A DNA stretch of 60,516 nucleotides from Candidatus Falkowiibacteriota bacterium (lineage in GTDB: Bacteria; Patescibacteriota; Patescibacteriia; Patescibacteriales; UBA12465), in the NCBI GenBank assembly GCA_026396805.1, contig JAPLVZ010000003.1:1-60516 (forward strand), written 5' to 3'. The translations under genes were made by a program, and so were the position numbers. Of the stretch, positions 1-60,516 are shown one piece after another. Position 1 is the first letter of the stretch; each line of letters opens with the position of its first letter. The notes beneath the pieces were generated by a model, which saw only the letters and a program-made list of their open reading frames with translations, had not been told where the DNA came from and did no database searches.

Positions 1-69
1 CTCCGCCCTGGTTTGTATCATATCTTCGGATTTATTGCTTAATCCGAAGATATTACTCCAATTTGCCAT
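1..69 (-). CDS. Possible N-terminus of a gene running off the left edge
   Basis: An ATG at 69 on the minus strand opens a frame that stays open for all 23 codons to the window edge, beginning MANWSNIFGLSNKSEDM. I do not recognise it. No clear Shine-Dalgarno sequence precedes the ATG. A 12 bp perfect inverted repeat (about 29-60) lies inside the frame, which is unusual for a coding start and could mean that this is not a gene. Only the sequence to the left can settle it. Confidence 0.3.
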   Translation of the reverse strand, partial: MANWSNIFGLSNKSEDMIQTRAE

Positions 70-117
70 ATTAGTCAGGGGGGTGTGTTAATTATGTCAT
101 GGACGAGTGCACCACTC

Positions 118-146
118 TTGACTCCCGGTTAATAATCTAGTAATAT
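118..146 (+). promoter_or_regulatory. Sigma-70-type promoter TTGACT-17-TATAAT-like
   Basis: The -35 box TTGACT (118-123) is separated by 17 bases from the -10 box TAATAT (141-146). This near-consensus pair predicts a start near 153, about 45 bases before the ATG at 199. It is the only promoter I see for the isolated plus-strand unit that ends at the terminator near 631-664. Confidence 0.6.
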
Positions 147-198
147 AAAAAGATTAGTCCTTTTAAATTTTTTAACGTCTTATAAAACTTTTTAAAAA

Positions 199-588
199 AT
201 GGGAAAAAAAAATTCAAGTCTTTCGGCGAGCACGGTGGTGCTTGGAACGTTTGCTAGAACAAAAATTAAGTTTTTTGTTGGAGATGTCAAACTGGAAAAT
301 GTTAGTCAGACACTCAAAAAAGGAGAAAACGAAAAAAAGCAAAAAAAGCTTGTGAGACAACAAGCGGTGGCATTTAACGTTCAAAAGATTGACGAAAAAG
401 ATCCAGGTGTTATTCCGAAAAAAATACCGCTCTGTGCTGGTCAACTCGCTGACCTGTCAGTTTCTAAAGAGCAACTCTGCCGACGTCTCAGAACTCCTGC
501 TACGGCCGTCTTAAGTAATATCTCCGGCTCCGGCCAAGAAAAAGGGAAACCAAAATTAATAAAAATGAACCCCCGCCGAAACTGCTGA
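199..588 (+). CDS. Orphan basic hypothetical protein (or non-coding transcript)
   Basis: A 129-residue Lys/Arg-rich product with no recognised domain, no signal peptide and no membrane segment. It contains a very Lys/Glu-rich stretch near residues 40-55 and three cysteines in the second half. The frame lies alone between a good promoter (118-146) and a strong terminator (631-664), so the region is very likely transcribed. Its many CTC, AGA and GTG codons look unlike the neighbouring genes, so the transcript could be an RNA gene or a recent acquisition. I looked for tmRNA, RNase P RNA and SRP RNA landmarks and did not find them. The minus-strand frame inside it (214-444) is less credible because the promoter faces the other way. 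Confidence 0.45.
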   Translation: MGKKNSSLSASTVVLGTFARTKIKFFVGDVKLENVSQTLKKGENEKKQKKLVRQQAVAFNVQKIDEKDPGVIPKKIPLCAGQLADLSVSKEQLCRRLRTPATAVLSNISGSGQEKGKPKLIKMNPRRNC

Positions 589-630
589 AAGAAAAAAAGC
601 GCTTAAAACTCTAAGTGCAAAAACCCATAC

Positions 631-664
631 AAAAACCAGCCAAAACTCCGGCTGGTTTTTTTCT
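631..664 (+). terminator. Strong bidirectional intrinsic terminator
   Basis: The stem ACCAGCC/GGCTGGT with an 8-base loop is flanked by a run of A on the left and a run of seven T on the right. It ends the plus-strand unit that starts near 153. With its T run on the other strand it can also stop radA transcription from the right. Confidence 0.85.
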
Positions 665-723
665 ATAATGACCATTTTTTATCATCAAACTTCTTTGTTT
701 ATCGTTTAACGCTAACTGCTTCC

Positions 724-2073
724 CTACTGAATAATTTCCACCAATTCGCTTAAATTTTTAATTTTGGTTAAATTTAATTTCCCGCCCTTAACTTCCACAT
801 TAGGAATAACCGCGTTTAAGAAACCGAGCCGCTGCGCTTCCTGGAGCCGCGTTTCCAGTTTAAAAACATTCCGAACCTCTCCGCCCAAACCCACTTCCCC
901 CAAAACTATGGTCCGACGGTCAAAATCTTTATTTAAATGGGAAGAAATAATCGCCGCGCAAGCCGCCAAATCCAAGGCCGGATCGCTGATTTTCAAACCG
1001 CCGATAACGTTTAAAATAATATCTTGAGCCATTAGATTTATCTTCGTGCGCTTGGTAATAACCGCGCTTAAAACTTGCAAACGGTTTAAATCAAAACCGC
1101 TGGTTTTTCTTTGCGGATAGCCAAAAACAGTTTTCGTAACCAAAGCCTGCAAATCCGCCAAGAACGGCCGCGTCCCTTCAATCACGCAACCAATGGCCGA
1201 GCCGGAAATTTTTCCGACGCTGTTTTCCACAAAAATTAAACTGGGATTTTTTACTTCCTTAAAGCCCATCCCGGTCATTTCTAAGACCCCAAGCTCATTA
1301 ATGGAGCCGAAGCGGTTTTTCGCGGCGCGCAGCAGACAGTAATTATTATTAGCTTCATTTTCCAAATACAAAACCGTGTCTACGATGTGTTCTAATGATT
1401 TCGGGCCGGCGATGGTTCCGTCCTTGGTGATGTGACCGACTAAAAAAACCGCGATATTATTCTCTTTGGCCAGTTCCAAAAATTTGATCGCCGCCGCTCG
1501 GATTTGGGAAATTCCGCCCGCTTCCGCCGGAATCAGGCTGGAATAAACCGTTTGGATTGAATCAACTATCAAAATCGCCGGCAATATTTTTAAAACCGCC
1601 GCGCAAATTTTTTCCACATTAGTCTCCGAAATAAATTTCAGATTTTTTAAATCGCACTGCAGACGGTCCAAACGGGATTTGACTTGAACGGCCGACTCTT
1701 CGCCGCTCACATAAATTGCGACCCGATCTTTCCCTAAAGCGCTGGCAATTTGCGCGACCAGAGTGGATTTTCCTATCCCCGGTTCGCCGCTTAGCAAAAC
1801 GAGAGAACCCGGCACCAAGCCGCCGCCTAAAACCCGGTCAATTTCGCCGATTTCCGTCTGAAAACGCTCTAAAGACGAGGTTTTAATCGACGCTAAATCA
1901 ATTACGGCCGCGCCGCCGAGCTTTTTTACCGCTTCTTTTTTTTCCATTTTAGCGTCAGTCACCTGTTCAACCAGAGTTCCCCAGGAACCGCACTCCAAAC
2001 AACGCCCACTCCACTTCGGGAATTGGGCGTCGCAATTAGAGCAGACGAAGATGGTTTTGATATTTCCGGGCAT
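724..2073 (-). CDS. radA: DNA repair protein RadA (Sms)
   Basis: RadA is a RecA-family helicase that helps branch migration during recombination. Seen in order: a four-cysteine zinc finger (CSNCDAQF...CLECGSW) at the N-terminus, a RecA-like core with Walker A GEPGIGKST, the RadA-specific KNRFG motif, and a C-terminal Lon-protease-like domain with GEVGLGGEVR. At 449 residues it is close to the usual family length. I chose the ATG at 2073, whose product begins MPGNIKTIFVC just before the zinc finger. A start at 2130 would add 19 non-conserved residues and overlap the next gene. It lies downstream of the secretion-like cluster on the same strand and ends near the bidirectional terminator. Confidence 0.95.
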   Translation of the reverse strand: MPGNIKTIFVCSNCDAQFPKWSGRCLECGSWGTLVEQVTDAKMEKKEAVKKLGGAAVIDLASIKTSSLERFQTEIGEIDRVLGGGLVPGSLVLLSGEPGIGKSTLVAQIASALGKDRVAIYVSGEESAVQVKSRLDRLQCDLKNLKFISETNVEKICAAVLKILPAILIVDSIQTVYSSLIPAEAGGISQIRAAAIKFLELAKENNIAVFLVGHITKDGTIAGPKSLEHIVDTVLYLENEANNNYCLLRAAKNRFGSINELGVLEMTGMGFKEVKNPSLIFVENSVGKISGSAIGCVIEGTRPFLADLQALVTKTVFGYPQRKTSGFDLNRLQVLSAVITKRTKINLMAQDIILNVIGGLKISDPALDLAACAAIISSHLNKDFDRRTIVLGEVGLGGEVRNVFKLETRLQEAQRLGFLNAVIPNVEVKGGKLNLTKIKNLSELVEIIQ

Positions 2074-2117
2074 AGTTTCAATCAGCTTCACGCTTAGCGA
2101 AGCGGATAAAGGACTAT

Positions 2118-2735
2118 TTATTTCTCCCAATAAGCTTTATCCATCAGCCATTCGCCGTTAATTTTCAGAAAGCCGATGTCCAATTTTTGAAGATACGGCT
2201 CGCCGCCGCCGATTTCCGTCGTACTAGTACGACGCTCGGCCGTCACGATTATCTGCGCGGTTCCGGCCGAATCGTCAAAACTTTTTATTTCCGTGGTTAA
2301 AGCTTTAGCTTCGATGCCATAATAAGAACCGGATTTGGCGCTCGCTTTCTGTTCGGCCACGTAGGTATCGGCCCAAGCCCGCATGCCGGGAGTCATATAC
2401 ATCTGCAGGTCGGTAAAATTTCCATAATCGGATTGAGTTGAAAAAGAACCGAGGCGTTCCGCGTAAGCCCGCGCCCGTTGCGCCAAATCGGCGGCGTTAA
2501 TCGTATGAGTCGTTTCTTTGGTAAGGTCATACTGGATATTATTGCTTGGCTGATCACTCGGAGTCGTCGTTCCTTTTTCTTCCCCCGCCGGTAATTGGGC
2601 GATCGGCGCGATCTCCGAAACCAAGGGCGTTTCAGTCGGGGTCTTTTTCGTGAGCAGAAAATAAACAATGGCCGCGATGATCGCCAGCCCGAGAAAAATG
2701 AGCAGGAATCCGATAGTTTTACGGTTAGTTTGCAT
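2118..2735 (-). CDS. Membrane-anchored VirB8-like / NTF2-like protein
   Basis: This 205-residue protein has a short cytoplasmic start, one transmembrane helix (about residues 8-28, GFLLIFLGLAIIAAIVYFLL), a Thr/Pro-rich linker (30-65) and a C-terminal domain of about 130 residues with an extracellular prediction. The topology and the ending (IGFLKINGEWLMDKAYW) resemble VirB8/NTF2-like assembly factors of type IV secretion systems. The placement beside VirB4, TraC-like and PrgI genes supports this. Sequence similarity to classical VirB8 is too weak to see by eye, so the family name is an inference. It lies between the VirB4-like gene and radA, on the same strand. Confidence 0.55.
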   Translation of the reverse strand: MQTNRKTIGFLLIFLGLAIIAAIVYFLLTKKTPTETPLVSEIAPIAQLPAGEEKGTTTPSDQPSNNIQYDLTKETTHTINAADLAQRARAYAERLGSFSTQSDYGNFTDLQMYMTPGMRAWADTYVAEQKASAKSGSYYGIEAKALTTEIKSFDDSAGTAQIIVTAERRTSTTEIGGGEPYLQKLDIGFLKINGEWLMDKAYWEK

Positions 2736-2818
2736 ATTTATTTTAAATATTTATTGGCGATTTAATTATAGTCCGATTCATGATTACTGACTAGGCCGAT
2801 GATCCCTGGCTTTTAGGG

Positions 2819-4717
2819 CTATCCGCCCGCCTCTTCCTGGCGGCTCTCTTCAAACTCTTTTTTGGCTTCTTCAATTTCCAGAAGCTGGCGCGGATCGGAA
2901 GTAATCATCTGGTCTTCGGTGTAGGAAGCGACCGCTTTCATGGCGACGTGCTTATTGCCGGCGAAAAAAATACCCTCGCCGACGCCGCATTCCAATAATA
3001 AATATTTCTCGCCTTCAGTCAGCATGAAAGTCTTTTGCACCAGATCAATGGCCGCCGGCGACTGTTTCAACAGGATTTGAAGCGAAGAGTTATTGACGAT
3101 CGCCTGGCCGTAAGGAGAGGTTAAAAAGTCGTTGACGTCTTGAGTGATCGTCGTCACCCCCAAATAATATTTACGACAGCGCTTGACGAGAGCGAAGATG
3201 AATTTGGCGCTATCTTCGTGTTGCATCATCCACCAAGCTTCATCAATGACCAGAATGCGCTTCTTCATCTCGCTCCGGACAATGTTCCAAATATAATTGA
3301 CGATAGAGTAAATGGCGATGGGGCGAAGCTCGTCTTCCAGGTCGCGAACCGAAAAACAGACCAGCTGATTGTTCATTTCCACGTTCGTCTGATTATTGAG
3401 CAGTCCGGCGAAAGTTCCGGCCGTAAATTTCCGCAGGCGCAGAGCCAAATCCGCTCCGCCTTCCATACCGTCTAAAATTTGTTCAAAATCCGCCATTATC
3501 GGCGCTTCAATTTTTGTCAAATCCGAATCCGGCGTAATATCTTTCTTGGCGTAAGTTTCCAGGAGCGCCCGATCAACGACTGAATCATCGTCGTAGCTTA
3601 AATCGCCAAGCATCAAGCGCACCAAGCCTTTTAAGGTGATGACGGCGCTCCTGATAATATCTTTGGGCTTGGCTTCCCCGCCGATAGAGCGCGACAAATC
3701 AAAAGGATTAATCCTGTTTTCCGAAGACAAAGAAATATTAATATAAGTGCCGCCGACCGCTTCCGCTAAGTGCTTGTATTCATATTCCGGATCAATAACG
3801 ATAACATCGGTGCCGAGCATCAGCGAACGCAAGATTTCCAGCTTGATCATGTAACTTTTGCCGGCGCCGGAAGTCGCGAAAACGACGGAATTGGCGTTTA
3901 AGAGAGAGAAGCGATCAAAAAGAATCAAGCTGTTGTTATGGCGATTAATGCCGTACAAAATACCCCGGTCGCTGGTCAATTCACTGGAAATGAAGGGAAA
4001 AGACGAAGCAATCGGCGAAGAATTCATGTTAAAAGTGATATACAATTCATCATTACCAAGAGGCAAAGTGGAATTAAAGCCTTGCTCGGACTGGTAATAA
4101 ACGCGACGGGAATAAACCAGGCGCGACCCGAAAACGTCTTCGGCTTGATCGCTTAAACGATCCAAATCTTCAAGGTTATCGGCGTATAAAGTTAGATACA
4201 GAGCAAATTGAAAAAATTTCTCCGTTCCTTGAGTAAGCGCGTCGCGCAGATATTCAATATCGCGCAAGGCTGTTTCTCGCAACGGATCGCGCGCCGCGCC
4301 TTTCTCGGCGTCGGAAACTATTTGCGCCTCCAGGGCGCCGACTTTATTTTTCAGTTGTTTTAAAATAATCGCGCTTTTGACCTGATAAAAAAACATGGCG
4401 ACGTCAAAAGTGACGTTCAGGCTGATTATCGGCGCGAACCAGCCGACGGAAATATAGCGCGGATAAGCGATGATAAAAATAGTGCGCAAAACCTTATCGC
4501 CCAAACAGAGATGATTGGCCTCAACTTTAAGACTGGCTGGCGCGATAATATCGCGGACGGATAAGACGCCGCGGCGAAAAGCCTTTTCCTCTTCAATAAT
4601 CTCCCGAGTCAATCCCGGGTCCTCTTCAATCGGGCGAGTCGCCGATTTGGCCCCGATGACAATAGGAGTATTGAGACCGATTTTATTTTTTTGTTCTTTC
4701 TTGCTGAAATCAATCAT
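2819..4717 (-). CDS. VirB4/TraC-family secretion ATPase
   Basis: A 632-residue AAA+ ATPase expected to power assembly of, or transport through, a type IV secretion-like machine at the inner membrane. Residues 60-260 form the VirB4 (CagE/TraC) N-domain region. Walker A is at about 281-288 (ATSGAGKS), a VIVIDPEYEY motif follows at 306-314, and Walker B is at 488-496 (ILVIDEAWW), with a TQDVNDF motif after it. All catalytic elements are intact. It starts 6 bases after the stop of the TraC-like gene and is probably co-transcribed with it. Patescibacteria commonly carry such VirB4 genes without a complete conjugation system. Confidence 0.9.
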   Translation of the reverse strand: MIDFSKKEQKNKIGLNTPIVIGAKSATRPIEEDPGLTREIIEEEKAFRRGVLSVRDIIAPASLKVEANHLCLGDKVLRTIFIIAYPRYISVGWFAPIISLNVTFDVAMFFYQVKSAIILKQLKNKVGALEAQIVSDAEKGAARDPLRETALRDIEYLRDALTQGTEKFFQFALYLTLYADNLEDLDRLSDQAEDVFGSRLVYSRRVYYQSEQGFNSTLPLGNDELYITFNMNSSPIASSFPFISSELTSDRGILYGINRHNNSLILFDRFSLLNANSVVFATSGAGKSYMIKLEILRSLMLGTDVIVIDPEYEYKHLAEAVGGTYINISLSSENRINPFDLSRSIGGEAKPKDIIRSAVITLKGLVRLMLGDLSYDDDSVVDRALLETYAKKDITPDSDLTKIEAPIMADFEQILDGMEGGADLALRLRKFTAGTFAGLLNNQTNVEMNNQLVCFSVRDLEDELRPIAIYSIVNYIWNIVRSEMKKRILVIDEAWWMMQHEDSAKFIFALVKRCRKYYLGVTTITQDVNDFLTSPYGQAIVNNSSLQILLKQSPAAIDLVQKTFMLTEGEKYLLLECGVGEGIFFAGNKHVAMKAVASYTEDQMITSDPRQLLEIEEAKKEFEESRQEEAGG

Positions 4718-4723
4718 ATGAAT

Positions 4724-5404
4724 TTAGGGCTCGACCCTGATCTTATCTAAATCGGCTAATTCCTGATTCTTGGCGGTGTCCGGATTATAAGTCTTATAAT
4801 AAAGTTCAATCAGGCTTTGGGTATCCAGTCGCGCGACCGCGACGCCGAGAGACTCCAGGCCGCCGACAACACTATCAATGCGGCGACCCAGCATTTCCTG
4901 ATAAGTCTTAAAGGTTTTATCCTTAAGTTTGATAATGGTCGCCGGCCGAAGCGCCTCGCTTAAAAGGCTGAAAAAACTTTTATGCTTATCGGTCATCGGA
5001 TCATAAGGGACAACGACGTAAAAACGCTTATTCATAATCTTGCCCAGCGAGGTCAGTTCTTTGATGTATTCAATATAATCGGCGGTCTGGACTTTTAATA
5101 ATTTATTCATCTGCTCTTTTTCTTTAGTCTTCAGATATTCCAAATAATTATCAATATCCAGCTCGCGGGACTGGATGACGATTTGCAGCGTAAAGCTTAA
5201 GTTATTTAAAAAGCGGACATAAGCGTCAATGACCGCGTTTTGTTCATCCTCGCTTTTAAGCGCGAAGTTAATGCTGGAAACGAGCAGCACGGCGCGCAAA
5301 GTCCCGTCCTTCATCACGACGGTATTATCCTTAATCTCGGCAATACTTAAATATTGCTGAGTGGACACGGTTATTTTATTCTTGGCTGGACTTTTTTCGG
5401 GCAT
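4724..5404 (-). CDS. TraC-like N-terminal domain protein
   Basis: This 226-residue protein resembles only the N-terminal part of TraC/VirB4 proteins (QYLSIAEIKDNTVVMKDGTLRAV near residue 20, later RFYVVVPYDPM) and has no Walker motifs. It sits directly upstream of the complete VirB4 ATPase, with a 6-base gap. The pair may therefore form a two-subunit motor, with this protein acting as an adaptor. It is separated by a short spacer with a 20-base direct repeat from the PrgI-like gene upstream. The function as partner of the ATPase is inferred from position. Confidence 0.75.
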   Translation of the reverse strand: MPEKSPAKNKITVSTQQYLSIAEIKDNTVVMKDGTLRAVLLVSSINFALKSEDEQNAVIDAYVRFLNNLSFTLQIVIQSRELDIDNYLEYLKTKEKEQMNKLLKVQTADYIEYIKELTSLGKIMNKRFYVVVPYDPMTDKHKSFFSLLSEALRPATIIKLKDKTFKTYQEMLGRRIDSVVGGLESLGVAVARLDTQSLIELYYKTYNPDTAKNQELADLDKIRVEP

Positions 5405-5417
5405 AAACTAAAACTAA

Positions 5418-5460
5418 ATTTATCCGGTTTTATTCTCTTTATTTATCCGGTTTTATTCTC
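5418..5460. repeat. Two-copy 20-base direct repeat at the end of the PrgI gene
   Basis: The same 20 bases, beginning ATTTATCCGG, occur at 5418-5437 and 5441-5460, a period of 23. The right copy contains the stop codon and last codons of the PrgI-like gene. The left copy lies in the spacer. It looks like a small local duplication rather than a regulatory element. Confidence 0.7.
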
Positions 5461-5872
5461 CTTGATAGCGGCCTTTCGTGTCGACGATTAAAGCCAGCTC
5501 CGCTAAACGCGATCTTTTATAAATTTTAGGAAGGGCGGCCGGCGCGGCCGTTTTGATTCCGATATTCGGCTCTTCCGTTTTAACCGCCAGCAGGCGATTA
5601 TTCCAAATTCGCAGCCCCGGGCGGCGTAAAGTCTGAAAAGCGTTAAGCATAAATAAATGGAAAGGGCGGCCGTTTATCTTGACGAAAGAGAAAAGGGCGG
5701 CCAAGATGATCATCACGACCGTGACCGTCACGAACAAGGAAAAATCAAACAACTTGTAACTGATGCCGGAAATAATCATCGCCACTAAAATAATGACGAA
5801 TTGGCGCACGGTTAAAGGACCGATAATCTTATCTTCAACATCAATAAATTGCGGGACGGTAAACTGCTGCAT
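5453..5872 (-). CDS. PrgI family membrane protein
   Basis: This 139-residue protein starts MQQFTVPQFIDVEDKIIGPL, the usual opening of the PrgI family, followed by two adjacent transmembrane helices (about residues 25-65) and a basic segment with NAFQTLRRPG. PrgI proteins occur next to VirB4/TraC genes in Gram-positive conjugation elements and throughout Patescibacteria, where they are thought to be inner-membrane parts of the secretion complex, comparable to VirB3. The C-terminal 45 residues are not part of the core family. It lies 5 bases after the upstream gene. Confidence 0.85.
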   Translation of the reverse strand: MQQFTVPQFIDVEDKIIGPLTVRQFVIILVAMIISGISYKLFDFSLFVTVTVVMIILAALFSFVKINGRPFHLFMLNAFQTLRRPGLRIWNNRLLAVKTEEPNIGIKTAAPAALPKIYKRSRLAELALIVDTKGRYQGE

Positions 5873-5877
5873 ATATC

Positions 5878-7149
5878 TTAAAACATTAACTGGCTATTAA
5901 GGCTGACAATCGCCTTGATTTCATCCAGGCTTAAATAATCCTGACCAACGGTTTTGCGAGCGTCGATTATTTCTTTCAGCGGCCGGCCTTGGGTAATCGC
6001 TTCTTGGCCTAAACGCAAATACAAACGACTGGCCGGACTCTGGCGCCAAGCGCGAACGCCCGCCACCATTTTATCATAGCCGTCTTTTTCCAACAATTTT
6101 ATTTTCGCCAAAATTTTAGAAGTTATTTCCACCGGCGTCGCGGCGAGACGACGAAAATTAACTACATCCAAAAATTGCAATTCTTCAATCGGTCCCATGA
6201 CTTTCGGCAGCGGCTTAATGTCATGCATTTGGGGACGGATATTGGACGGCGCCGGAGCTTGGCGGCCAGCTAAAGTCCGAGCCGCGGCCAAAGAAACCGG
6301 AGCGGCCGGAGCAGCCGGAGCGGTCGGAACTATTTTAGGAGCGCTCGGCCGAAGTGATTCTAAATGAGAAGCGGGACGCGATACCGGATTGATAGTCTTA
6401 ACGCCGACGGTTGGTTTTAGCGGAGCCGCCGGTTTAGACAAATCTAATTGCGCTTTCAATCCGGCTAATTCATGGCTAGTATCTAAAGGCGTTCGAATAA
6501 TCGGTTTAGTTTCACCTTTAGCCAGCGCTTGTTTTAAATTATATTCGGAAGTGGCCGGGGCGACTAGAGGCGCCCTCGGCGCGATTCGAGCGGCCGGAGC
6601 GGCCGCCGGAGCGACAACCGAGTCTTTAGAAACGCGAGTGTCGCAAATCTTCAAAACGCGGTCAATCTCTTCCGAACTTAAATTTAATCCGCCTATTTTT
6701 ACGTCTTTGGCTAAAGTACTGCGCGTGTCTATTTTGTTTCTGACGCCGCGAACGTAAGTGGCGACAATATTCTTAAAGCGACCCACGGCAACGGCGCTCG
6801 GCAAGACTAAACCGGCCTCCTTGATTATCACTCCAATATCTTTGTCTAAATCTAAAGCGCGGATGGCCGAAGTTAATCCTAAATAATCAGCCAACGGGGC
6901 AAACAGTTTTTCTTTCAAATCACGAATCAACTGATTGGCCGCATCCGGAGTTAGCAACAACTCCCCGCTCAAGTAAGTCGGCAGATTAGAAAATGACAAG
7001 CTTTTAACCATTATCTTCATGACGACGATAGCCAAATCAACCTTATATTTCTCTTCCAATTCCAAAATTAACGCCATCGCTCGCGGCGAAGAAACCTGAT
7101 CGCGCAAGTTTTTCGGAAGATTATTAAATTGTTGTAAATAATCGAACAT
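5878..7149 (-). CDS. Conserved Pro/Ala-rich partner of the PrgI cluster
   Basis: This 423-residue protein has a helical N-terminal domain (about 1-170), a low-complexity Pro/Ala linker (about 180-320) and a second helical domain (about 325-423). I chose the ATG at 7149, beginning MFDYLQQFNNLP. An ATG at 7167 would add six residues. There is no signal peptide, membrane helix or enzyme motif. It is the first gene of the minus-strand secretion-like run and is tightly spaced to PrgI, so it may be a cytoplasmic scaffold. No function is known to me. Confidence 0.75.
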   Translation of the reverse strand: MFDYLQQFNNLPKNLRDQVSSPRAMALILELEEKYKVDLAIVVMKIMVKSLSFSNLPTYLSGELLLTPDAANQLIRDLKEKLFAPLADYLGLTSAIRALDLDKDIGVIIKEAGLVLPSAVAVGRFKNIVATYVRGVRNKIDTRSTLAKDVKIGGLNLSSEEIDRVLKICDTRVSKDSVVAPAAAPAARIAPRAPLVAPATSEYNLKQALAKGETKPIIRTPLDTSHELAGLKAQLDLSKPAAPLKPTVGVKTINPVSRPASHLESLRPSAPKIVPTAPAAPAAPVSLAAARTLAGRQAPAPSNIRPQMHDIKPLPKVMGPIEELQFLDVVNFRRLAATPVEITSKILAKIKLLEKDGYDKMVAGVRAWRQSPASRLYLRLGQEAITQGRPLKEIIDARKTVGQDYLSLDEIKAIVSLNSQLMF

Positions 7150-7233
7150 TAAGGGGCAAATAAACAAAATAAAAAGAAAAACAAAGGTTATCGCTCTTTT
7201 TTTATTTTAACATATTATGCCAAAAAGAGGAAG

Positions 7234-8190
7234 TTAAAGAGTGGTTATCGGCCGACTCTGGGTGATGAAGAATTTGCCCTGTTTATAAGCCCATTCTATG
7301 TCGCAAGGAAATTTATAATGTTTCTCAATCCCGCCGCAAATTTTCGCCAGTTCCACTATCTGGCGGCCGTTTAATTTCTGTTTAGCCCGGGCTGATTTAG
7401 CGATCGGCGTCCATTTAGTTCCCCCGCCGACGCCTTTTTCAATCTGTTTTTCTTGAACCGCCACATTGATATCAATCAGAGAATAATCGCGCTTATCCAG
7501 AACATAAGAATCGGGCGTGATTGAACCGGAAACGATGGCCTCGCCCAAACCATAGCCGGCTTCAATAATCATCTGATTTTTATCCCTAGTCACCGGGTGG
7601 ACCGTAAAAGCGATACCGGAAATTTCCGAATCCACCATCTCCTGGACGACGACGGCCACGCTTACTTTCGTTTTTAACAATTTTTTCTCATGGCGATAAA
7701 ATATCGCCCGAGGCGTAAAGAGCGACGACCAGCATTTTTTGACGTTAAGTAATAAGGTTTTTTCCGTCGTGTTCAAATATGTCTCCAACTCCCCGGCCCA
7801 GGAAGCCGATGACGAATCTTCGGCCGTCGCACTCGATCGGACAGCCACGAATTTGGCTTTTAATTTCTTGAATTCGCTGACGATATCTTGAGCTAGGTCG
7901 GTCGGCATGGCGGCCCGACTGATCAAATTGCGTATTTTAGCCGAAGCGCCGTCAACCGAATTGATGTCCTTATAATTAACCTTATCCAACATTGCCCCCA
8001 GTTCTTGCGTCAAATCAGTCTCCTCGAGAAAACGATCGAAAGCGCCGGCTAAAAGAACGAAGCCGGGCGGTACCGGGATTTTGGCATTGGTCATTTCACC
8101 GAGCGACGCCCCCTTGCCGCCGGCCTCGAAAGCGGAGTTTTTGCTGATTTTAGAGAAATTTTTAATTAAAATTGGTTTGTCTATTGACAT
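7234..8190 (-). CDS. Stand-alone ATP-binding domain of PEP synthase/PPDK/rifampin phosphotransferase type
   Basis: This 318-residue protein is the nucleotide-binding domain (PPDK_N) of dikinase-type enzymes and nothing more. It has GGKGASLGEM (24-33) followed by PVPPGFVL, the ATP-site VAVRSSATAED (115-125) and the ending ITQSRPITTL, exactly where this domain normally ends. The swivel domain with the catalytic His and the PEP/pyruvate barrel of real PEP synthase are missing. All visible ATP-binding motifs are intact, so decay seems unlikely. Four separate genes at 12292-18328 carry swivel domains, so a split enzyme is the natural hypothesis. It would transfer phosphate from ATP to the His of those proteins. 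It has its own promoter. Confidence 0.85.
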   Translation of the reverse strand: MSIDKPILIKNFSKISKNSAFEAGGKGASLGEMTNAKIPVPPGFVLLAGAFDRFLEETDLTQELGAMLDKVNYKDINSVDGASAKIRNLISRAAMPTDLAQDIVSEFKKLKAKFVAVRSSATAEDSSSASWAGELETYLNTTEKTLLLNVKKCWSSLFTPRAIFYRHEKKLLKTKVSVAVVVQEMVDSEISGIAFTVHPVTRDKNQMIIEAGYGLGEAIVSGSITPDSYVLDKRDYSLIDINVAVQEKQIEKGVGGGTKWTPIAKSARAKQKLNGRQIVELAKICGGIEKHYKFPCDIEWAYKQGKFFITQSRPITTL

Positions 8191-8207
8191 ATTTTTTTAT
8201 TTATGCT

Positions 8208-8236
8208 ATTATAATTAATTATTAGTACATTTTAAA
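8208..8236 (-). promoter_or_regulatory. Promoter TTTAAA-17-TATAAT
   Basis: On the minus strand a -35-like TTTAAA (8236-8231) and a perfect -10 TATAAT (8213-8208) are 17 bases apart. The predicted start near 8201 leaves a leader of about 10 bases before the ATG of the ATP-binding-domain gene at 8190. Confidence 0.5.
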
Positions 8237-8264
8237 TTGAATTATAAACCAAAAACCATTAAGG

Positions 8265-8888
8265 ATGAAAACATCTATTGATTTTTTAATTTCGGAAGTT
8301 CACGATCTCTCCAAGGTAAAGATAATCGTATTCTCTCGTCACGGCGATAAGACGCCGGAAAATCATATAACCCTCAACTGCTTGAAGGGTATTATTGAAA
8401 ACGGCATGGAAGGCCTTGATCCGAGAATTAATGTTTTACAACTCGGTTCGGCCTGTATCCGGTCCACAGAAACTGCTGGCGCCGCCGCCCTCTGGATATC
8501 AATCAACGGAGGAAAAATATCTAAATATTTGCCGGTTGATGCGAGATTGGGAAGCGATAAACTTTTTCAGGATCTTTACACCCCAGAAATTAAGGAACAA
8601 ATGAAGGCCAACGACTGGAAGAATTACGAAGCCCTTTCGAAAGCTAATCTTGATGGGTTGATAAATTTCAAAATAGGGGTGGCTGCCGCAGTGGAAAAAA
8701 TGTTTAAAAAAATGAGATTCGGCGATATCGCCCTGTCTGTCTCTCATTCGCCAACCGTCGAAGTAGCATTCAACTGCTTCGCCGACCCTGATCAGTCTGA
8801 CGAAAAAATGCAAATTTATCCCTGCGACGGTATCATCTTGATTCAGATGGAAATCGGAAAAGGTCTTTGTATTTTCGCTTATCGGTAA
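8265..8888 (+). CDS. Histidine phosphatase superfamily protein (first)
   Basis: This 207-residue protein shows the histidine phosphatase signature: FSRHGDK near residue 24, with the His that becomes phosphorylated, an ACIRSTETA segment matching the usual second Arg region, and SVSHSPTVE near residue 160 with the second catalytic His. Family members act on phosphate esters, and SixA acts on phosphohistidine. No signal peptide is present. AAGG directly abuts the ATG. It is divergent from the ATP-binding-domain gene and ends at a good terminator. The substrate is unknown. Confidence 0.75.
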   Translation: MKTSIDFLISEVHDLSKVKIIVFSRHGDKTPENHITLNCLKGIIENGMEGLDPRINVLQLGSACIRSTETAGAAALWISINGGKISKYLPVDARLGSDKLFQDLYTPEIKEQMKANDWKNYEALSKANLDGLINFKIGVAAAVEKMFKKMRFGDIALSVSHSPTVEVAFNCFADPDQSDEKMQIYPCDGIILIQMEIGKGLCIFAYR

Positions 8889-8959
8889 GCTATTTGGGCT
8901 TTCCCGAAAAATTGAAATGCAAAAAAACAAAAAAATCTAAACTATTTAAAAATCGCATC

Positions 8960-8987
8960 AAGGCAGGAATAAATTTCTGCCTTTTTT
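8960..8987 (+). terminator. Intrinsic terminator after the first histidine phosphatase gene
   Basis: The 7 bp stem AAGGCAG/CTGCCTT with a 10-base loop is followed by a T run. Confidence 0.85.
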
Positions 8988-9047
8988 GTTTATAAAATTT
9001 TTATAGTACTATTCTCGCCTTCCCTACCCCGATTAACTATCTCCGGA

Positions 9048-9656
9048 TCATTTAATCAGTCCTAATCTCACTATCTGTTTTTTAAAACTACTGAAATCTT
9101 TATATAAAATTATTTTCACCCCGATTTTTTTGGCATAAGTTAAATTAAAATCCTGATCGTCGGTCATTAACACCTCGGCCGGTGTCAGTTTATATTTTTT
9201 TAGAATATATTTCATCATTCCCGGCGATTTCTTGTCCATTCTAAAATAATAACAATTTATAATTTTAAAATGGTCATATAATTTAAACTTCTCCACCACG
9301 TGTTTAAATTGCGCCGGCGTATTTTTGGAAAGAAGCAAAATTTTATAGCCCGTCTTCTTCAGTTTGATGGCCAGATTATAAATCGGACGATTCAAACGCT
9401 GAAAAGACAAATGTTTAGCCCTTAGCTCCGACCCTGATTCTTTTATTTTTAATTCCTTGGCGGCCAAATTAAAAGATTCGGCTTCAGAAATTTTTCCGGC
9501 GGCAGCGCGACAAAAATATTTATGATAAACGATTCGGTAGCATTCTTTATAATCTAAATCGTACTTGCGAGCCAGCCAGCGACAAGTATCTTGATAACTG
9601 CCGAAAGACATTACGCCATAAAGATCAATGATAATCAGCTTTATTTTCTTATCCAT
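9048..9656 (-). CDS. HAD superfamily hydrolase
   Basis: This 202-residue protein has the haloacid dehalogenase-like motifs in order: motif I IDLYGVM (about 10-16) with the nucleophile Asp, motif II LLLSKNT with the Ser, a Lys region (MDKKSPGMMKYIL) as motif III, and motif IV MTDDQDF with two acids. Motif I has Tyr where many HAD phosphatases have the second Asp, as in DxYG-type dehalogenases and some phosphatases. The cap is a short helical insert. It is probably a small-molecule phosphatase. The substrate cannot be read from the sequence, and the gene stands alone on the minus strand. Confidence 0.8.
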   Translation of the reverse strand: MDKKIKLIIIDLYGVMSFGSYQDTCRWLARKYDLDYKECYRIVYHKYFCRAAAGKISEAESFNLAAKELKIKESGSELRAKHLSFQRLNRPIYNLAIKLKKTGYKILLLSKNTPAQFKHVVEKFKLYDHFKIINCYYFRMDKKSPGMMKYILKKYKLTPAEVLMTDDQDFNLTYAKKIGVKIILYKDFSSFKKQIVRLGLIK

Positions 9657-9778
9657 ACTTTCTGCGTTCTTTATTATTACTATTATATTAGCATAAAACA
9701 GCTAAAAATATAATCTAATAAATTTCCGACCCGCGACTTTATCTTTTCTCATCTCGCGGATATATCTGATTATCAACC

Positions 9779-9807
9779 TTGTATTAGTTTTCATTATAGC
9801 ATATAAT
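9779..9807 (+). promoter_or_regulatory. Promoter of the AbiE pair, TTGTAT-17-TATAAT
   Basis: A -35-like TTGTAT (9779-9784) and a perfect -10 TATAAT (9802-9807) lie 17 bases apart. The predicted start is near 9814, just ahead of the GGTAACAT repeats. Confidence 0.65.
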
Positions 9808-9817
9808 AAGAGTTAAA

Positions 9818-9837
9818 GGTAACATCACGGGTAACAT
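9818..9837 (+). promoter_or_regulatory. Putative AbiEi operator: two GGTAACAT direct repeats
   Basis: GGTAACAT occurs at 9818-9825 and 9830-9837, 12 bases apart, immediately after the -10 box and before the antitoxin ATG at 9860. AbiEi-type antitoxins are known to bind repeats in their own promoter and repress it. These repeats are the obvious candidate site here. Confidence 0.5.
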
Positions 9838-9859
9838 TTAACCTATAAAGCATAAATAT

Positions 9860-10447
9860 ATGAAAAAAGCTGACATTTTAAACATTCTAAAAAGCAACAA
9901 TACGGTCTTTTCTTTTAAGGAGATATTGTTGGCCTCCGGAGAGAGTAGCCCGGCTCTTTTGAGACGCCGGATATATTACTACATAAAAAACGGACAACTC
10001 TACGGAATTCGTAGGGGTTTATATGCCAAAGATAAAAATTACAATAAGCGAGAATTAGCTACAAAAATATTTATTCCGGCTTACGTAAGTTTCGAGACCG
10101 TTTTAGTTGAAGCTGGAGTTATATTCCAACACTACGGTCAAATTTTTGTCGCTTCCTATCAGACAAAAGAAATAGATTGCGATGGACAAATTCTCTCTTT
10201 CAAGAAATTAAAAACCAATGTTCTCAATAATAATTCCGGAATAGAAAATAGCGGGTATTACTCGATTGCCTCTAAAGAAAGAGCGTTTTTGGATATTGTG
10301 TATTTAAACAAAGATTATCACTTTGATAATTTGTCGCCTTTGGATTGGGACAAGGTGTTTTCTATTTTGCCGATGTATGAAAATAAACGAATGACTAAAA
10401 AAGTCAATCAGTACTATAAAGATTTTAAATCTAAACAAAGCCAATAA
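9860..10447 (+). CDS. AbiEi-family antitoxin, type IV toxin-antitoxin
   Basis: This 195-residue protein has an N-terminal winged-helix region (about 1-60, ending in NGQLYGIRRGLYAKD, typical of AbiEi) and a C-terminal domain with SIASKERAFLDIVYL, a segment shared by the family. AbiEi proteins repress their own operon and counter the AbiEii nucleotidyltransferase without binding it. The next gene starts 4 bases after its stop. The promoter and direct repeats upstream fit autoregulation. The pair may protect against phage or stabilise the region. Confidence 0.8.
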   Translation: MKKADILNILKSNNTVFSFKEILLASGESSPALLRRRIYYYIKNGQLYGIRRGLYAKDKNYNKRELATKIFIPAYVSFETVLVEAGVIFQHYGQIFVASYQTKEIDCDGQILSFKKLKTNVLNNNSGIENSGYYSIASKERAFLDIVYLNKDYHFDNLSPLDWDKVFSILPMYENKRMTKKVNQYYKDFKSKQSQ

Positions 10448-10451
10448 ATTT

Positions 10452-11156
10452 ATGACAATAGACAGAAATACACACAAAAATATTCTTATCAGAATCCTTA
10501 AAGACATATTTACCGATCCTAACGTCGGACCTTTTCTTGGCTTCAAGGGAGGAACGGCCGCTTTCCTTTTTTATGATCTTAATCGTTTTTCAGTAGACCT
10601 AGATTTCGATCTGCTGGAGGCAACTAAAGAAGATCGGATTTTCAACAGGGTTAAAGAGATTTTAGAAAGTTACGGAACGCTTAAAGAGGCCAAAATAAAA
10701 AGGTTTAATCTTTTTTATTTGCTTTCTTACGAAGAGAAGGTTGCCGGAGCTCAAAATGTAAAAGTTGAAATCAATCGCAGAGATTTTGGTTCTAAGTATG
10801 AAGTAAAGTCATACATCGGCATCCCGATGAAAGTGATGGTTAAGGAAGATATGGCGGCTCACAAACTCTGCGCGATGTCTGAAAGAATTGGTAAAACTAA
10901 CCGAGATATTTTTGATGTCTATTTCTTTCTGAAAGATAATTGGCCAGTTAATAAACAGATTGTGGAAAATCGCACCGGCCTGACATATAAAGAATTCCTG
11001 CGGAAGAATATTGAATTATTGGAAAAGACTACGGATCGCAATATTCTTTCGGGTATGGGTGAGCTTTTGGATGAAAAGCAAAAATCTTGGGTTAAGTTAA
11101 AACTCAGGACAGAGACGATATTCCTGATGAAGCTGGCGTTAGATAACGAAAAATAA
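10452..11156 (+). CDS. AbiEii-family nucleotidyltransferase toxin
   Basis: This 234-residue protein has the AbiEii/MenT-like core GFKGGTAAFLFYDLNRFSVD (about 30-50) followed by LDFDLL. The GG motif and the DxD acids are the nucleotide-transfer active site. Downstream, KEDMAAHKLCAM and NRDIFDVYFFL are also typical for the family. Known members modify tRNA or otherwise block growth by nucleotide transfer. It is translated right after the antitoxin and ends before a terminator at 11251. The active-site residues appear intact. Confidence 0.85.
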   Translation: MTIDRNTHKNILIRILKDIFTDPNVGPFLGFKGGTAAFLFYDLNRFSVDLDFDLLEATKEDRIFNRVKEILESYGTLKEAKIKRFNLFYLLSYEEKVAGAQNVKVEINRRDFGSKYEVKSYIGIPMKVMVKEDMAAHKLCAMSERIGKTNRDIFDVYFFLKDNWPVNKQIVENRTGLTYKEFLRKNIELLEKTTDRNILSGMGELLDEKQKSWVKLKLRTETIFLMKLALDNEK

Positions 11157-11250
11157 ATATATGCCGAAGGAAATCTATAAAAATGGAAAAAACTACTCTC
11201 AGCTAACTTAGTTGTCAAAATTGAATCAGGCAACCTGCAAGATAATAAAT

Positions 11251-11273
11251 TCCCCCGCCAGGGGGGTTTTTAT
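11251..11273 (+). terminator. Intrinsic terminator after the AbiE operon
   Basis: The stem CCCCC/GGGGG with a GCCA loop is followed by a T run. It lies about 95 bases after the toxin stop. Confidence 0.85.
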
Positions 11274-11291
11274 TTGGCATTCGCCTCTACT

Positions 11292-12167
11292 TTATTTTCC
11301 CCCTTCAATCCGATCGCGATATTCTTGCGCTAAAGCTTTAATCGGCGTTTCATCAACCGCGTATTCTTTATCACGGAACAATAATTTAACCGTCTTCTTT
11401 TTATTCTCGTCAATATCAACTTGGAATTGTATGCTTTCTCCCGGCTTTAAAGCGCCGCCGATTTCTTCTACATTCTTAAAACCAATCGCTTCCTGCAAAA
11501 AGGGTTCAATTTTTGGACCATGCGTTACATTTATTAAACGAACTTCTCTGCCCTTACGAAGCCTTTCCGTCATGCCAAGCTCTGTCGCCACCCTCTCCGC
11601 GATTTCCGTGGCGGTTTCATGACCGGTCAAAACTCCATTGGCCTTACAAATTTCCGGATTGTCCAGATACCATTGGACAATCAAAGAATATTTATCAAGT
11701 TTGGCTCCGCCCTTAATCTGCTCGTCCGCCCGGGCGCTGGCTAAAGGCATAATATTCTTAAAGTTATTTACCGCGTCCAACTCTTTCCTGGTTCTAATAT
11801 TAAATTCATTGGTTTCTCTTTGGTTGTTAACTAATTTTTCCGCTTTTGTGCCTTTTAGCGACTCTGTAGTTTTATTAATTACTTCAACGCTATCCCCAAC
11901 ATTTTGCAACATTAAATCGACGGTTTCTTGGGCTCGTAATTTAGGTGAGGCATATCCCTTAACCTCCGGCCCTTTTACCTTTCGTCCGTCCACCATTGAG
12001 GCTTCCTTGCCTTGTTCAGTTAAAAAATCAGCGCTCATACCGGTTTCCGGATTTTTACCCGGATCCTGATGACGCTTAAATTCTAGAACGGCTTTAATGT
12101 TAGAGCCGAATTCTTTCTTCTCTCCCCCGATCGTATTTTCGATGTTTTTAAAATTGAATAAACCCAT
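11292..12167 (-). CDS. Histidine phosphatase superfamily protein (second)
   Basis: This 291-residue protein has FKRHQDP near residue 32 in place of the usual RHG, GYASPKLRAQETVDLM near 92 (the conserved second Arg region) and NVTHGPKIEPF near 215 with the second catalytic His. Gln in place of Gly after the catalytic His is a variation also met in divergent members. It is larger than the usual 200 residues because of an insert of about 80 residues (about 115-195). No signal peptide is seen. It lies directly downstream of the four-gene swivel cluster but has its own promoter. Confidence 0.75.
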   Translation of the reverse strand: MGLFNFKNIENTIGGEKKEFGSNIKAVLEFKRHQDPGKNPETGMSADFLTEQGKEASMVDGRKVKGPEVKGYASPKLRAQETVDLMLQNVGDSVEVINKTTESLKGTKAEKLVNNQRETNEFNIRTRKELDAVNNFKNIMPLASARADEQIKGGAKLDKYSLIVQWYLDNPEICKANGVLTGHETATEIAERVATELGMTERLRKGREVRLINVTHGPKIEPFLQEAIGFKNVEEIGGALKPGESIQFQVDIDENKKKTVKLLFRDKEYAVDETPIKALAQEYRDRIEGGK

Positions 12168-12235
12168 AAATTTATTGGCCTTTTTAAAAATTAAGGCTTT
12201 AATTATTAAATGTTAATTTAAATTTCACTGCAATA

Positions 12236-12264
12236 TATTTACCATACCTGATGATTACTGTCAA
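12236..12264 (-). promoter_or_regulatory. Promoter TTGACA-17-TAAATA with TG extension
   Basis: On the minus strand a perfect -35 TTGACA (12264-12259) is followed after 17 bases by TAAATA (12241-12236), preceded by TGG as in extended -10 promoters. It would start transcription near 12229, about 62 bases before the second histidine phosphatase gene. Confidence 0.55.
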
Positions 12265-12291
12265 TTTTATTTTACCTCAATAATCCTTTCA

Positions 12292-13815
12292 TTAAATAAT
12301 TCTGACAATTCCTTTTTCCGCGTCCACTTCCACTAAATCGCCGTCTTTTAGAACGCGAGTGGCGATTTTCGTGCCGATGATACAGGGGGTATTAAATTCC
12401 CGGGAAACTATGGCGGCGTGAGAAGTAATTCCTCCCTGCTCGGTAATAATGGCGGCCGCTTTTTTCATCGCCGGTACAATATCGGGATTAGTAGCGATGC
12501 TGACTAAAATATCGCCCTGGTTCATCTTCTTCATGTCTTTAATCGAATTAATAATTTTTACGGTACCGCGCGCCCTACCGAGACAGGCCGCCTGGCCTCT
12601 GATTTCACGGACGGTAGAATCTATTTTCTGGGCGACCAGCTTTTCCCATTTTTTTACCGCTGGACCGATAAATAACAAATCGATATTTTTTTCGGCGTAA
12701 TAAACGCAGGCTCTTGTTCTGGCTTTCAGTTCGATAGACATTTTTTTATCAACATATCCCGCCTGCAAGGCTTTAATTATCTCGCCCGGAAACATAAATC
12801 TAATATACATCACCGGAAGCCGCAGCCGCTTACTTAATTCGGCAAAAATAAAATCCATTTTATAAGCCCATAATAACTGGGCGTCGCGGCGGAAGACTTT
12901 AGTCACGGAAAATTCCGCGTAAACGGAAAAAATCTTTAATAATTTTCCGGAGATTTTCAATTTCTTGATTAAAGCGCTTTGTTTACGCAAATTATCCCGG
13001 CGTTGTTTGGCTTTCTGCCGCAAAACTTGGCTAGCCTTTTGCCCGGAGGCGACAAACTTCTTAATCTCCGCCAGATAATAAGCCTCATTATAAATTCCGT
13101 CCCGGCCCAACCAGAGATGTTTTAAATAAAAATATTTAGCGATATGCCTTTTCAAATTTTTTTCAAATTCTGCTCCGCGCCGCGCCTGTTTTAAGGCGAC
13201 TAAATTTAAAAAAGAATCTTGCTCTTGGTCAATAACACTTTTTTCTTGGTGGACGCTCAAAGCGACTAAAGCGCCGTTCGCTTGATCGGCCGCGATCTTC
13301 TCTTCCAGCCTTTTCTTCAAGTAATTAGTAAAATTTCCATGAAACATATCGACGGCATTCGGCAACCAACCCCAGGAATACAGGGTGGCATGAAGTTTAT
13401 CCAATTCTAAAAATAAATCAGCTAATTGCTTACTGCTTAAACCGGCTAACCTGGTCGAATCGATAGACGTGGCCAAGCTTTTAAGCTCCGAGGAGTAACG
13501 CCGGATTTCTTTATTGATCCGCGCTCCGAAGGCCGGCCGATTAACTATTAAAGATAAAATATGCTTGGCGAAATCATCGCTGTCTTTCGCTCCATAATAA
13601 AATTTGATATTACAGCCGTTAAAAATCCCTAAAATTTTCTGATAGTTGCGTCCGACCGTTTTTTCCAGATCATTGGCAAAGGCCGATATGAATATCTGCG
13701 AAAACAAAAAATCAACATCCGGAATATCTTCCGCCAGCATCCAGGGGTCTCGATCATTTAAATGTTTAGGAGGGTGCGCCGTTAAAGCTGATTTTGTTTT
13801 TTTCATATCTTTCAT
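12292..13815 (-). CDS. Helical domain plus phosphohistidine swivel domain, paralogue 1
   Basis: This 507-residue protein has about 400 residues of mostly helical, Lys-rich sequence and then a C-terminal PEP-utilizer mobile domain (about 405-507). The domain contains GGITSHAAIVSRE, whose His466 is the phospho-accepting residue of PEP synthase, PPDK, enzyme I and rifampin phosphotransferase. There is no ATP-binding domain and no PEP barrel. Near residues 325-355 lies a segment (FAELSKRLRLP...GEIIKAL) shared with the three paralogues. Its start overlaps the stop of paralogue 2 by one base (TAATG), so translation is probably coupled. The substrate is unknown. The helical part may bind it, as in rifampin phosphotransferase (inference). 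Confidence 0.8.
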   Translation of the reverse strand: MKDMKKTKSALTAHPPKHLNDRDPWMLAEDIPDVDFLFSQIFISAFANDLEKTVGRNYQKILGIFNGCNIKFYYGAKDSDDFAKHILSLIVNRPAFGARINKEIRRYSSELKSLATSIDSTRLAGLSSKQLADLFLELDKLHATLYSWGWLPNAVDMFHGNFTNYLKKRLEEKIAADQANGALVALSVHQEKSVIDQEQDSFLNLVALKQARRGAEFEKNLKRHIAKYFYLKHLWLGRDGIYNEAYYLAEIKKFVASGQKASQVLRQKAKQRRDNLRKQSALIKKLKISGKLLKIFSVYAEFSVTKVFRRDAQLLWAYKMDFIFAELSKRLRLPVMYIRFMFPGEIIKALQAGYVDKKMSIELKARTRACVYYAEKNIDLLFIGPAVKKWEKLVAQKIDSTVREIRGQAACLGRARGTVKIINSIKDMKKMNQGDILVSIATNPDIVPAMKKAAAIITEQGGITSHAAIVSREFNTPCIIGTKIATRVLKDGDLVEVDAEKGIVRII

Positions 13816-15332
13816 TATAATTTCATCACATCCCCTTCATTAGCGTTCACTTCCACTAAATCACCGTCCTTTAAGACTTTAGTGGCAAATTTCGTTCCCA
13901 CCACACAGGGTATCCGCAATTCTCTGGAAACTATGGCGGCATGACAGGTCAAACCGCCCTCATCGGTAACCAGGGCCGCCGCTTGCCTGATTGCCGGCAT
14001 TAGATTAGGACTCGTCGTCGTGGCCACGAGAATATTTCCGCTCTCCATTTTATTCATTTCTTCCGGCATATTTATTAATCTGACGATACCGGTGACACGG
14101 CCGGAGAAAGCTGTGGTTCCTTGAAGATTTTCGGGCAATTTAATTTTATGTTCTCTGGCAACCTGTTGTTTAAAAAAGGCTTCGGCGCGACGACCGACGA
14201 GACAAAAACTCTTGCTTCCACGGCGGCCGTAAATAACAAGATTCATTCTCTGATTAATGATTTCAGTGTTAACTCTCCCCTGTAGCAGTGCGGCGGCGAT
14301 TTCTTGAGACAGCATCATCCTGACTTGGCGCAGACTTAAATTAAGCCGTCTGGCTATTTCTGTTAATAGGAATTCTAAATAATAATAGGAGTGACTTTGC
14401 AGTTCACGACGATAAGGCTTGATAAAAACCGCCGCGCGCGTCAATTCCACTATCTGGGTCTCGTACTGATTTAATTTAAGTTCTTTTAAAATCTTTTTTT
14501 GTTTAATTTTTAACTCTCTACTCTCTAACTGATAACTGCTTAATTCTTTTATCGGGTCAACACCGCGTCTTAAAAAATCCCGAATAATACCAATAAAATC
14601 CGTAATTTTCAGGGCCGGCCCTTCATAAACATAATTTACCCAGCAATATTTGACCGTATGATTCTTTAATGAATTAAATAATTTATGGTCGGAGTTCTGC
14701 AAACGTCTTAATAGCGCCGCGGCATCGGCGGTTTTGAATTCAGCCGTCAGTTTTTTACTATTCTTGATTCTGGCCAGTATTTTTAACAAAGCTAATTCTT
14801 GTGATTTGTTAATGGTCGAGCGGAGTGGCGTAGTTAAAACCTCGAAATATTTCTCCCGGCCTTTAATTTTTAAAATTCTGTTTAATTCATCCGATAAGAA
14901 AGTAGTATCTTGAAAATCAAGCAACGGCAATAATAATCCATAGGTATAAACCAAAGTATTCGACTTCACGTATCGCTGATAATAATTATTCAGAGTTTTA
15001 TTACTTTTTCCCTTAAAACCTTGCTTAAAGATTGCGATATCTTTAATTTGTTCTTTTCCCAATTTTTCCATCAAATCATACATTTTTCTTAAAAAATTCG
15101 GGTTGGTCTTAATTTTTCCAACTAAAGCGAGATGAGCGACGTGCCAATTACTAGGCCGATTAAAATACTCAGCCGCATGGTTTTCGATTTTACAAATAAA
15201 ATCGGCTGATCGGCCTAATATCTTTTGAAAGCCTTTGATAAAGGCGTCAACTAACATGAAAACAGGAAAAAGAGAAACTATATATTCGTTGGCGAATTTT
15301 GTCCATTTTTCTCCTCGGTTTTTATTCCCCAT
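13815..15332 (-). CDS. Helical domain plus phosphohistidine swivel domain, paralogue 2
   Basis: This 505-residue protein has the same build as its neighbours. The N-terminal helical part (about 1-400) has little obvious identity to the others except around residues 325-365 (LTEIARRLNLSLRQVRMML, then EIAAALLQG). The C-terminal swivel domain carries GGLTCHAAIVSRE with the catalytic His at 464, in the TCHAAI form used by PEP synthase. The start region overlaps the end of paralogue 3 by 11 bases and the stop overlaps the start of paralogue 1 by one base. All motifs are intact. Function is unknown beyond probable phosphotransfer. Confidence 0.8.
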   Translation of the reverse strand: MGNKNRGEKWTKFANEYIVSLFPVFMLVDAFIKGFQKILGRSADFICKIENHAAEYFNRPSNWHVAHLALVGKIKTNPNFLRKMYDLMEKLGKEQIKDIAIFKQGFKGKSNKTLNNYYQRYVKSNTLVYTYGLLLPLLDFQDTTFLSDELNRILKIKGREKYFEVLTTPLRSTINKSQELALLKILARIKNSKKLTAEFKTADAAALLRRLQNSDHKLFNSLKNHTVKYCWVNYVYEGPALKITDFIGIIRDFLRRGVDPIKELSSYQLESRELKIKQKKILKELKLNQYETQIVELTRAAVFIKPYRRELQSHSYYYLEFLLTEIARRLNLSLRQVRMMLSQEIAAALLQGRVNTEIINQRMNLVIYGRRGSKSFCLVGRRAEAFFKQQVAREHKIKLPENLQGTTAFSGRVTGIVRLINMPEEMNKMESGNILVATTTSPNLMPAIRQAAALVTDEGGLTCHAAIVSRELRIPCVVGTKFATKVLKDGDLVEVNANEGDVMKL

Positions 15333-16743
15333 ATTTTTTTATTATTTTCACCGTCCCTTTACCCGCATCCACTTCCACCAAATCCCCGTCTTTAAGGACT
15401 TTAGTCGCGATTTTAGTCCCGATAATACAGGGCTTTTTTAGCTCTCTGGCCGTAATGGCGGCATGGCAGGTTACTCCGCCCTCATCTGTTATAATGGCCG
15501 CGGCCTGCCGCATGATGGGCAAAAATTCCGGGTGAGTCATAGGAGTGACCAGAATACTGCCTTTTATAAATTTTTTAAAATCGTCTTGATGATAAATAAT
15601 TTTTATTCGGCCCATAATTTTTCCGGGGAAGGCGGTTGCGCCGCTGATTTCTTCACCTTGGTCATTGTTTGCAACCCGCACTAATAGTTTCTTAATTATT
15701 TTTTTATCCGAATAAATGGAAAACCGACCGAAAGATAACTCTAAAGCAAAATTCTTCATCCGCTCACGCGCTAACGCCTGCCATTTTTTATCCGGTTTTA
15801 TCAGGGCTTTCTGCAACTCATCGGCCAAGAGATAATTAGCCTCTATAAAACTAAGTTTTGTTCTTCTGGCTATTTCATGCCAAAAAGGGTGAAAAAACAA
15901 ATACGCGGGCCGGCGATAATCATCGCGCATTTCTTTAAGATAAGCAAACCGGCTGGCGGCGAGTAAAAGTTTTTTATGGCGCGGATTTTTAACTTTCACT
16001 AATAATCGGCGCAATAATTTTAAATTTTTCTGCCTATTGGCCTGATAATTTTTTAGACTTTCCTTGGCCGATAATTTATCGGGCAAATGTCTGCCTATTT
16101 CTTTTTCCGTTATGGGAGCGTCAATGAATTCATACATATTCAACCAGGCATATTTAGAGCAATATTCTTTAATTTGTTTCTGTAAGTTGACGGGATGAGC
16201 CGCGATTTGCAGAAGTTCTAGATTGGCTCTCATAATCTTAGTTTCCCGGTAGGGAGTAGAGAGGGCCGGCAGGAATTTTTTTAAATCAGGCCGGAAGCGG
16301 ATAAAATCCTCCGCGTCTTTTACCAATCCTTCGAGCGCCATAAAGGCCAACATCTGCCATTCGCCAAAAACTACCAGCTTAACCGCCAATTCTTTAACTA
16401 AATGACCAAGCGCAACATCGGATAATCTTGAAAAATCTTGTTTATTTATTTTAATTGACCAAACGAGCCAATTTTTGAAGATATTTTCATACTGACGGCA
16501 AAGGCCGGAAATATTTTTGGACAAAACATACTGACTAAACTTACGAAAAATATTTTTTGCTCCATCGGCCTCAATATAATAACCATGCAAGCCGCCCTCG
16601 GGTACAAAGAGTTTATCGCGGCATTTTGTCCAAATAGGAGTATCGGCTTGATAAGTTAAAAAATAAGAACTGGCGACAAAAGGCGCGTATCTTCTGGACC
16701 AAAGTAAATACCAGTTTTGTTTTTGATTAATCGGCTTTTTCAT
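15322..16743 (-). CDS. Helical domain plus phosphohistidine swivel domain, paralogue 3
   Basis: This is the shortest of the four (473 residues), with the swivel motif GGVTCHAAITARE and the catalytic His at 427. The shared linker segment is FWHEIARRTKLSFIEANYLL followed by DELQKAL (about 290-330). The N-terminal helical part begins with aromatic-rich sequence (QNWYLLWSRRYAPFVASSYF) and is clearly divergent from its siblings, which suggests different ligands for otherwise similar machines. It is separated from paralogue 4 by 31 bases and overlaps paralogue 2 by 11 bases. Confidence 0.8.
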   Translation of the reverse strand: MKKPINQKQNWYLLWSRRYAPFVASSYFLTYQADTPIWTKCRDKLFVPEGGLHGYYIEADGAKNIFRKFSQYVLSKNISGLCRQYENIFKNWLVWSIKINKQDFSRLSDVALGHLVKELAVKLVVFGEWQMLAFMALEGLVKDAEDFIRFRPDLKKFLPALSTPYRETKIMRANLELLQIAAHPVNLQKQIKEYCSKYAWLNMYEFIDAPITEKEIGRHLPDKLSAKESLKNYQANRQKNLKLLRRLLVKVKNPRHKKLLLAASRFAYLKEMRDDYRRPAYLFFHPFWHEIARRTKLSFIEANYLLADELQKALIKPDKKWQALARERMKNFALELSFGRFSIYSDKKIIKKLLVRVANNDQGEEISGATAFPGKIMGRIKIIYHQDDFKKFIKGSILVTPMTHPEFLPIMRQAAAIITDEGGVTCHAAITARELKKPCIIGTKIATKVLKDGDLVEVDAGKGTVKIIKKYGE

Positions 16744-16774
16744 GCTTTTATCTTAATAAAATCCTATTCCGAGC

Positions 16775-18328
16775 TTATTTTATCTTCTTAATAATTTTAA
16801 TAATCCCTTTACCCGCATCCACTTCCACCAAATCGCCGTCTTTAAGAACGCGCGTGGCTATTTTCGTGCCCACGACGCAAGGAGTTTTCAATTCCCGGGA
16901 AACAATCGCGGCGTGGCAAGTTATTCCGCCGTCATCGGTAATTATTGCGGCCGCTTTTTTCATCGCCGGCACCAACGCCGGAAAAGTGGTGTGCGCCACC
17001 ATAATATCACCAGCATTCATTTTACCCATTTCTTCCGGCAAATTAATTATTTTTACCCGGCCCTTGGCTTTTCCCGGACAAGCGACCGTACCATGAAGCT
17101 CGGAAACTTTTTTGATAACTTCTTTTTCCAAACGCAAACTATTTAAAAACTTCTGGGCGGCGGCGCCGGTATAAATTACTCCTTTTTTATTCTTATGGTG
17201 ATAGACGCTGAAACTGCGCCGCTCATTTAAAACATCGGCGGGAAAATGCCCGCGCCGTAAAGCCGACGCGACTTCCCAGTAAGCCAAGGCTCGGGTTTGC
17301 CCCAACGATAAATCCAGCCGAGAGCTGATTTCTTTCAATATTTTGTCCAGTACATACATGCCAAAAAATATCGCGTCTTTGCGGTAGGCTTTCAAGTAAA
17401 TTATATCGGCGGCAATTTGCAATAAGCCTTTATCTTCTGGACTGATTTTTAAATCCTTAAATATTTTAGCCTTCTCGGCCTGAACTCGAGACGAATAGCC
17501 GGATAGCTCCTTAATCTTAGCGGCGGGATTAATCTTTTCTCTGGTCCAGCCCGACCAGAGGGATAAATAATAATTTAATTCATAGGCCGGTCCGATGTAG
17601 GTAAAAGGCTGCCAGCGCCACTTCTTAAAATGAGCAAGAATTTTCTGACTCAAAGCTAGCGGTAATTTATCAAGACTGTTTTCTATTAAAATAACATTTT
17701 TCTGGCTAAAAAGCGCCTCCGCTTTTTTATTTCGGCGGATTTCTTGCACTAATTTCCAAGCGGCCAATTCTTCTATCATGGCCAAACTGGGTTTTAACGG
17801 CGTCGTTAAGGTACTGAAGACATCAGCCACCTGATAGGCGCTGCCCTTAACGAGCGCCTCGGCTTTTTTCAGCAGTAACTTGGAAAAATCTTCGTCGTCG
17901 GAATCAATAAACCAGGTTGTGGAAATTGCCCAGCCATGATGAACCATTTGATGATGAATAATCTCTTGGTAGACTTCAATCAACTGATCGGTAGTTAATT
18001 TTTTTAAATTAATTTTTGAGAGGCGCGCCGAGCATTTAAAATAGACGTCAATGCGGCGAGTAGTTTCGAGGTGTATCTTATTAATCATTTCCGGTTGGGT
18101 TTGGATAACGCGCAAAGTGTGATCAATAAATTTCCGCAGTTCCTCAATCGGAAAATAAGTGGCGATATTATTATCGTCTTTCTGCGCCCAGACCAATTCT
18201 TTCAGAATTCCCTTAAAAATCGGCGGCTGATATAAGAGCATGTCAACAACGGCCGGCGTCACAAACTGATAATGGACATTAAGGATAGAAAAATTCTTGC
18301 GCCAAATTTTTTGTTTTTTATTAGCCAT
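16775..18328 (-). CDS. Helical domain plus phosphohistidine swivel domain, paralogue 4
   Basis: The 517-residue, first-transcribed member of the four-gene array. The swivel motif is GGITCHAAIVSRE with His472, followed by PCVVGTKIATRVLKDGDLVE, which is nearly the same in all four. The shared linker is LKEISSRLDLSLGQTRALAY, then EVASALRRGHF (about 340-380). The N-terminal 330 residues are helical without a recognised family. It starts 4 bases downstream of the nucleotidyltransferase gene, so it belongs to the metK transcription run. It lacks ATP-binding motifs and must receive its phosphate from another protein. Confidence 0.8.
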   Translation of the reverse strand: MANKKQKIWRKNFSILNVHYQFVTPAVVDMLLYQPPIFKGILKELVWAQKDDNNIATYFPIEELRKFIDHTLRVIQTQPEMINKIHLETTRRIDVYFKCSARLSKINLKKLTTDQLIEVYQEIIHHQMVHHGWAISTTWFIDSDDEDFSKLLLKKAEALVKGSAYQVADVFSTLTTPLKPSLAMIEELAAWKLVQEIRRNKKAEALFSQKNVILIENSLDKLPLALSQKILAHFKKWRWQPFTYIGPAYELNYYLSLWSGWTREKINPAAKIKELSGYSSRVQAEKAKIFKDLKISPEDKGLLQIAADIIYLKAYRKDAIFFGMYVLDKILKEISSRLDLSLGQTRALAYWEVASALRRGHFPADVLNERRSFSVYHHKNKKGVIYTGAAAQKFLNSLRLEKEVIKKVSELHGTVACPGKAKGRVKIINLPEEMGKMNAGDIMVAHTTFPALVPAMKKAAAIITDDGGITCHAAIVSRELKTPCVVGTKIATRVLKDGDLVEVDAGKGIIKIIKKIK

Positions 18329-18332
18329 ATTT

Positions 18333-18749
18333 TTACTCCTTACCTCGGCAATAGCTGGATTTATACTTCTCCGGATGAAAAGGCTTCAGCCTCTCTATCT
18401 TACAACAAAAGCGAAATTTAACAATTTCGCCCTTTAACTGCGATAAATCTACTTTTTGGTCATACCCTAAACAGATAACCTCCGGATGATATTTTTTTAA
18501 AACCAGCCAGCGGTTCTGTTTGTTACCTAAAACTGCTTTCCCTTCTATTCTCAACTCTTTTAAGGCTTGGGCGACTTTACCACGGCGAATAGACTCATCC
18601 TCTTGCGGCCGACGCCTTTTAACAACCAAAACATTTTTATCGCGGGCGATAATGACTATTAACTCATCGCCAAACTTTCCGGCCTGGGAAAAATATGACA
18701 AGTGGCCGGGATGGAGATTATCAAAAGTGCCGAAAGCCAGGACGCGCAT
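18333..18749 (-). CDS. Cytidylyltransferase-like nucleotidyltransferase
   Basis: This 138-residue protein begins MRVLAFGTFDNLHPGHLSYF with the HxGH motif (His13-His16) of the nucleotidyltransferase superfamily that includes glycerol-3-phosphate cytidylyltransferase, RfaE C-terminal domain and archaeal FAD synthase RibL. A later CLGYDQKVDL segment matches the GYDQ motif of the RibL/TagD group. It would join a nucleotide to a phosphorylated small molecule (for example FMN or a sugar or polyol phosphate). It lies between metK and swivel paralogue 4 with gaps of 17 and 4 bases. The precise substrate is open. Confidence 0.8.
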   Translation of the reverse strand: MRVLAFGTFDNLHPGHLSYFSQAGKFGDELIVIIARDKNVLVVKRRRPQEDESIRRGKVAQALKELRIEGKAVLGNKQNRWLVLKKYHPEVICLGYDQKVDLSQLKGEIVKFRFCCKIERLKPFHPEKYKSSYCRGKE

Positions 18750-18766
18750 AGTTTTTTAAACTTACT

Positions 18767-19918
18767 CTATTTAATCGCTTTCTTCAACTCCTCGACCTTA
18801 TCCGTATTCTCCCAGCGGAACTCCGGGCGGCCGAAATGACCATAAGCCGCTGTTTTGAGAAACACCGGTTTCTTCAATTCCAAATGATCAATGATCGCTT
18901 TCGGGCGAAAATCAAAAACTTTTTCAATCGCTTTTAAAATATCTTCTTCCGTATATTTATTCGTGCCAAAGGTATCAATATAAATTCCGACCGGTTTGGC
19001 GACACCGATAGCGTAGGCAACCTGCAGTTCGCATTTATCGGCTAACCCCGCCGCCACGACATTTTTCGCCGCGTAACGAGCCATATAGGCGCCGGAACGG
19101 TCCACTTTGGAAGCGTCTTTACCGGAAAAACAGCCGCCGCCATGACGCGCCGCGCCGCCGTAAGTATCAACGATAATTTTCCGACCGGTCAGACCGGTGT
19201 CCGCCGCCGGACCGCCAAAAGTGAAAGCGCCGGTGGAGTTAATATACACTTTTGTTTTCTTATCCATGAATTTGCCTAAAACCGGTTTAATGACTTTCGC
19301 TAAGATATCGGCGCGCACTTTCGCCAGCTCAATTTTGTCGCTGTGGCAAGCCGCAATGACTACGGTCTCAACGCGTTTAGCGATACCGTCATGATATTCA
19401 ACCGTTACTTGGCTCTTTCCGTCCGGTCGTAAATACGGCAAAACTTTCTTCTTGCGCACTTCGGCTAGTTTGGTCGACAATTTATGAGCGAGCGTAATCG
19501 GCAAAGGCATCAGTTCTTTGGTTTCGTTAGTCGCGAAGCCGTACATCAAGCCCTGGTCGCCCGCACCCTGTTCTTTATGCTCGCCGCTGCCTTCGTCAAC
19601 GCCTTGAGCGATTTCCGCGCTTTGCGAGTGTAAAGACGACATAATGCCGACGCTATCGCAGTCAAAACCGGACTCGGCGCCGTTATAGCCGATGCTCTTT
19701 AAAATCCGACGGATGACATCGTCAACCTGGATATATTCTTTGGTTCGAACTTCGCCGCCGACGACAATCATACCGTTAGTGGCGAAAGATTCCACGGCCG
19801 CATGGCTCTCCGGATCTTTTTTTAACATCTCATCCAAGATGCCGTCGCTGATTTGATCGCAGACCTTATCCGGGTGCCCTTCGGTGACTGATTCCGAGGT
19901 GATTAATTTTATGTTCAT
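18767..19918 (-). CDS. metK: S-adenosylmethionine synthase
   Basis: MetK makes S-adenosylmethionine from methionine and ATP. The 383-residue sequence has the start TSESVTEGHPDKVCDQISD, the signature GAGDQGLMYGFATNET and the P-loop-like GGGCFSGKDASKVDRS, all conserved. The length is typical. It is the first gene after a region holding two palindromic sites (19967-20004), and probably heads the operon with the nucleotidyltransferase and the four swivel genes. AhcY and a kinase upstream make a complete methyl-cycle set. Confidence 0.97.
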   Translation of the reverse strand: MNIKLITSESVTEGHPDKVCDQISDGILDEMLKKDPESHAAVESFATNGMIVVGGEVRTKEYIQVDDVIRRILKSIGYNGAESGFDCDSVGIMSSLHSQSAEIAQGVDEGSGEHKEQGAGDQGLMYGFATNETKELMPLPITLAHKLSTKLAEVRKKKVLPYLRPDGKSQVTVEYHDGIAKRVETVVIAACHSDKIELAKVRADILAKVIKPVLGKFMDKKTKVYINSTGAFTFGGPAADTGLTGRKIIVDTYGGAARHGGGCFSGKDASKVDRSGAYMARYAAKNVVAAGLADKCELQVAYAIGVAKPVGIYIDTFGTNKYTEEDILKAIEKVFDFRPKAIIDHLELKKPVFLKTAAYGHFGRPEFRWENTDKVEELKKAIK

Positions 19919-19966
19919 ATTTATTATTCCGCTGTGGTAACGGAAATTAAATTATAAATTTATAAA

Positions 19967-20004
19967 TTGTAATATTTTACAATATATATTGTAATTTTTT
20001 ACAA
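19967..20004. promoter_or_regulatory. Twin palindromic operator-like sites upstream of metK
   Basis: Two 16-base inverted repeats, TTGTAATATTTTACAA (19967-19982) and TTGTAATTTTTTACAA (19989-20004), share the form TTGTAA-N4-TTACAA and are spaced exactly 22 bases apart, about two helical turns. They lie in the 90-base gap between ahcY and metK. A minus-strand TATAAT (19956-19951) follows them. The arrangement suggests a dimeric regulator binding twice on one face of the helix. No SAM-riboswitch fold was recognised. Confidence 0.55.
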
Positions 20005-20008
20005 CGGT

Positions 20009-21265
20009 CTATGTCCCCAATTCCCAAGAACTCAAATAAGCGGCTTGCTCCGCGCTTAATTTATCAATTTTAATCCCCAATGATTTTAATTTCAGCATCG
20101 CCACCCTCTTTTCAATCTTCTCTGAAACATTATGAACTTTAATCGTGAGCTTTCCGGCGCTCTTTGCAACCTGTTCGGCCGCTAACGCTTGCGTAGAAAA
20201 ACTCATATCCATCACGCTTGAGGGATGGCCTTCGGCGGCCGCCAAATTAATCAAGCGCCCCTGTCCTAATACATAAATTCGTCTCTTCCCTAAAATATAT
20301 TCGTCCACGTTCGCGTTAACATTATAATTAATCTTACTGGCCAATTTTTTCAAGGCCGGAATATTTATTTCCACGTCAAAATGTCCGGAGTTGCAAACCA
20401 TGGCGCCGTCTTTCATGACTTTAAAATGTTCCTTATCAATAACCTTGATATCGCCGGTAATCGTACAAAAAACATCACCGACTTTAGCCGCTTCTTTCAT
20501 CGCCATTACACTGAAACCGTCCATCGCCGCTTCCAGGGCTTTAATTTCGTCGACTTCCGTGACAATAACTTTAGCCCCCATGCCTCTGGCCCGCATCGCG
20601 AAACCGCGACCGCACCAACCATAGCCGGCCACCACAATATTTTTCCCGGCGACGAGGAGACCGGTCGCCCGGATGATTCCATCCAGAGTTGACTGCCCGG
20701 TACCGTAGCGATTATCAAATAAATTTTTTGTCTTCGCGTCGTTAACGGCGATGACCGGGAGCATTAATTTTCCGGCCGCCGCTAAAGATCGCAAACGGAT
20801 TACGCCCGTCGTTGTTTCTTCCATACTGCCAAGAATATTTTTAGCTTGGTTCTTGTATTTATTATGCAACAGCGAAATTAAATCGGCGCCGTCATCCATG
20901 GTGATGTGGGGTTTGTTCTTTAAAGCCTGATTCAGGTGATTATAATAAGTCTTATTGTCTTCCCCGCGAATCGCTAAAACTTTCAGCCCGTGATTTTTAA
21001 CCAAAGCGGCGGCAATGTCATCTTGAGTAGATAAAGGATTAGAAGCCACTAAAGTTATATCCGCCCCGCCGGCCTGAAGCGTCAGCATTAAATTAGCTGT
21101 TTCGGCCGTCACGTGCATACAGGCAGAAACTCGCTTGCCTTTAAACGGCTTGGATTTCTTAAAATCATTCTTGATAATTTCCAAAACCGGCATATCTCGT
21201 CCGGCCCAGGCCAAGCGTTTTTCGCCGAGGACGGCTAACTTCAAATCTTTTACGTGGCTAGTCAT
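20009..21265 (-). CDS. ahcY: Adenosylhomocysteinase
   Basis: This enzyme splits S-adenosylhomocysteine into homocysteine and adenosine. The 418-residue protein shows the substrate domain ([41 protein letters not shown]), the NAD-binding fold [20 protein letters not shown], and the C-terminal [20 protein letters not shown]. The length matches the shorter prokaryotic form. It lies 11 bases after the kinase gene upstream, which can remove the adenosine produced. Confidence 0.96.
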
Positions 21266-21276
21266 ATTTATTTAAA

Positions 21277-22230
21277 TTATATTATTAACCTCTCTTTATA
21301 ATTTTGATAATACCTTTTTTTCAGCTCCGCTAAGCTGAAACGATGCGTCTGGGTCCCGAATTTTTCTACCGTATAAACCGCAACCAGCCCGGCCAATTGT
21401 CCGCAAGTCTTTAGATTATACCCCTTTATCAAACCTTTGATAAGCCCCGCCCGATAAGCGTCGCCGGCCCCGGTCGGGTCAGAGGTATTCTTAGGCTTGG
21501 CGGGTTTAATGATGATTTTCTGGCCGGCGCTATATATGATTGAGCCTTTAGCGCCGAGCGTAATTATTAAAATTTTAACCATTTTAACTAAATGGGAAAA
21601 CGGCAGCTTCATCTTATCGGCTATCAATTTAATTTCATAATCATTGCCGATTAAAACCTTGGCGCCCTTAATGGCTCGGCGCAATTCAGCCGGAGAAAAA
21701 GCAATCAAGGCTTGGCCCGGGTCAAAAATATAGGGGACATTATTTTTTTGATAAGCGGCAACGTAACCCAGCATTCTCTGTTTATCGTCCGCGGCGATAA
21801 TAGCCAAATCAATATTTTTAAGCGCGCCGGCAGAGCGCGCATAATCTTTCGGCCTGGCTCCCGGATAAAACGCGGCGATTTGATTGTCGGCCTTGTCGGT
21901 AATAATATAGGCCGCCGCCGTCCTGTCCGAGGAGACTATTTTAACACGGTTTAAATTAACGCCATTATTTTTCAGCCACTTATAATAATCATCAAAATCA
22001 AAACCGGCTACCCCTAGGATAATCAGTTTCTCTTGCAGTAGAGTTAAGTTATAAGCGATATTTCCGGCGGTGCCGCCAAAACTGCGGCGGCTGTTACTTA
22101 GGAAGAAGCTTAAATTCAAATTGTGAATTTCAGTGGGTAAGATGTGATCGGAGAAACGCCCGGGAAAATCCATAATTTGATCGTAAGCCAGCGAGCCGGA
22201 GACGACTATTTTTGATTTATTATTTCGCAT
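21277..22230 (-). CDS. PfkB-family kinase, probable adenosine kinase
   Basis: This 317-residue ribokinase-family protein has the N-terminal SFGGTAGNIAYNL substrate motif and the C-terminal DPTGAGDAYRAGLI signature, whose second Asp is the catalytic base. PfkB kinases placed next to ahcY are often adenosine kinases, and that assignment fits here: adenosine from AhcY would be returned to AMP. Other sugars or nucleosides cannot be excluded. Its start overlaps the end of the upstream gene by 11 bases. Confidence 0.8.
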   Translation of the reverse strand: MRNNKSKIVVSGSLAYDQIMDFPGRFSDHILPTEIHNLNLSFFLSNSRRSFGGTAGNIAYNLTLLQEKLIILGVAGFDFDDYYKWLKNNGVNLNRVKIVSSDRTAAAYIITDKADNQIAAFYPGARPKDYARSAGALKNIDLAIIAADDKQRMLGYVAAYQKNNVPYIFDPGQALIAFSPAELRRAIKGAKVLIGNDYEIKLIADKMKLPFSHLVKMVKILIITLGAKGSIIYSAGQKIIIKPAKPKNTSDPTGAGDAYRAGLIKGLIKGYNLKTCGQLAGLVAVYTVEKFGTQTHRFSLAELKKRYYQNYKERLII

Positions 22231-23161
22231 CTGATTTCTGATCGGCCTTTTGAACTCTTTTAAACTCTGCGCTCTTTAAGCGGCTGATTTCCTGCGATAT
22301 CGCTTTATGTTCAAGACTGGACTCGGAATAATTTTTTAAAAGCTGCTCTAATTCGGCGAGAGGCGAGAGGGAGGGAGCGGGTGGAACGGCGCTAGCGACG
22401 GGAGTAGAATTAAACTCCTGACTAAGTATATTCCGTTCCCTATCTCCAACATCAATACGTTTTATCTTATCCATATCAGATATTTCTTCAACATTTCCAT
22501 GATTAAAAATAATCGTTTTTCCGTCTATATTCATCAACACGGAATTCTCATATCCTTCCGGACTTTGGGAAGAAATCTTCAATTTTTCATAAATATCTAA
22601 AAGTATTTTTACTTTATCTTTATCCGTGGCGTCTAGAATCTTAACGACTTTATTATTACTTAAATACTCCAATTTTTTAACCTTATCAAATTTATCCAGT
22701 CCCAAATTAGCAACAAAGTTTTTTATCCATTCGTTTACTTTCCTGGGCATTTCTTGATCAACATACTTCTGACGACTGATTAAAATACTATCACATTTTT
22801 CCAGCGCTTCGCGCATTTTCGCCTTAAAAGCGTCCCGCTCGTCTAAGTTACTGACGGAAATAAGCTCTGTCTCCAATTTTGCCCAAATATCGAACTGGGG
22901 AATCTCCAAAGCCAAACCAAAATAATTTTTTATTAAATCAACACGTTCGTCAATATCGTTTAAAAAATTAAAACCAAGAAACCTAAGTTTTATCAGATAA
23001 TTATTATATTGGGCATACTCCGGGCTGTTTTTAACTAAACCGGATTTATTATTCAACCAATCTTTGACTAAATTATAACACTCGAAAGCGCCATTAAAAT
23101 CATTATTAGCGATAACGTAATCTATTTCTTGTTGTAGTAAATCAAAAGTCAATTTCGGCAT
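22220..23161 (-). CDS. Hypothetical cytoplasmic protein downstream of the TrbL-like gene
   Basis: A 313-residue, charged, mainly helical protein without signal peptide, membrane helix or enzyme motif. A Pro-rich stretch (about 255-270) separates the main body from a short C-terminal coiled-coil-like helix. It starts 8 bases after the TrbL-like gene and overlaps the kinase gene by 11 bases, linking the secretion-like genes and the methyl-cycle genes in one run. I do not recognise the family. Confidence 0.75.
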   Translation of the reverse strand: MPKLTFDLLQQEIDYVIANNDFNGAFECYNLVKDWLNNKSGLVKNSPEYAQYNNYLIKLRFLGFNFLNDIDERVDLIKNYFGLALEIPQFDIWAKLETELISVSNLDERDAFKAKMREALEKCDSILISRQKYVDQEMPRKVNEWIKNFVANLGLDKFDKVKKLEYLSNNKVVKILDATDKDKVKILLDIYEKLKISSQSPEGYENSVLMNIDGKTIIFNHGNVEEISDMDKIKRIDVGDRERNILSQEFNSTPVASAVPPAPSLSPLAELEQLLKNYSESSLEHKAISQEISRLKSAEFKRVQKADQKSDAK

Positions 23162-23169
23162 ATTTTTTT

Positions 23170-25785
23170 CTAAACGATAGTATTCCTAATCGTTTCTTCA
23201 GGATTAGAAACATCGGCCCCTCCTCCGCTCTTAGCTTTATCGCAAATTTCTCTAATAATTTGAGCTACTTTCGTAGCGCCGGCTCTCTCCAGAGCCTCAA
23301 GATTCTTTTTATTCGCCCCGATAAATTGAATGGTATTAATGTTACCGGTTTTTTCCAGTTCATCCCGATAAGATTTGTCTTTAGAGGCGAATAAGGCGAT
23401 TGTCGATCGGCTTAAATCCCAATGCTCGGCGTCGTGCGGTTGTCCGTTACGATAAGAACCGGTACCTAGGCGATTGACCATTCTGACAAACTGCTGAACT
23501 TGAAGTTTAGACTTCTCGGCTAGGATTGCGGCTTCTTGTTTATCTTTACCAGTTTCATCCCATTGACCGGCCGAATTCATAGTCATGGCGCCAAAAGCTT
23601 CAAAATGATTAACGGTTTTAGCTATCTCCCCGATTTCAGCCACTAAAGCCCGGGCATCCTGTTCAGTCATCCCGCCGTGAGTTTGTAAACGCTTAGACAT
23701 CTCAATCATCCCGTCATAACCGGTACCGATATTCAGCTCTTTATTAAGCTCATTATAATTACTGGTTTTGGCTAATTTCTTATAGGCCGCCCCCATCAAA
23801 CCTTCATCGTGTTGTTCTTCCGCTTCCTTATATATTCCGATCAACTGATCGGGATTAGCAAAATTAGCGATCTTCTTATTCGCTTCGGCTTCCATTTTAG
23901 CATTAACATCGGCGCGCGCCGACTGGACTTCTGACAATTTATTCTTCCGTAAAATATCTTTAGCCTTTTTAATCTCTTCATCGGCTGTCACAATTTTTTT
24001 AGATGGGGCCTGTTTTGCGGTTTGATAAACCGCAAGTTTAGCATCCTTGGCGTTTTGATCGGCGACAACATCGTCTTTATTATTAAGATTTTTCACCTCT
24101 TCTTGATTATTTCCTATCTTCTCATCAATCTTTTCAATTCTCGCTTTTTTCTTTGTTAAATTTTTAGTGTCATTTTCAGTAAGACTGCCCGTTGTTTCCT
24201 TGTTAATTAATTCCTGATAATCAGTACTACTAGTAATTGAGTGTTTTTCTGCACTTAACTTATTATTTTCTTCATCTAAATTTTTAATCTTATTCTTATT
24301 TTCTCTATCTTCCGCTACCGTCACCACTCGACTGGACTTCTGATCAATATCGGCTACCTCTTTCATGGCGTTTTCTTTCTTTTGTTCTTCTGCTTTTATT
24401 TTGTCGATATTATCCTTTGTTTTTTTAGGAGAACCGGCCATAATTTTACCGTCTAAAATATTCTGCCAAGCAACATCTCCGGTACTTAAAAGCGCGGCTT
24501 TGCGGCCAACCCATGTCTTCCCTTCTTCCGCCTGTTCCAAAACGTTTTTTCTTATTCTAGCCTGTCTTAAACCACGGTTATGCGTCACTTGTTCTCTTCT
24601 TCTTCTCTCTCCGGCAACCACATTTAAATCAACCCCAAGTTTTTCGCTGGCTATATCCCTCAAATCTCCCAGCTGTTTTCCGCCCCATTTTGCTAGTCCC
24701 ACTCCAGCTCCCATCGCTATTCCCTGCCCCTTCTGAATCGCGGCCATTCCCTTGCCGGCCATACTTCCGGCCGCCCCGCCGATTTCTTGGGATATTTTCA
24801 AACCGCCGAGCAACATGCCGATGGCAATAACGTATTGGATTAAAAATCCCGGGGTAGAAGCGTTAGACGCGGCCACGGCGCCGGAGCCAGTCGTGTTCTC
24901 AACGTTTCCTAAATTAGAAATATCCGCTTTCGCTGATTCATTAGTTTTTGTTGTTTCACTGTCAAAATTACTTTGATTATAAGTCTGCAGAGCCGCGAAT
25001 GACAACCAAATAAAGAAAGCCAACACCGGACCGACAATAAGATTTTTTACAAATTCATCCCACCACTGGGAAGCGTATTTCTGTCCGCCAGGAAAAGCGG
25101 ATAAAAGATAGGCTAAAGGCGACAAAACGACATAAAGCCAAATCATCACGAGCCGCATCACGAGCATCATCATCATCGTCACTATCGTGACAATGGCGAT
25201 CAGAAGGTAAATAAAACCCAAACCATAGGCGCCGACGACCGTCCATAAGGTGGCGCCGGTACCTTCTGTCTTAGCTAAAGTTACGATATCGCTTAATCCC
25301 AAGATATCCGTCAAATTAGCGCCGCCGACATCCTTAAAAGCATTAACGAAAGTCAGCATGACAATCTGCGCCGCGTCAATCATCAGGCCGCAGATAGTCT
25401 TAGAAAAATTAATCAGCACCGCCATTAAAATCAATTTCGGCAACCATTTCTTGTAGCTATATTCTTCCAAGTGGAGAATAGTCCCGAAAGCGATAATTAA
25501 CAATACAACCACGAAGAACATATTGCAGATATCGCGCACTATCACCCAGCCGAGTGTCACCGCCGGCGAACCGATAAAATTCTGATAGGAAGCGATAAGA
25601 ATAAGCCCCTTGATGACTATGACCAAGATAACTCCGAGCATCCAAATAAAAACACCGAGAAAGCCGGCGACAATGCTAATCACCCAATCCCAGGCCGCCA
25701 AAGCGGAATGACCGAATAAAAAAATTCCGATTACGGCGATAAGCGGCAAGATAATGGTCAAGGTTTTTTTATTTTTTAATTTCAT
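23170..25785 (-). CDS. TrbL/VirB6-like polytopic membrane protein with long cytoplasmic tail
   Basis: This 871-residue protein has an N-terminal signal-like helix ending HSALAAWDW, then about six more transmembrane helices to roughly residue 350, with the conserved-looking segment RLVMIWLYVVLSPLAYLL as in TrbL/VirB6 proteins of type IV secretion channels. A Gly-rich stretch follows, and residues 370-870 are highly charged, Lys/Glu-rich and coiled-coil-like. The tail is far longer than in classical TrbL. It would form the inner-membrane channel and reach into the cytoplasm. It lies with short gaps between two small partner genes. Confidence 0.8.
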   Translation of the reverse strand: MKLKNKKTLTIILPLIAVIGIFLFGHSALAAWDWVISIVAGFLGVFIWMLGVILVIVIKGLILIASYQNFIGSPAVTLGWVIVRDICNMFFVVVLLIIAFGTILHLEEYSYKKWLPKLILMAVLINFSKTICGLMIDAAQIVMLTFVNAFKDVGGANLTDILGLSDIVTLAKTEGTGATLWTVVGAYGLGFIYLLIAIVTIVTMMMMLVMRLVMIWLYVVLSPLAYLLSAFPGGQKYASQWWDEFVKNLIVGPVLAFFIWLSFAALQTYNQSNFDSETTKTNESAKADISNLGNVENTTGSGAVAASNASTPGFLIQYVIAIGMLLGGLKISQEIGGAAGSMAGKGMAAIQKGQGIAMGAGVGLAKWGGKQLGDLRDIASEKLGVDLNVVAGERRRREQVTHNRGLRQARIRKNVLEQAEEGKTWVGRKAALLSTGDVAWQNILDGKIMAGSPKKTKDNIDKIKAEEQKKENAMKEVADIDQKSSRVVTVAEDRENKNKIKNLDEENNKLSAEKHSITSSTDYQELINKETTGSLTENDTKNLTKKKARIEKIDEKIGNNQEEVKNLNNKDDVVADQNAKDAKLAVYQTAKQAPSKKIVTADEEIKKAKDILRKNKLSEVQSARADVNAKMEAEANKKIANFANPDQLIGIYKEAEEQHDEGLMGAAYKKLAKTSNYNELNKELNIGTGYDGMIEMSKRLQTHGGMTEQDARALVAEIGEIAKTVNHFEAFGAMTMNSAGQWDETGKDKQEAAILAEKSKLQVQQFVRMVNRLGTGSYRNGQPHDAEHWDLSRSTIALFASKDKSYRDELEKTGNINTIQFIGANKKNLEALERAGATKVAQIIREICDKAKSGGGADVSNPEETIRNTIV

Positions 25786-25793
25786 GTTAATCG

Positions 25794-26435
25794 CTAATCG
25801 GGAATCACTCCCTTTAAAATAACTTTAAGTAGGCCCCAGAGGATCGTTCCTAATAATTTGGCTGCCGCTACCGGGTCGGAGATAGCTGTACCTATAATAA
25901 TAAAGAAGCAAGCTATCGCTATAAAAACAAGCAAACATCCGAAACAGCACCCGCGCACCAACCATATTTCATTTGACTCTTTAACTGGAAGTTTAGCCCC
26001 CGCGGCCGCTTCTGCCGCGGGTATCATCCCCTTCCATTCGTCTCCCATTTTACAAAAAAATTTTTCGCCGAAAATAGGATTCAGAAAGAAAGCATGAATA
26101 ACTACCCAAATAAACGTCGCCCCCCAACTAGGAATAATATTAAACCAGGCTTGCCTTAACCATGTCGAGGTGCTCTTTTTTATCGGCGCGACCGCGGCGG
26201 CGGCAACTTTATCGGCCGTTCCTTCGGTTCCGCTTTTGGCCGCCTCTTTTTTCTTTTCTTCCTTAACCACTTCGCGTAAGGAATTAGGTGCGCCTTCATT
26301 CTCTTGATAAGCGCCAGACCCAACCGACTTTGAACCGTCAGAACCGGCTCTTTGCGCCTGTCTTAAATCACCGGCCCGTCCAGCCGTTTGATCCGCTTGT
26401 TTATTCTGCGCCAATAACTGTTCATCGAGACTCAT
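25794..26435 (-). CDS. Membrane protein with disordered N-terminus, partner of the TrbL-like protein
   Basis: This 213-residue protein has a Gln/Gly/Ala-rich hydrophilic N-terminal half (1-95), a first hydrophobic helix (about 108-125, ATFIWVVIHAFFLNPIF), a Cys pair region (VRGCCFGCLL) leading into a second helix (about 160-180), and a hydrophobic C-terminus. No family is recognised. It is the first gene of the minus-strand run and is 8 bases from the TrbL-like gene, so it is probably part of the same membrane complex. Confidence 0.7.
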   Translation of the reverse strand: MSLDEQLLAQNKQADQTAGRAGDLRQAQRAGSDGSKSVGSGAYQENEGAPNSLREVVKEEKKKEAAKSGTEGTADKVAAAAVAPIKKSTSTWLRQAWFNIIPSWGATFIWVVIHAFFLNPIFGEKFFCKMGDEWKGMIPAAEAAAGAKLPVKESNEIWLVRGCCFGCLLVFIAIACFFIIIGTAISDPVAAAKLLGTILWGLLKVILKGVIPD

Positions 26436-26596
26436 AAGCCTACCTTATATGCTTTATCTTTACTTTAATTATATACTATTTTCAGCGTTTTTAACAGTTT
26501 ATTTATGAGCTTGTTTACCAACCCTTTTTTAAGGTTATCGGCTTCTTTTTTTAAAGTTATCTATCTCTTTTATTTTACTATAAAACGGCCATAAAG
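26436..26596. other. Intergenic region before the TrbL run
   Basis: AT-rich sequence with a minus-strand TATAAT-like box about 35 bases upstream of the ATG at 26435, but without a convincing -35. I see no gene or structured RNA here. Confidence 0.5.
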
Positions 26597-26634
26597 GCAA
26601 AATAAAAAAGGCTTGTTTTTTGTAAACAAGCCTT
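26597..26634 (-). terminator. Intrinsic terminator of the lipoprotein gene
   Basis: An 11 bp perfect stem AAGGCTTGTTT/AAACAAGCCTT (26608-26634) with a 5-base loop is followed on the minus strand by a T-rich tract. It lies about 20 bases after the lipoprotein stop. Confidence 0.9.
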
Positions 26635-26655
26635 GAATGTTCTTTTGGGTCAGAA

Positions 26656-27114
26656 CTACCAGTTAATACCTTGAACCCCAGTAATTACAAAACTGTAATT
26701 ATTATTTTTTTCTACCTTTGTTCGAATAATACTCTCCGGCATGGTCGTATATGAAAGATAAGGGCTATGAATCTGCGTATTATGAACCTTAAAGGCGGTT
26801 CCAATCGACGCCTTTTGTCCTAAAAAAAGTTTTGCCGAGTCACCCCTAAATACTCTGGTAGCGCCCGGTTTGACAGAAAAATGATATATACGGCCCTCGG
26901 TAATAATGTCGTCTATATCAACGCTGACAACATTTATATCAACCACATAATAAGCGGGTAGTGTCACTCCAATAGTACTGGAGAGAGTGAATGACACGGG
27001 AGGTATATTATTAGGGTTATCTGGATCGTCGGACCCGGTCGGCCCTTTTTCGCAACCAACTATGCTTAGCATGGCGATGGTAGCGATTGCTAAGAAAAAA
27101 AACTTTGTTTTCAT
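26656..27114 (-). CDS. Predicted lipoprotein of unknown function
   Basis: This 152-residue protein has a signal peptide (KTKFFFLAIATIAMLSIVG) and the lipobox SIVGC, with lipid-modified Cys at about residue 20, then an acidic/Asn/Pro linker (GSDDPDNPNNIPP) and a domain of about 110 residues with alternating hydrophobic residues suggesting beta structure. It is a single-gene unit with a near-perfect promoter and a strong terminator, unlike most genes here. I know no family for it. It is probably an abundant surface protein. Confidence 0.8.
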   Translation of the reverse strand: MKTKFFFLAIATIAMLSIVGCEKGPTGSDDPDNPNNIPPVSFTLSSTIGVTLPAYYVVDINVVSVDIDDIITEGRIYHFSVKPGATRVFRGDSAKLFLGQKASIGTAFKVHNTQIHSPYLSYTTMPESIIRTKVEKNNNYSFVITGVQGINW

Positions 27115-27171
27115 GATATCTTCGTTATTTTAATGAACGTTTATATTGAAATTAAGTACTAGAACACTAAT

Positions 27172-27200
27172 ATGATACAATATTGCTTAATATCTGTCAA
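27172..27200 (-). promoter_or_regulatory. Near-consensus promoter TTGACA-17-TATCAT
   Basis: On the minus strand a perfect -35 TTGACA (27200-27195) and -10 TATCAT (27177-27172) are 17 bases apart. The predicted start near 27165 gives a leader of about 50 bases for the lipoprotein. It is among the best promoters in the window. Confidence 0.75.
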
Positions 27201-27225
27201 TAATTTATCCACACTTTAAATACCC

Positions 27226-30200
27226 TTAGTTGGGGAGATTATAAAATCCCCAATTATCATAAACAGTAACCTCCAAATCCTTAAGATTGGCAGAACTATA
27301 ATAATGATAGAAAGAATGAGGGTTAGTCGGGTGCTGATCCTGACCGGTTATCACCTGCTTATTGTCGTCGCCCCAATTAATGGATATTCTCTTAAGCGGC
27401 TGCTGTTCGGCGTCAACCCGGCTATTGAATTCCAAGCGATAGACTCCGGTTTTACTAAGATTGAACCTCCAACTACGCGTACCGATGTTGGGTGTAGAAA
27501 CGAGGGGAACGGCCGTATCGCCGAAATAAAGGTTTATTGGGCTTATGGTCGGATAGACCGGACAGAAAGAGCTCATTCCTTCTCCGGAACGATTGACACA
27601 ATTAGTCTGAGGGAAAATGTCAGCCCCGGAAATTGTAGTATTGGCGCCGGAAACAGTATAGTCTTGATAATAGTCGGTCTCGCTAGACGTATAGAAACCA
27701 TTAACGAAAGAATAGCTGTTATAAGACTTTAGAAATAATGTCCTTAAAATATTTTCATAATGCGGTTTTTCAAGATTGTCTAGGCCGTTCAATAAGGCCA
27801 TGTTTTGATTTCCATTCCAAAGCGGAACGCAAATTCCTAAACCTCGACAAGTCTGCTGGGCGATGATGTCAGTTGAGCTTCCGTTATAGGCCAAGCAATA
27901 GATATTGGGATTAAGACTGCAAGAACCGATCCGACTGCAACCGAGACTGTTGACGCCATTAGCGCAACCGTAAGGCCGGCCGGCAAAAACGGTCTCTCCG
28001 TTCTGCGTAGAATATTGGTTGCGCAGTAAAACGCGGTCACTGCTAAGCAGGTCAAAATTATCCGGCCAAGTCGCCGCGCCGAAAGGCACGCTGGCGCTAT
28101 TGCGCCCGTAACGGTTTAAATCGTAGTTAACGCCAGGACCGGAATAAGGACCGTAAGGTTTTTCGGTTCCACTATTATATACAAAGAAGCGCGGGGTTGC
28201 GGTCGCGTAAAGCGTATTCTGGCTTACTCTATTCGTCCAGGCTTTATTTTCTCCGGAACTGTCCACGACTTCAATGAATTTATTGCAAGTTAAGCGGTAA
28301 ACTTTTTCTGTGTCGCTGTCGGAAACATATTTCAAGTCGTCTTCAGTTACCGGCGGCGCGTTATAATCATAAACGCGATAAGGAGGGACGGCATTTAAAT
28401 ACTCGTCCTGCACTATGCTGCCAAAGGCTATATTATCTATTTTAACGTTATCTCTAAAAACAGTACAAGGATCAGTGGACGAGCATGAGCTGGTAGCTCG
28501 ACCATCATAAAGCGCCCAACCGTCCAGATAAGTCCCTTCGCACTGGTTAAAACCTAAATCAGAATATTTCCGTTCTACTGTTGTCCCCGGTAATAATCTC
28601 TCGGGCTTAGGGAAACAACCGCCCCTGAAATTAGTTCCGTGTTCTTCGCCAAGAACATAATAATTTTGACAACTTCCGCCAGGGCAATTTGCGCAAGGAA
28701 CGGGATCTCCATTTTGAGCAAACCCACCTGTAGCCCTTGGAGTACAGTTGGTGTTCCAAGCTTTACCTGAACTATTGTCATGGTTTAACATCGCCCCCAC
28801 GCGTTTTTCCACGACATCAAAATTACCATTCACTTCCGTACAGTAGTTTAACGGATAGGTTCCCTGATAGCCGAGAGCGGACTGGGCGGTTTTCGCGGTA
28901 GAAATCTTATCAACCGGATACCATAGCAAACAGACGCCGGGATTAAAGGAATCACGCTCTAAACAATAGCCTTCCAGCCCGTCACTGATCGTATTACTGT
29001 TTTTATTCACGCAGGTCAGGCTATCTTCAGTCGGATAAAGACGACAATCGCGAGTCGCGTATTGGCCGCTGGCAATTTCCAAGACCGGTTCAATATTGAT
29101 ATTGTCGAAGTAAACGAAACCGGGCTCATTGGGCCTGGTCGTATCAGAAGAGAGGTAAATCTTGATTTCAGATTGGTCTTTATTAATATTAAACCTCATA
29201 ACCTTGGTCTCCCAACCGTTATTGGCCGTTGAAGTGGCTATTAATGGTCTACCGGTAAGTCCGTCACTCATAACCGCGTTAGGGGTAGGGGCTTTTTTAT
29301 CGACAATAATCACTTTCGCGCCTAAGCCGGAATTCTTCGTATTGACCATATAACTTAAATAATAAGGAGTGGTCGTCCCGGATGTTTTCGGCGCTTCCAG
29401 AGTAATATAACTATTCTCGCCCAAAGGCGAAATCTGAAAAGTGGCCGGAACCTTCAGATAAGTCTGGCCGTGCGCCGGGTAATCGGTCGGCGCACCCGCC
29501 GGCTCGCGAACCAGACTGTCTTTAACAATATTCTTATTAAAGACGCATCCCGAGGAACCGCCCGAGAAATCGATATCACGGCGACAACTTAAAGCCGGAA
29601 TACTCTCTTCAAAGTCGAAATGAGCCGAAGAATTAAGGCCGACTTCGCGCATGCTGCCGAAATAATACTTATTGATTAAGGAATAGCCGGTCGCGTTCAT
29701 ATCTTTGGCGGCAAAATTACGCGTTCCGGCGCCGCTGGAAGTAAAGTTTACGCATTCGCCTTTATCATTTAAACGATCACATTCACCGACGGCATAGCAG
29801 GTTCGCTGGGTCGTAAGCGGATCTTTAATATAAGTAATACAATCCAGCCACTTAGAACAGACCCGGTCCGGACGAACTTTCACTAATTGGTTGGCCGTGC
29901 AAGAAGATCCTGGGGTGCTCAAGGAGCATAAGGTCGTGGTCGCGCCGTCAACTGTCTTATAAGCGTCCCAGCCATTTTCCAAAGTAGTTAAGCCGGCCGC
30001 GCCGGAGATATCGCGCTCATTGAATAAAATACAACCATTATCAAATTTTACCAGGCCGTTGCAGCTCTTCTTATCAACATTGGATTTCAACTGATAATCA
30101 ATGACCAATTCTTTTATTTCAGTCTTATTGGTCGCGCCGCCGCTCGACGGCGAAGAAGTAGAGTTGTTAAACGAGTTAAAAATTATCGGCGAACTGGAAC

Positions 30201-33200
30201 CGTTAGTGATGATGCGCTTAGTGGTCGTACCCCAATTATTATTAGACAATAAAGGCCGGACGTCGTACGAAAAGTTTAAACTGACATTACTGCTGTCTTT
30301 CGTCGCGAAACTATATAATTTATTCGGCTGTAATTTAATTATCTGTCCGGCGGGCGATCCCGACGCTGGCGACCCTGACTCCGGGTTATTGGAATTTTCA
30401 CCATAAACAAGATTAGCCGAGAATCGACTGACCGGATCAATATATTCCGTGCAACCGGATTCATTGGCGTCGCAAAGGCCGGCCGCCGTATCCGGCACCC
30501 AGACTTGATTACCCGCCCCGCCCAAACCGATAGTCTTAAGGGAAGAAACCGAACAAGGATAATCATTATTATCAATCAGACATTTATGGGTTCCACAATC
30601 AGCGTCGCCGATACAAATGGCGCTACCCTTTTCCGTCCCCGAAATCGTTTTATCGTCGTTAATGTCGCAGCGCTTGACGGCAATCTTATACCAAGCCTTG
30701 CCGGAAATCGTCGGGTCGGTGCTGGCGCGATAGGAACAAACGTTCGCTCCCGGATTCTTGAAATAACTAAGACTGTTGTCGGTGCTGCTGCGCCATTCTT
30801 CGCAGCCGACGCTACTTTTCTGACACAAAGTCTGCGCGTAAGTGTCCGGATTATTCTGCTTATAAACATCGGTCCAAGAAGTGATTATGGTTCCGCCCTG
30901 CCCTTGTCCGAAACGGCTGCAGCCTTTGCCGGCCGCGTTGCATAATTTCGTCGGGTCGTAAACCGCGTAAAGAGCGCTATCGCCGGACACTTTAACGCAA
31001 TCAACTTCCGTCGGGTCGCAGACGCCGTTATTATTCGCGTCGTTCCAGATGCCGGCGCCGTAAGGAGAATAATTTTTCGTATCGATCATCTGCTCGCAAC
31101 CGACGGCGGAATCGGAACAGAGTTTGGAAAATTGGCGCAAATTATGTTTTAGATTACCGCGATCAATATATTGCGCGCAACCGAGATTATAATCGACGCC
31201 CTGGTAATTATTTAAAATATCATAATAGCAAATATTCGGAACAAGACTGGAATTCTTCAGGAGATAATAACGGTCGGTGATTTCCGACAGGACAAAATCG
31301 TCAAATAAGAAATTGGCGTTAGCGCTGATAATCAAGCGTTCGTTCAAACTGACGATATGGTCAAGATTATCCAAATTAACTTGATACAGTTTCCATTCGT
31401 CGCCGCCTTTAACGAGCAGGGTGCTGGAAGCGTTGAAATAAGAACGGGCGCCGGTCTCTTTATTCAAGAAATATATTTTCAGACTGGCGTCGGCGGAAGC
31501 GCGCGCCAAGAATTTTACGGTGTAGGCGCTATTTTGATTAACGGAACGGCCGACAGCCAGTTGAGCGGCGACATTATCGCTCGCTAAAATCCTGTCTATC
31601 AAACGAGTCTTAGCTATCGGCACACCGGCGTCGGACCCAATCGGCTGACAATTGCTCGCGGTATCTAAATATTGCAAAGAGTGTCCGTTCTTGCTATTGG
31701 CGATACTGGAAATGCTAAGACCGCCGACGCAATTGGAAGTCCAAACGGAGGCCGCAACGCCTTCAAAATCATAGGCTGAAATCAGACGGACATTATTGCC
31801 GCTGTTGCCGTTATATTCGCGACAGCCGTTCTCGCTCGCCGAACAGGTTTGACCTTCGCCGGGAATCGCCTGATAAACACAGGCGTTATTATTCGTATCC
31901 CAAACGCCGCCGCTAAGGCAGACATTACAGGTACTGTCGGCGACGTTCCAGTGTTTGTCGGCGCCGGTACATTGGACCGCGGTCAGATTTTTGACGATAT
32001 TTTTGTCGCTCAAACGGTAAGCATGGCAATCATTTGAACAGGTTATCGTCCGACTATTTAAATGATAAGAAACTTGGCCGGCGGCGTTATAAAATTCGCG
32101 GCAATCGGCGTTATAGGCCGCGTCGCTGATGGGTAAATTATAAATCGCGGCGTTACAAAATGCGCTGTCGTCGGCGGTCACCTCCGGCAAACCGTTCGCG
32201 CTCTTAAGAGAATAGGATTTTAATTGATAGCCGCCGTCAGTTCCTTCCCAAGAATAAAAGGGAGCGCAAATAGCGGCCGCGGGCTTAACGCATTGCTTCA
32301 GAGCCGTATAATATTCTTTCTGTTCTCCGCCGGCTAAGAGCGTATCTAAATTGGTAAATTCAGTGCAACCGGAAGCGGCCGCGCTGCAGACGGTTGATTT
32401 TGACGGAATAAGATTTTCCGCCGTGGCCGAATTAAAACGACTGGCTTTGGCGATATAGACGTCATAGCCCAAACATTTATCGGAACAATAATCACTGCTG
32501 ACGACTTTGGCCGGAACCGCGAAGTTACCCTCGGCCGCTGAATATAATTCACAGCCGGCTTCGGCTTGATTGCATTTGCGGGCGAAGCCGGAACAAGCGA
32601 CGGGCGCGCCGGTCTTCAAACTATAATCTTTGGTGGCGCTCACGGCGTCGACGTAACAAGATTTTTCCAAATAAGCCGGCAATAATTTTTCATAAATCTT
32701 GAATTGTCCATAAGCGCTATAACCGGTATCCCAACCGCTGATTTCAAATTTCAAATTCTTGAGATAAAAACCGGCCGGACCGCTCTGACTATAACCACTG
32801 ATGAAAAAATCAACGTCATTATAAGCGCTGTCGGCAATCCGCGTCACGCTGATATGCTGCCAAGCGTTTTTAGCGGTAACCGTTTTGGCAAAACCTTCGC
32901 CAATCGCGCCCAAACTTAGACTGACGCTATCGCCCAGGCTTAAATAAATATCAGCGCTCAAAGTATAAGACTGTCCGGAAATAGTTTGAAAATTCGCCGG
33001 CAGAAGCGAAGCGGCCGAGTTTGAATAAATTCCGCCGCTGGTCACGGTCGTGGTCACATACAAAGCTTTGCCGCTCGAATCGCCCGGATTGAGAGCGGAG
33101 TTGACTATGGTCGCCTGGGCATTATTAAGCGGCCAGTCGTTAAGAGCCAAGGCCGAAGACGTGGCGCCGATGATATCATTTCCAAAATTAGAATTCATCA

Positions 33201-35376
33201 CTAAATTATTGCCCCAGGTCGGTTTCAAACGCATTAGTTCCGTGCAACCGCTATCCTTATTGTCGCAAACTTTAACATTCTTATTCAGATAAACGCTCTG
33301 ACCGCTGTCCCAGAACACGGAATTAGTGGAACTGGCGTAAACGCCATTAAAGGAATATCGCCGGCAACCGGAGTTTTCCGAAGTACAATTATCATAACTC
33401 AAAGTATTTTCCAAATAAGCGACCGAACTGCCACTCTCTGTATTTGAAAAAGCTTGGCAAGTATTGTTTATCGCGCTGCAGGAATCAGAACCAAAGACCC
33501 AAATCCGTCTTTCTTCACTGCAATAACCATAAGCGTCGCAACTGCCGTCGCTTTTTTCCTTGATACAGGTCTGATTATCGGCGCAATATGAATCAGCGCG
33601 GGAAATACTTAATTCGCTCGGAGTATCAGGAGCGCCGGCAACGCCTTTAGCGCCGGGCGTGACCTGCTTACTTAGAATCTGGGCGCCCACGCCCTCTTTC
33701 TTACAATAATTTAAAGGCGCTTTCAAGACCCAATTCGGATCGATAAGACCTTGGCACCAACCCTGATCGCTGGTATTAAAAGTATTGCTGAACTTATTAT
33801 ATTGATCATTGGAATCAAAACAGGAAATATAATCCATCAAAGTCAGCTTCTTGGGAGTGGGGTAGGCGTAAGCTTTAGTAACGGCTTCTTCCCAGCCGAC
33901 CGGCAGGATTCGGTATTGGCGCAGAATAGAAATATTGCGCAAGCTATAGGCGTCGGCGCGATTATCAGTCGTCAGTTGCCAATCGCCATGGAGATAACCT
34001 TCCTTAATCGCTTCGGCTACCGTCTTCTTTTCGGCTATTCCCTGCATGAATTGAGTATCAATGACACAATCGGTCGGACCCGGATTCTTGGCATCCAGAC
34101 AAATTGATAATTCGGACAAGATATCATAATCAGCTCGAACTCCGAATTTCGGCTGTAATAAAGTATTAGTGATCTCTTTTAAGGCCGTCGCGCCGGCTTC
34201 CGCTCCGGGATCGCCGTCGCCGTTTGAAATATTGCCGGGAGAAGTTGTTTTACCGAGATTCTGGAGTAAATTATTGAAAGCGGAAATATATAATTGGTTT
34301 AAAAAGACATTGGCGGCGTCGACTAAAATATCGCCGGTCGTTTTCCCTAAAGCCTGTTGGCGCGCGGCGCTCGCGTCATCGGCCGCTTTCTGCGCCGATC
34401 CCGGAACGCCTTTTAGCAAACCGGCAATATCGCGGACATCCGTCCAACCGGCGTTGGTTATAAATTCGCTTTTCTTGGTATCGACATCAACAATCTTCTT
34501 GCTGGACAGATCGGATTGCGCCGTGATAAAAATCCCGACGTCGTTAGCGCGCGGATCAAAAATATTCACGAATTCATCAAGATAATTCTTATCCTGAAGC
34601 GAAGCGATTTTTTTATTAATATCGTCGCCCCAATCCTTAATCATCTGCGAAGCCGTGCAATTCGGCGCTTGCGGCCGAGATTGATCAACGAGACCGAGAC
34701 CGATTTTAACCTTAGCTTCCAAAGAGGACGGACTGCAGACATTAAACGAAGGCGTTACCTGATCGGCGGTCGTTCCCCCATTTTTAGCGGCGCAGGCCGT
34801 CGCCGCTTTGTCGCAAGCGTTATTACAAAGCGTCAAACTGGATGTTCCACCGGCCAATCCAGAAGACTGTATTCCAGAGGCGGTCTTCGAACAATCTTCA
34901 CGGCACTTCTTCATCTGGTCGGAACAAGCTGTACTTTCAGTATTGTTTAAATTATTAACAAAACTCTCAATAAATTGTCCGGCTGCTTCATCGCCAATTT
35001 GCTCAAGATAAGCGCCCAGGCTCTTGGTGATAAAGAGCGGTTTCTGGCCTTTGCCGCCGGAACCGATATAATTGGCGGCGTCGTAAGCGATTTTATTTAA
35101 AGCCGAACTTAAAACTCTTTGAAATGCCAAGGAACCGGCTTTTTGCAATGCTTTTGTTAATGTCTTCCAAAGAGTATCTTTGACCGCGGTGATTGTCTGT
35201 GGGACAGATCCGGTTTCTATAACCGGAAGCGGTATCTGTGCCAAAGCATTTTTTAAAGGAAAAACCACTAAAACGAAAAAGACCAATAAGGAAACGACTA
35301 ATTTCTTAGCGGTTTTGAAGGCGGTCTCCTTGGTTCTAAACTCGGTTTCCTTTTGTTTGTTTAGGCAAGACTTCAT
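27226..35376 (-). CDS. Giant Cys-rich exported protein (2716 residues)
   Basis: It has a basic N-terminus, one hydrophobic segment (about 26-44) and an ALA-type cleavage site at about 47, and then more than 2600 residues predicted outside the cell. Dozens of short Cys units recur (for example CSAAASGCTEF, CDNKDSGCTEL, CQKSSVGCEEW), of the form C-x5-GC followed by an acidic or aromatic residue. Between them lie beta-rich stretches that resemble carbohydrate-binding modules (NLVMNSNFGND near 700). The C-terminus resembles a PKD-like domain with INWGDD. No transpeptidase or catalytic motif is evident. It follows the calcium-repeat gene by 45 bases in the same run. A disulfide-bonded surface fibre or adhesin is the likeliest role (inference). 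Confidence 0.85.
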   Translation of the reverse strand: MKSCLNKQKETEFRTKETAFKTAKKLVVSLLVFFVLVVFPLKNALAQIPLPVIETGSVPQTITAVKDTLWKTLTKALQKAGSLAFQRVLSSALNKIAYDAANYIGSGGKGQKPLFITKSLGAYLEQIGDEAAGQFIESFVNNLNNTESTACSDQMKKCREDCSKTASGIQSSGLAGGTSSLTLCNNACDKAATACAAKNGGTTADQVTPSFNVCSPSSLEAKVKIGLGLVDQSRPQAPNCTASQMIKDWGDDINKKIASLQDKNYLDEFVNIFDPRANDVGIFITAQSDLSSKKIVDVDTKKSEFITNAGWTDVRDIAGLLKGVPGSAQKAADDASAARQQALGKTTGDILVDAANVFLNQLYISAFNNLLQNLGKTTSPGNISNGDGDPGAEAGATALKEITNTLLQPKFGVRADYDILSELSICLDAKNPGPTDCVIDTQFMQGIAEKKTVAEAIKEGYLHGDWQLTTDNRADAYSLRNISILRQYRILPVGWEEAVTKAYAYPTPKKLTLMDYISCFDSNDQYNKFSNTFNTSDQGWCQGLIDPNWVLKAPLNYCKKEGVGAQILSKQVTPGAKGVAGAPDTPSELSISRADSYCADNQTCIKEKSDGSCDAYGYCSEERRIWVFGSDSCSAINNTCQAFSNTESGSSVAYLENTLSYDNCTSENSGCRRYSFNGVYASSTNSVFWDSGQSVYLNKNVKVCDNKDSGCTELMRLKPTWGNNLVMNSNFGNDIIGATSSALALNDWPLNNAQATIVNSALNPGDSSGKALYVTTTVTSGGIYSNSAASLLPANFQTISGQSYTLSADIYLSLGDSVSLSLGAIGEGFAKTVTAKNAWQHISVTRIADSAYNDVDFFISGYSQSGPAGFYLKNLKFEISGWDTGYSAYGQFKIYEKLLPAYLEKSCYVDAVSATKDYSLKTGAPVACSGFARKCNQAEAGCELYSAAEGNFAVPAKVVSSDYCSDKCLGYDVYIAKASRFNSATAENLIPSKSTVCSAAASGCTEFTNLDTLLAGGEQKEYYTALKQCVKPAAAICAPFYSWEGTDGGYQLKSYSLKSANGLPEVTADDSAFCNAAIYNLPISDAAYNADCREFYNAAGQVSYHLNSRTITCSNDCHAYRLSDKNIVKNLTAVQCTGADKHWNVADSTCNVCLSGGVWDTNNNACVYQAIPGEGQTCSASENGCREYNGNSGNNVRLISAYDFEGVAASVWTSNCVGGLSISSIANSKNGHSLQYLDTASNCQPIGSDAGVPIAKTRLIDRILASDNVAAQLAVGRSVNQNSAYTVKFLARASADASLKIYFLNKETGARSYFNASSTLLVKGGDEWKLYQVNLDNLDHIVSLNERLIISANANFLFDDFVLSEITDRYYLLKNSSLVPNICYYDILNNYQGVDYNLGCAQYIDRGNLKHNLRQFSKLCSDSAVGCEQMIDTKNYSPYGAGIWNDANNNGVCDPTEVDCVKVSGDSALYAVYDPTKLCNAAGKGCSRFGQGQGGTIITSWTDVYKQNNPDTYAQTLCQKSSVGCEEWRSSTDNSLSYFKNPGANVCSYRASTDPTISGKAWYKIAVKRCDINDDKTISGTEKGSAICIGDADCGTHKCLIDNNDYPCSVSSLKTIGLGGAGNQVWVPDTAAGLCDANESGCTEYIDPVSRFSANLVYGENSNNPESGSPASGSPAGQIIKLQPNKLYSFATKDSSNVSLNFSYDVRPLLSNNNWGTTTKRIITNGSSSPIIFNSFNNSTSSPSSGGATNKTEIKELVIDYQLKSNVDKKSCNGLVKFDNGCILFNERDISGAAGLTTLENGWDAYKTVDGATTTLCSLSTPGSSCTANQLVKVRPDRVCSKWLDCITYIKDPLTTQRTCYAVGECDRLNDKGECVNFTSSGAGTRNFAAKDMNATGYSLINKYYFGSMREVGLNSSAHFDFEESIPALSCRRDIDFSGGSSGCVFNKNIVKDSLVREPAGAPTDYPAHGQTYLKVPATFQISPLGENSYITLEAPKTSGTTTPYYLSYMVNTKNSGLGAKVIIVDKKAPTPNAVMSDGLTGRPLIATSTANNGWETKVMRFNINKDQSEIKIYLSSDTTRPNEPGFVYFDNINIEPVLEIASGQYATRDCRLYPTEDSLTCVNKNSNTISDGLEGYCLERDSFNPGVCLLWYPVDKISTAKTAQSALGYQGTYPLNYCTEVNGNFDVVEKRVGAMLNHDNSSGKAWNTNCTPRATGGFAQNGDPVPCANCPGGSCQNYYVLGEEHGTNFRGGCFPKPERLLPGTTVERKYSDLGFNQCEGTYLDGWALYDGRATSSCSSTDPCTVFRDNVKIDNIAFGSIVQDEYLNAVPPYRVYDYNAPPVTEDDLKYVSDSDTEKVYRLTCNKFIEVVDSSGENKAWTNRVSQNTLYATATPRFFVYNSGTEKPYGPYSGPGVNYDLNRYGRNSASVPFGAATWPDNFDLLSSDRVLLRNQYSTQNGETVFAGRPYGCANGVNSLGCSRIGSCSLNPNIYCLAYNGSSTDIIAQQTCRGLGICVPLWNGNQNMALLNGLDNLEKPHYENILRTLFLKSYNSYSFVNGFYTSSETDYYQDYTVSGANTTISGADIFPQTNCVNRSGEGMSSFCPVYPTISPINLYFGDTAVPLVSTPNIGTRSWRFNLSKTGVYRLEFNSRVDAEQQPLKRISINWGDDNKQVITGQDQHPTNPHSFYHYYSSANLKDLEVTVYDNWGFYNLPN

Positions 35377-35421
35377 TTTATTGAAATAATATTTATTTTT
35401 ACCTTTTACGATTCGTTTGGC

Positions 35422-36060
35422 TTATTGACTCGGCGTCTGGCTCTGTAAGATTTCCTGATAACTTCTCATTAAATCGGCGTCGCTGATTTGACTAAGTTCC
35501 TCGACCGTCTTGCCGCTCTCAATCAAAAGTTGGCGTAAAGCCGCGGCATCGCTCTGGCCGTTTAAAGCGCTCTGAAGAGCAGCTTCATTCGCGCTGGTTG
35601 AATTAAGACCGATTGAAGAACCGGCGTCGGCCGGAGTGCCGGAAGCGTTAATCGTCGCGGCGGTGCTCGTATCTATCGCCGCGCTGCAATCCTTCCCTTG
35701 CGGGCAGTTCGGATCAGTCCCATTATCAACTTCTTGTTTATCCGACAAGCCGTCGCTATCCGTATCCTCTAAATATGGCGAGGTTTTATAAACATAAATC
35801 TCATCATAATCCGACAAGCCGTCCTTATCAGTGTCGGTATTTTTCAAAAGATTAATATAATCGGCGTTGGATAAATCCGTTACCGTCGCCGTTTGATAAT
35901 TAAAAGGACGATTGATGCGCGCGCTCACCTGCCAAACCCCAAAAACGATAATAAAAACCGCGCTGGCGGCCAAAATAATAACCGTGTTTTTTTGCGATTT
36001 AAACAGACCTTTAAAATTTGAATCGGTCTTATTTTCTTCCCAATTTTTTGACAGCGGCAT
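35422..36060 (-). CDS. Membrane-anchored calcium-binding (thrombospondin type 3-like) repeat protein
   Basis: One transmembrane helix (about 26-45) is followed outside the membrane by two DxDxDGLSD units (TDKDGLSDYDE and TDSDGLSDKQE) typical of thrombospondin type 3 / EF-hand-like calcium repeats, a short Cys-containing segment (DPNCPQGKDCSA) and a Ser/Ala-rich tail. I chose MPLSKNWEEN (ATG at 36060). An ATG at 36069 would add three residues. It is the first gene of the run that leads to the giant Cys-rich protein and may anchor or space it. Confidence 0.75.
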   Translation of the reverse strand: MPLSKNWEENKTDSNFKGLFKSQKNTVIILAASAVFIIVFGVWQVSARINRPFNYQTATVTDLSNADYINLLKNTDTDKDGLSDYDEIYVYKTSPYLEDTDSDGLSDKQEVDNGTDPNCPQGKDCSAAIDTSTAATINASGTPADAGSSIGLNSTSANEAALQSALNGQSDAAALRQLLIESGKTVEELSQISDADLMRSYQEILQSQTPSQ

Positions 36061-36101
36061 AATAATCAAACTAAACCAAAAAACGATTTTTTCTTATTTT
36101 T

Positions 36102-36120
36102 ATTATACCATATTATACCA
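36102..36120 (-). promoter_or_regulatory. Tandem extended -10 boxes
   Basis: On the minus strand the 9-base unit TGGTATAAT occurs twice with a 10-base period, giving two perfect TATAAT boxes (36117-36112 and 36107-36102), each with the TG extension that can replace a -35. The left box overlaps the rsmA stop codon. It probably drives the calcium-repeat and giant-protein genes. Confidence 0.6.
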
Positions 36121-36967
36121 TAAACGGCGACAAAGCCGCAAATAATTTTTGCCAATCTTCAAGGAATAAATCTTCGGCGCGAACGGCCGTTTTTATTCCG
36201 GCGCGGGAAAGTATTTCTTCAATGGCTGGCGGCTCGATTCGAAGTCCGGCGGCCAGATTATTTTTAAGCATTTTCCGCTTGGCGCTGAAACCGATTTTCA
36301 CCATTCTAAAAAAATCCTTCTCATTTTTCGCGTCAAAAACTTGAGTCTTAAGATCAATTCTGATGATAGCGCTATCAACCTTCGGTTCCGGCCAAAAATT
36401 TCCCGCTTTAACGAGGCGAATTATTTTCGGCGTCGCATAGTATTGGACGGAGAGAGCCAAAACGCTCATTTCCGGGGGCGCGGCCGCGATGCGCTCGGTT
36501 ACTTCTTTTTGAAGCATCAAGACGAGCGTCTCCGGCTTATGCTCGGCCGTCAAAAAACGGCGCAAAAAAATAGATGAAATATTATAAGGCAAATTAGCGA
36601 CAATCTTATATTTTAAAGGCAAACCGCGCTCTTTAAAATAAGCTTCCAAATTAAAACGCAAAATATCTTCGTTGATTATGGCCACGTTAGTAATCCCGGG
36701 CGCGTCAATTCCGGTCTGCAGATATTCAGCCAGTTGCTTATCCAGCTCCACTGCAATCACTTGTCTGACTTTAGCCGCGAGCTTGGCGGTCAAAAAACCC
36801 AAACCCGGACCGATCTCAAGCACGATATCGTCAGGCTGTAAATCGGCCGCCTTGATAATATCGTCATAAATCTTTTCGTTTATCAAAAAATTCTGGCCTT
36901 TGGAATGCGCCGGTTTTATTTCAAAAATATGGCAAATTTCTCTAGTTTTAGCCAATAAATCGGACAT
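36113..36967 (-). CDS. rsmA: 16S rRNA dimethyladenosine transferase
   Basis: RsmA (KsgA) dimethylates two adjacent adenines near the 3' end of 16S rRNA during small-subunit assembly. The 284-residue protein shows the SAM-binding sequence KGQNFLINEKIYD...LEIGPGLGFLTAKLA, VIAVELDKQL, and the catalytic NLPYNISS, all intact. The length is typical. It starts 12 bases after the leuS stop and is probably co-transcribed with it. Confidence 0.96.
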   Translation of the reverse strand: MSDLLAKTREICHIFEIKPAHSKGQNFLINEKIYDDIIKAADLQPDDIVLEIGPGLGFLTAKLAAKVRQVIAVELDKQLAEYLQTGIDAPGITNVAIINEDILRFNLEAYFKERGLPLKYKIVANLPYNISSIFLRRFLTAEHKPETLVLMLQKEVTERIAAAPPEMSVLALSVQYYATPKIIRLVKAGNFWPEPKVDSAIIRIDLKTQVFDAKNEKDFFRMVKIGFSAKRKMLKNNLAAGLRIEPPAIEEILSRAGIKTAVRAEDLFLEDWQKLFAALSPFMV

Positions 36968-36979
36968 GCGGATTGTTTT

Positions 36980-39409
36980 TTATTTAACCACGATATTTAA
37001 TAATTTCCCCGGCACGAAAATATTTTTCACGATTTCTTTTCCCTCCAGCCATTTTTTGATATTCGCGTTCTGGAGCGCCAAAGCTAAAGCGTCGGCTTCT
37101 TTAATATCAACCGGAACCTCTAAGGTCGCGCGCACCTTGCCGTTAACGGACACGACCAGATTAATCGTTTTGTCTTTAATCAGTTCCGGATCATATTCCG
37201 GCCAAGACGATTTAAAGATACTCTTCTTATGACCGAGCTTCTCCCATATTTCTTCCGCCAAATGCGGCGCGAAAGGAGACAAAATCTTGAGCAGACTAAA
37301 GAAACTTTCGGAACTGACCGAAGAATAATTATTCTGATTATTATAATCGGTAAGCTTATTCGCTAAAATCATCAAAGCGGAAATAGCCGTATTAAAATTA
37401 AAACTTTCAATATCTTCCCCAACTTTCTTGATGGTCTTATGAAGCAGAGATAACGCTTCTTCATCTTCTTTTTCCGGCGCGACAAAAGTAACGGACAATT
37501 TTTCTATCTTTTCCAAAAATCGGCGCGCTCCGGTCAACCCGTTCGTATTCCAATTGACCGCCTGTTCAAATGGCCCCATAAACATCTCATAAACCCGAAG
37601 CGCGTCGGCGCCGTAGCGAGCGGCGATATCGTCGGGATTTATAACATTACCCCAGCGCTTGGACATTTTTCGTCCGTCTTCTCCCATGATTAAACCGACC
37701 TGCCGAAGCTTGGTAAAAGGCTCGTCATAATTGACCGCGCCGATATCAAACAGGAATTTATGCCAGAAACGGGCGTAAATAAGATGACGCGTCGCGTGTT
37801 CGGCTCCGCCGACATAAAAATCGACCGGCGACCAATATTTTTCCAATTTTTTATCAACCAGCGCTTTATTATTATTCGGGTCGATATATCGTAAATAATA
37901 CCAGCAAGAACCGCCCCATTGCGGCATAGTATTGGTTTCGCGCTTCGCCGGACCGCCGCACTTCGGACATTTAATGTTAACCCAATCTTTTATCGCGGCC
38001 AGTGGCGACTCGCCCGTCCCGGTCGGCTCATAGCTTTTAACTTCCGGCAGGACGACCGGCAATTCGCTTTCTAAAACCGGCACAACGCCGCATTTGGCGC
38101 AATGGATAATCGGAATCGGCTCGCCCCAATAGCGCTGGCGGGAAAAAACCCAATCCTTAATCTTATAATTCACTTTTCTGGCGCCTGTTTTATTATTCTC
38201 CAGCCAGTCGACCATTTTAACGCGGGCATCAGCCGAATCTAGACCGGAGAATTCTCCGGAAAGAATCAATCGGCCATCGGCGAGATACGCTTCGCTTTCT
38301 TGGGCAATGTCGTTTACGGGCAGGATAACCGTCTTTATTCTCAAACCATATTTTTTCGCGAATTCAAAATCCCTGATATCGTGCGCCGGAACCGCCATGA
38401 CCGCTCCCGTCCCGTAAGAATTCAGGACGTAATCGGCGACAAAAATGGGAACTGCTGTTTTATCAAAAGGATTAATGGCCGTCAGGCCGTCAAGAATAAC
38501 CCCGGTCTTGGCTTTATTTAAATCAGTCCGCTGCAAGTCTGTCTTATTTTTCGTTTCCGTTATATATCTTTTGACCGCCGGCCAATTTTTTATTTTATCT
38601 TGAAGCGCCTCAACCAAACTATTCTCCGGTGCCAAGACTATATAAGTACAGCCGAAAATAGTATCCAGGCGCGTCGTGAAGACTTTGATTGACCGGTCGC
38701 CGCCTATAACCGCAAAATCTATTTCCGCGCCCTCGCTCCGGCCGATCCAGTTGCGCTGCATTTCTTTAATCGTCTCTTCCCAACCGGATAATTTTTCCAA
38801 ATCATTTAAGAGACGCTCCGCGTAATCGGTGATTCGCAAAACCCATTGGCGCATCGGTTTTTGTTCGACGAGGCTGCCGCAGCGTTCGCATAATCCCCCT
38901 TCTAAATCTTCATTAGCTAGGCCGGTCTTACAAGACGGACACCAATTTATCGGTTCGAAAGATTCATAGGCCAGACCCTTTTTCCACATCTGTAAAAAGG
39001 CCCATTGCGTCCATTTATAATAAGCCGGGTCAATCGTGCTGATTTCTAGGTCCCAATCATAAGACAAGCCGAGCAAATTAATCTGCTTCTTGAAAGTCGC
39101 GATATTTTTTTCTGTCGCTTTCCGGGGATGGAGCTTGTTTTTGATGGCGTAATTTTCCGCCGGCAAACCGAAAGCGTCCCAGCCCATCGGATGAAGAACA
39201 TTATACCCCTGCATCCGCTTCAAACGCGCGAGAATATCCGTCGCGATATAGCCTTTGGGATGGCCGACATGGAGTCCCGCTCCGGAGGGATACGGGAACA
39301 TATCCAAAACATAATATTTCGGCTTACCTTTGGCAACACCGGTTTTGTGCGCTCCGGTTTCGACCCAAATTTTTTGCCATTTTTTTTCTATTGTCTGATG
39401 ATTATACAT
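36980..39409 (-). CDS. leuS: Leucyl-tRNA synthetase
   Basis: LeuRS charges tRNA-Leu. The 809-residue protein has the HIGH-type signature PYPSGAGLHVGHPKGY, a zinc-binding CPSC...CERCG pair, the editing domain region (FTTRLDTIFGCTYIVLAPE), a second CPKCG zinc site, PQWGGSCWYYLRY and the KMSKS motif GRKMSKRWGNVI, then the anticodon-binding helices and C-terminal domain. All signature residues are present and the length is normal. Confidence 0.97.
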   Translation of the reverse strand: MYNHQTIEKKWQKIWVETGAHKTGVAKGKPKYYVLDMFPYPSGAGLHVGHPKGYIATDILARLKRMQGYNVLHPMGWDAFGLPAENYAIKNKLHPRKATEKNIATFKKQINLLGLSYDWDLEISTIDPAYYKWTQWAFLQMWKKGLAYESFEPINWCPSCKTGLANEDLEGGLCERCGSLVEQKPMRQWVLRITDYAERLLNDLEKLSGWEETIKEMQRNWIGRSEGAEIDFAVIGGDRSIKVFTTRLDTIFGCTYIVLAPENSLVEALQDKIKNWPAVKRYITETKNKTDLQRTDLNKAKTGVILDGLTAINPFDKTAVPIFVADYVLNSYGTGAVMAVPAHDIRDFEFAKKYGLRIKTVILPVNDIAQESEAYLADGRLILSGEFSGLDSADARVKMVDWLENNKTGARKVNYKIKDWVFSRQRYWGEPIPIIHCAKCGVVPVLESELPVVLPEVKSYEPTGTGESPLAAIKDWVNIKCPKCGGPAKRETNTMPQWGGSCWYYLRYIDPNNNKALVDKKLEKYWSPVDFYVGGAEHATRHLIYARFWHKFLFDIGAVNYDEPFTKLRQVGLIMGEDGRKMSKRWGNVINPDDIAARYGADALRVYEMFMGPFEQAVNWNTNGLTGARRFLEKIEKLSVTFVAPEKEDEEALSLLHKTIKKVGEDIESFNFNTAISALMILANKLTDYNNQNNYSSVSSESFFSLLKILSPFAPHLAEEIWEKLGHKKSIFKSSWPEYDPELIKDKTINLVVSVNGKVRATLEVPVDIKEADALALALQNANIKKWLEGKEIVKNIFVPGKLLNIVVK

Positions 39410-39453
39410 ATATTTCCTGATTTTAACTCTTCCCTTTGGTAACCCCCAATCGA

Positions 39454-40218
39454 CTATAATTCCAGCCCGATCGGAGCATGATCCGATCCCGTTATTTTAT
39501 CTAAAATATAAGCTTTTTTTATCATTCCCCTAAGTTTAGCGGACACGCAGAAATAGTCAATCCGCCAGCCGATATTCCGCGCGCGCGCCCGCATCCGGAA
39601 ACTCCACCAAGAATATTGGATTTTTTGGCCATTTTTAGCTCTAAAAGTATCAATAAAACCGGCTTTTAAAAATTTAGTCATCCAAGCGCGTTCTTCCAGG
39701 GTAAAGCCAGCGCTGCCTTCATTTTCTTCCGGGCGCGCCAAATCTATGGCTTCATGAGCGACGTTAAAATCTCCGGTAATTATCACCGGTTTCAAACGCT
39801 CTAATTTCTTAACGTATTTCAGCAAGGCGTCGTTGAATTCTAATTTATAATCTAAGCGCGATAATTCGTGATTGGAATTAGGGGAGTAAATATTCAACAA
39901 AAAAAACTTTTCGCTTTCTAAAGTCTGAACGCGGCCCTCTTTATCAAATTTTTCTATCCCGAAACCGGACTTAACGCCTTTAATTCCCTTAAAACCTTCA
40001 CGTGTTAAAATCGCCGTCCCGCTATAACCGGGACGCTCGGCGCTATGCCAATGCTCCGTATAGTCGGCGAAATCAAACTCGGTCTGAAGGCGCGTCGCGT
40101 CAGAAATTTTTATTTCCTGCAGACATAAGATATCCGGTTTTTGAGATTTTAAGAAATCCGCCAAACCATGCTTAGCGGCCGCTCTTATTCCGTTAACATT
40201 CCAAGAGATTATTTTCAT
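39454..40218 (-). CDS. xth: Exodeoxyribonuclease III family AP endonuclease
   Basis: A 254-residue EEP-fold nuclease acting at abasic sites in base excision repair. It has SWNVNGIRAA at the start, CLQEIKI (metal-binding Glu), the Tyr region LLNIYSPNSNHE, VITGDFNVAHEAIDL (Asp/Asn) and the C-terminal RIDYFCVS...GSDHAPIGLEL with the catalytic Asp-His. The length matches the family. It lies upstream of leuS on the same strand and divergent from the pyruvate oxidoreductase operon. Confidence 0.95.
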   Translation of the reverse strand: MKIISWNVNGIRAAAKHGLADFLKSQKPDILCLQEIKISDATRLQTEFDFADYTEHWHSAERPGYSGTAILTREGFKGIKGVKSGFGIEKFDKEGRVQTLESEKFFLLNIYSPNSNHELSRLDYKLEFNDALLKYVKKLERLKPVIITGDFNVAHEAIDLARPEENEGSAGFTLEERAWMTKFLKAGFIDTFRAKNGQKIQYSWWSFRMRARARNIGWRIDYFCVSAKLRGMIKKAYILDKITGSDHAPIGLEL

Positions 40219-40268
40219 AAATTATGATATAATATAATTATACTGGAAACAGCGCTTTGTTTCAATTT

Positions 40269-40297
40269 TTGTTTTAATTTTGTTTAAATTTTATAAT
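40269..40297 (+). promoter_or_regulatory. Promoter TTGTTT-17-TATAAT of the por operon
   Basis: The -35-like TTGTTT (40269-40274) and perfect -10 TATAAT (40292-40297) have a 17-base spacer. The expected start falls at about 40304, which is the A of the first ATG, so the message would be leaderless. Confidence 0.65.
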
Positions 40298-40303
40298 AAT
40301 CTT

Positions 40304-41050
40304 ATGGGTTTGGAAGAAAGAGTAAAATACGCGGCCATGAAAGCCCGGCACGAAAAAATTTTGCTCCCCTGGTATAAGAAGTGGTGGGGGGTGATTATTT
40401 TAATCTTAGCCGGCCTGTTTTTAATCGTCCTGACTATTTCCAGCCTCTATGTCGTAAATATGGCCAAGACGATTATCGCCGAACAAAACCAGGGAGTGAC
40501 GGAACAGGATTATAAGACATACGCGCAGAATATCAAAGGAGACGGCACTAATTTCTTTATTGGCACCAGCACGCCCCAGGTGACTATCGTGGAATTCGGC
40601 GATTTTGCTTGTCCCTTCTCCAAAGAATCTTACCTCGCCATAAATCAATTAATCGCCGACTACCCGGATAAGGTTAGGGTGGTCTGGCGCGATTATCTGC
40701 GTAACGACGCCTCTATCGATCTCGCGGTTGCGGCCCGTTGCGCCGGCGCCCAAGGAAAATTTTGGCAGATGCACGATCAGCTTTTCGCCGACCAAGATAA
40801 TCTGACGACCGAAGACGAAACGCGCCTTAACCGCTTAGTGGCTTTGGCCGTCAGCCTGGGCTTGGATGATACGAAATTCGCAACCTGTCTGACTGATCGC
40901 GCTGATTTAGATAAAATCAAAAAAGATTACGACGACGGCAACGGCCTGGCGATTATCGGCACGCCGACTTGGTTCATAAATAATTATCCTATTTCCGGCG
41001 CGTTGACGATCGATAAATTCAGAGAACTTTTAAGCGGAATCCTTAAATAA
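40304..41050 (+). CDS. Membrane-anchored thioredoxin-fold (DsbA-like) protein with CPFS active site
   Basis: This 248-residue protein has a membrane helix at about residues 25-50 and an exported DsbA-like domain. At the usual CxxC position the sequence reads FGDFACPFSKES: the first Cys is kept but the second is Ser. The cis-Pro loop GTPTWFINNYP is present. Family members introduce or rearrange disulfides in exported proteins. A CxxS form could favour isomerase activity or reduced turnover. I chose the ATG at 40304 over an upstream TTG (40280) because of the promoter position. porG starts one base after its stop, so it is the first gene of that operon. Confidence 0.85.
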   Translation: MGLEERVKYAAMKARHEKILLPWYKKWWGVIILILAGLFLIVLTISSLYVVNMAKTIIAEQNQGVTEQDYKTYAQNIKGDGTNFFIGTSTPQVTIVEFGDFACPFSKESYLAINQLIADYPDKVRVVWRDYLRNDASIDLAVAARCAGAQGKFWQMHDQLFADQDNLTTEDETRLNRLVALAVSLGLDDTKFATCLTDRADLDKIKKDYDDGNGLAIIGTPTWFINNYPISGALTIDKFRELLSGILK

Positions 41051-41051
41051 T

Positions 41052-41597
41052 ATGGAGCAGATTCGCATTCACGGACGCGGCGGGCAAGGCGTAGTTACCG
41101 CCGCCGAACTCATCGCCATCGCCGCCTTTTACGAAGGGAAAGAAGCGCAAGCCTTCCCGAATTTCGGCGTCGAACGGACAGGCGCGCCCATCCAATCTTT
41201 CGCGCGCATTTCCGACACGCGCATAATAACCCGCGAACAAATTTATAAACCGACTGTTCTGATTATCCAAGACGCGACTTTAATAAATACAGTTGATGTC
41301 TTTGCCGGCAGTACGCCCGATACCGTTGTCATTATTAATTCTCCAAAAAACAAGTGGCCGGCACTCGTTAAAAGATTTAAACGTTTGTATTTTACGCCGG
41401 CGACGGAAATCGCTTTAAAAATATTCGGTAAAAACATCGTCAACACTGTTATTTTGGGCGCTTTCGCCAAACATACTAAACTTGTGAGTCTGGCTTCTTT
41501 AAAAAAAGCAATCAGAGAAAAATTCGCGGCTAAGGGCGAGGTGATAATTGCTAAAAATATCCGAGCGATCACCGAGGATTATGAGAACGCGAACTGA
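41052..41597 (+). CDS. porG: Pyruvate:ferredoxin oxidoreductase, gamma subunit
   Basis: A 181-residue subunit of 2-oxoacid:ferredoxin oxidoreductase. It starts RIHGRGGQGVVTAAELIAIA, the family signature, with FPNFGVERTGAPIQSFARIS following. The complex oxidises pyruvate with coenzyme A to acetyl-CoA and CO2 and reduces ferredoxin. The subunit order here, gamma-delta-alpha-beta, is the usual four-subunit arrangement. It lies 36 bases before porD. Confidence 0.93.
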   Translation: MEQIRIHGRGGQGVVTAAELIAIAAFYEGKEAQAFPNFGVERTGAPIQSFARISDTRIITREQIYKPTVLIIQDATLINTVDVFAGSTPDTVVIINSPKNKWPALVKRFKRLYFTPATEIALKIFGKNIVNTVILGAFAKHTKLVSLASLKKAIREKFAAKGEVIIAKNIRAITEDYENAN

Positions 41598-41633
41598 ACC
41601 GCGACTGAATTAAATGATTGGAGCTTTAATGAT

Positions 41634-41942
41634 ATGAAAAATGAAAAAGTAAGTTTGATAACCAAACCGAACACGACTCTAGCCAATAAAACCGGCGCCT
41701 GGCGAACGGCCAAACCGATGACTGATCTATTAACTTGTATCGGCTGTTCCTTGTGCGCGAAAATATGCCCGGAAGGCTGTATTGTCATGGGTGAGATTAG
41801 CGAAAGCGCCGCTAACGGCAAAAAACTAAAACCGAAAAACAAAAAACTGAAACCGAAAACCGATTATAATTATTGCAAAGGCTGCGGACTCTGCACCCAT
41901 GAATGTCTGGTGAAGGCGATTAAAATGATTAAAGATTATTAA
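41634..41942 (+). CDS. porD: Pyruvate:ferredoxin oxidoreductase, delta subunit (2[4Fe-4S] ferredoxin)
   Basis: This 102-residue protein has two cluster-binding motifs: CIGCSLCAKICPEGC (about 38-52) and CKGCGLCTHEC (about 80-90). It passes electrons from the catalytic subunits to ferredoxin. A Lys-rich stretch (about 66-78) between the motifs is longer than usual. It is 4 bases from porA. Confidence 0.93.
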   Translation: MKNEKVSLITKPNTTLANKTGAWRTAKPMTDLLTCIGCSLCAKICPEGCIVMGEISESAANGKKLKPKNKKLKPKTDYNYCKGCGLCTHECLVKAIKMIKDY

Positions 41943-41946
41943 GATT

Positions 41947-43143
41947 ATGAGTAAACCAGAATCCAAACAAATCTTGGAAGGCTCTCGCGCCATCGCTCTG
42001 ACGATAAAAAATATCGCGCCGGCAGTTGTTTCCGCTTACCCGATTACTCCTCAAACCCATATCGTTGAGGATCTCGCGAAAATGAAAGCCGACGGCCAAG
42101 CCGGTTTTGAATATATCCGCGCCGAAAGCGAATTCGCGGCCGCTTCCATTGTTCTCGGCGCGAGCGCCGCCGGTTCCCGCGTTTATAGCGCCACCAGTTC
42201 CCAAGGCTTATTGCTGATGGCCGAAGTCGTTTACAATATTTCCGGTTTGCGCTTGCCGATAGTGATGACAACCGCTAACCGCGCTATTTCCAGCCCGATA
42301 AATATTTGGAACGATCACAGCGATGTGATGAGTATCCGCGACGCCGGCTGGATCCAATTATTCGCGGCTAATCATCAAGAAGCGGTTAACGCCCATATTC
42401 TCGCCTATAAGCTGGCGGAAAAATTAAAACTGCCGGTGATGATTAATGTTGACGGTTATATCCTAACCCATTCTTACGAATCGGTCATAATTCCCGAGCC
42501 GAAAAAAATAAAAAAATTCCTGCCGGCTTACCGACCCGAAAACGGGACTTATTTAAACCCCGATAATCCGGTGACGCTCGGCGCTTTCTTTACGCCGGCG
42601 CATTATATGGAAACTCGCGAGGCTTTGCATGAAGATTTACTGGCGTCTCTGGAAATAATTAAAAAAGAATATCGCGAATTTCAAAAAATATTCAAAGACG
42701 AGACGCGTTTGGCGGCCATGCCGTTTAAGGGGAATGTTTATAGCGATGGCTTAGTCGTCTATTACGGACCGAACAAACCGAAAACAATTCTCGTCGCGCT
42801 CGGCTCTTTAAACGGCACTATTTTAGAGACCATTAAAGACTTAAAAAATATCGGACTCCTAAAAATAAAAGTTTATCGCCCCTTCCCCGCTGAATCAATC
42901 AATAAATTCATCACCCGCACCAAAAATATCGCGGTCATTGAAAAAGCGATTAATTTCGGACAAGCCGGACCGCTTTACTGCGATATCAAAGCCGGCTTAA
43001 GCGCCGCGGAAGCGAAAAATTTAAATATCAAAGATTATATCGTCGGTCTGGGCGGACGCGACGTCACTAAAAAAATGATTTCTAAAATAATCAAAGACGC
43101 CGGCCGCCGCGACGCGTCAGTTAAATTTGTCGGCAATGATTAG
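41947..43143 (+). CDS. porA: Pyruvate:ferredoxin oxidoreductase, alpha subunit
   Basis: This 398-residue subunit carries the pyrimidine-binding part of the thiamine diphosphate site, with SAYPITPQTHIVEDLA near residue 36, AESEFAAASIVLGASAAGSRVYSATSSQGLLLM and IWNDHSDVMSIRDAGWIQ. The C-terminal domain (VALGSLNGTILETI...VYRPFP) is the usual transketolase C-like part. Length and motifs are typical of PorA. Confidence 0.94.
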   Translation: MSKPESKQILEGSRAIALTIKNIAPAVVSAYPITPQTHIVEDLAKMKADGQAGFEYIRAESEFAAASIVLGASAAGSRVYSATSSQGLLLMAEVVYNISGLRLPIVMTTANRAISSPINIWNDHSDVMSIRDAGWIQLFAANHQEAVNAHILAYKLAEKLKLPVMINVDGYILTHSYESVIIPEPKKIKKFLPAYRPENGTYLNPDNPVTLGAFFTPAHYMETREALHEDLLASLEIIKKEYREFQKIFKDETRLAAMPFKGNVYSDGLVVYYGPNKPKTILVALGSLNGTILETIKDLKNIGLLKIKVYRPFPAESINKFITRTKNIAVIEKAINFGQAGPLYCDIKAGLSAAEAKNLNIKDYIVGLGGRDVTKKMISKIIKDAGRRDASVKFVGND

Positions 43144-43202
43144 GACCGAATTATCCGTGTTTAAAATTAGATTAGCCGCTTCTAACAATAAACCGATAAA
43201 AT

Positions 43203-44240
43203 ATGAAAAATAAAAACCAAAAAATATTAAAAGCCCTGAAAGCGTCTTTTTTAATTGTTATTTGTCTGCAAATGGCGGCCTCTTTCGCTTTAGCGAGCTG
43301 GCCGTCAAGCGCTTTGGCCATCGCCGTCGACCCCGCTACTTTAAAGTTTGAGCCGCAGATACGGATTCCCGGCTCCTCTCTTGATGCCGCCTCGGTTGAT
43401 GTCGCCGCTTATGATCCAAAAACCGGAAAAATGAATAGTGATCTGATTGGCCGATATATCCAAGCTTTTTATAATTACGGCATGGCCGCCGCCGGAATTT
43501 TGGCGGCGATAGTCCTGATGGCCGGCGGCGTCTTATGGCTTACTTCCGGCGGCGACTCCGGTAAAGTCGGCCAAGCCAAAGAGCTTATCATCGGCAGTAT
43601 TATCGGAACGATTATCTTGTTCAGCTCCTGGATAATCCTTAATACCGTTAACCCGGAATTATTAAATTTTAAGACGATTGACATACCCGCTATTAATAAA
43701 GCCTCCTTTAAAGATAACGGAATAATTAATGATCTTAAAGATTTACCGGCCGATACTAAATACGGATGGGTTTGTATGAATAAAGCGAACCAGCAGTGTG
43801 TAGATACCAACCCTCCGACAATTAATTTAGATATTAATATTTGTGATACAGGGCAACCCAGTAATGTAAAACCGATTAATTGTCCTTTCGGGCTACTTTG
43901 GTGTTGCGGAAAAAGCGAATCAACTATTCAACAAGGAAATATTGTTTGCCAAGGGAAATCTGATTTTACCGAATGTAAAGTTAATCAAACAGCAATTGAT
44001 ATGATTTGTCTCCAAGAAAAGTGTGTTAGTAAGTCAGGGGCATCTATCTGTTGCCAATGCGGTCAAGGTTGCGTGGCTGGAATATGTGTCTGGGTCACCT
44101 GTAGAAATGACTTAACTGTAAACGACTGTAAGGCTTGGTGCACTAATAATTGGGTAGGGGCTGGATATAATGCCTATTATGGTGGTAGTGAAAAATATAC
44201 TTGCGCCGGCGGAGCAATGAGTTATTGCCGAACAAAATAA
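43203..44240 (+). CDS. Pilin-like (VirB2/TrbC-type) membrane protein with Cys-rich C-terminus
   Basis: A 345-residue protein with an N-terminal signal helix (about 10-35) and two adjacent hydrophobic helices (about 85-110 and 125-150) around GGVLWLTSGGDSGKVGQAKE, a segment shared almost exactly with the gene at 45116. This two-helix core resembles the VirB2/TrbC-type pilins of Patescibacteria. The C-terminal half (about 180-345) holds many Cys, including CC pairs, and must fold with disulfides if exported. It lies between porA and porB, which is unexpected for an energy operon. Confidence 0.75.
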   Translation: MKNKNQKILKALKASFLIVICLQMAASFALASWPSSALAIAVDPATLKFEPQIRIPGSSLDAASVDVAAYDPKTGKMNSDLIGRYIQAFYNYGMAAAGILAAIVLMAGGVLWLTSGGDSGKVGQAKELIIGSIIGTIILFSSWIILNTVNPELLNFKTIDIPAINKASFKDNGIINDLKDLPADTKYGWVCMNKANQQCVDTNPPTINLDINICDTGQPSNVKPINCPFGLLWCCGKSESTIQQGNIVCQGKSDFTECKVNQTAIDMICLQEKCVSKSGASICCQCGQGCVAGICVWVTCRNDLTVNDCKAWCTNNWVGAGYNAYYGGSEKYTCAGGAMSYCRTK

Positions 44241-44243
44241 TTT

Positions 44244-45119
44244 ATGAAAAATTCTAATGAAAATAAATTCCTTTCCCCCGGCCATAACGCCTGCGCCGGC
44301 TGTGGGCAATTGTCCGCGGCTCAAGCGGTGATGCGAGGATTGAATGAAAATATAATAATCGCCAACGCCACCGGCTGTTTGGAAGTGACGACGACCGCTT
44401 ATCCTCAAAGCGCTTGGGGTCTGCCCTGGATCCATTCTCTTTTTGAAAACGCCGCCGCGGTCGCTTCTGGAATTCTGGCTTCCTTAAAACAGAAAGGCGA
44501 TAAGAAAACTAAGGTCGTCGTTCAGGCCGGCGATGGCGGAACTTTTGACATCGGTCTGGGACTTATCAGCGGTATGTGGGAACGCGGCGAAAATATCTTA
44601 TATATTTGTTATGACACCGAAGCTTATTCTAATACCGGCATCCAAGCTTCCGGCAGTACTCCTTACGGCGCCAGCACGACAACGACGCCTGACGGTTCCG
44701 CTTCTATCGGTTCAACCCAAGGAAAAAAAGATATGCTCGCTATCGCTCTAGCACACGGCGTAAAATACGTCGCACAGACGACCACCGGTTTTCCCGATGA
44801 TATTACGAATAAAGTGAAAAAAGCTTTAAGCGTCGAAGGGCCGAGTTATATTCAGATCCTCTGTCCTTGTATTCCAGGCTGGAAAATAAATAACGACCAG
44901 GCGGTTATGATGGGAAAGTCGGCGGTTCAAACCGCGCTGTATCCGCTTTTAGAATATAGCGACGGCCAATTAATTTCTTCCAGCCTTAAAAAAGGTTTTC
45001 AAGCTCGCCCGGCTGGAGAATACCTGAAAAACCAAGGACGTTTCAAACATCTCAAAGACAAGGACATTTCTTTAATAGAAAAACTGGCGCAAGCCAATAT
45101 CGATAAATATAAAATATGA
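44244..45119 (+). CDS. porB: Pyruvate:ferredoxin oxidoreductase, beta subunit
   Basis: This 291-residue subunit binds the diphosphate of thiamine diphosphate and a 4Fe-4S cluster. It shows GHNACAGCGQLSAAQA (cluster Cys pair), ANATGCLEV, VVQAGDGGTFDIGLG with the GDGG motif, and DTEAYSNTGIQASGSTPYGA. Length and motifs fit PorB. Its stop overlaps the start of the next pilin-like gene (ATGA), so those two are translationally coupled. Confidence 0.95.
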   Translation: MKNSNENKFLSPGHNACAGCGQLSAAQAVMRGLNENIIIANATGCLEVTTTAYPQSAWGLPWIHSLFENAAAVASGILASLKQKGDKKTKVVVQAGDGGTFDIGLGLISGMWERGENILYICYDTEAYSNTGIQASGSTPYGASTTTTPDGSASIGSTQGKKDMLAIALAHGVKYVAQTTTGFPDDITNKVKKALSVEGPSYIQILCPCIPGWKINNDQAVMMGKSAVQTALYPLLEYSDGQLISSSLKKGFQARPAGEYLKNQGRFKHLKDKDISLIEKLAQANIDKYKI

Positions 45120-46201
45120 GAAAAAATATTCGAAAATTTATTAAAAAAATAAGAACCGGAATTAATATAATCCCCCTTTTAATAATTATTTTTGTCATGT
45201 GCGTCCCGGCAACAACCAGCGCCGCCGGCTGCGGATTTGTCTGTGATAGTACCACCGATACTCCCGACCTTGTTTGTTCTAAATTAGGAGCCACTTTACG
45301 CCAGCCCTTTGGTTCCGTCGACGCCCCAAACTGTACCGGAGAACCAAATTGCACCTTAGGCTATGCCCGACCAATCTGTTGTTGCCAGCCCGAAGGCAGT
45401 CTGATAACTCCGGTTTCTGGCGCTCAAACTCCAAAAACTCCAAAATTTATCATGCCGGAGTTACAAATAAATATTCCGACTTTAAAATTAACCGCCTCCA
45501 GTTCAATCAACTATATTACAGATGATAAGGGTAACACTAACGTCGCCATCCCCTGGATAAGCGAATATATCATAGCGATTTATAATTACGGGCTTAGCGT
45601 TGCCGGCATTTTAGCGGCAATAGTTCTGATGGCCGGCGGAGTTCTCTGGCTCGTTTCCGGCGGTGACGCTTCTAAAGTGACGCAAGCGAAAGAGTTAATT
45701 ACCGGCAGCGTCATCGGCCTGGTAATTTTGGCTTCGTCTTATGTCTTGCTTATTCAAGTAAACCCTAACCTTGTTAAATTCAAACCGATATCAATAGGGA
45801 CTATAAAATATTCAGATTCTGAACCTGTTTCAAACGATGGAAATATAGATAACGGCACGGCGTGTGATAATTGCGTGGATCTGACTATTGATTATAAAGA
45901 CGGTAATCAAATTAACGCCGATTTGGCCGATAAGCTGACAATGGCCTGGAATAATTCAAACGGACTGAAATGGCAAGTAACTGAAGCTTATCCGCCAGAC
46001 CCAGCCGTCACACATGCCAGTGCTTGCCATTACAATGGTAGGTGCGCCGATGTCGCTTTAACTACCGACAGAAGCTGCGCCGCCGTTGATGACCTAATCA
46101 CAATTTTGGAAAACGCAGGTCTATCCGTCTTGAACGAATATACTGGGTGCGGCGGGACAAGAACGGCGAATACTACCGGCGGCCATCTTCATGTTCATTA
46201 G
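45116..46201 (+). CDS. Pilin-like membrane protein fused to a putative M15-like zinc peptidase domain
   Basis: This 361-residue protein has a signal helix (about 15-37), a Cys-rich segment (about 38-100) and the two-helix pilin-like core (about 140-200, with AGGVLWLVSGGDASKVTQAK) that matches the gene at 43203. A C-terminal domain of about 110 residues has HYNGRCADV, fitting the HxxGxxxD zinc pattern of M15 D-Ala-D-Ala carboxypeptidases, and ends GGHLHVH, fitting their final zinc His. A cell-wall peptidase attached to a membrane core is plausible. The peptidase call rests on two short motifs. It ends the por operon before a terminator. Confidence 0.7.
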   Translation: MRKNIRKFIKKIRTGINIIPLLIIIFVMCVPATTSAAGCGFVCDSTTDTPDLVCSKLGATLRQPFGSVDAPNCTGEPNCTLGYARPICCCQPEGSLITPVSGAQTPKTPKFIMPELQINIPTLKLTASSSINYITDDKGNTNVAIPWISEYIIAIYNYGLSVAGILAAIVLMAGGVLWLVSGGDASKVTQAKELITGSVIGLVILASSYVLLIQVNPNLVKFKPISIGTIKYSDSEPVSNDGNIDNGTACDNCVDLTIDYKDGNQINADLADKLTMAWNNSNGLKWQVTEAYPPDPAVTHASACHYNGRCADVALTTDRSCAAVDDLITILENAGLSVLNEYTGCGGTRTANTTGGHLHVH

Positions 46202-46242
46202 CCCGATAAACCCCAACGAATTCAGCCCTCTCGCCATATACT

Positions 46243-46272
46243 AAAAATCCGCTCAAGCCGGGCGGATTTTTA
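46243..46272. terminator. Bidirectional intrinsic terminator between the por operon and the RNase H gene
   Basis: The stem AAAAATCCGC/GCGGATTTTT has a 9-base loop and A and T tracts on either side. It serves the plus-strand operon and the minus-strand RNase H gene, which converge here. Confidence 0.85.
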
Positions 46273-46325
46273 TTTGCTGTTTCTATTTATCCAATTTCTC
46301 TATTTAACTCCTCCGGCCGATTTCT

Positions 46326-46733
46326 CTATTTAAGCTCTCTATCCATCGCCTCATTGGCCAGGCGGTCGGCGGCTTCATTTTTCTCCCGCGGGACATGAGT
46401 ATAAGAGATTTTCTTGAAACTTAAAGATAAATTATGAATATCCAAAAATAAAAGCGCCAAATCTTTATCTTTAACTCGATATTCGCCTTTTAATTGTTTG
46501 ACGATTAGCTCACTATCCAGATAACAATCCAGTTCTTTCGCCCCCAAGTCGACCGCTTTTTTAAAAGCGGCGACGAGCGCTCTATACTCGGCTTGATTAT
46601 TAGTCGCGACGCCGATATATTCGGAAATCTCCGCGATTATCTTTTTATGCTCGTTATAAATCACCGCGCCGATTCCAGCCGGTCCGGGATTGCCGCGCGC
46701 TCCGCCGTCCGTGTAAATAATGATTTTGTCCAT
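46326..46733 (-). CDS. Ribonuclease HI family protein
   Basis: This 135-residue nuclease cuts RNA in RNA-DNA hybrids. The catalytic residues are in YTDGGARGNPGPAG (first Asp), NNQAEYRAL (Glu), LDSELIVKQL (Asp) and EKNEAADRLAN (last Asp). It is the short bacterial/archaeal form without a hybrid-binding domain. It lies downstream of recJ, 37 bases away. Confidence 0.92.
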   Translation of the reverse strand: MDKIIIYTDGGARGNPGPAGIGAVIYNEHKKIIAEISEYIGVATNNQAEYRALVAAFKKAVDLGAKELDCYLDSELIVKQLKGEYRVKDKDLALLFLDIHNLSLSFKKISYTHVPREKNEAADRLANEAMDRELK

Positions 46734-46770
46734 ATAACTTTAATATTATTTATCTGCGGGGAATTAAAAA

Positions 46771-48597
46771 TTATATTTTTCCCGCCAACCTAATATCGAC
46801 AATTTTTAATTGCGGCTCTTTGCGCCCGTTAAAATCATTCACCTCCAAATAATAAACCAAATCGACTTCATCGCCAACCTTAAAATCCTTATGCTCGCTC
46901 GCCGCTCCGAAAGCTATGGCCCAGAAAGAATCGGCGCGGCCGGTCGGCGAATCAACGGCTGAAAAACGAAATTTTATGTGCTGATTATCAAACCCCATGG
47001 TCGCGATATCGTCCAAGCGCAAACCGTAAGAAACGAAACGCGGTTGGGGATTATTCTGACCATAAGGCGCGAAAGCGCTTACTTTTTCGGCGAGAGCTAA
47101 ATTTATCTCATTAAATTTCAAACCCGCTTCAATCTTTAATTTAGGCGTCAGCGTTTCTGGAGTCAATTTAGCCGCGGCCAGAGCCAAGAATCCAGTCTTG
47201 AATTCCGTTAATTTCTCTTCGGTCTTGATAGAAAAACCGCAAGCCATCGGATGGCCCCCATATTTATCCAATGAACCGGCGCAAGCTTCGACGGCGGCGA
47301 TAAGATTGAACTCTTCCACGGAGCGACCGGAACCTTTGAAGGAAATTTTTTTGGGAACCAGCTTTTTTGTCGCCGCATCAAATTCCGCTTCCTCTATTAA
47401 GCGCGTGATTATTAAAGTCGGACGATAATATTTTTCCGCGATGCGCCCCGCGACCAGGCCGATAACGCCTTCATTCCAAATTTGGTCGGCCTGTGAGACG
47501 CCGATAATAACCAAAGGGATATTATCCTTATCAATTTGCGCTTCCACTTGGGCGGTAATCTCTTCGGTAATCTGCTGACGGCTGATATTGCGCTGATTCA
47601 GTTCCGAAGCGAGTCCGGCCGCTTCGGCGCTGTCAGTCGTCGTTAAAAGCGCGAAAGCGCTGTTAGCATGCGCCAACCGGCTGGCCGCGTTCAAACGCGG
47701 TCCGATTTGCCACCCGATATTCCAGGCTTCCAATGGCCGGCTACCGTTCACTTTGGCGACTTTAATCAATTCGTTAAGCCCCAAGCGTTTATTGGCATTC
47801 AAAATTTTTAAACCGGCTTTGACCAAGACTCGATTTTCTCCCAAAAGACTGACCATGTCCGCGACCGTCCCGACCGCGACCAAATCCAAACATTTTTCGC
47901 TGATGAGCTGCTTCTGCTTATCCGGCAAACTTGATTTAGTCAGCAGCGCGCTGACCAGTTTGAAAGCGACGCCGACACCGGCCAGATATGGCCAAGGATA
48001 ACCGGAATTCGGATCGGACGAATTAATCAATAAACAATCCGGCAAATCCGCCGAGTCTTCCGGTAAAATATGATGGTCGGTAATGATTATGTCCAGCCCT
48101 TTCTGTTTGGCGTAAGCGACTTCCGCCTTATTTCTCGTACCGTTATCAACCGTGACGATTAATTTAACTCCTTGTTTCACTATCTGGTTTATCGCCATCT
48201 TGTTCAAGCCGTATCCTTCAGTAACGCGATTGGGCAGATAAACTTCCGCTTTGGCGTGAAGAGTATTTAAAGTTTCCAAAAGAATTACTGAAGCGGTAAC
48301 CCCGTCGGCGTCATAATCGCCGTAAACGACGATACGACTGCCGGCCTTGATATGACTGATAATCAGATCGGCGGCCGCGTCCATGTTCTTAAACAAAAAA
48401 GGATTATAAAAAGCCGGCGTCCCCTCGCCGAGAGAATTGGTCAAAGCCGGCTCTAATTCCCCGTTCAAAAACATCTTAATCGGCGAATCCTCTTTTAACC
48501 CCCGATTATAAAGCAACTGCAAAATAACCGGATTAAGCTCCGGGTGAGCGGCCAAGAATTCGGCCGGCGCTATTTTAAGAAGCTCCCATTTTTTCAT
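46771..48597 (-). CDS. recJ: Single-stranded-DNA-specific exonuclease RecJ
   Basis: A 5'-3' exonuclease of recombination and repair. The 608-residue protein shows VVYGDYDADGVTASVIL (motif I of the DHH family), VTVDNGTRN, IIITDHHILPED (the DHH motif) and GVGVAFKL, then the DHHA1 domain with YGGHPMACGFS and the C-terminal OB-fold region (VDLVYYLEVNDFNGRKEPQL). The length is typical of bacterial RecJ. It follows the small membrane ORF and lepA on the same strand. Confidence 0.95.
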   Translation of the reverse strand: MKKWELLKIAPAEFLAAHPELNPVILQLLYNRGLKEDSPIKMFLNGELEPALTNSLGEGTPAFYNPFLFKNMDAAADLIISHIKAGSRIVVYGDYDADGVTASVILLETLNTLHAKAEVYLPNRVTEGYGLNKMAINQIVKQGVKLIVTVDNGTRNKAEVAYAKQKGLDIIITDHHILPEDSADLPDCLLINSSDPNSGYPWPYLAGVGVAFKLVSALLTKSSLPDKQKQLISEKCLDLVAVGTVADMVSLLGENRVLVKAGLKILNANKRLGLNELIKVAKVNGSRPLEAWNIGWQIGPRLNAASRLAHANSAFALLTTTDSAEAAGLASELNQRNISRQQITEEITAQVEAQIDKDNIPLVIIGVSQADQIWNEGVIGLVAGRIAEKYYRPTLIITRLIEEAEFDAATKKLVPKKISFKGSGRSVEEFNLIAAVEACAGSLDKYGGHPMACGFSIKTEEKLTEFKTGFLALAAAKLTPETLTPKLKIEAGLKFNEINLALAEKVSAFAPYGQNNPQPRFVSYGLRLDDIATMGFDNQHIKFRFSAVDSPTGRADSFWAIAFGAASEHKDFKVGDEVDLVYYLEVNDFNGRKEPQLKIVDIRLAGKI

Positions 48598-48609
48598 CTT
48601 TTTTGTCTT

Positions 48610-48705
48610 TTAAAAACCGACCATGGCGGTCCAGGAGACCATGGAAAAAACAACAATCAGTGACAGGATTATCCATAAAAGCTTGATAACTTTGCGACGT
48701 TTCAT
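48610..48705 (-). CDS. 31-residue single-helix membrane microprotein
   Basis: A short frame starting 4 bases after the lepA stop encodes MKRRKVIKLLWIILSLIVV followed by FSMVSWTAMVGF. A Lys/Arg-rich start followed by one continuous hydrophobic helix is a clear membrane-insertion pattern (positive-inside). It lies between lepA and recJ and fills that gap almost completely. No function is known. The tight spacing and clean composition argue that it is a gene rather than chance. Confidence 0.55.
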   Translation of the reverse strand: MKRRKVIKLLWIILSLIVVFSMVSWTAMVGF

Positions 48706-48709
48706 AATA

Positions 48710-50575
48710 TTATCTCTTTAAAATCTTAATAAAAGTATCCGCCGGAATTTCCACGCTACCCTTGCCCGCGGCCATCATTTTTTTCTTGCCCTTCTTCTGT
48801 TTTTCTAAAAGTTTGCGTTTGCGAGTCACATCGCCGCCGTAAAGCTTGGCGGTCACGTCTTTGCGCATGGCCGATAATTTTTCGGCCGCAATAATTTTGC
48901 CGTGTATCGCCGCCTGAATCTTGACGGCGAACATCTGTTTAGACAAGCTGTCTTTTAAGATATCCACGATTCCCCGACCTTGGCGGGAAGCATCGTCGCG
49001 ATAAACTATGGTCGCAAGCGCTTCAATCGGTTCTTCCGCGACCAGAATATCCATTTTAACGACGTCAGCCGGGCGATAATCCAAATATTCATAATTAATG
49101 GAAGCGTAGCCGGCGGAAACACTCTTAATCTTATCATAAAAATCCGTTAAAATCGCGGCGAGAGGAATTTCATAGTGGAGCAAAACACGGCTATCATCGC
49201 CTTCAGCGGAAATATATTCGGTATTCTTATAAATCCCCTTCTTTTCCTGGGCCAGCTTGATGACATTACCGAGATAAGCCTTCGGAGTAATGATATCCAG
49301 CTTTACCCAAGGCTCTTCAAGATGTTCAATTTGCGTCGGATCGGGCAAGCGCTGGGGCGAGCGGATAATCAATTCCTCGCCGTCAGACTTAAAAACTTTA
49401 TAGGCGACGCTCGGCATCGTGACGATCAAATCCAAATCATATTCTCGTCTTAATCTTTCCTGAAAAACTTCCAAATGCAGGAGGCCGAGAAAACCGCAAC
49501 GGAAACCGAAACCTAAAGCGTCGGAACGTTCCGGCTCATAAGACAAAGCGGCGTCATTTAATTTTAATTTTTCCATGGCTTCGCGCAATTCCTTAAAATC
49601 GTGGCCTTCGCGCGGAAAGATACTGGCGAAAACCATCGGCCTGACTTCCTTGTAGCCGGAGAGAGGCTCAACCCCCATCAACGTCTCCGCACTTCTGACG
49701 ATTGTCACCGTATCGCCGACACGACAGTCCGCCACTTGTTTAAAACCGGTGACGACGTAACCGATTTCCCCGGCTTGCAGATGCCCGGTAGAAAAATAAT
49801 CCGGCTTAAAAATACCGCAGTCTAAGATTTCGCTGACCGCCCCGGTGGCGAGCAATCGGATCTTATCGCCTTTCTTTAAGGCGCCGTTAAAAACGCGGAC
49901 ATAAGCGACGACGCCGCGATAAACATCATATTTAGAATCAAAAATTAAAGCGCGTAAAATATTTTTGGATTTAACGCCTTCGTTTTCAACGGTTTTATCT
50001 CCGCCCGACCGGTTCATTTCCGGTTCACTTGGCGTCTGACCGAAGGCTATTACTCGATCCAAAATTTCCGTTACACCGACGCCGGTTTTGCCGGACGCGC
50101 AAATTATTTCCTCTTCCCGGTAGCCGAGCAGATCAATAATTTCTCTCTTAGTCTTGTTAATATTCGCCGCCGGCAGATCTATCTTATTAATAACCGGAAT
50201 AATCGTCAGATTCTGATCAAGCGCCAAATATAAATTAGCCAGAGTCTGCGCTTGGATACCTTGGGTGCAATCGACCAACAAAACGGCCGTTTCCACCGCC
50301 GCCAAAGACCGCGAAACTTCATAAGAAAAATCTACGTGCCCCGGCGTGTCAATCAGATTCAGCTGGTAGCCCTTATAATTCATGGTTACCGGCTGGAGCT
50401 TGATAGTGATTCCCCGCTCCCGCTCAATATCCATGCCGTCTAAAAGCTGCTCCCGCATTTTTCGCTTCTCAACCGTGCCGGTAATTTCCAACATCCGGTC
50501 GGCCAGAGTTGATTTGCCGTGATCGATATGGGCCAAAATGGCAAAGTTTCTAATCTTATTTATTTCTTCTATCAT
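48710..50575 (-). CDS. lepA: Elongation factor 4 (LepA)
   Basis: A translational GTPase that back-translocates or rescues stalled ribosomes. The 621-residue protein has G1 AHIDHGKST, RERGITI, DTPGHVDF, NKIDLPAA and the LepA-specific C-terminal end (RKLLEKQKKGKKKMMAAGKG). It is about 20 residues longer than usual because of an insert near residues 185-205. The ATG at 50575 is fixed by alignment of NFAILAHIDHG. Its first 20 bases overlap the end of the homing endonuclease gene upstream. Confidence 0.97.
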   Translation of the reverse strand: MIEEINKIRNFAILAHIDHGKSTLADRMLEITGTVEKRKMREQLLDGMDIERERGITIKLQPVTMNYKGYQLNLIDTPGHVDFSYEVSRSLAAVETAVLLVDCTQGIQAQTLANLYLALDQNLTIIPVINKIDLPAANINKTKREIIDLLGYREEEIICASGKTGVGVTEILDRVIAFGQTPSEPEMNRSGGDKTVENEGVKSKNILRALIFDSKYDVYRGVVAYVRVFNGALKKGDKIRLLATGAVSEILDCGIFKPDYFSTGHLQAGEIGYVVTGFKQVADCRVGDTVTIVRSAETLMGVEPLSGYKEVRPMVFASIFPREGHDFKELREAMEKLKLNDAALSYEPERSDALGFGFRCGFLGLLHLEVFQERLRREYDLDLIVTMPSVAYKVFKSDGEELIIRSPQRLPDPTQIEHLEEPWVKLDIITPKAYLGNVIKLAQEKKGIYKNTEYISAEGDDSRVLLHYEIPLAAILTDFYDKIKSVSAGYASINYEYLDYRPADVVKMDILVAEEPIEALATIVYRDDASRQGRGIVDILKDSLSKQMFAVKIQAAIHGKIIAAEKLSAMRKDVTAKLYGGDVTRKRKLLEKQKKGKKKMMAAGKGSVEIPADTFIKILKR

Positions 50576-51386
50576 TTATGTTAATTAAACATTTATTTAA
50601 ATCGGCAATCCTTTTTTTATGTTTTAAATAAGGTTTTACTATTTTTAAAAATTTTTCTAACGATTTACTTTCACTAACTCTTATTCTCCATAAATCTTTA
50701 TTGTATTTATATCCTCGCTCTTTATTGTAAATCTGACCCTTTCTCCCAATCATTATTGGTTTGGGGCAAGATATCCTATTTATTTTGAATAAATTGAAAA
50801 ACCAAAATATGGTATTTTTATCATAACTGTCAATTTTAAATCTGGCTCGCTTGTCATAAACCCCAATATTAGCCTCCGCATCAATATACCCGGCAGCAAA
50901 AGCTAGAGAAAATTTATTATTTTCGGTAATCCATTCCTCAACTAAATCACTTTTAGGCAATAAGAAATCGAAACTATCATTCAAAAAACAATTCACTGTA
51001 ATAGATTTATTGTTATCATTTTTCTTTACGGTCACTTGACCATATTTTTTAAAAAGATCATTCATGACATCAACCTGATCTTGATTGGTTGTATGACATC
51101 TGGTAATAATGACCTCTGACTTTAATGTAGTCTTATAAACATTTAAATCACCTAATCGAAACCCCAACATATAAGCTTTAGCCTTCTTATCTCCGCTAAA
51201 ATTTTTTTTAGTATATTTGCTCTGAATTACAGATCTGGACAATGGCTTAAAACCATATTCTCTCATTCTATTTAAAACGGTAGAAAAACTGCAACCATAA
51301 ATATTCCCTATCTTATATTTAGATTTATTTTCTTTATAATAAAGTCTGGTAAGCTCATTTTTTGGAATAATTATCTTTTTTCTCAT
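50556..51386 (-). CDS. LAGLIDADG homing endonuclease, free-standing
   Basis: This 276-residue protein has two LAGLIDADG-type helices: LGFRLGDLN (74-82) and AAGYIDAEA (164-172), with Asp or Glu at the metal positions, so a single-chain double-motif enzyme is expected. An N-terminal helix-turn-helix-like segment (KIGNIYGCSFSTVLNRMREY, 25-44) may aid DNA binding. It is AT-rich with AAA/AAT/TTT codons and unlike its neighbours, which suggests transfer. It is not inside an intron or intein. Its last codons overlap the lepA start by 20 bases. It makes double-strand cuts at a long site. The target is unknown. Confidence 0.85.
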   Translation of the reverse strand: MRKKIIIPKNELTRLYYKENKSKYKIGNIYGCSFSTVLNRMREYGFKPLSRSVIQSKYTKKNFSGDKKAKAYMLGFRLGDLNVYKTTLKSEVIITRCHTTNQDQVDVMNDLFKKYGQVTVKKNDNNKSITVNCFLNDSFDFLLPKSDLVEEWITENNKFSLAFAAGYIDAEANIGVYDKRARFKIDSYDKNTIFWFFNLFKINRISCPKPIMIGRKGQIYNKERGYKYNKDLWRIRVSESKSLEKFLKIVKPYLKHKKRIADLNKCLININDRRNK

Positions 51387-51471
51387 GCTGATATCCTAGC
51401 ATTTTTATTTATAATGTGCAACTATACAGATAATGCTTAAATAAGCTAATTTTAAACAAAAAACGTTTAAA

Positions 51472-53115
51472 TTAATTATTACTCGACAGTTGATCGTCAA
51501 TCTTTACCTTACTGAAAGGCCAGCGATTCTTTAGAGAAGCGATAAAGCCGAAAAGTTCTTCACTCTTGAGCAGATAACAAAAGAATAAATAAACTAAGAG
51601 CCCGAAGCCGCCCGCCGCGATTAACTGGGTAAAAACTCCGCTAAACTTGGTCATATCTATAAACGGCCAGACCAGAACTTTCATAATCTGGGCCGCGCCT
51701 CCGGCCGCGATTGACCCGGTCGTAAACTTTAACACAGCGCTTAAAATATTGCCAATATCCAAAACTCCGACTCGCAAGTACAGCCAAATCCATAATAATA
51801 GGAAATTCAAAATACTGGCCGCGGAAAAGGCGAGCGCCAGACCGGCCACTCCCATTTTTGGCGCCAAGAATAAAGACAGGACAACATTGACGCCCGCAGA
51901 GGCCAAACCAAGATAAAAAGGAGTGGCGGAATTATGACGCGCGTAAAAAACTCTAATGAGCAGCGGAATGGTCGCCTGGGCGAATAAGCTGATCGCAAAA
52001 AATCCCAAAGTGTTCATGGTTAAAATAGTGTCTTGCCAATCAAAATTGCCCGTACCCAAAACAACGCGGATAATCTGCGCCCGGAGCGCAATAATCAAGA
52101 AGGTCGCCGGAATGACAAAAAATAAAATCTGCCGCATGGTTTGGGAAAAGCTGGCCGCCAATTTCTCTTTATTAAAAGCCGCCTCGGCCAAACTCGGAAA
52201 AGCGGCAATCGCGAAGGAGACGCCGAAAATCCCGATGGGAAAGGATTGAAGATTATTCGCGAAATTAAAAACCGCCAAGGAACCGGCCGATAATTTAGAA
52301 GCGAGCACGGTAATCACGACCAGATTGATCTGGGAAATCGCCAAGCCCAAAGTTCGCGGCACCATCATCTTGCCCATTTTCCAAGTATTGAAATCGCGCC
52401 AATTTATCTTTAGCCGATAACGGAAACCGAGATGATAAGCGGTCGGAATCTGAATAACCAGATGGAGAAAAGCGCCCAAAATAACGCCCCAAGCTAAACC
52501 ATAAATTCCCCAGAGCGGCACGAAATATACCGCGCCGATAATGATGCCGACATTATAGAAAACCGGCGCCAGCGAATAAATCAGGAACCTCTTAAATGAT
52601 TGCAAAATACTGCCGATAATTCCGGAGATGCCTAAAAATAATGGCGATAAGAACATGATGCGCGTTAAAGTGGCGGTCAGAGCCTGTTCGTCGGGACCAA
52701 ACCCCGGGGCGATCAGCCTGGTTAAAGCGGGCGCAAAAATGATTCCAAAGAGAGATAAGACCACCAAACCCAATAATAAAATGTTCAAAATATTATTGGC
52801 CAGGTCCCAAGCGTCTTTATTTTTCAAATGCGGATTGCAATCTTCCGTCGGCGCGCATTTCCAGTCTTTAATGAGTGAAGTGAAAATCGGGATAAAGCCG
52901 GCGGACAAGGCTCCGAGGACGATTAAATTATAAATCAGGTCCGGAATACGGAAGGCGGCGTAATAAATATCCAAAGTCGTCCCGGCGCCGAACTGCCCGG
53001 CCAAGATACGGTCGCGAATAATTCCTAAAAGACGCGAGGCCAGGCTCGATAAAGCGACCAGCGCGGCCGCGACGGTAATACTGTTGATTTGTCTTTTAAA
53101 AATATCTTTAAACAT
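51472..53115 (-). CDS. murJ: Lipid II flippase MurJ
   Basis: A 547-residue polytopic membrane protein of the MOP superfamily that flips lipid II for peptidoglycan synthesis. It has SLASRLLGIIRDRILAGQFGAG at the start, DIYYAAFRIPDLIYNLIVLGALSAGFIP near residue 50, about 14 hydrophobic segments and the Arg/Asp residues typical of MurJ in the first helices. The length is usual. It lies beside glycosyltransferases for cell-envelope assembly. Confidence 0.93.
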   Translation of the reverse strand: MFKDIFKRQINSITVAAALVALSSLASRLLGIIRDRILAGQFGAGTTLDIYYAAFRIPDLIYNLIVLGALSAGFIPIFTSLIKDWKCAPTEDCNPHLKNKDAWDLANNILNILLLGLVVLSLFGIIFAPALTRLIAPGFGPDEQALTATLTRIMFLSPLFLGISGIIGSILQSFKRFLIYSLAPVFYNVGIIIGAVYFVPLWGIYGLAWGVILGAFLHLVIQIPTAYHLGFRYRLKINWRDFNTWKMGKMMVPRTLGLAISQINLVVITVLASKLSAGSLAVFNFANNLQSFPIGIFGVSFAIAAFPSLAEAAFNKEKLAASFSQTMRQILFFVIPATFLIIALRAQIIRVVLGTGNFDWQDTILTMNTLGFFAISLFAQATIPLLIRVFYARHNSATPFYLGLASAGVNVVLSLFLAPKMGVAGLALAFSAASILNFLLLWIWLYLRVGVLDIGNILSAVLKFTTGSIAAGGAAQIMKVLVWPFIDMTKFSGVFTQLIAAGGFGLLVYLFFCYLLKSEELFGFIASLKNRWPFSKVKIDDQLSSNN

Positions 53116-53137
53116 ATTAATTTATCGGCTGGAGCGC

Positions 53138-54658
53138 TTACTCCGCGACAACGCTTTCCGATTTCAAGAGGTTTTGCATAAGAATCAAATTATTAATCGC
53201 TTTCTCATAACCCGGATTTATTTCTAACTCGCGGTAAAATTCAGCTTGCGCCTGGCGATATTTTTTCTGGTCCAGATAAATTACCCCCAGATTGTTATGA
53301 GCCATCGGCTCTTGCGGATTTAATTTCAAAGCCTGGCGATAATATTTTTCCGCCAGAATCGGTTGCCCTTCCAGGTAATACATCGCTCCAAGATTACGTT
53401 GAGCCAGGGACGCGTTGGGCGAATCAATAACCGCTTCCCGCCAAAAAACCAAACGATTCCTAAAACTTAGACTATGCCAAATCGTTAAAATAGCCAAACC
53501 AACTAAGATTCCGCTAATTATCAAGAAATAACGGCGGCGGCCGAAAACTGGCGGTTCAACCCAAGTAAACTCACCTAATATTAGCAGAAAACCAAAAAAA
53601 GGTAAATAGAGGCGATGGGACAAGAAACCGGACGAAGTATCGGGGTTCAAGAAGGTTGGAAACAGAAAAATCCCTAACCAAAAAAGTCCGAACCAAAAAC
53701 GCTTCAGACTCCGGGGCGGGAAAATAAGACTGAGCGCCAGTAACCCGGCCAGACCTAATACGCCCCAGATGAAACGCGCGTCTGTTAGAGTCGGCAGAAC
53801 CGATAAATCAAAAGGCAGGATAATTTTACCGGCGAAGATAAATAAAGCCGGAAGATTATGCCAAATATCGGCCAAACTGGCGAGATGTCCGGATTGTCCG
53901 AGCCCGAAAGCGAGTCGGCGCATTATCAACCAGATAAAAATTATTACTCCCGATCCAAAAATAAGCAAAAGTTTGTCAGGTAAAACTATCCGGCCTTTAT
54001 CAATGAACCAAAAATAAAAAATGATGACGAGCGGCAGACCGATAGCGCTTTCCTTGGTGAGTAAGGCACAGCCGAACAGGGCGAGAAACCCTAGATAAGT
54101 CCGGAGACGCGGCCGCTCCAAGAAATTCAAGAAAATCATGAAAGCCGTCAAGACAAAAATCGCCAAAAGCGAATCATTCCGACCGGGAATCCAGGCGACT
54201 GCCGGCGCCAAAGCCGGATGGACTAAGAAAAATAACGATAAAATAAAAGCTAAGGATCGTTTTTTAAGTAATCGATTCAATAAATAAAAAACCAACGCGG
54301 CCGCCAGAAGATGAAAAACGATATTAGAAAAATGAAAAAAGAAAGGTAGAATTCCCGTCTTAGAATCAATTAATCCCAGCTGAGAATCAATCATTAAGGA
54401 CACGTTCAAGAGTGGACGATAATAAAATTTAGCTCCCGGAGCGGAAAAAAAAGCGTCGCTGGCAAAAATCCGGCCGACATTCTTGATGTTTCCTAAAATT
54501 TCCTGATTCTCCACGACCAGAGTGCTGTCGTCAAAATAAGTAAAATCAAAAAATAAAGTCTGGCTATACAATAAGAACCCGATAAGCGCTATTAGGAAGT
54601 AGGGCCGCCAGCTTTTAAGCAGATTATAATGTTTTATTTTTTCCAGAAATCTGGTCAT
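53138..54658 (-). CDS. GT-C type membrane glycosyltransferase-like protein with TPR tail
   Basis: This 506-residue protein has about 10 hydrophobic segments. An early periplasmic loop contains FTYFDDSTLV, which fits the Asp-Asp/Glu motif of GT-C enzymes such as PMT/TMTC proteins. The C-terminal 110 residues are three TPR units (LAQRNLGAMYYLEGQP, AHNNLGVIYLDQKKY, and a third at AINNLILMQ). It probably transfers a sugar from a lipid carrier to exported proteins or polymers. The start overlaps the end of the upstream glycosyltransferase by 35 bases. Confidence 0.75.
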   Translation of the reverse strand: MTRFLEKIKHYNLLKSWRPYFLIALIGFLLYSQTLFFDFTYFDDSTLVVENQEILGNIKNVGRIFASDAFFSAPGAKFYYRPLLNVSLMIDSQLGLIDSKTGILPFFFHFSNIVFHLLAAALVFYLLNRLLKKRSLAFILSLFFLVHPALAPAVAWIPGRNDSLLAIFVLTAFMIFLNFLERPRLRTYLGFLALFGCALLTKESAIGLPLVIIFYFWFIDKGRIVLPDKLLLIFGSGVIIFIWLIMRRLAFGLGQSGHLASLADIWHNLPALFIFAGKIILPFDLSVLPTLTDARFIWGVLGLAGLLALSLIFPPRSLKRFWFGLFWLGIFLFPTFLNPDTSSGFLSHRLYLPFFGFLLILGEFTWVEPPVFGRRRYFLIISGILVGLAILTIWHSLSFRNRLVFWREAVIDSPNASLAQRNLGAMYYLEGQPILAEKYYRQALKLNPQEPMAHNNLGVIYLDQKKYRQAQAEFYRELEINPGYEKAINNLILMQNLLKSESVVAE

Positions 54659-55355
54659 AAAAATATTTTAAGCCCGTCCAAACCGTGCCTAAACCATATT
54701 TAACGCTTTGCCAAAAGTTGATGGATGAGGCCTCTTTAAAATACCGCACGGGTACGGAAATTTCTCCGATCCGATAGCGCCGGGCGACGATTTGAAATAA
54801 TACCTGGCTGTCAAAGACGAAATCATTAGAATTGGCTGGCCAATTAATTTTTTCTAAAACCTCTCTTTTATAAGCCCGCATACCGGTATGCCATTCCGAT
54901 AAATTACGGCCGCTTACTAAATTCTCAAAAATTGTTAAAGCGCGGTTAGCCAAATATTTATAGAGCGGCATGCCGGCCGCTAATGTTTCCCGACGCGACC
55001 GAATGCGCGTCCCGAGCATCACGTCAAAATAATCATCGGCGATAAAGGCCGCAAAATATTTCACCAATTTCGGGTCATATTGATAATCCGGGTGAATCAT
55101 CACAACAATATCCGCCTTATGCTCTAAAGCTAAACGATAACAAGTTTTTTGGTTAGCGCCGTAACCGGCGTTGGCCTGATGCTCAAAAACAAATAAACCT
55201 AAGACGCGCGCCAAGGCCGCGGTGGTGTCGTTGCTTTTATCATCCACTAAAATAATTTCATCCACTACAGTCGGCAAATCGGCCACCGTTCGCTCTAAAG
55301 TCGCGGCGGCGTTATAAGCCGGCAGAACAACGATGATTTTTTGCTTATTATACAT
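54624..55355 (-). CDS. Family 2 glycosyltransferase (polyprenyl-phosphate sugar type)
   Basis: This 243-residue GT-A enzyme begins IIVVLPAYNAAATLERTV, with VDEIILVDDKSNDTT (nucleotide-binding Asp), MIHPDYQYDP (the DxD position is HPDYQYD) and SEWHTGMRAYKREVLEKI, as in DPM1-like proteins. There is no C-terminal membrane domain. It probably makes a lipid-linked sugar. The overlap with the GT-C-like gene suggests donor and user enzymes translated together. Confidence 0.85.
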   Translation of the reverse strand: MYNKQKIIVVLPAYNAAATLERTVADLPTVVDEIILVDDKSNDTTAALARVLGLFVFEHQANAGYGANQKTCYRLALEHKADIVVMIHPDYQYDPKLVKYFAAFIADDYFDVMLGTRIRSRRETLAAGMPLYKYLANRALTIFENLVSGRNLSEWHTGMRAYKREVLEKINWPANSNDFVFDSQVLFQIVARRYRIGEISVPVRYFKEASSINFWQSVKYGLGTVWTGLKYFYDQISGKNKTL

Positions 55356-55370
55356 AGCGAAAAAAATAAT

Positions 55371-57356
55371 CTATAAAATAATTCGCACGTCCCCGACCGC
55401 GGCGCCTTGGGTAAAGACAAAAAGCGGATTGATATCCAGTTCCGAAATTTCCGGATGGGTATTGGCCAAACGAGCCAATTTAACCATAATTTGCGCCAAG
55501 GCCTTAATATCGCATTTCTCCCGGCCGCGAGCGCCGTTTAAAATCGGATAAATCTTCAAACCGGTAATAAGCTTAAGTGCTCCGGACAGATTAAGGTCGC
55601 TGATGGCTAATTTAAAATCTTTAATTATTTCCGTATAAATCCCGCCCCAGCCGACCATCAAAAGCGGGCCGAAAATCGCGTCGCGCTTGAAGCCCAAGAT
55701 TATCTCCTGGAATTTGGCCGCCTGTTCTTGAACGACCAGATAATTAGCCGGGTTCTTGAACGCCGGCGCGTTCTGACGCCTCAAAGAATCGGCCGTCGCT
55801 TTTAATTGCGCTTTATCTTCTAAATTAATGATAACGCCGCCGGAATCAGTCTTATGCAAGAAATCCGGACCGACCGTTTTCAGAACCGCCGGATATTTAT
55901 ATTTTTTTAATCGCGCTTCTTCGTAACGGGAAGTTCGAACGACCGGAATCTGATATTTCTTCAATAAGGAAAAAGATTTTAAATAGTCATCACTTTTAAT
56001 CGGTTTTTTCGCCTTCACTCTGATTGCTTTAAAAGGCTTTAAATCCTGGATTAAGGAACGATAAGCGATGAGATGCCGGAAAGCCCGCACCGCTTCTTCC
56101 GGATAATCAAAAGCGGCAATCTGATTAATCGCCAATAATTTTCTGGCCGAGGCGACGGCTTTCCCGCCGACAAAACTCGCCATAATTAATTTATTCGGAT
56201 ATTTCTTTTTTATCGCCACTATGGCTTGAGCGGTTAATAACGGTTCAGTGGAAGTCTGCGGCGTTAAAAGCACTAAAAGATTATTGACCTGTTTTTTGGC
56301 TAAAGTTTTGGCCAAGGCAACACCGTAACGAGCGGCATCGGCATCGCCCAACAGATCTTGGCTATCGCCTAAAGGCAGTTTCTGGCGGCTGATTTCATCG
56401 GCCGTTAAAACCGCGACTCCGCCGGCGTTGGTGATCACATGAAGTTCGGGCGCTCCGGCGTTAAACCAGGATTTCTTGTTATATATCATCAGCAGATTAA
56501 ACATGTCTTCCAGATTATCCAGCCAAATCGCCCCCGCTCTCTCTACGCCGACTTTAACGGCGGCGGCCGATCCGACTAAAGACCCGGTATGAGACAACGC
56601 CAGTTTTCCTCCGGCCGCGCTCGTCCCGGCTTTTAAAATCGCGACCGGCTTACGTTTGGCTAAGCGCGAAATAATTTCCATAAATCGGCCCCCGTCTTCT
56701 ATTTCTTCCAGGTAAGCGATAATCAAATCAACTCGTGAATCAGTCGCCAAATATTCAATTATTTCATTCTCATCCAGAACCGCCTTATTGCCGAGGCTGA
56801 TGAAATATCCGAAATTAAAATCCTTAACCTTCAACCAATCAAGCGCACCGGCGCCGATAGCACCGGATTGCGAAAGCAGGGCGCAAGTTCCAGTGGCCGT
56901 ATCGGCGGCGGCAAAAGTCGCGTTTAATTTATGCCAAGTATTGATGAGCCCCAAACAATTCGGACCAAGAATATTTAAGTGATGACGGCTGGCGATAACT
57001 TTAATCTCCGCTTCCAGTTTTTTCCCGGTTTCGCCCGCCTCCTTAAAACCGGCGGTGATGATAATGATATTTTTAACGCCCAAGCCGACGCATTTCTTTA
57101 TCTCGGCGATAACAAATGGCGCCGGAATGGCGATAACAACCAAGAGCCCGGCCATTTCCGCCTTCGGCAAAGCCTCCAGGCTGGAGAAAGCTTTTAATTT
57201 AGCGATTTTTTTCTCTTGCAAATTAATCGGATAAATATGCCCCTTAAAACCACCCTTGATAATATTATCAAGAATCTGGCGACCTAATTTGGCCGGACTG
57301 TTGGAAGCGCCGACAACCGCGACCGAACGCGGGTTAAAAAAATAATTTAAAGACAT
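55371..57356 (-). CDS. ADP-forming acetyl-CoA synthetase (fused alpha-beta)
   Basis: This 661-residue enzyme forms ATP from acetyl-CoA (or another acyl-CoA), ADP and phosphate. In order: CoA-binding fold PRSVAVVGASNSPAKLG, the Asn/Cys region ILGPNCLGL, ligase domain with LLSQSGAIGAG and ALSHTGSLVGS (phosphohistidine His), and a C-terminal ATP-grasp domain (about 450-661) with AVLKTVGPDFLHKTDSGGV. It is the natural partner of PorABDG for fermenting pyruvate to acetate, although the genes lie 11 kb apart. Acyl specificity cannot be read. Confidence 0.92.
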   Translation of the reverse strand: MSLNYFFNPRSVAVVGASNSPAKLGRQILDNIIKGGFKGHIYPINLQEKKIAKLKAFSSLEALPKAEMAGLLVVIAIPAPFVIAEIKKCVGLGVKNIIIITAGFKEAGETGKKLEAEIKVIASRHHLNILGPNCLGLINTWHKLNATFAAADTATGTCALLSQSGAIGAGALDWLKVKDFNFGYFISLGNKAVLDENEIIEYLATDSRVDLIIAYLEEIEDGGRFMEIISRLAKRKPVAILKAGTSAAGGKLALSHTGSLVGSAAAVKVGVERAGAIWLDNLEDMFNLLMIYNKKSWFNAGAPELHVITNAGGVAVLTADEISRQKLPLGDSQDLLGDADAARYGVALAKTLAKKQVNNLLVLLTPQTSTEPLLTAQAIVAIKKKYPNKLIMASFVGGKAVASARKLLAINQIAAFDYPEEAVRAFRHLIAYRSLIQDLKPFKAIRVKAKKPIKSDDYLKSFSLLKKYQIPVVRTSRYEEARLKKYKYPAVLKTVGPDFLHKTDSGGVIINLEDKAQLKATADSLRRQNAPAFKNPANYLVVQEQAAKFQEIILGFKRDAIFGPLLMVGWGGIYTEIIKDFKLAISDLNLSGALKLITGLKIYPILNGARGREKCDIKALAQIMVKLARLANTHPEISELDINPLFVFTQGAAVGDVRIIL

Positions 57357-57392
57357 ATGTTTTAATTAAAATATCGAAAAATTTAAATATTA

Positions 57393-57584
57393 TCATTTCC
57401 GAATGGGCGGCGAATTCTTTGTCAGCGCGATCAGACCGACGATAAACCAGAGAATTATCAGATAATTCAGATTAAAGTAAGCGAGAATAATATTGGGCCA
57501 GATAATTTCCAAAATTATAAAAACTCCCAAGAGGGCGGTAAAAAAATAGAATAACTCCTGAATTATAAGACCTTTCTTAGACAT
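57393..57584 (-). CDS. Small membrane protein (63 residues)
   Basis: Two hydrophobic helices (about 8-30 and 38-55) separated by a Pro/Asn turn, with basic ends. No family is recognised. It lies 36 bases upstream of the acyl-CoA synthetase gene and is probably co-transcribed with it and the gene at 57652. Confidence 0.65.
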   Translation of the reverse strand: MSKKGLIIQELFYFFTALLGVFIILEIIWPNIILAYFNLNYLIILWFIVGLIALTKNSPPIRK

Positions 57585-57651
57585 TATGATTAGTAAAAAC
57601 TTAGCTTAGATTATTTTTCTAAAAACCCGGATTTTCCCCTAAAAATGTAAA

Positions 57652-59145
57652 TTATTTTCTAAAAAACTCTCCGACTTTTTCAAATATAGTCTTGCCGGTA
57701 AGTTTAATCTCTATCTCTTTAATCTCCAAATAATCAGCCGCCCCGGCCGCGCCGTCTAGTCCCGGAATAGAAATCAAAAAAGTATATTTATTTTTTTCGC
57801 GAGCGGCGGTTTTTAAATCCAGAGTCGCGCGGGCGGTTTTTAAACCATTATCTTCCAAGGGGCGCTCATAAGCGGCGATAATATATTGAATACCGTCTGA
57901 TAAAGAAAAATATCGGTCAACCTTCTTGACTCCGGGATTAATAAGATTAGCCGCGGACAAAGCAAAAACGCCGCTATTTTCCAGGACTAAATCGTCTTTT
58001 TTCAAGACTATTTTATTAATCCCGCTATCTCCCAGGAAGGAAAACTGCTTATATGTCTTATCAAGATTAAATTTTTTTCCGCCCAAGCTGATTTCGCTCA
58101 AGCTGGCCGGATTAACGGTGGTCACATTTATATAAGAAGCATCGGTAAATAAAGTCAAACTGCCCGCTCCCGACACCGGCCAAATCTTATTGATAAAAGA
58201 AATCTTGTCCGATGAGCTATTCAGTTTGGACATCACAATATCATCGCTGACTTTAATTTCTACGCGACACAGTCCGGCCGTCTCCTGCCCGCTAAGAATA
58301 ATTTTTTTGGCTTCGCTCTGGCCGTTATCCGGAGTCGGGTTATTATCGGCCAGCGTTTCCGTAGCGATAACTTTATCGCCGGAATAAACATTAACCGTAA
58401 TCGGATCCTGGCCTTTATCAAGATTCAAGTCCACGAAATCAAAAGCCAAACGCCAAGACCCGGCTTTGAAATAAACATAAAATTGGTGCGCGCCTCTCAA
58501 GGGCTGGCTGATAACCGTCGGAGAAATAGCGCTGTAGTCCGACAAGCGAAAATCAAAATTCAACGGATAATTATAGGCCGCGACGCAAGACGCCGGACCG
58601 CCGGGACACCCTTTGAGGTTTCCAGCCCGCAAATCTTTTTCAAAATCAGCCGAATTATCATAATATTTGGCCGTTTGTAAAATTAACCTTTCCGCGCTGT
58701 CTTCCAGGCGCGGGAGCGAGAAACGATAGCGATCAACAATATCGTTCTGAATCGGTTTCAGTTCATATTGGCCGGTCAGTTTATCGCGTAAAACGCCGAC
58801 CTCAATAATCGGAGTAGTTGTTGCTAATTTGTCCCGGTATTTAATGGATATCTCCGCACTATTAAACGCTCGCGGCGCGTAGAGGCTAAAATAAACCGGG
58901 TCGGCGACTAATCTTAGAGCCGAAGAACTGGCCGCGTCTATTCTTTCCGCCGGTTTAAAGTCATAAATAAAACCCTTGCCCGAAGCTAGTCCCCGAGGCC
59001 AAGTCCGGCCATAAGTAATATGCCCGAAAGGGACAATTTTTAAATACAAAAAAACGAGCACTAAAATCAAGGCGATGGCCCCTAAAGTAAAGCGCATTTT
59101 AAACAAAAATGACCTTTTCGCGAAAAAAGATTTTAACTTCTTCAT
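57652..59145 (-). CDS. Membrane-anchored extracellular protein of unknown function
   Basis: This 497-residue protein has a basic start, one transmembrane helix (about 18-36, FTLGAIALILVLVFLYL) and a long extracellular part rich in beta-strand pattern. Two Cys (about 180-190, in KGCPGGPASCVAAYNYP) may form a disulfide. No catalytic motif is seen. The hydrophobic spacing suggests several Ig- or CBM-like beta domains. It is the first gene of the minus-strand envelope/energy run. Confidence 0.75.
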   Translation of the reverse strand: MKKLKSFFAKRSFLFKMRFTLGAIALILVLVFLYLKIVPFGHITYGRTWPRGLASGKGFIYDFKPAERIDAASSSALRLVADPVYFSLYAPRAFNSAEISIKYRDKLATTTPIIEVGVLRDKLTGQYELKPIQNDIVDRYRFSLPRLEDSAERLILQTAKYYDNSADFEKDLRAGNLKGCPGGPASCVAAYNYPLNFDFRLSDYSAISPTVISQPLRGAHQFYVYFKAGSWRLAFDFVDLNLDKGQDPITVNVYSGDKVIATETLADNNPTPDNGQSEAKKIILSGQETAGLCRVEIKVSDDIVMSKLNSSSDKISFINKIWPVSGAGSLTLFTDASYINVTTVNPASLSEISLGGKKFNLDKTYKQFSFLGDSGINKIVLKKDDLVLENSGVFALSAANLINPGVKKVDRYFSLSDGIQYIIAAYERPLEDNGLKTARATLDLKTAAREKNKYTFLISIPGLDGAAGAADYLEIKEIEIKLTGKTIFEKVGEFFRK

Positions 59146-59297
59146 ACCTCTATTTTACTTTATTTTTAGTAATAAAAAAAGGGCGCTCGAGCTTATAAGC
59201 ATCCCTTAAAAATATATTTACGTGGCTTTTAGAGCCATATTTTAGCACGGCTCTTCTTAATTAAAAAACTGACTGTTGCCAAATATGTAAAAAAATG
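59146..59297. other. Gap downstream of the reverse transcriptase with palindromes
   Basis: About 150 bases containing GCTCGAGC, GCTTATAAGC and an AGAGCC/GGCTCT inverted repeat. It could in principle hold a retroelement template repeat, but no second copy is visible in the window, so nothing is assigned. Confidence 0.4.
59174..59207 (-). terminator. Possible terminator of the reverse transcriptase gene
   Basis: On the minus strand AAGGG...CCCTT encloses an imperfect stem (with GCTTATAAGC and GCTCGAGC inside) and is followed by a run of seven T. The pairing is imperfect, so this is moderate evidence only. Confidence 0.5.
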
Positions 59298-60293
59298 TCA
59301 TAATATAATGTTAACCAATCCGGCCCTTTTACTTAATTTATAGGCATTCCCATGTTTTAGCAGTGCCGAGTAGGCAGCCCGAGTTGCCAGTTCATTATTT
59401 TGTTCAATTCTTTTCAGCATCCGGTGCTTGGTCGTTGTTCTCAAAACCCGATGATTCATAAATTGTACCCAACCTAAAAAATCAACACCGCCGGCTAAGG
59501 TTTTGAAAAAAGTTTTCTTGGGATGTAAAGACAATTTCAAACGTTCATTTAAAAATGTTTCCAATTTCGGCCGCAAGGCGATTAGCTCTTCTTTATTCTC
59601 GCTCAAAAACACAAAATCGTCGGCATAACGGATATAATATTTTATTTTCAAAACGCGCTTAACAAACTGATCAAACTCATTCATATAAACATTAACCAAT
59701 AACTGCGAGGTTAAATTGCCCAGAGGCAGACCCGTCCCCGGCTTTCCATCCGTATTAAAACTACCGATTACCTGTCCGAACAGCCATAACAAATCTGGAT
59801 TATTTATATATTTAGCAAGAATATCTTTCAAAATTTTATGATCAATGCTCGCAAAAAATCTCCTAATATCGCATTTAAGTATCCAGACGGTCCTTTGGTT
59901 ATTTTTAGAAACCTGATCACTGAATTTCGCCAAACGACGAACGGCGCGATGAGTGCCTTTGTCCAGACGACAAGAATAAGAATCGTAAATAAACTGTCGA
60001 TCAAAATACTGATAGGTTGACCGATATAACAGGTGATGAAGCAGACGGTCGCGGACAATGGCCTTGTGGATATTTCTCGGTTTGGGGTCGGATATATTAA
60101 AAGCCTGATAGTCGCCGTGCTGATAATTTTTTTCTTTTAAATCGCGGTAAAGATTAATAATATTATCCATTAACCGGCCCTGAAAATCAACCACATCGCG
60201 GCGCTTCCTCTTGCCGGTCAAAAATTCTTCCCAGGCCAAAAGCAGGTTAGCCGTGGTAATGATGTCTTCATATTTTTTAATAAATTTTTTCAT
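59298..60293 (-). CDS. Reverse transcriptase of the diversity-generating retroelement type
   Basis: A 331-residue reverse transcriptase. Motifs: CDIRRFFASIDHKIL (141-155, first catalytic Asp), GLPLGNLTSQLLVNVYMNE (188-206), YYIRYADDFVFLS (219-231, catalytic YADD) and DFLGWVQF (271-278). The LGNLTSQ form of motif 4 is the hallmark of the diversity-generating retroelement clade, in which error-prone copying at template adenines mutates a target gene. I chose the ATG at 60293 (MKKFIKKYED). A longer frame from 60371 would run antisense through the Avd-like gene. No intron domain or integrase is present. It has no accessory gene on its own strand. The usual partner is divergent. Confidence 0.9.
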   Translation of the reverse strand: MKKFIKKYEDIITTANLLLAWEEFLTGKRKRRDVVDFQGRLMDNIINLYRDLKEKNYQHGDYQAFNISDPKPRNIHKAIVRDRLLHHLLYRSTYQYFDRQFIYDSYSCRLDKGTHRAVRRLAKFSDQVSKNNQRTVWILKCDIRRFFASIDHKILKDILAKYINNPDLLWLFGQVIGSFNTDGKPGTGLPLGNLTSQLLVNVYMNEFDQFVKRVLKIKYYIRYADDFVFLSENKEELIALRPKLETFLNERLKLSLHPKKTFFKTLAGGVDFLGWVQFMNHRVLRTTTKHRMLKRIEQNNELATRAAYSALLKHGNAYKLSKRAGLVNIIL

Positions 60294-60302
60294 AATAAAC
60301 TT

Positions 60303-60516
60303 ATGAGTACAATTCTCCGCCCTCCAATCGTACTCGTTAAAACTAAAGAAGCTTACAGCCTTTGGTTTCATGCTCTCGCGGATTTTCCCAAGATTTATCG
60401 CTATAATCTAGGCGGAAAAATTGAAGGCTGTTTTTTATCTCTCCTGGAAAATACATTTATCACAGCCTACCTGTCCGGCGAAAGAAAATCGGCTCAACTA
60501 TCAATGGCTATTTTAA
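60303..60516 (+). CDS. avd: Avd-like four-helix accessory protein, truncated by window end
   Basis: A plus-strand frame starts at 60303 and stays open to the edge (71 codons), beginning MSTILRPPIVLVKTKEAYSL. The segment FPKIYRYNLGGKIEGCF followed by LSLLENTFITAYL resembles the Avd/four-helix-bundle accessory proteins found with diversity-generating reverse transcriptases, in which a basic pentameric helix bundle binds the enzyme and template RNA. Only 9 bases separate it from the divergent reverse transcriptase start. The recognition is by pattern from memory. The C-terminal half lies outside the window. Confidence 0.7.
   Translation, partial: MSTILRPPIVLVKTKEAYSLWFHALADFPKIYRYNLGGKIEGCFLSLLENTFITAYLSGERKSAQLSMAIL

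Follow-up and report, generated by a model that had tools for sequence, protein, structure and literature searches.

The right edge of the window (the whole stretch of 60516 bases analysed here) carries a diversity-generating retroelement (DGR) of a clade whose members come from Patescibacteria and related viral contigs, and its template repeat (TR) probably lies within a separate structured non-coding RNA that would act as a scaffold, a reading to which we give a probability of roughly 80%. Covariation for the structure and sequence prediction for the terminator show a TR that would be held, on the strand of the reverse transcriptase (RT), between a 5' domain and a closing helix. This structured RNA is the main find and the notable part of the element, and it could not be seen in the window on which the preliminary description was based. 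The window comprises bases 1-60516 of a 70953-base contig, in a genome of 827600 bases whose sampled relatives are Patescibacteria; coordinates above 60516 are contig coordinates, and their numbering is continuous with that of the window. The protein genes and repeats of the locus are as follows:

59298-60293, minus strand: DGR reverse transcriptase, 331 aa, with the LGNLTSQ motif (RVT_1, E 7.5e-21)
60294-60302, no strand: gap of 9 bases between the divergent start codons of RT and avd
60303-60516, plus strand: 5' part of avd, antisense to the RT; the gene runs on to contig 60699 (bAvd matches)
Contig 60718-60832, minus strand: TR, 115 nt (repeat pair with the VR)
Contig 61151-61792, minus strand: target gene, 213 aa (ORF with the VR at its 3' end)
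Contig 61161-61275, minus strand: variable repeat, VR (repeat pair with the TR)

The preliminary description had proposed a DGR at this edge, with an RT carrying LGNLTSQ and an Avd-like gene 9 bases away on the opposite strand. Both genes are as it had them, and the RVT_1 match, the motif and a TR/VR pair that differs at adenines only confirm the element. At the place of LGNLTSQ, RTs usually carry QGxxxSP. The RT is 32% identical to BPP-1 brt, the profile of its relatives finds 8ub7_A as the top PDB match by a wide margin (E 7.7e-52) and the RT tree groups it with BPP-1-type RTs; together with the motif, these results place it in the DGR lineage. An RT of the retron family is ruled out by a score below cut-off against NCBIfam retron_St85_RT (59.9 bits, cut-off 235) and by a weaker PDB match to a retron RT (E 3.8e-7 versus 7.7e-52 for 8ub7_A). 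A group II intron was likewise rejected (TIGR04416, 129 bits against a cut-off of 300; no intron RNA in the Rfam scan).

That the plus-strand gene is an Avd, as had been suggested, was established across a scaffold gap (13 N, contig 60517-60529) that falls inside avd at the window's end. Because this gap cuts the gene, the ORF from 60303 matches Pfam bAvd weakly (E 0.0027), and the second half of the profile matches avd beyond the gap (E 1.4e-7). Orthologues score 44.6-53.6 bits, over the Pfam cut-off of 40, and one matches NCBIfam DivGenRetAVD with E 2e-18, but at 66.5 bits against a cut-off of 80; by the bAvd and DivGenRetAVD matches, the Avd accessory protein is thus present. A 15-mer, CAATGGCTATTTTAA, is duplicated on both flanks of the 13-N gap, which is probably an unmerged overlap; avd is split into two frames there. 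The genome has a single DGR RT, a single TR and a single target, which on the minus strand run in the order target, TR, avd (antisense) and RT, and on the far side of the target lie genes that, from reading their translations, we take to be rpoC and rpoB.

The window ends ~200 bases short of the TR and the target gene, which had been predicted to lie just beyond 60516 and are indeed there. Extension of the contig to the right, where repeats of about 100 bases differing mainly at adenines had been expected, yielded the 115-nt pair: TR and VR differ at 15 positions, 15/15 of them TR adenines and 0 elsewhere. The VR forms the last ~38 codons of the 213-aa target ORF, and the variable residues alternate with conserved valines, an alternation that would fit residues lying as on one face of beta strands. 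No Pfam domain matches the target. In an AlphaFold2 model (15 sequences, mean pLDDT 82), the confident part runs strand, helices, four strands; Foldseek found no PDB match with E <0.001, and in a second look with VIA-align C-type-lectin domains came top of the list, at only Z 3.4-4.9. The modelled target may thus have a divergent form of the C-type-lectin fold, which is usual but not universal among DGR targets. A terminator-like hairpin just 3' of the target gene (contig 61077-61093) is conserved in the nearest relatives and possibly doubles as the stem-loop adjoining the IMH site. Comparison of the window with G357 for within-population variation gave no alignable DNA.

The inverted avd is not peculiar to this genome. 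A search with the RT returned 80 loci, nearly all from Patescibacteria, and avd is antisense to the RT and adjoins its start in 69/69 cellular loci where it was found; it is missing from 11/80, mostly because the contig begins near the RT. The RT and avd start codons of these relatives usually lie within a few tens of bases of each other, some of them overlapping; the median distance from the end of the TR to the avd stop is 18 nt. On viral contigs, 13/13 related loci (RTs 43-56% identical) share the layout, while in more distant viral loci with a detectable avd the gene is co-directional and 5' of the TR, as in BPP-1. In the RT tree every antisense-avd member falls on one side of a single split (support 0.98). 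As judged from these loci, the antisense avd is a fixed arrangement of the whole RT clade and not an oddity of the window's locus, so the statement that avd is usually co-directional holds for BPP-1-type elements and fails for this clade. In the DGR literature searched, which covers part of the key surveys, neither the inverted avd nor the RNA is mentioned, and an earlier description is possible; in a text search of one survey (PMC8144416), accessory genes, avd, orientation and opposite strand go unmentioned.

From the head-to-head starts, the preliminary description had deduced promoters overlapping the neighbouring gene and expression that may be mutually exclusive. The overlap is plausible, with slight support. 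Synonymous conservation is raised over codons 1-16 of the RT (about 60246-60293; O/E about 1.3), a stretch within which the avd promoter would be expected, and a promoter-like TTCATA-18-CATAAT inside the RT start ends 6 bases before avd, in a count of such matches at or below chance expectation. Nothing here shows or calls for mutually exclusive expression, and the predicted terminator on the TR strand (see below) would separate the transcript of the template RNA.

Directly upstream of the TR, in the window's locus and in its relatives, lies a structured RNA of ~230 nt. Read in the RT sense, it consists of hairpin A, hairpin B, the 5' strand of a helix P0 with the motif NUUGG, and a helix P1 that encloses P2 and P3, followed by the TR; 3' of the TR come the P0 3' strand and then an intrinsic terminator. 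In the window's locus these elements are placed as follows:

Contig 61019-61042, minus strand: hairpin A (alignment and covariation of the upstream hairpins)
Contig 60967-60990, minus strand: hairpin B (alignment and covariation of the upstream hairpins)
Contig 60928-60945, minus strand: P0 5' strand with NUUGG, with conserved G at 60928 and 60927
Contig 60832-60927, minus strand: RNA domain P1-P2-P3 (model R1, 90.1 bits; covariation)
About contig 60709-60717, minus strand: P0 3' strand (pairing with the P0 5' strand)
Contig 60686-60708, minus strand: terminator of the template RNA (intrinsic terminator prediction)

When the window was aligned with its four nearest relatives, a strongly conserved block stood out 5' of the TR amid unconserved intergenic DNA. 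RNAalifold on 54 loci returned three helices, P1 (12 bp), P2 and P3, with compensatory changes in 19/21 pairs. Across P1-P3, 94.6% of cells are paired versus 71.6% after shuffling, and double-sided changes number 311 versus 85 when shuffled and 33-90 with the partners slid; sliding the partners by 1-3 columns abolishes the covariation signal. In nearly all loci the end of P1 falls about -2 to +7 nt from the start of the TR, mostly at 0-4. P1 was initially placed where complementarity adjoining NUUGG was best, which could inflate the figures for this helix alone; no such choice was involved for P2, P3 or hairpins A and B, and the borders of P1 met the TR independently. The two hairpins share a loop motif, GRYYANGRYU, and an outer stem, and in these upstream hairpins 96.3% of cells are paired versus 62.2%, with 367 double changes versus 114. 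Across the tests of this study, kinship among loci inflates some of the controls. Because G-U cells in the RT sense far outnumber A-C cells (165 versus 20, and 215 versus 15), selection acts on the RT-sense RNA. The Rfam scan of the window's element up to E 10 gave no match beyond three at chance level, and ten relatives gave none at gathering score; no Rfam identity fitting, the RNA is, by these searches, previously uncatalogued. Promoter matches upstream of the RNA showed no position preference across loci, and those of the window occur at chance level.

The RNA would be closed by P0, in which the bases before P1 (about 14 nt plus NUUGG) pair with the last bases of the TR, CGMAA, and with those directly after it. 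Native duplexes average -6.80 kcal/mol versus -4.67 with loci swapped (0/10000). In a fixed ungapped register, 76.1% of positions are paired versus 60.2% in swaps, with 81 double changes versus 29, and this signal persists within sequence groups; the same register in 13 further loci taken from the RNA model gave 84.6% versus 79.1% (4/2000). The UU of the motif has an AA partner in 98-100% of loci. Although real, the P0 signal falls far short of that of P1-P3, and related loci inflate the swap tests. A shorter AGUUG/CAACU pairing as the sole closing helix fits the window's group and fails in the majority ACUUGG group, and was dropped for the longer P0. In the commonest type (ACUUGG with CGCAACUC), P0 has internal mismatches beside the G proposed below as the priming site, and this conserved G could be structural instead.

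An intrinsic terminator follows the TR in 56/59 loci versus 4/59 shuffled sequences, beginning ~10 nt past the TR, and recurs in 21/23 further loci versus 2/22 co-directional DGRs. It overlaps the 3' end of avd. With a terminator beside the TR, the template RNA would therefore be a separate transcript that stops before reading through avd; most likely, on this prediction, the template RNA ends there and is distinct from the RT mRNA.

The covariance model of the structured RNA, R1, matches 63/80 RT loci. Most of the others have too little upstream DNA; two (L013 and L066) have enough, and these are also without avd. Used alone on 380 genomes of the phylum, R1 matched 70. Among the R1 loci listed other than the window's, a TR/VR pair lies beside the match in 27/29, and among the listed loci every detectable avd is antisense to the TR. 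R1 has no match in BPP-1 or in co-directional viral DGRs, so that its absence outside the clade is judged from viral contigs and BPP-1; it scores below threshold in 3/13 antisense-avd viral loci, where similar elements are visible by eye.

How such an RNA could serve retrohoming is suggested by its layout. RT and Avd would bind P1-P3, possibly along with the loops of the hairpins, and P0 would bring the last bases of the TR (CGMAA) beside the conserved G at its inner end. Reverse transcription may then start at this G, where, as in retrons, a 2'-OH or else an end close by in cis would probably serve as primer. The TR would be copied with errors at adenines, cDNA synthesis would stop at P1, which would thus set the 5' border of the TR, and the mutated cDNA would replace the VR in the target gene. 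We hold this retron-like form, in which the RNA's ends are paired, the 5' domain holds RT-Avd and the conserved G primes the template cDNA by its 2'-OH, more tentatively than the scaffold itself, and rate its chances at a little under even.

Other roles for the RNA are improbable. Like a riboswitch- or attenuator-like leader that regulates RT expression and is no RT scaffold, it has the RT downstream on its own strand and an intrinsic terminator after it; such a leader is nevertheless unlikely, since the TR sits inside the structure, between P1 and the P0 3' strand, and P1 comes within a few nt of the TR. Moreover, G074 has a full RNA-TR-VR unit at a distance of ~44 kb from its RT, and in G257 two RNA-TR-avd units accompany a single RT. 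Slightly less probable still is a mechanism of the BPP-1 type, with the scaffold 3' of the TR and antisense to avd and the 5' RNA secondary. In BPP-1 the structured spacer 3' of the TR recruits bRT-Avd and primes the cDNA (PMC12875486; PMC8867640), and the distance of about 400 nt from TR to RT would leave room for one here. Yet the RNA is ended by the terminator within a few dozen nt of the TR, R1 finds neither BPP-1 nor the co-directional viral DGRs, and avd shows an even level of synonymous conservation (O/E about 1.0-1.2) apart from the 3' end overlapped by the terminator, where it is the highest of the gene (O/E 1.29-1.34); on this flat profile a BPP-1-like spacer dual-coded antisense to avd was rejected. 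Finally, that the inverted repeats act as DNA, as cruciforms for homing or integration, is very improbable: a stem-loop adjoining the IMH site of the target does aid homing in BPP-1 (PMC12875486), but the helices here flank the TR and not the VR, and in the RT sense G-U is retained at 8 to 14 times the frequency of A-C, which a cruciform would not favour.

The scaffold RNA proposed here sets the element beside two known systems. It resembles the BPP-1 DGR (mtd, avd/bbp7, TR, brt) in its RT family, its Avd, its adenine-only TR/VR differences and the position of the VR at the 3' end of the target. In BPP-1, however, avd is co-directional with the RT and 5' of the TR, whereas here it is antisense and 3' of the TR; the BPP-1 scaffold lies in the spacer 3' of the TR, which folds to recruit RT-Avd and provides the adenine for priming (PMC12875486; PMC8867640), and it is read into the RT, whereas here the scaffold is 5' of the TR and the RNA ends, as tested at the sequence level, at the terminator. 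Retron ncRNAs carry msr 5' and msd 3', and their paired 5' and 3' ends form a stem that includes the priming G or stops just short of it (PMC6868368). The RNA of this locus is like them in its paired ends, in the conserved G at the inner end of the stem and in the order of structured part, template and downstream RT; it differs in that its RT is DGR-like and not retron-like, its template is diversified into a target gene, and its conserved motif is NUUGG and not AGC, with no Rfam match.

DGRs are unusually common in Patescibacteria (PMC8144416), and DGR clade 2 of Roux et al. 2021 is cellular, restricted to Patescibacteria/CPR and has targets without recognisable further domains (PMC8144416). 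The window's DGR agrees with clade 2 in host group, cellular context and a short target without a Pfam domain, an assignment made by host and description and not by the tree of Roux et al. The DGR mechanism is known from one phage system with the scaffold 3' of the template, and here a large clade would have it 5'. If the RNA works in the retron-like way, DGR templates exist in two opposite layouts, with the scaffold 3' in BPP-1 and 5' in this antisense-avd clade. Two open questions become testable with this clade, namely how cDNA is primed in these DGRs and how DGR and retron RNAs are related. The boundaries of the RNA define a minimal RNA for reconstitution, and R1 provides a search tool for such elements that is independent of protein genes.

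Several variants were observed across the clade. Within the genus (G525-G535, G357) the RT is patchy: the window's genome has it, as do fewer than half of the sampled genus mates, a pattern that suggests frequent loss or transfer. In two RT loci a second avd copy lies further off on the other strand. Five loci (L006, L008, L081, L126 and L136) have two targets per TR, one of those of L008 being downstream of the RT, and in four (L022, L128, L132 and L133) the VR is inverted relative to the TR. L005 has RNA, TR, avd and RT, and no VR-bearing target was found nearby. The RTs of L013 and L066, for which no avd, upstream RNA or TR/VR was found, may be solitary.

The matches to R1 add further arrangements. 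L196 (G257:C10) has one RT and two RNA-TR-avd units ~6 kb apart, whose TRs both match the same VR. The entry for L113 (G074:C4, RNA at 129138-129265) and L195 is a complete RNA-TR-VR unit without RT or avd, the one noted above for G074. The only RT detected in that genome is of a more divergent type and has its own TR, and it is possible that the unit acts in trans, as RNA-TR units apart from an RT may do more generally. In L093 (G284:C7), a strong RNA match is followed by a truncated TR in a genome without RT, and the locus has the look of a DGR that has decayed and whose target is frozen.
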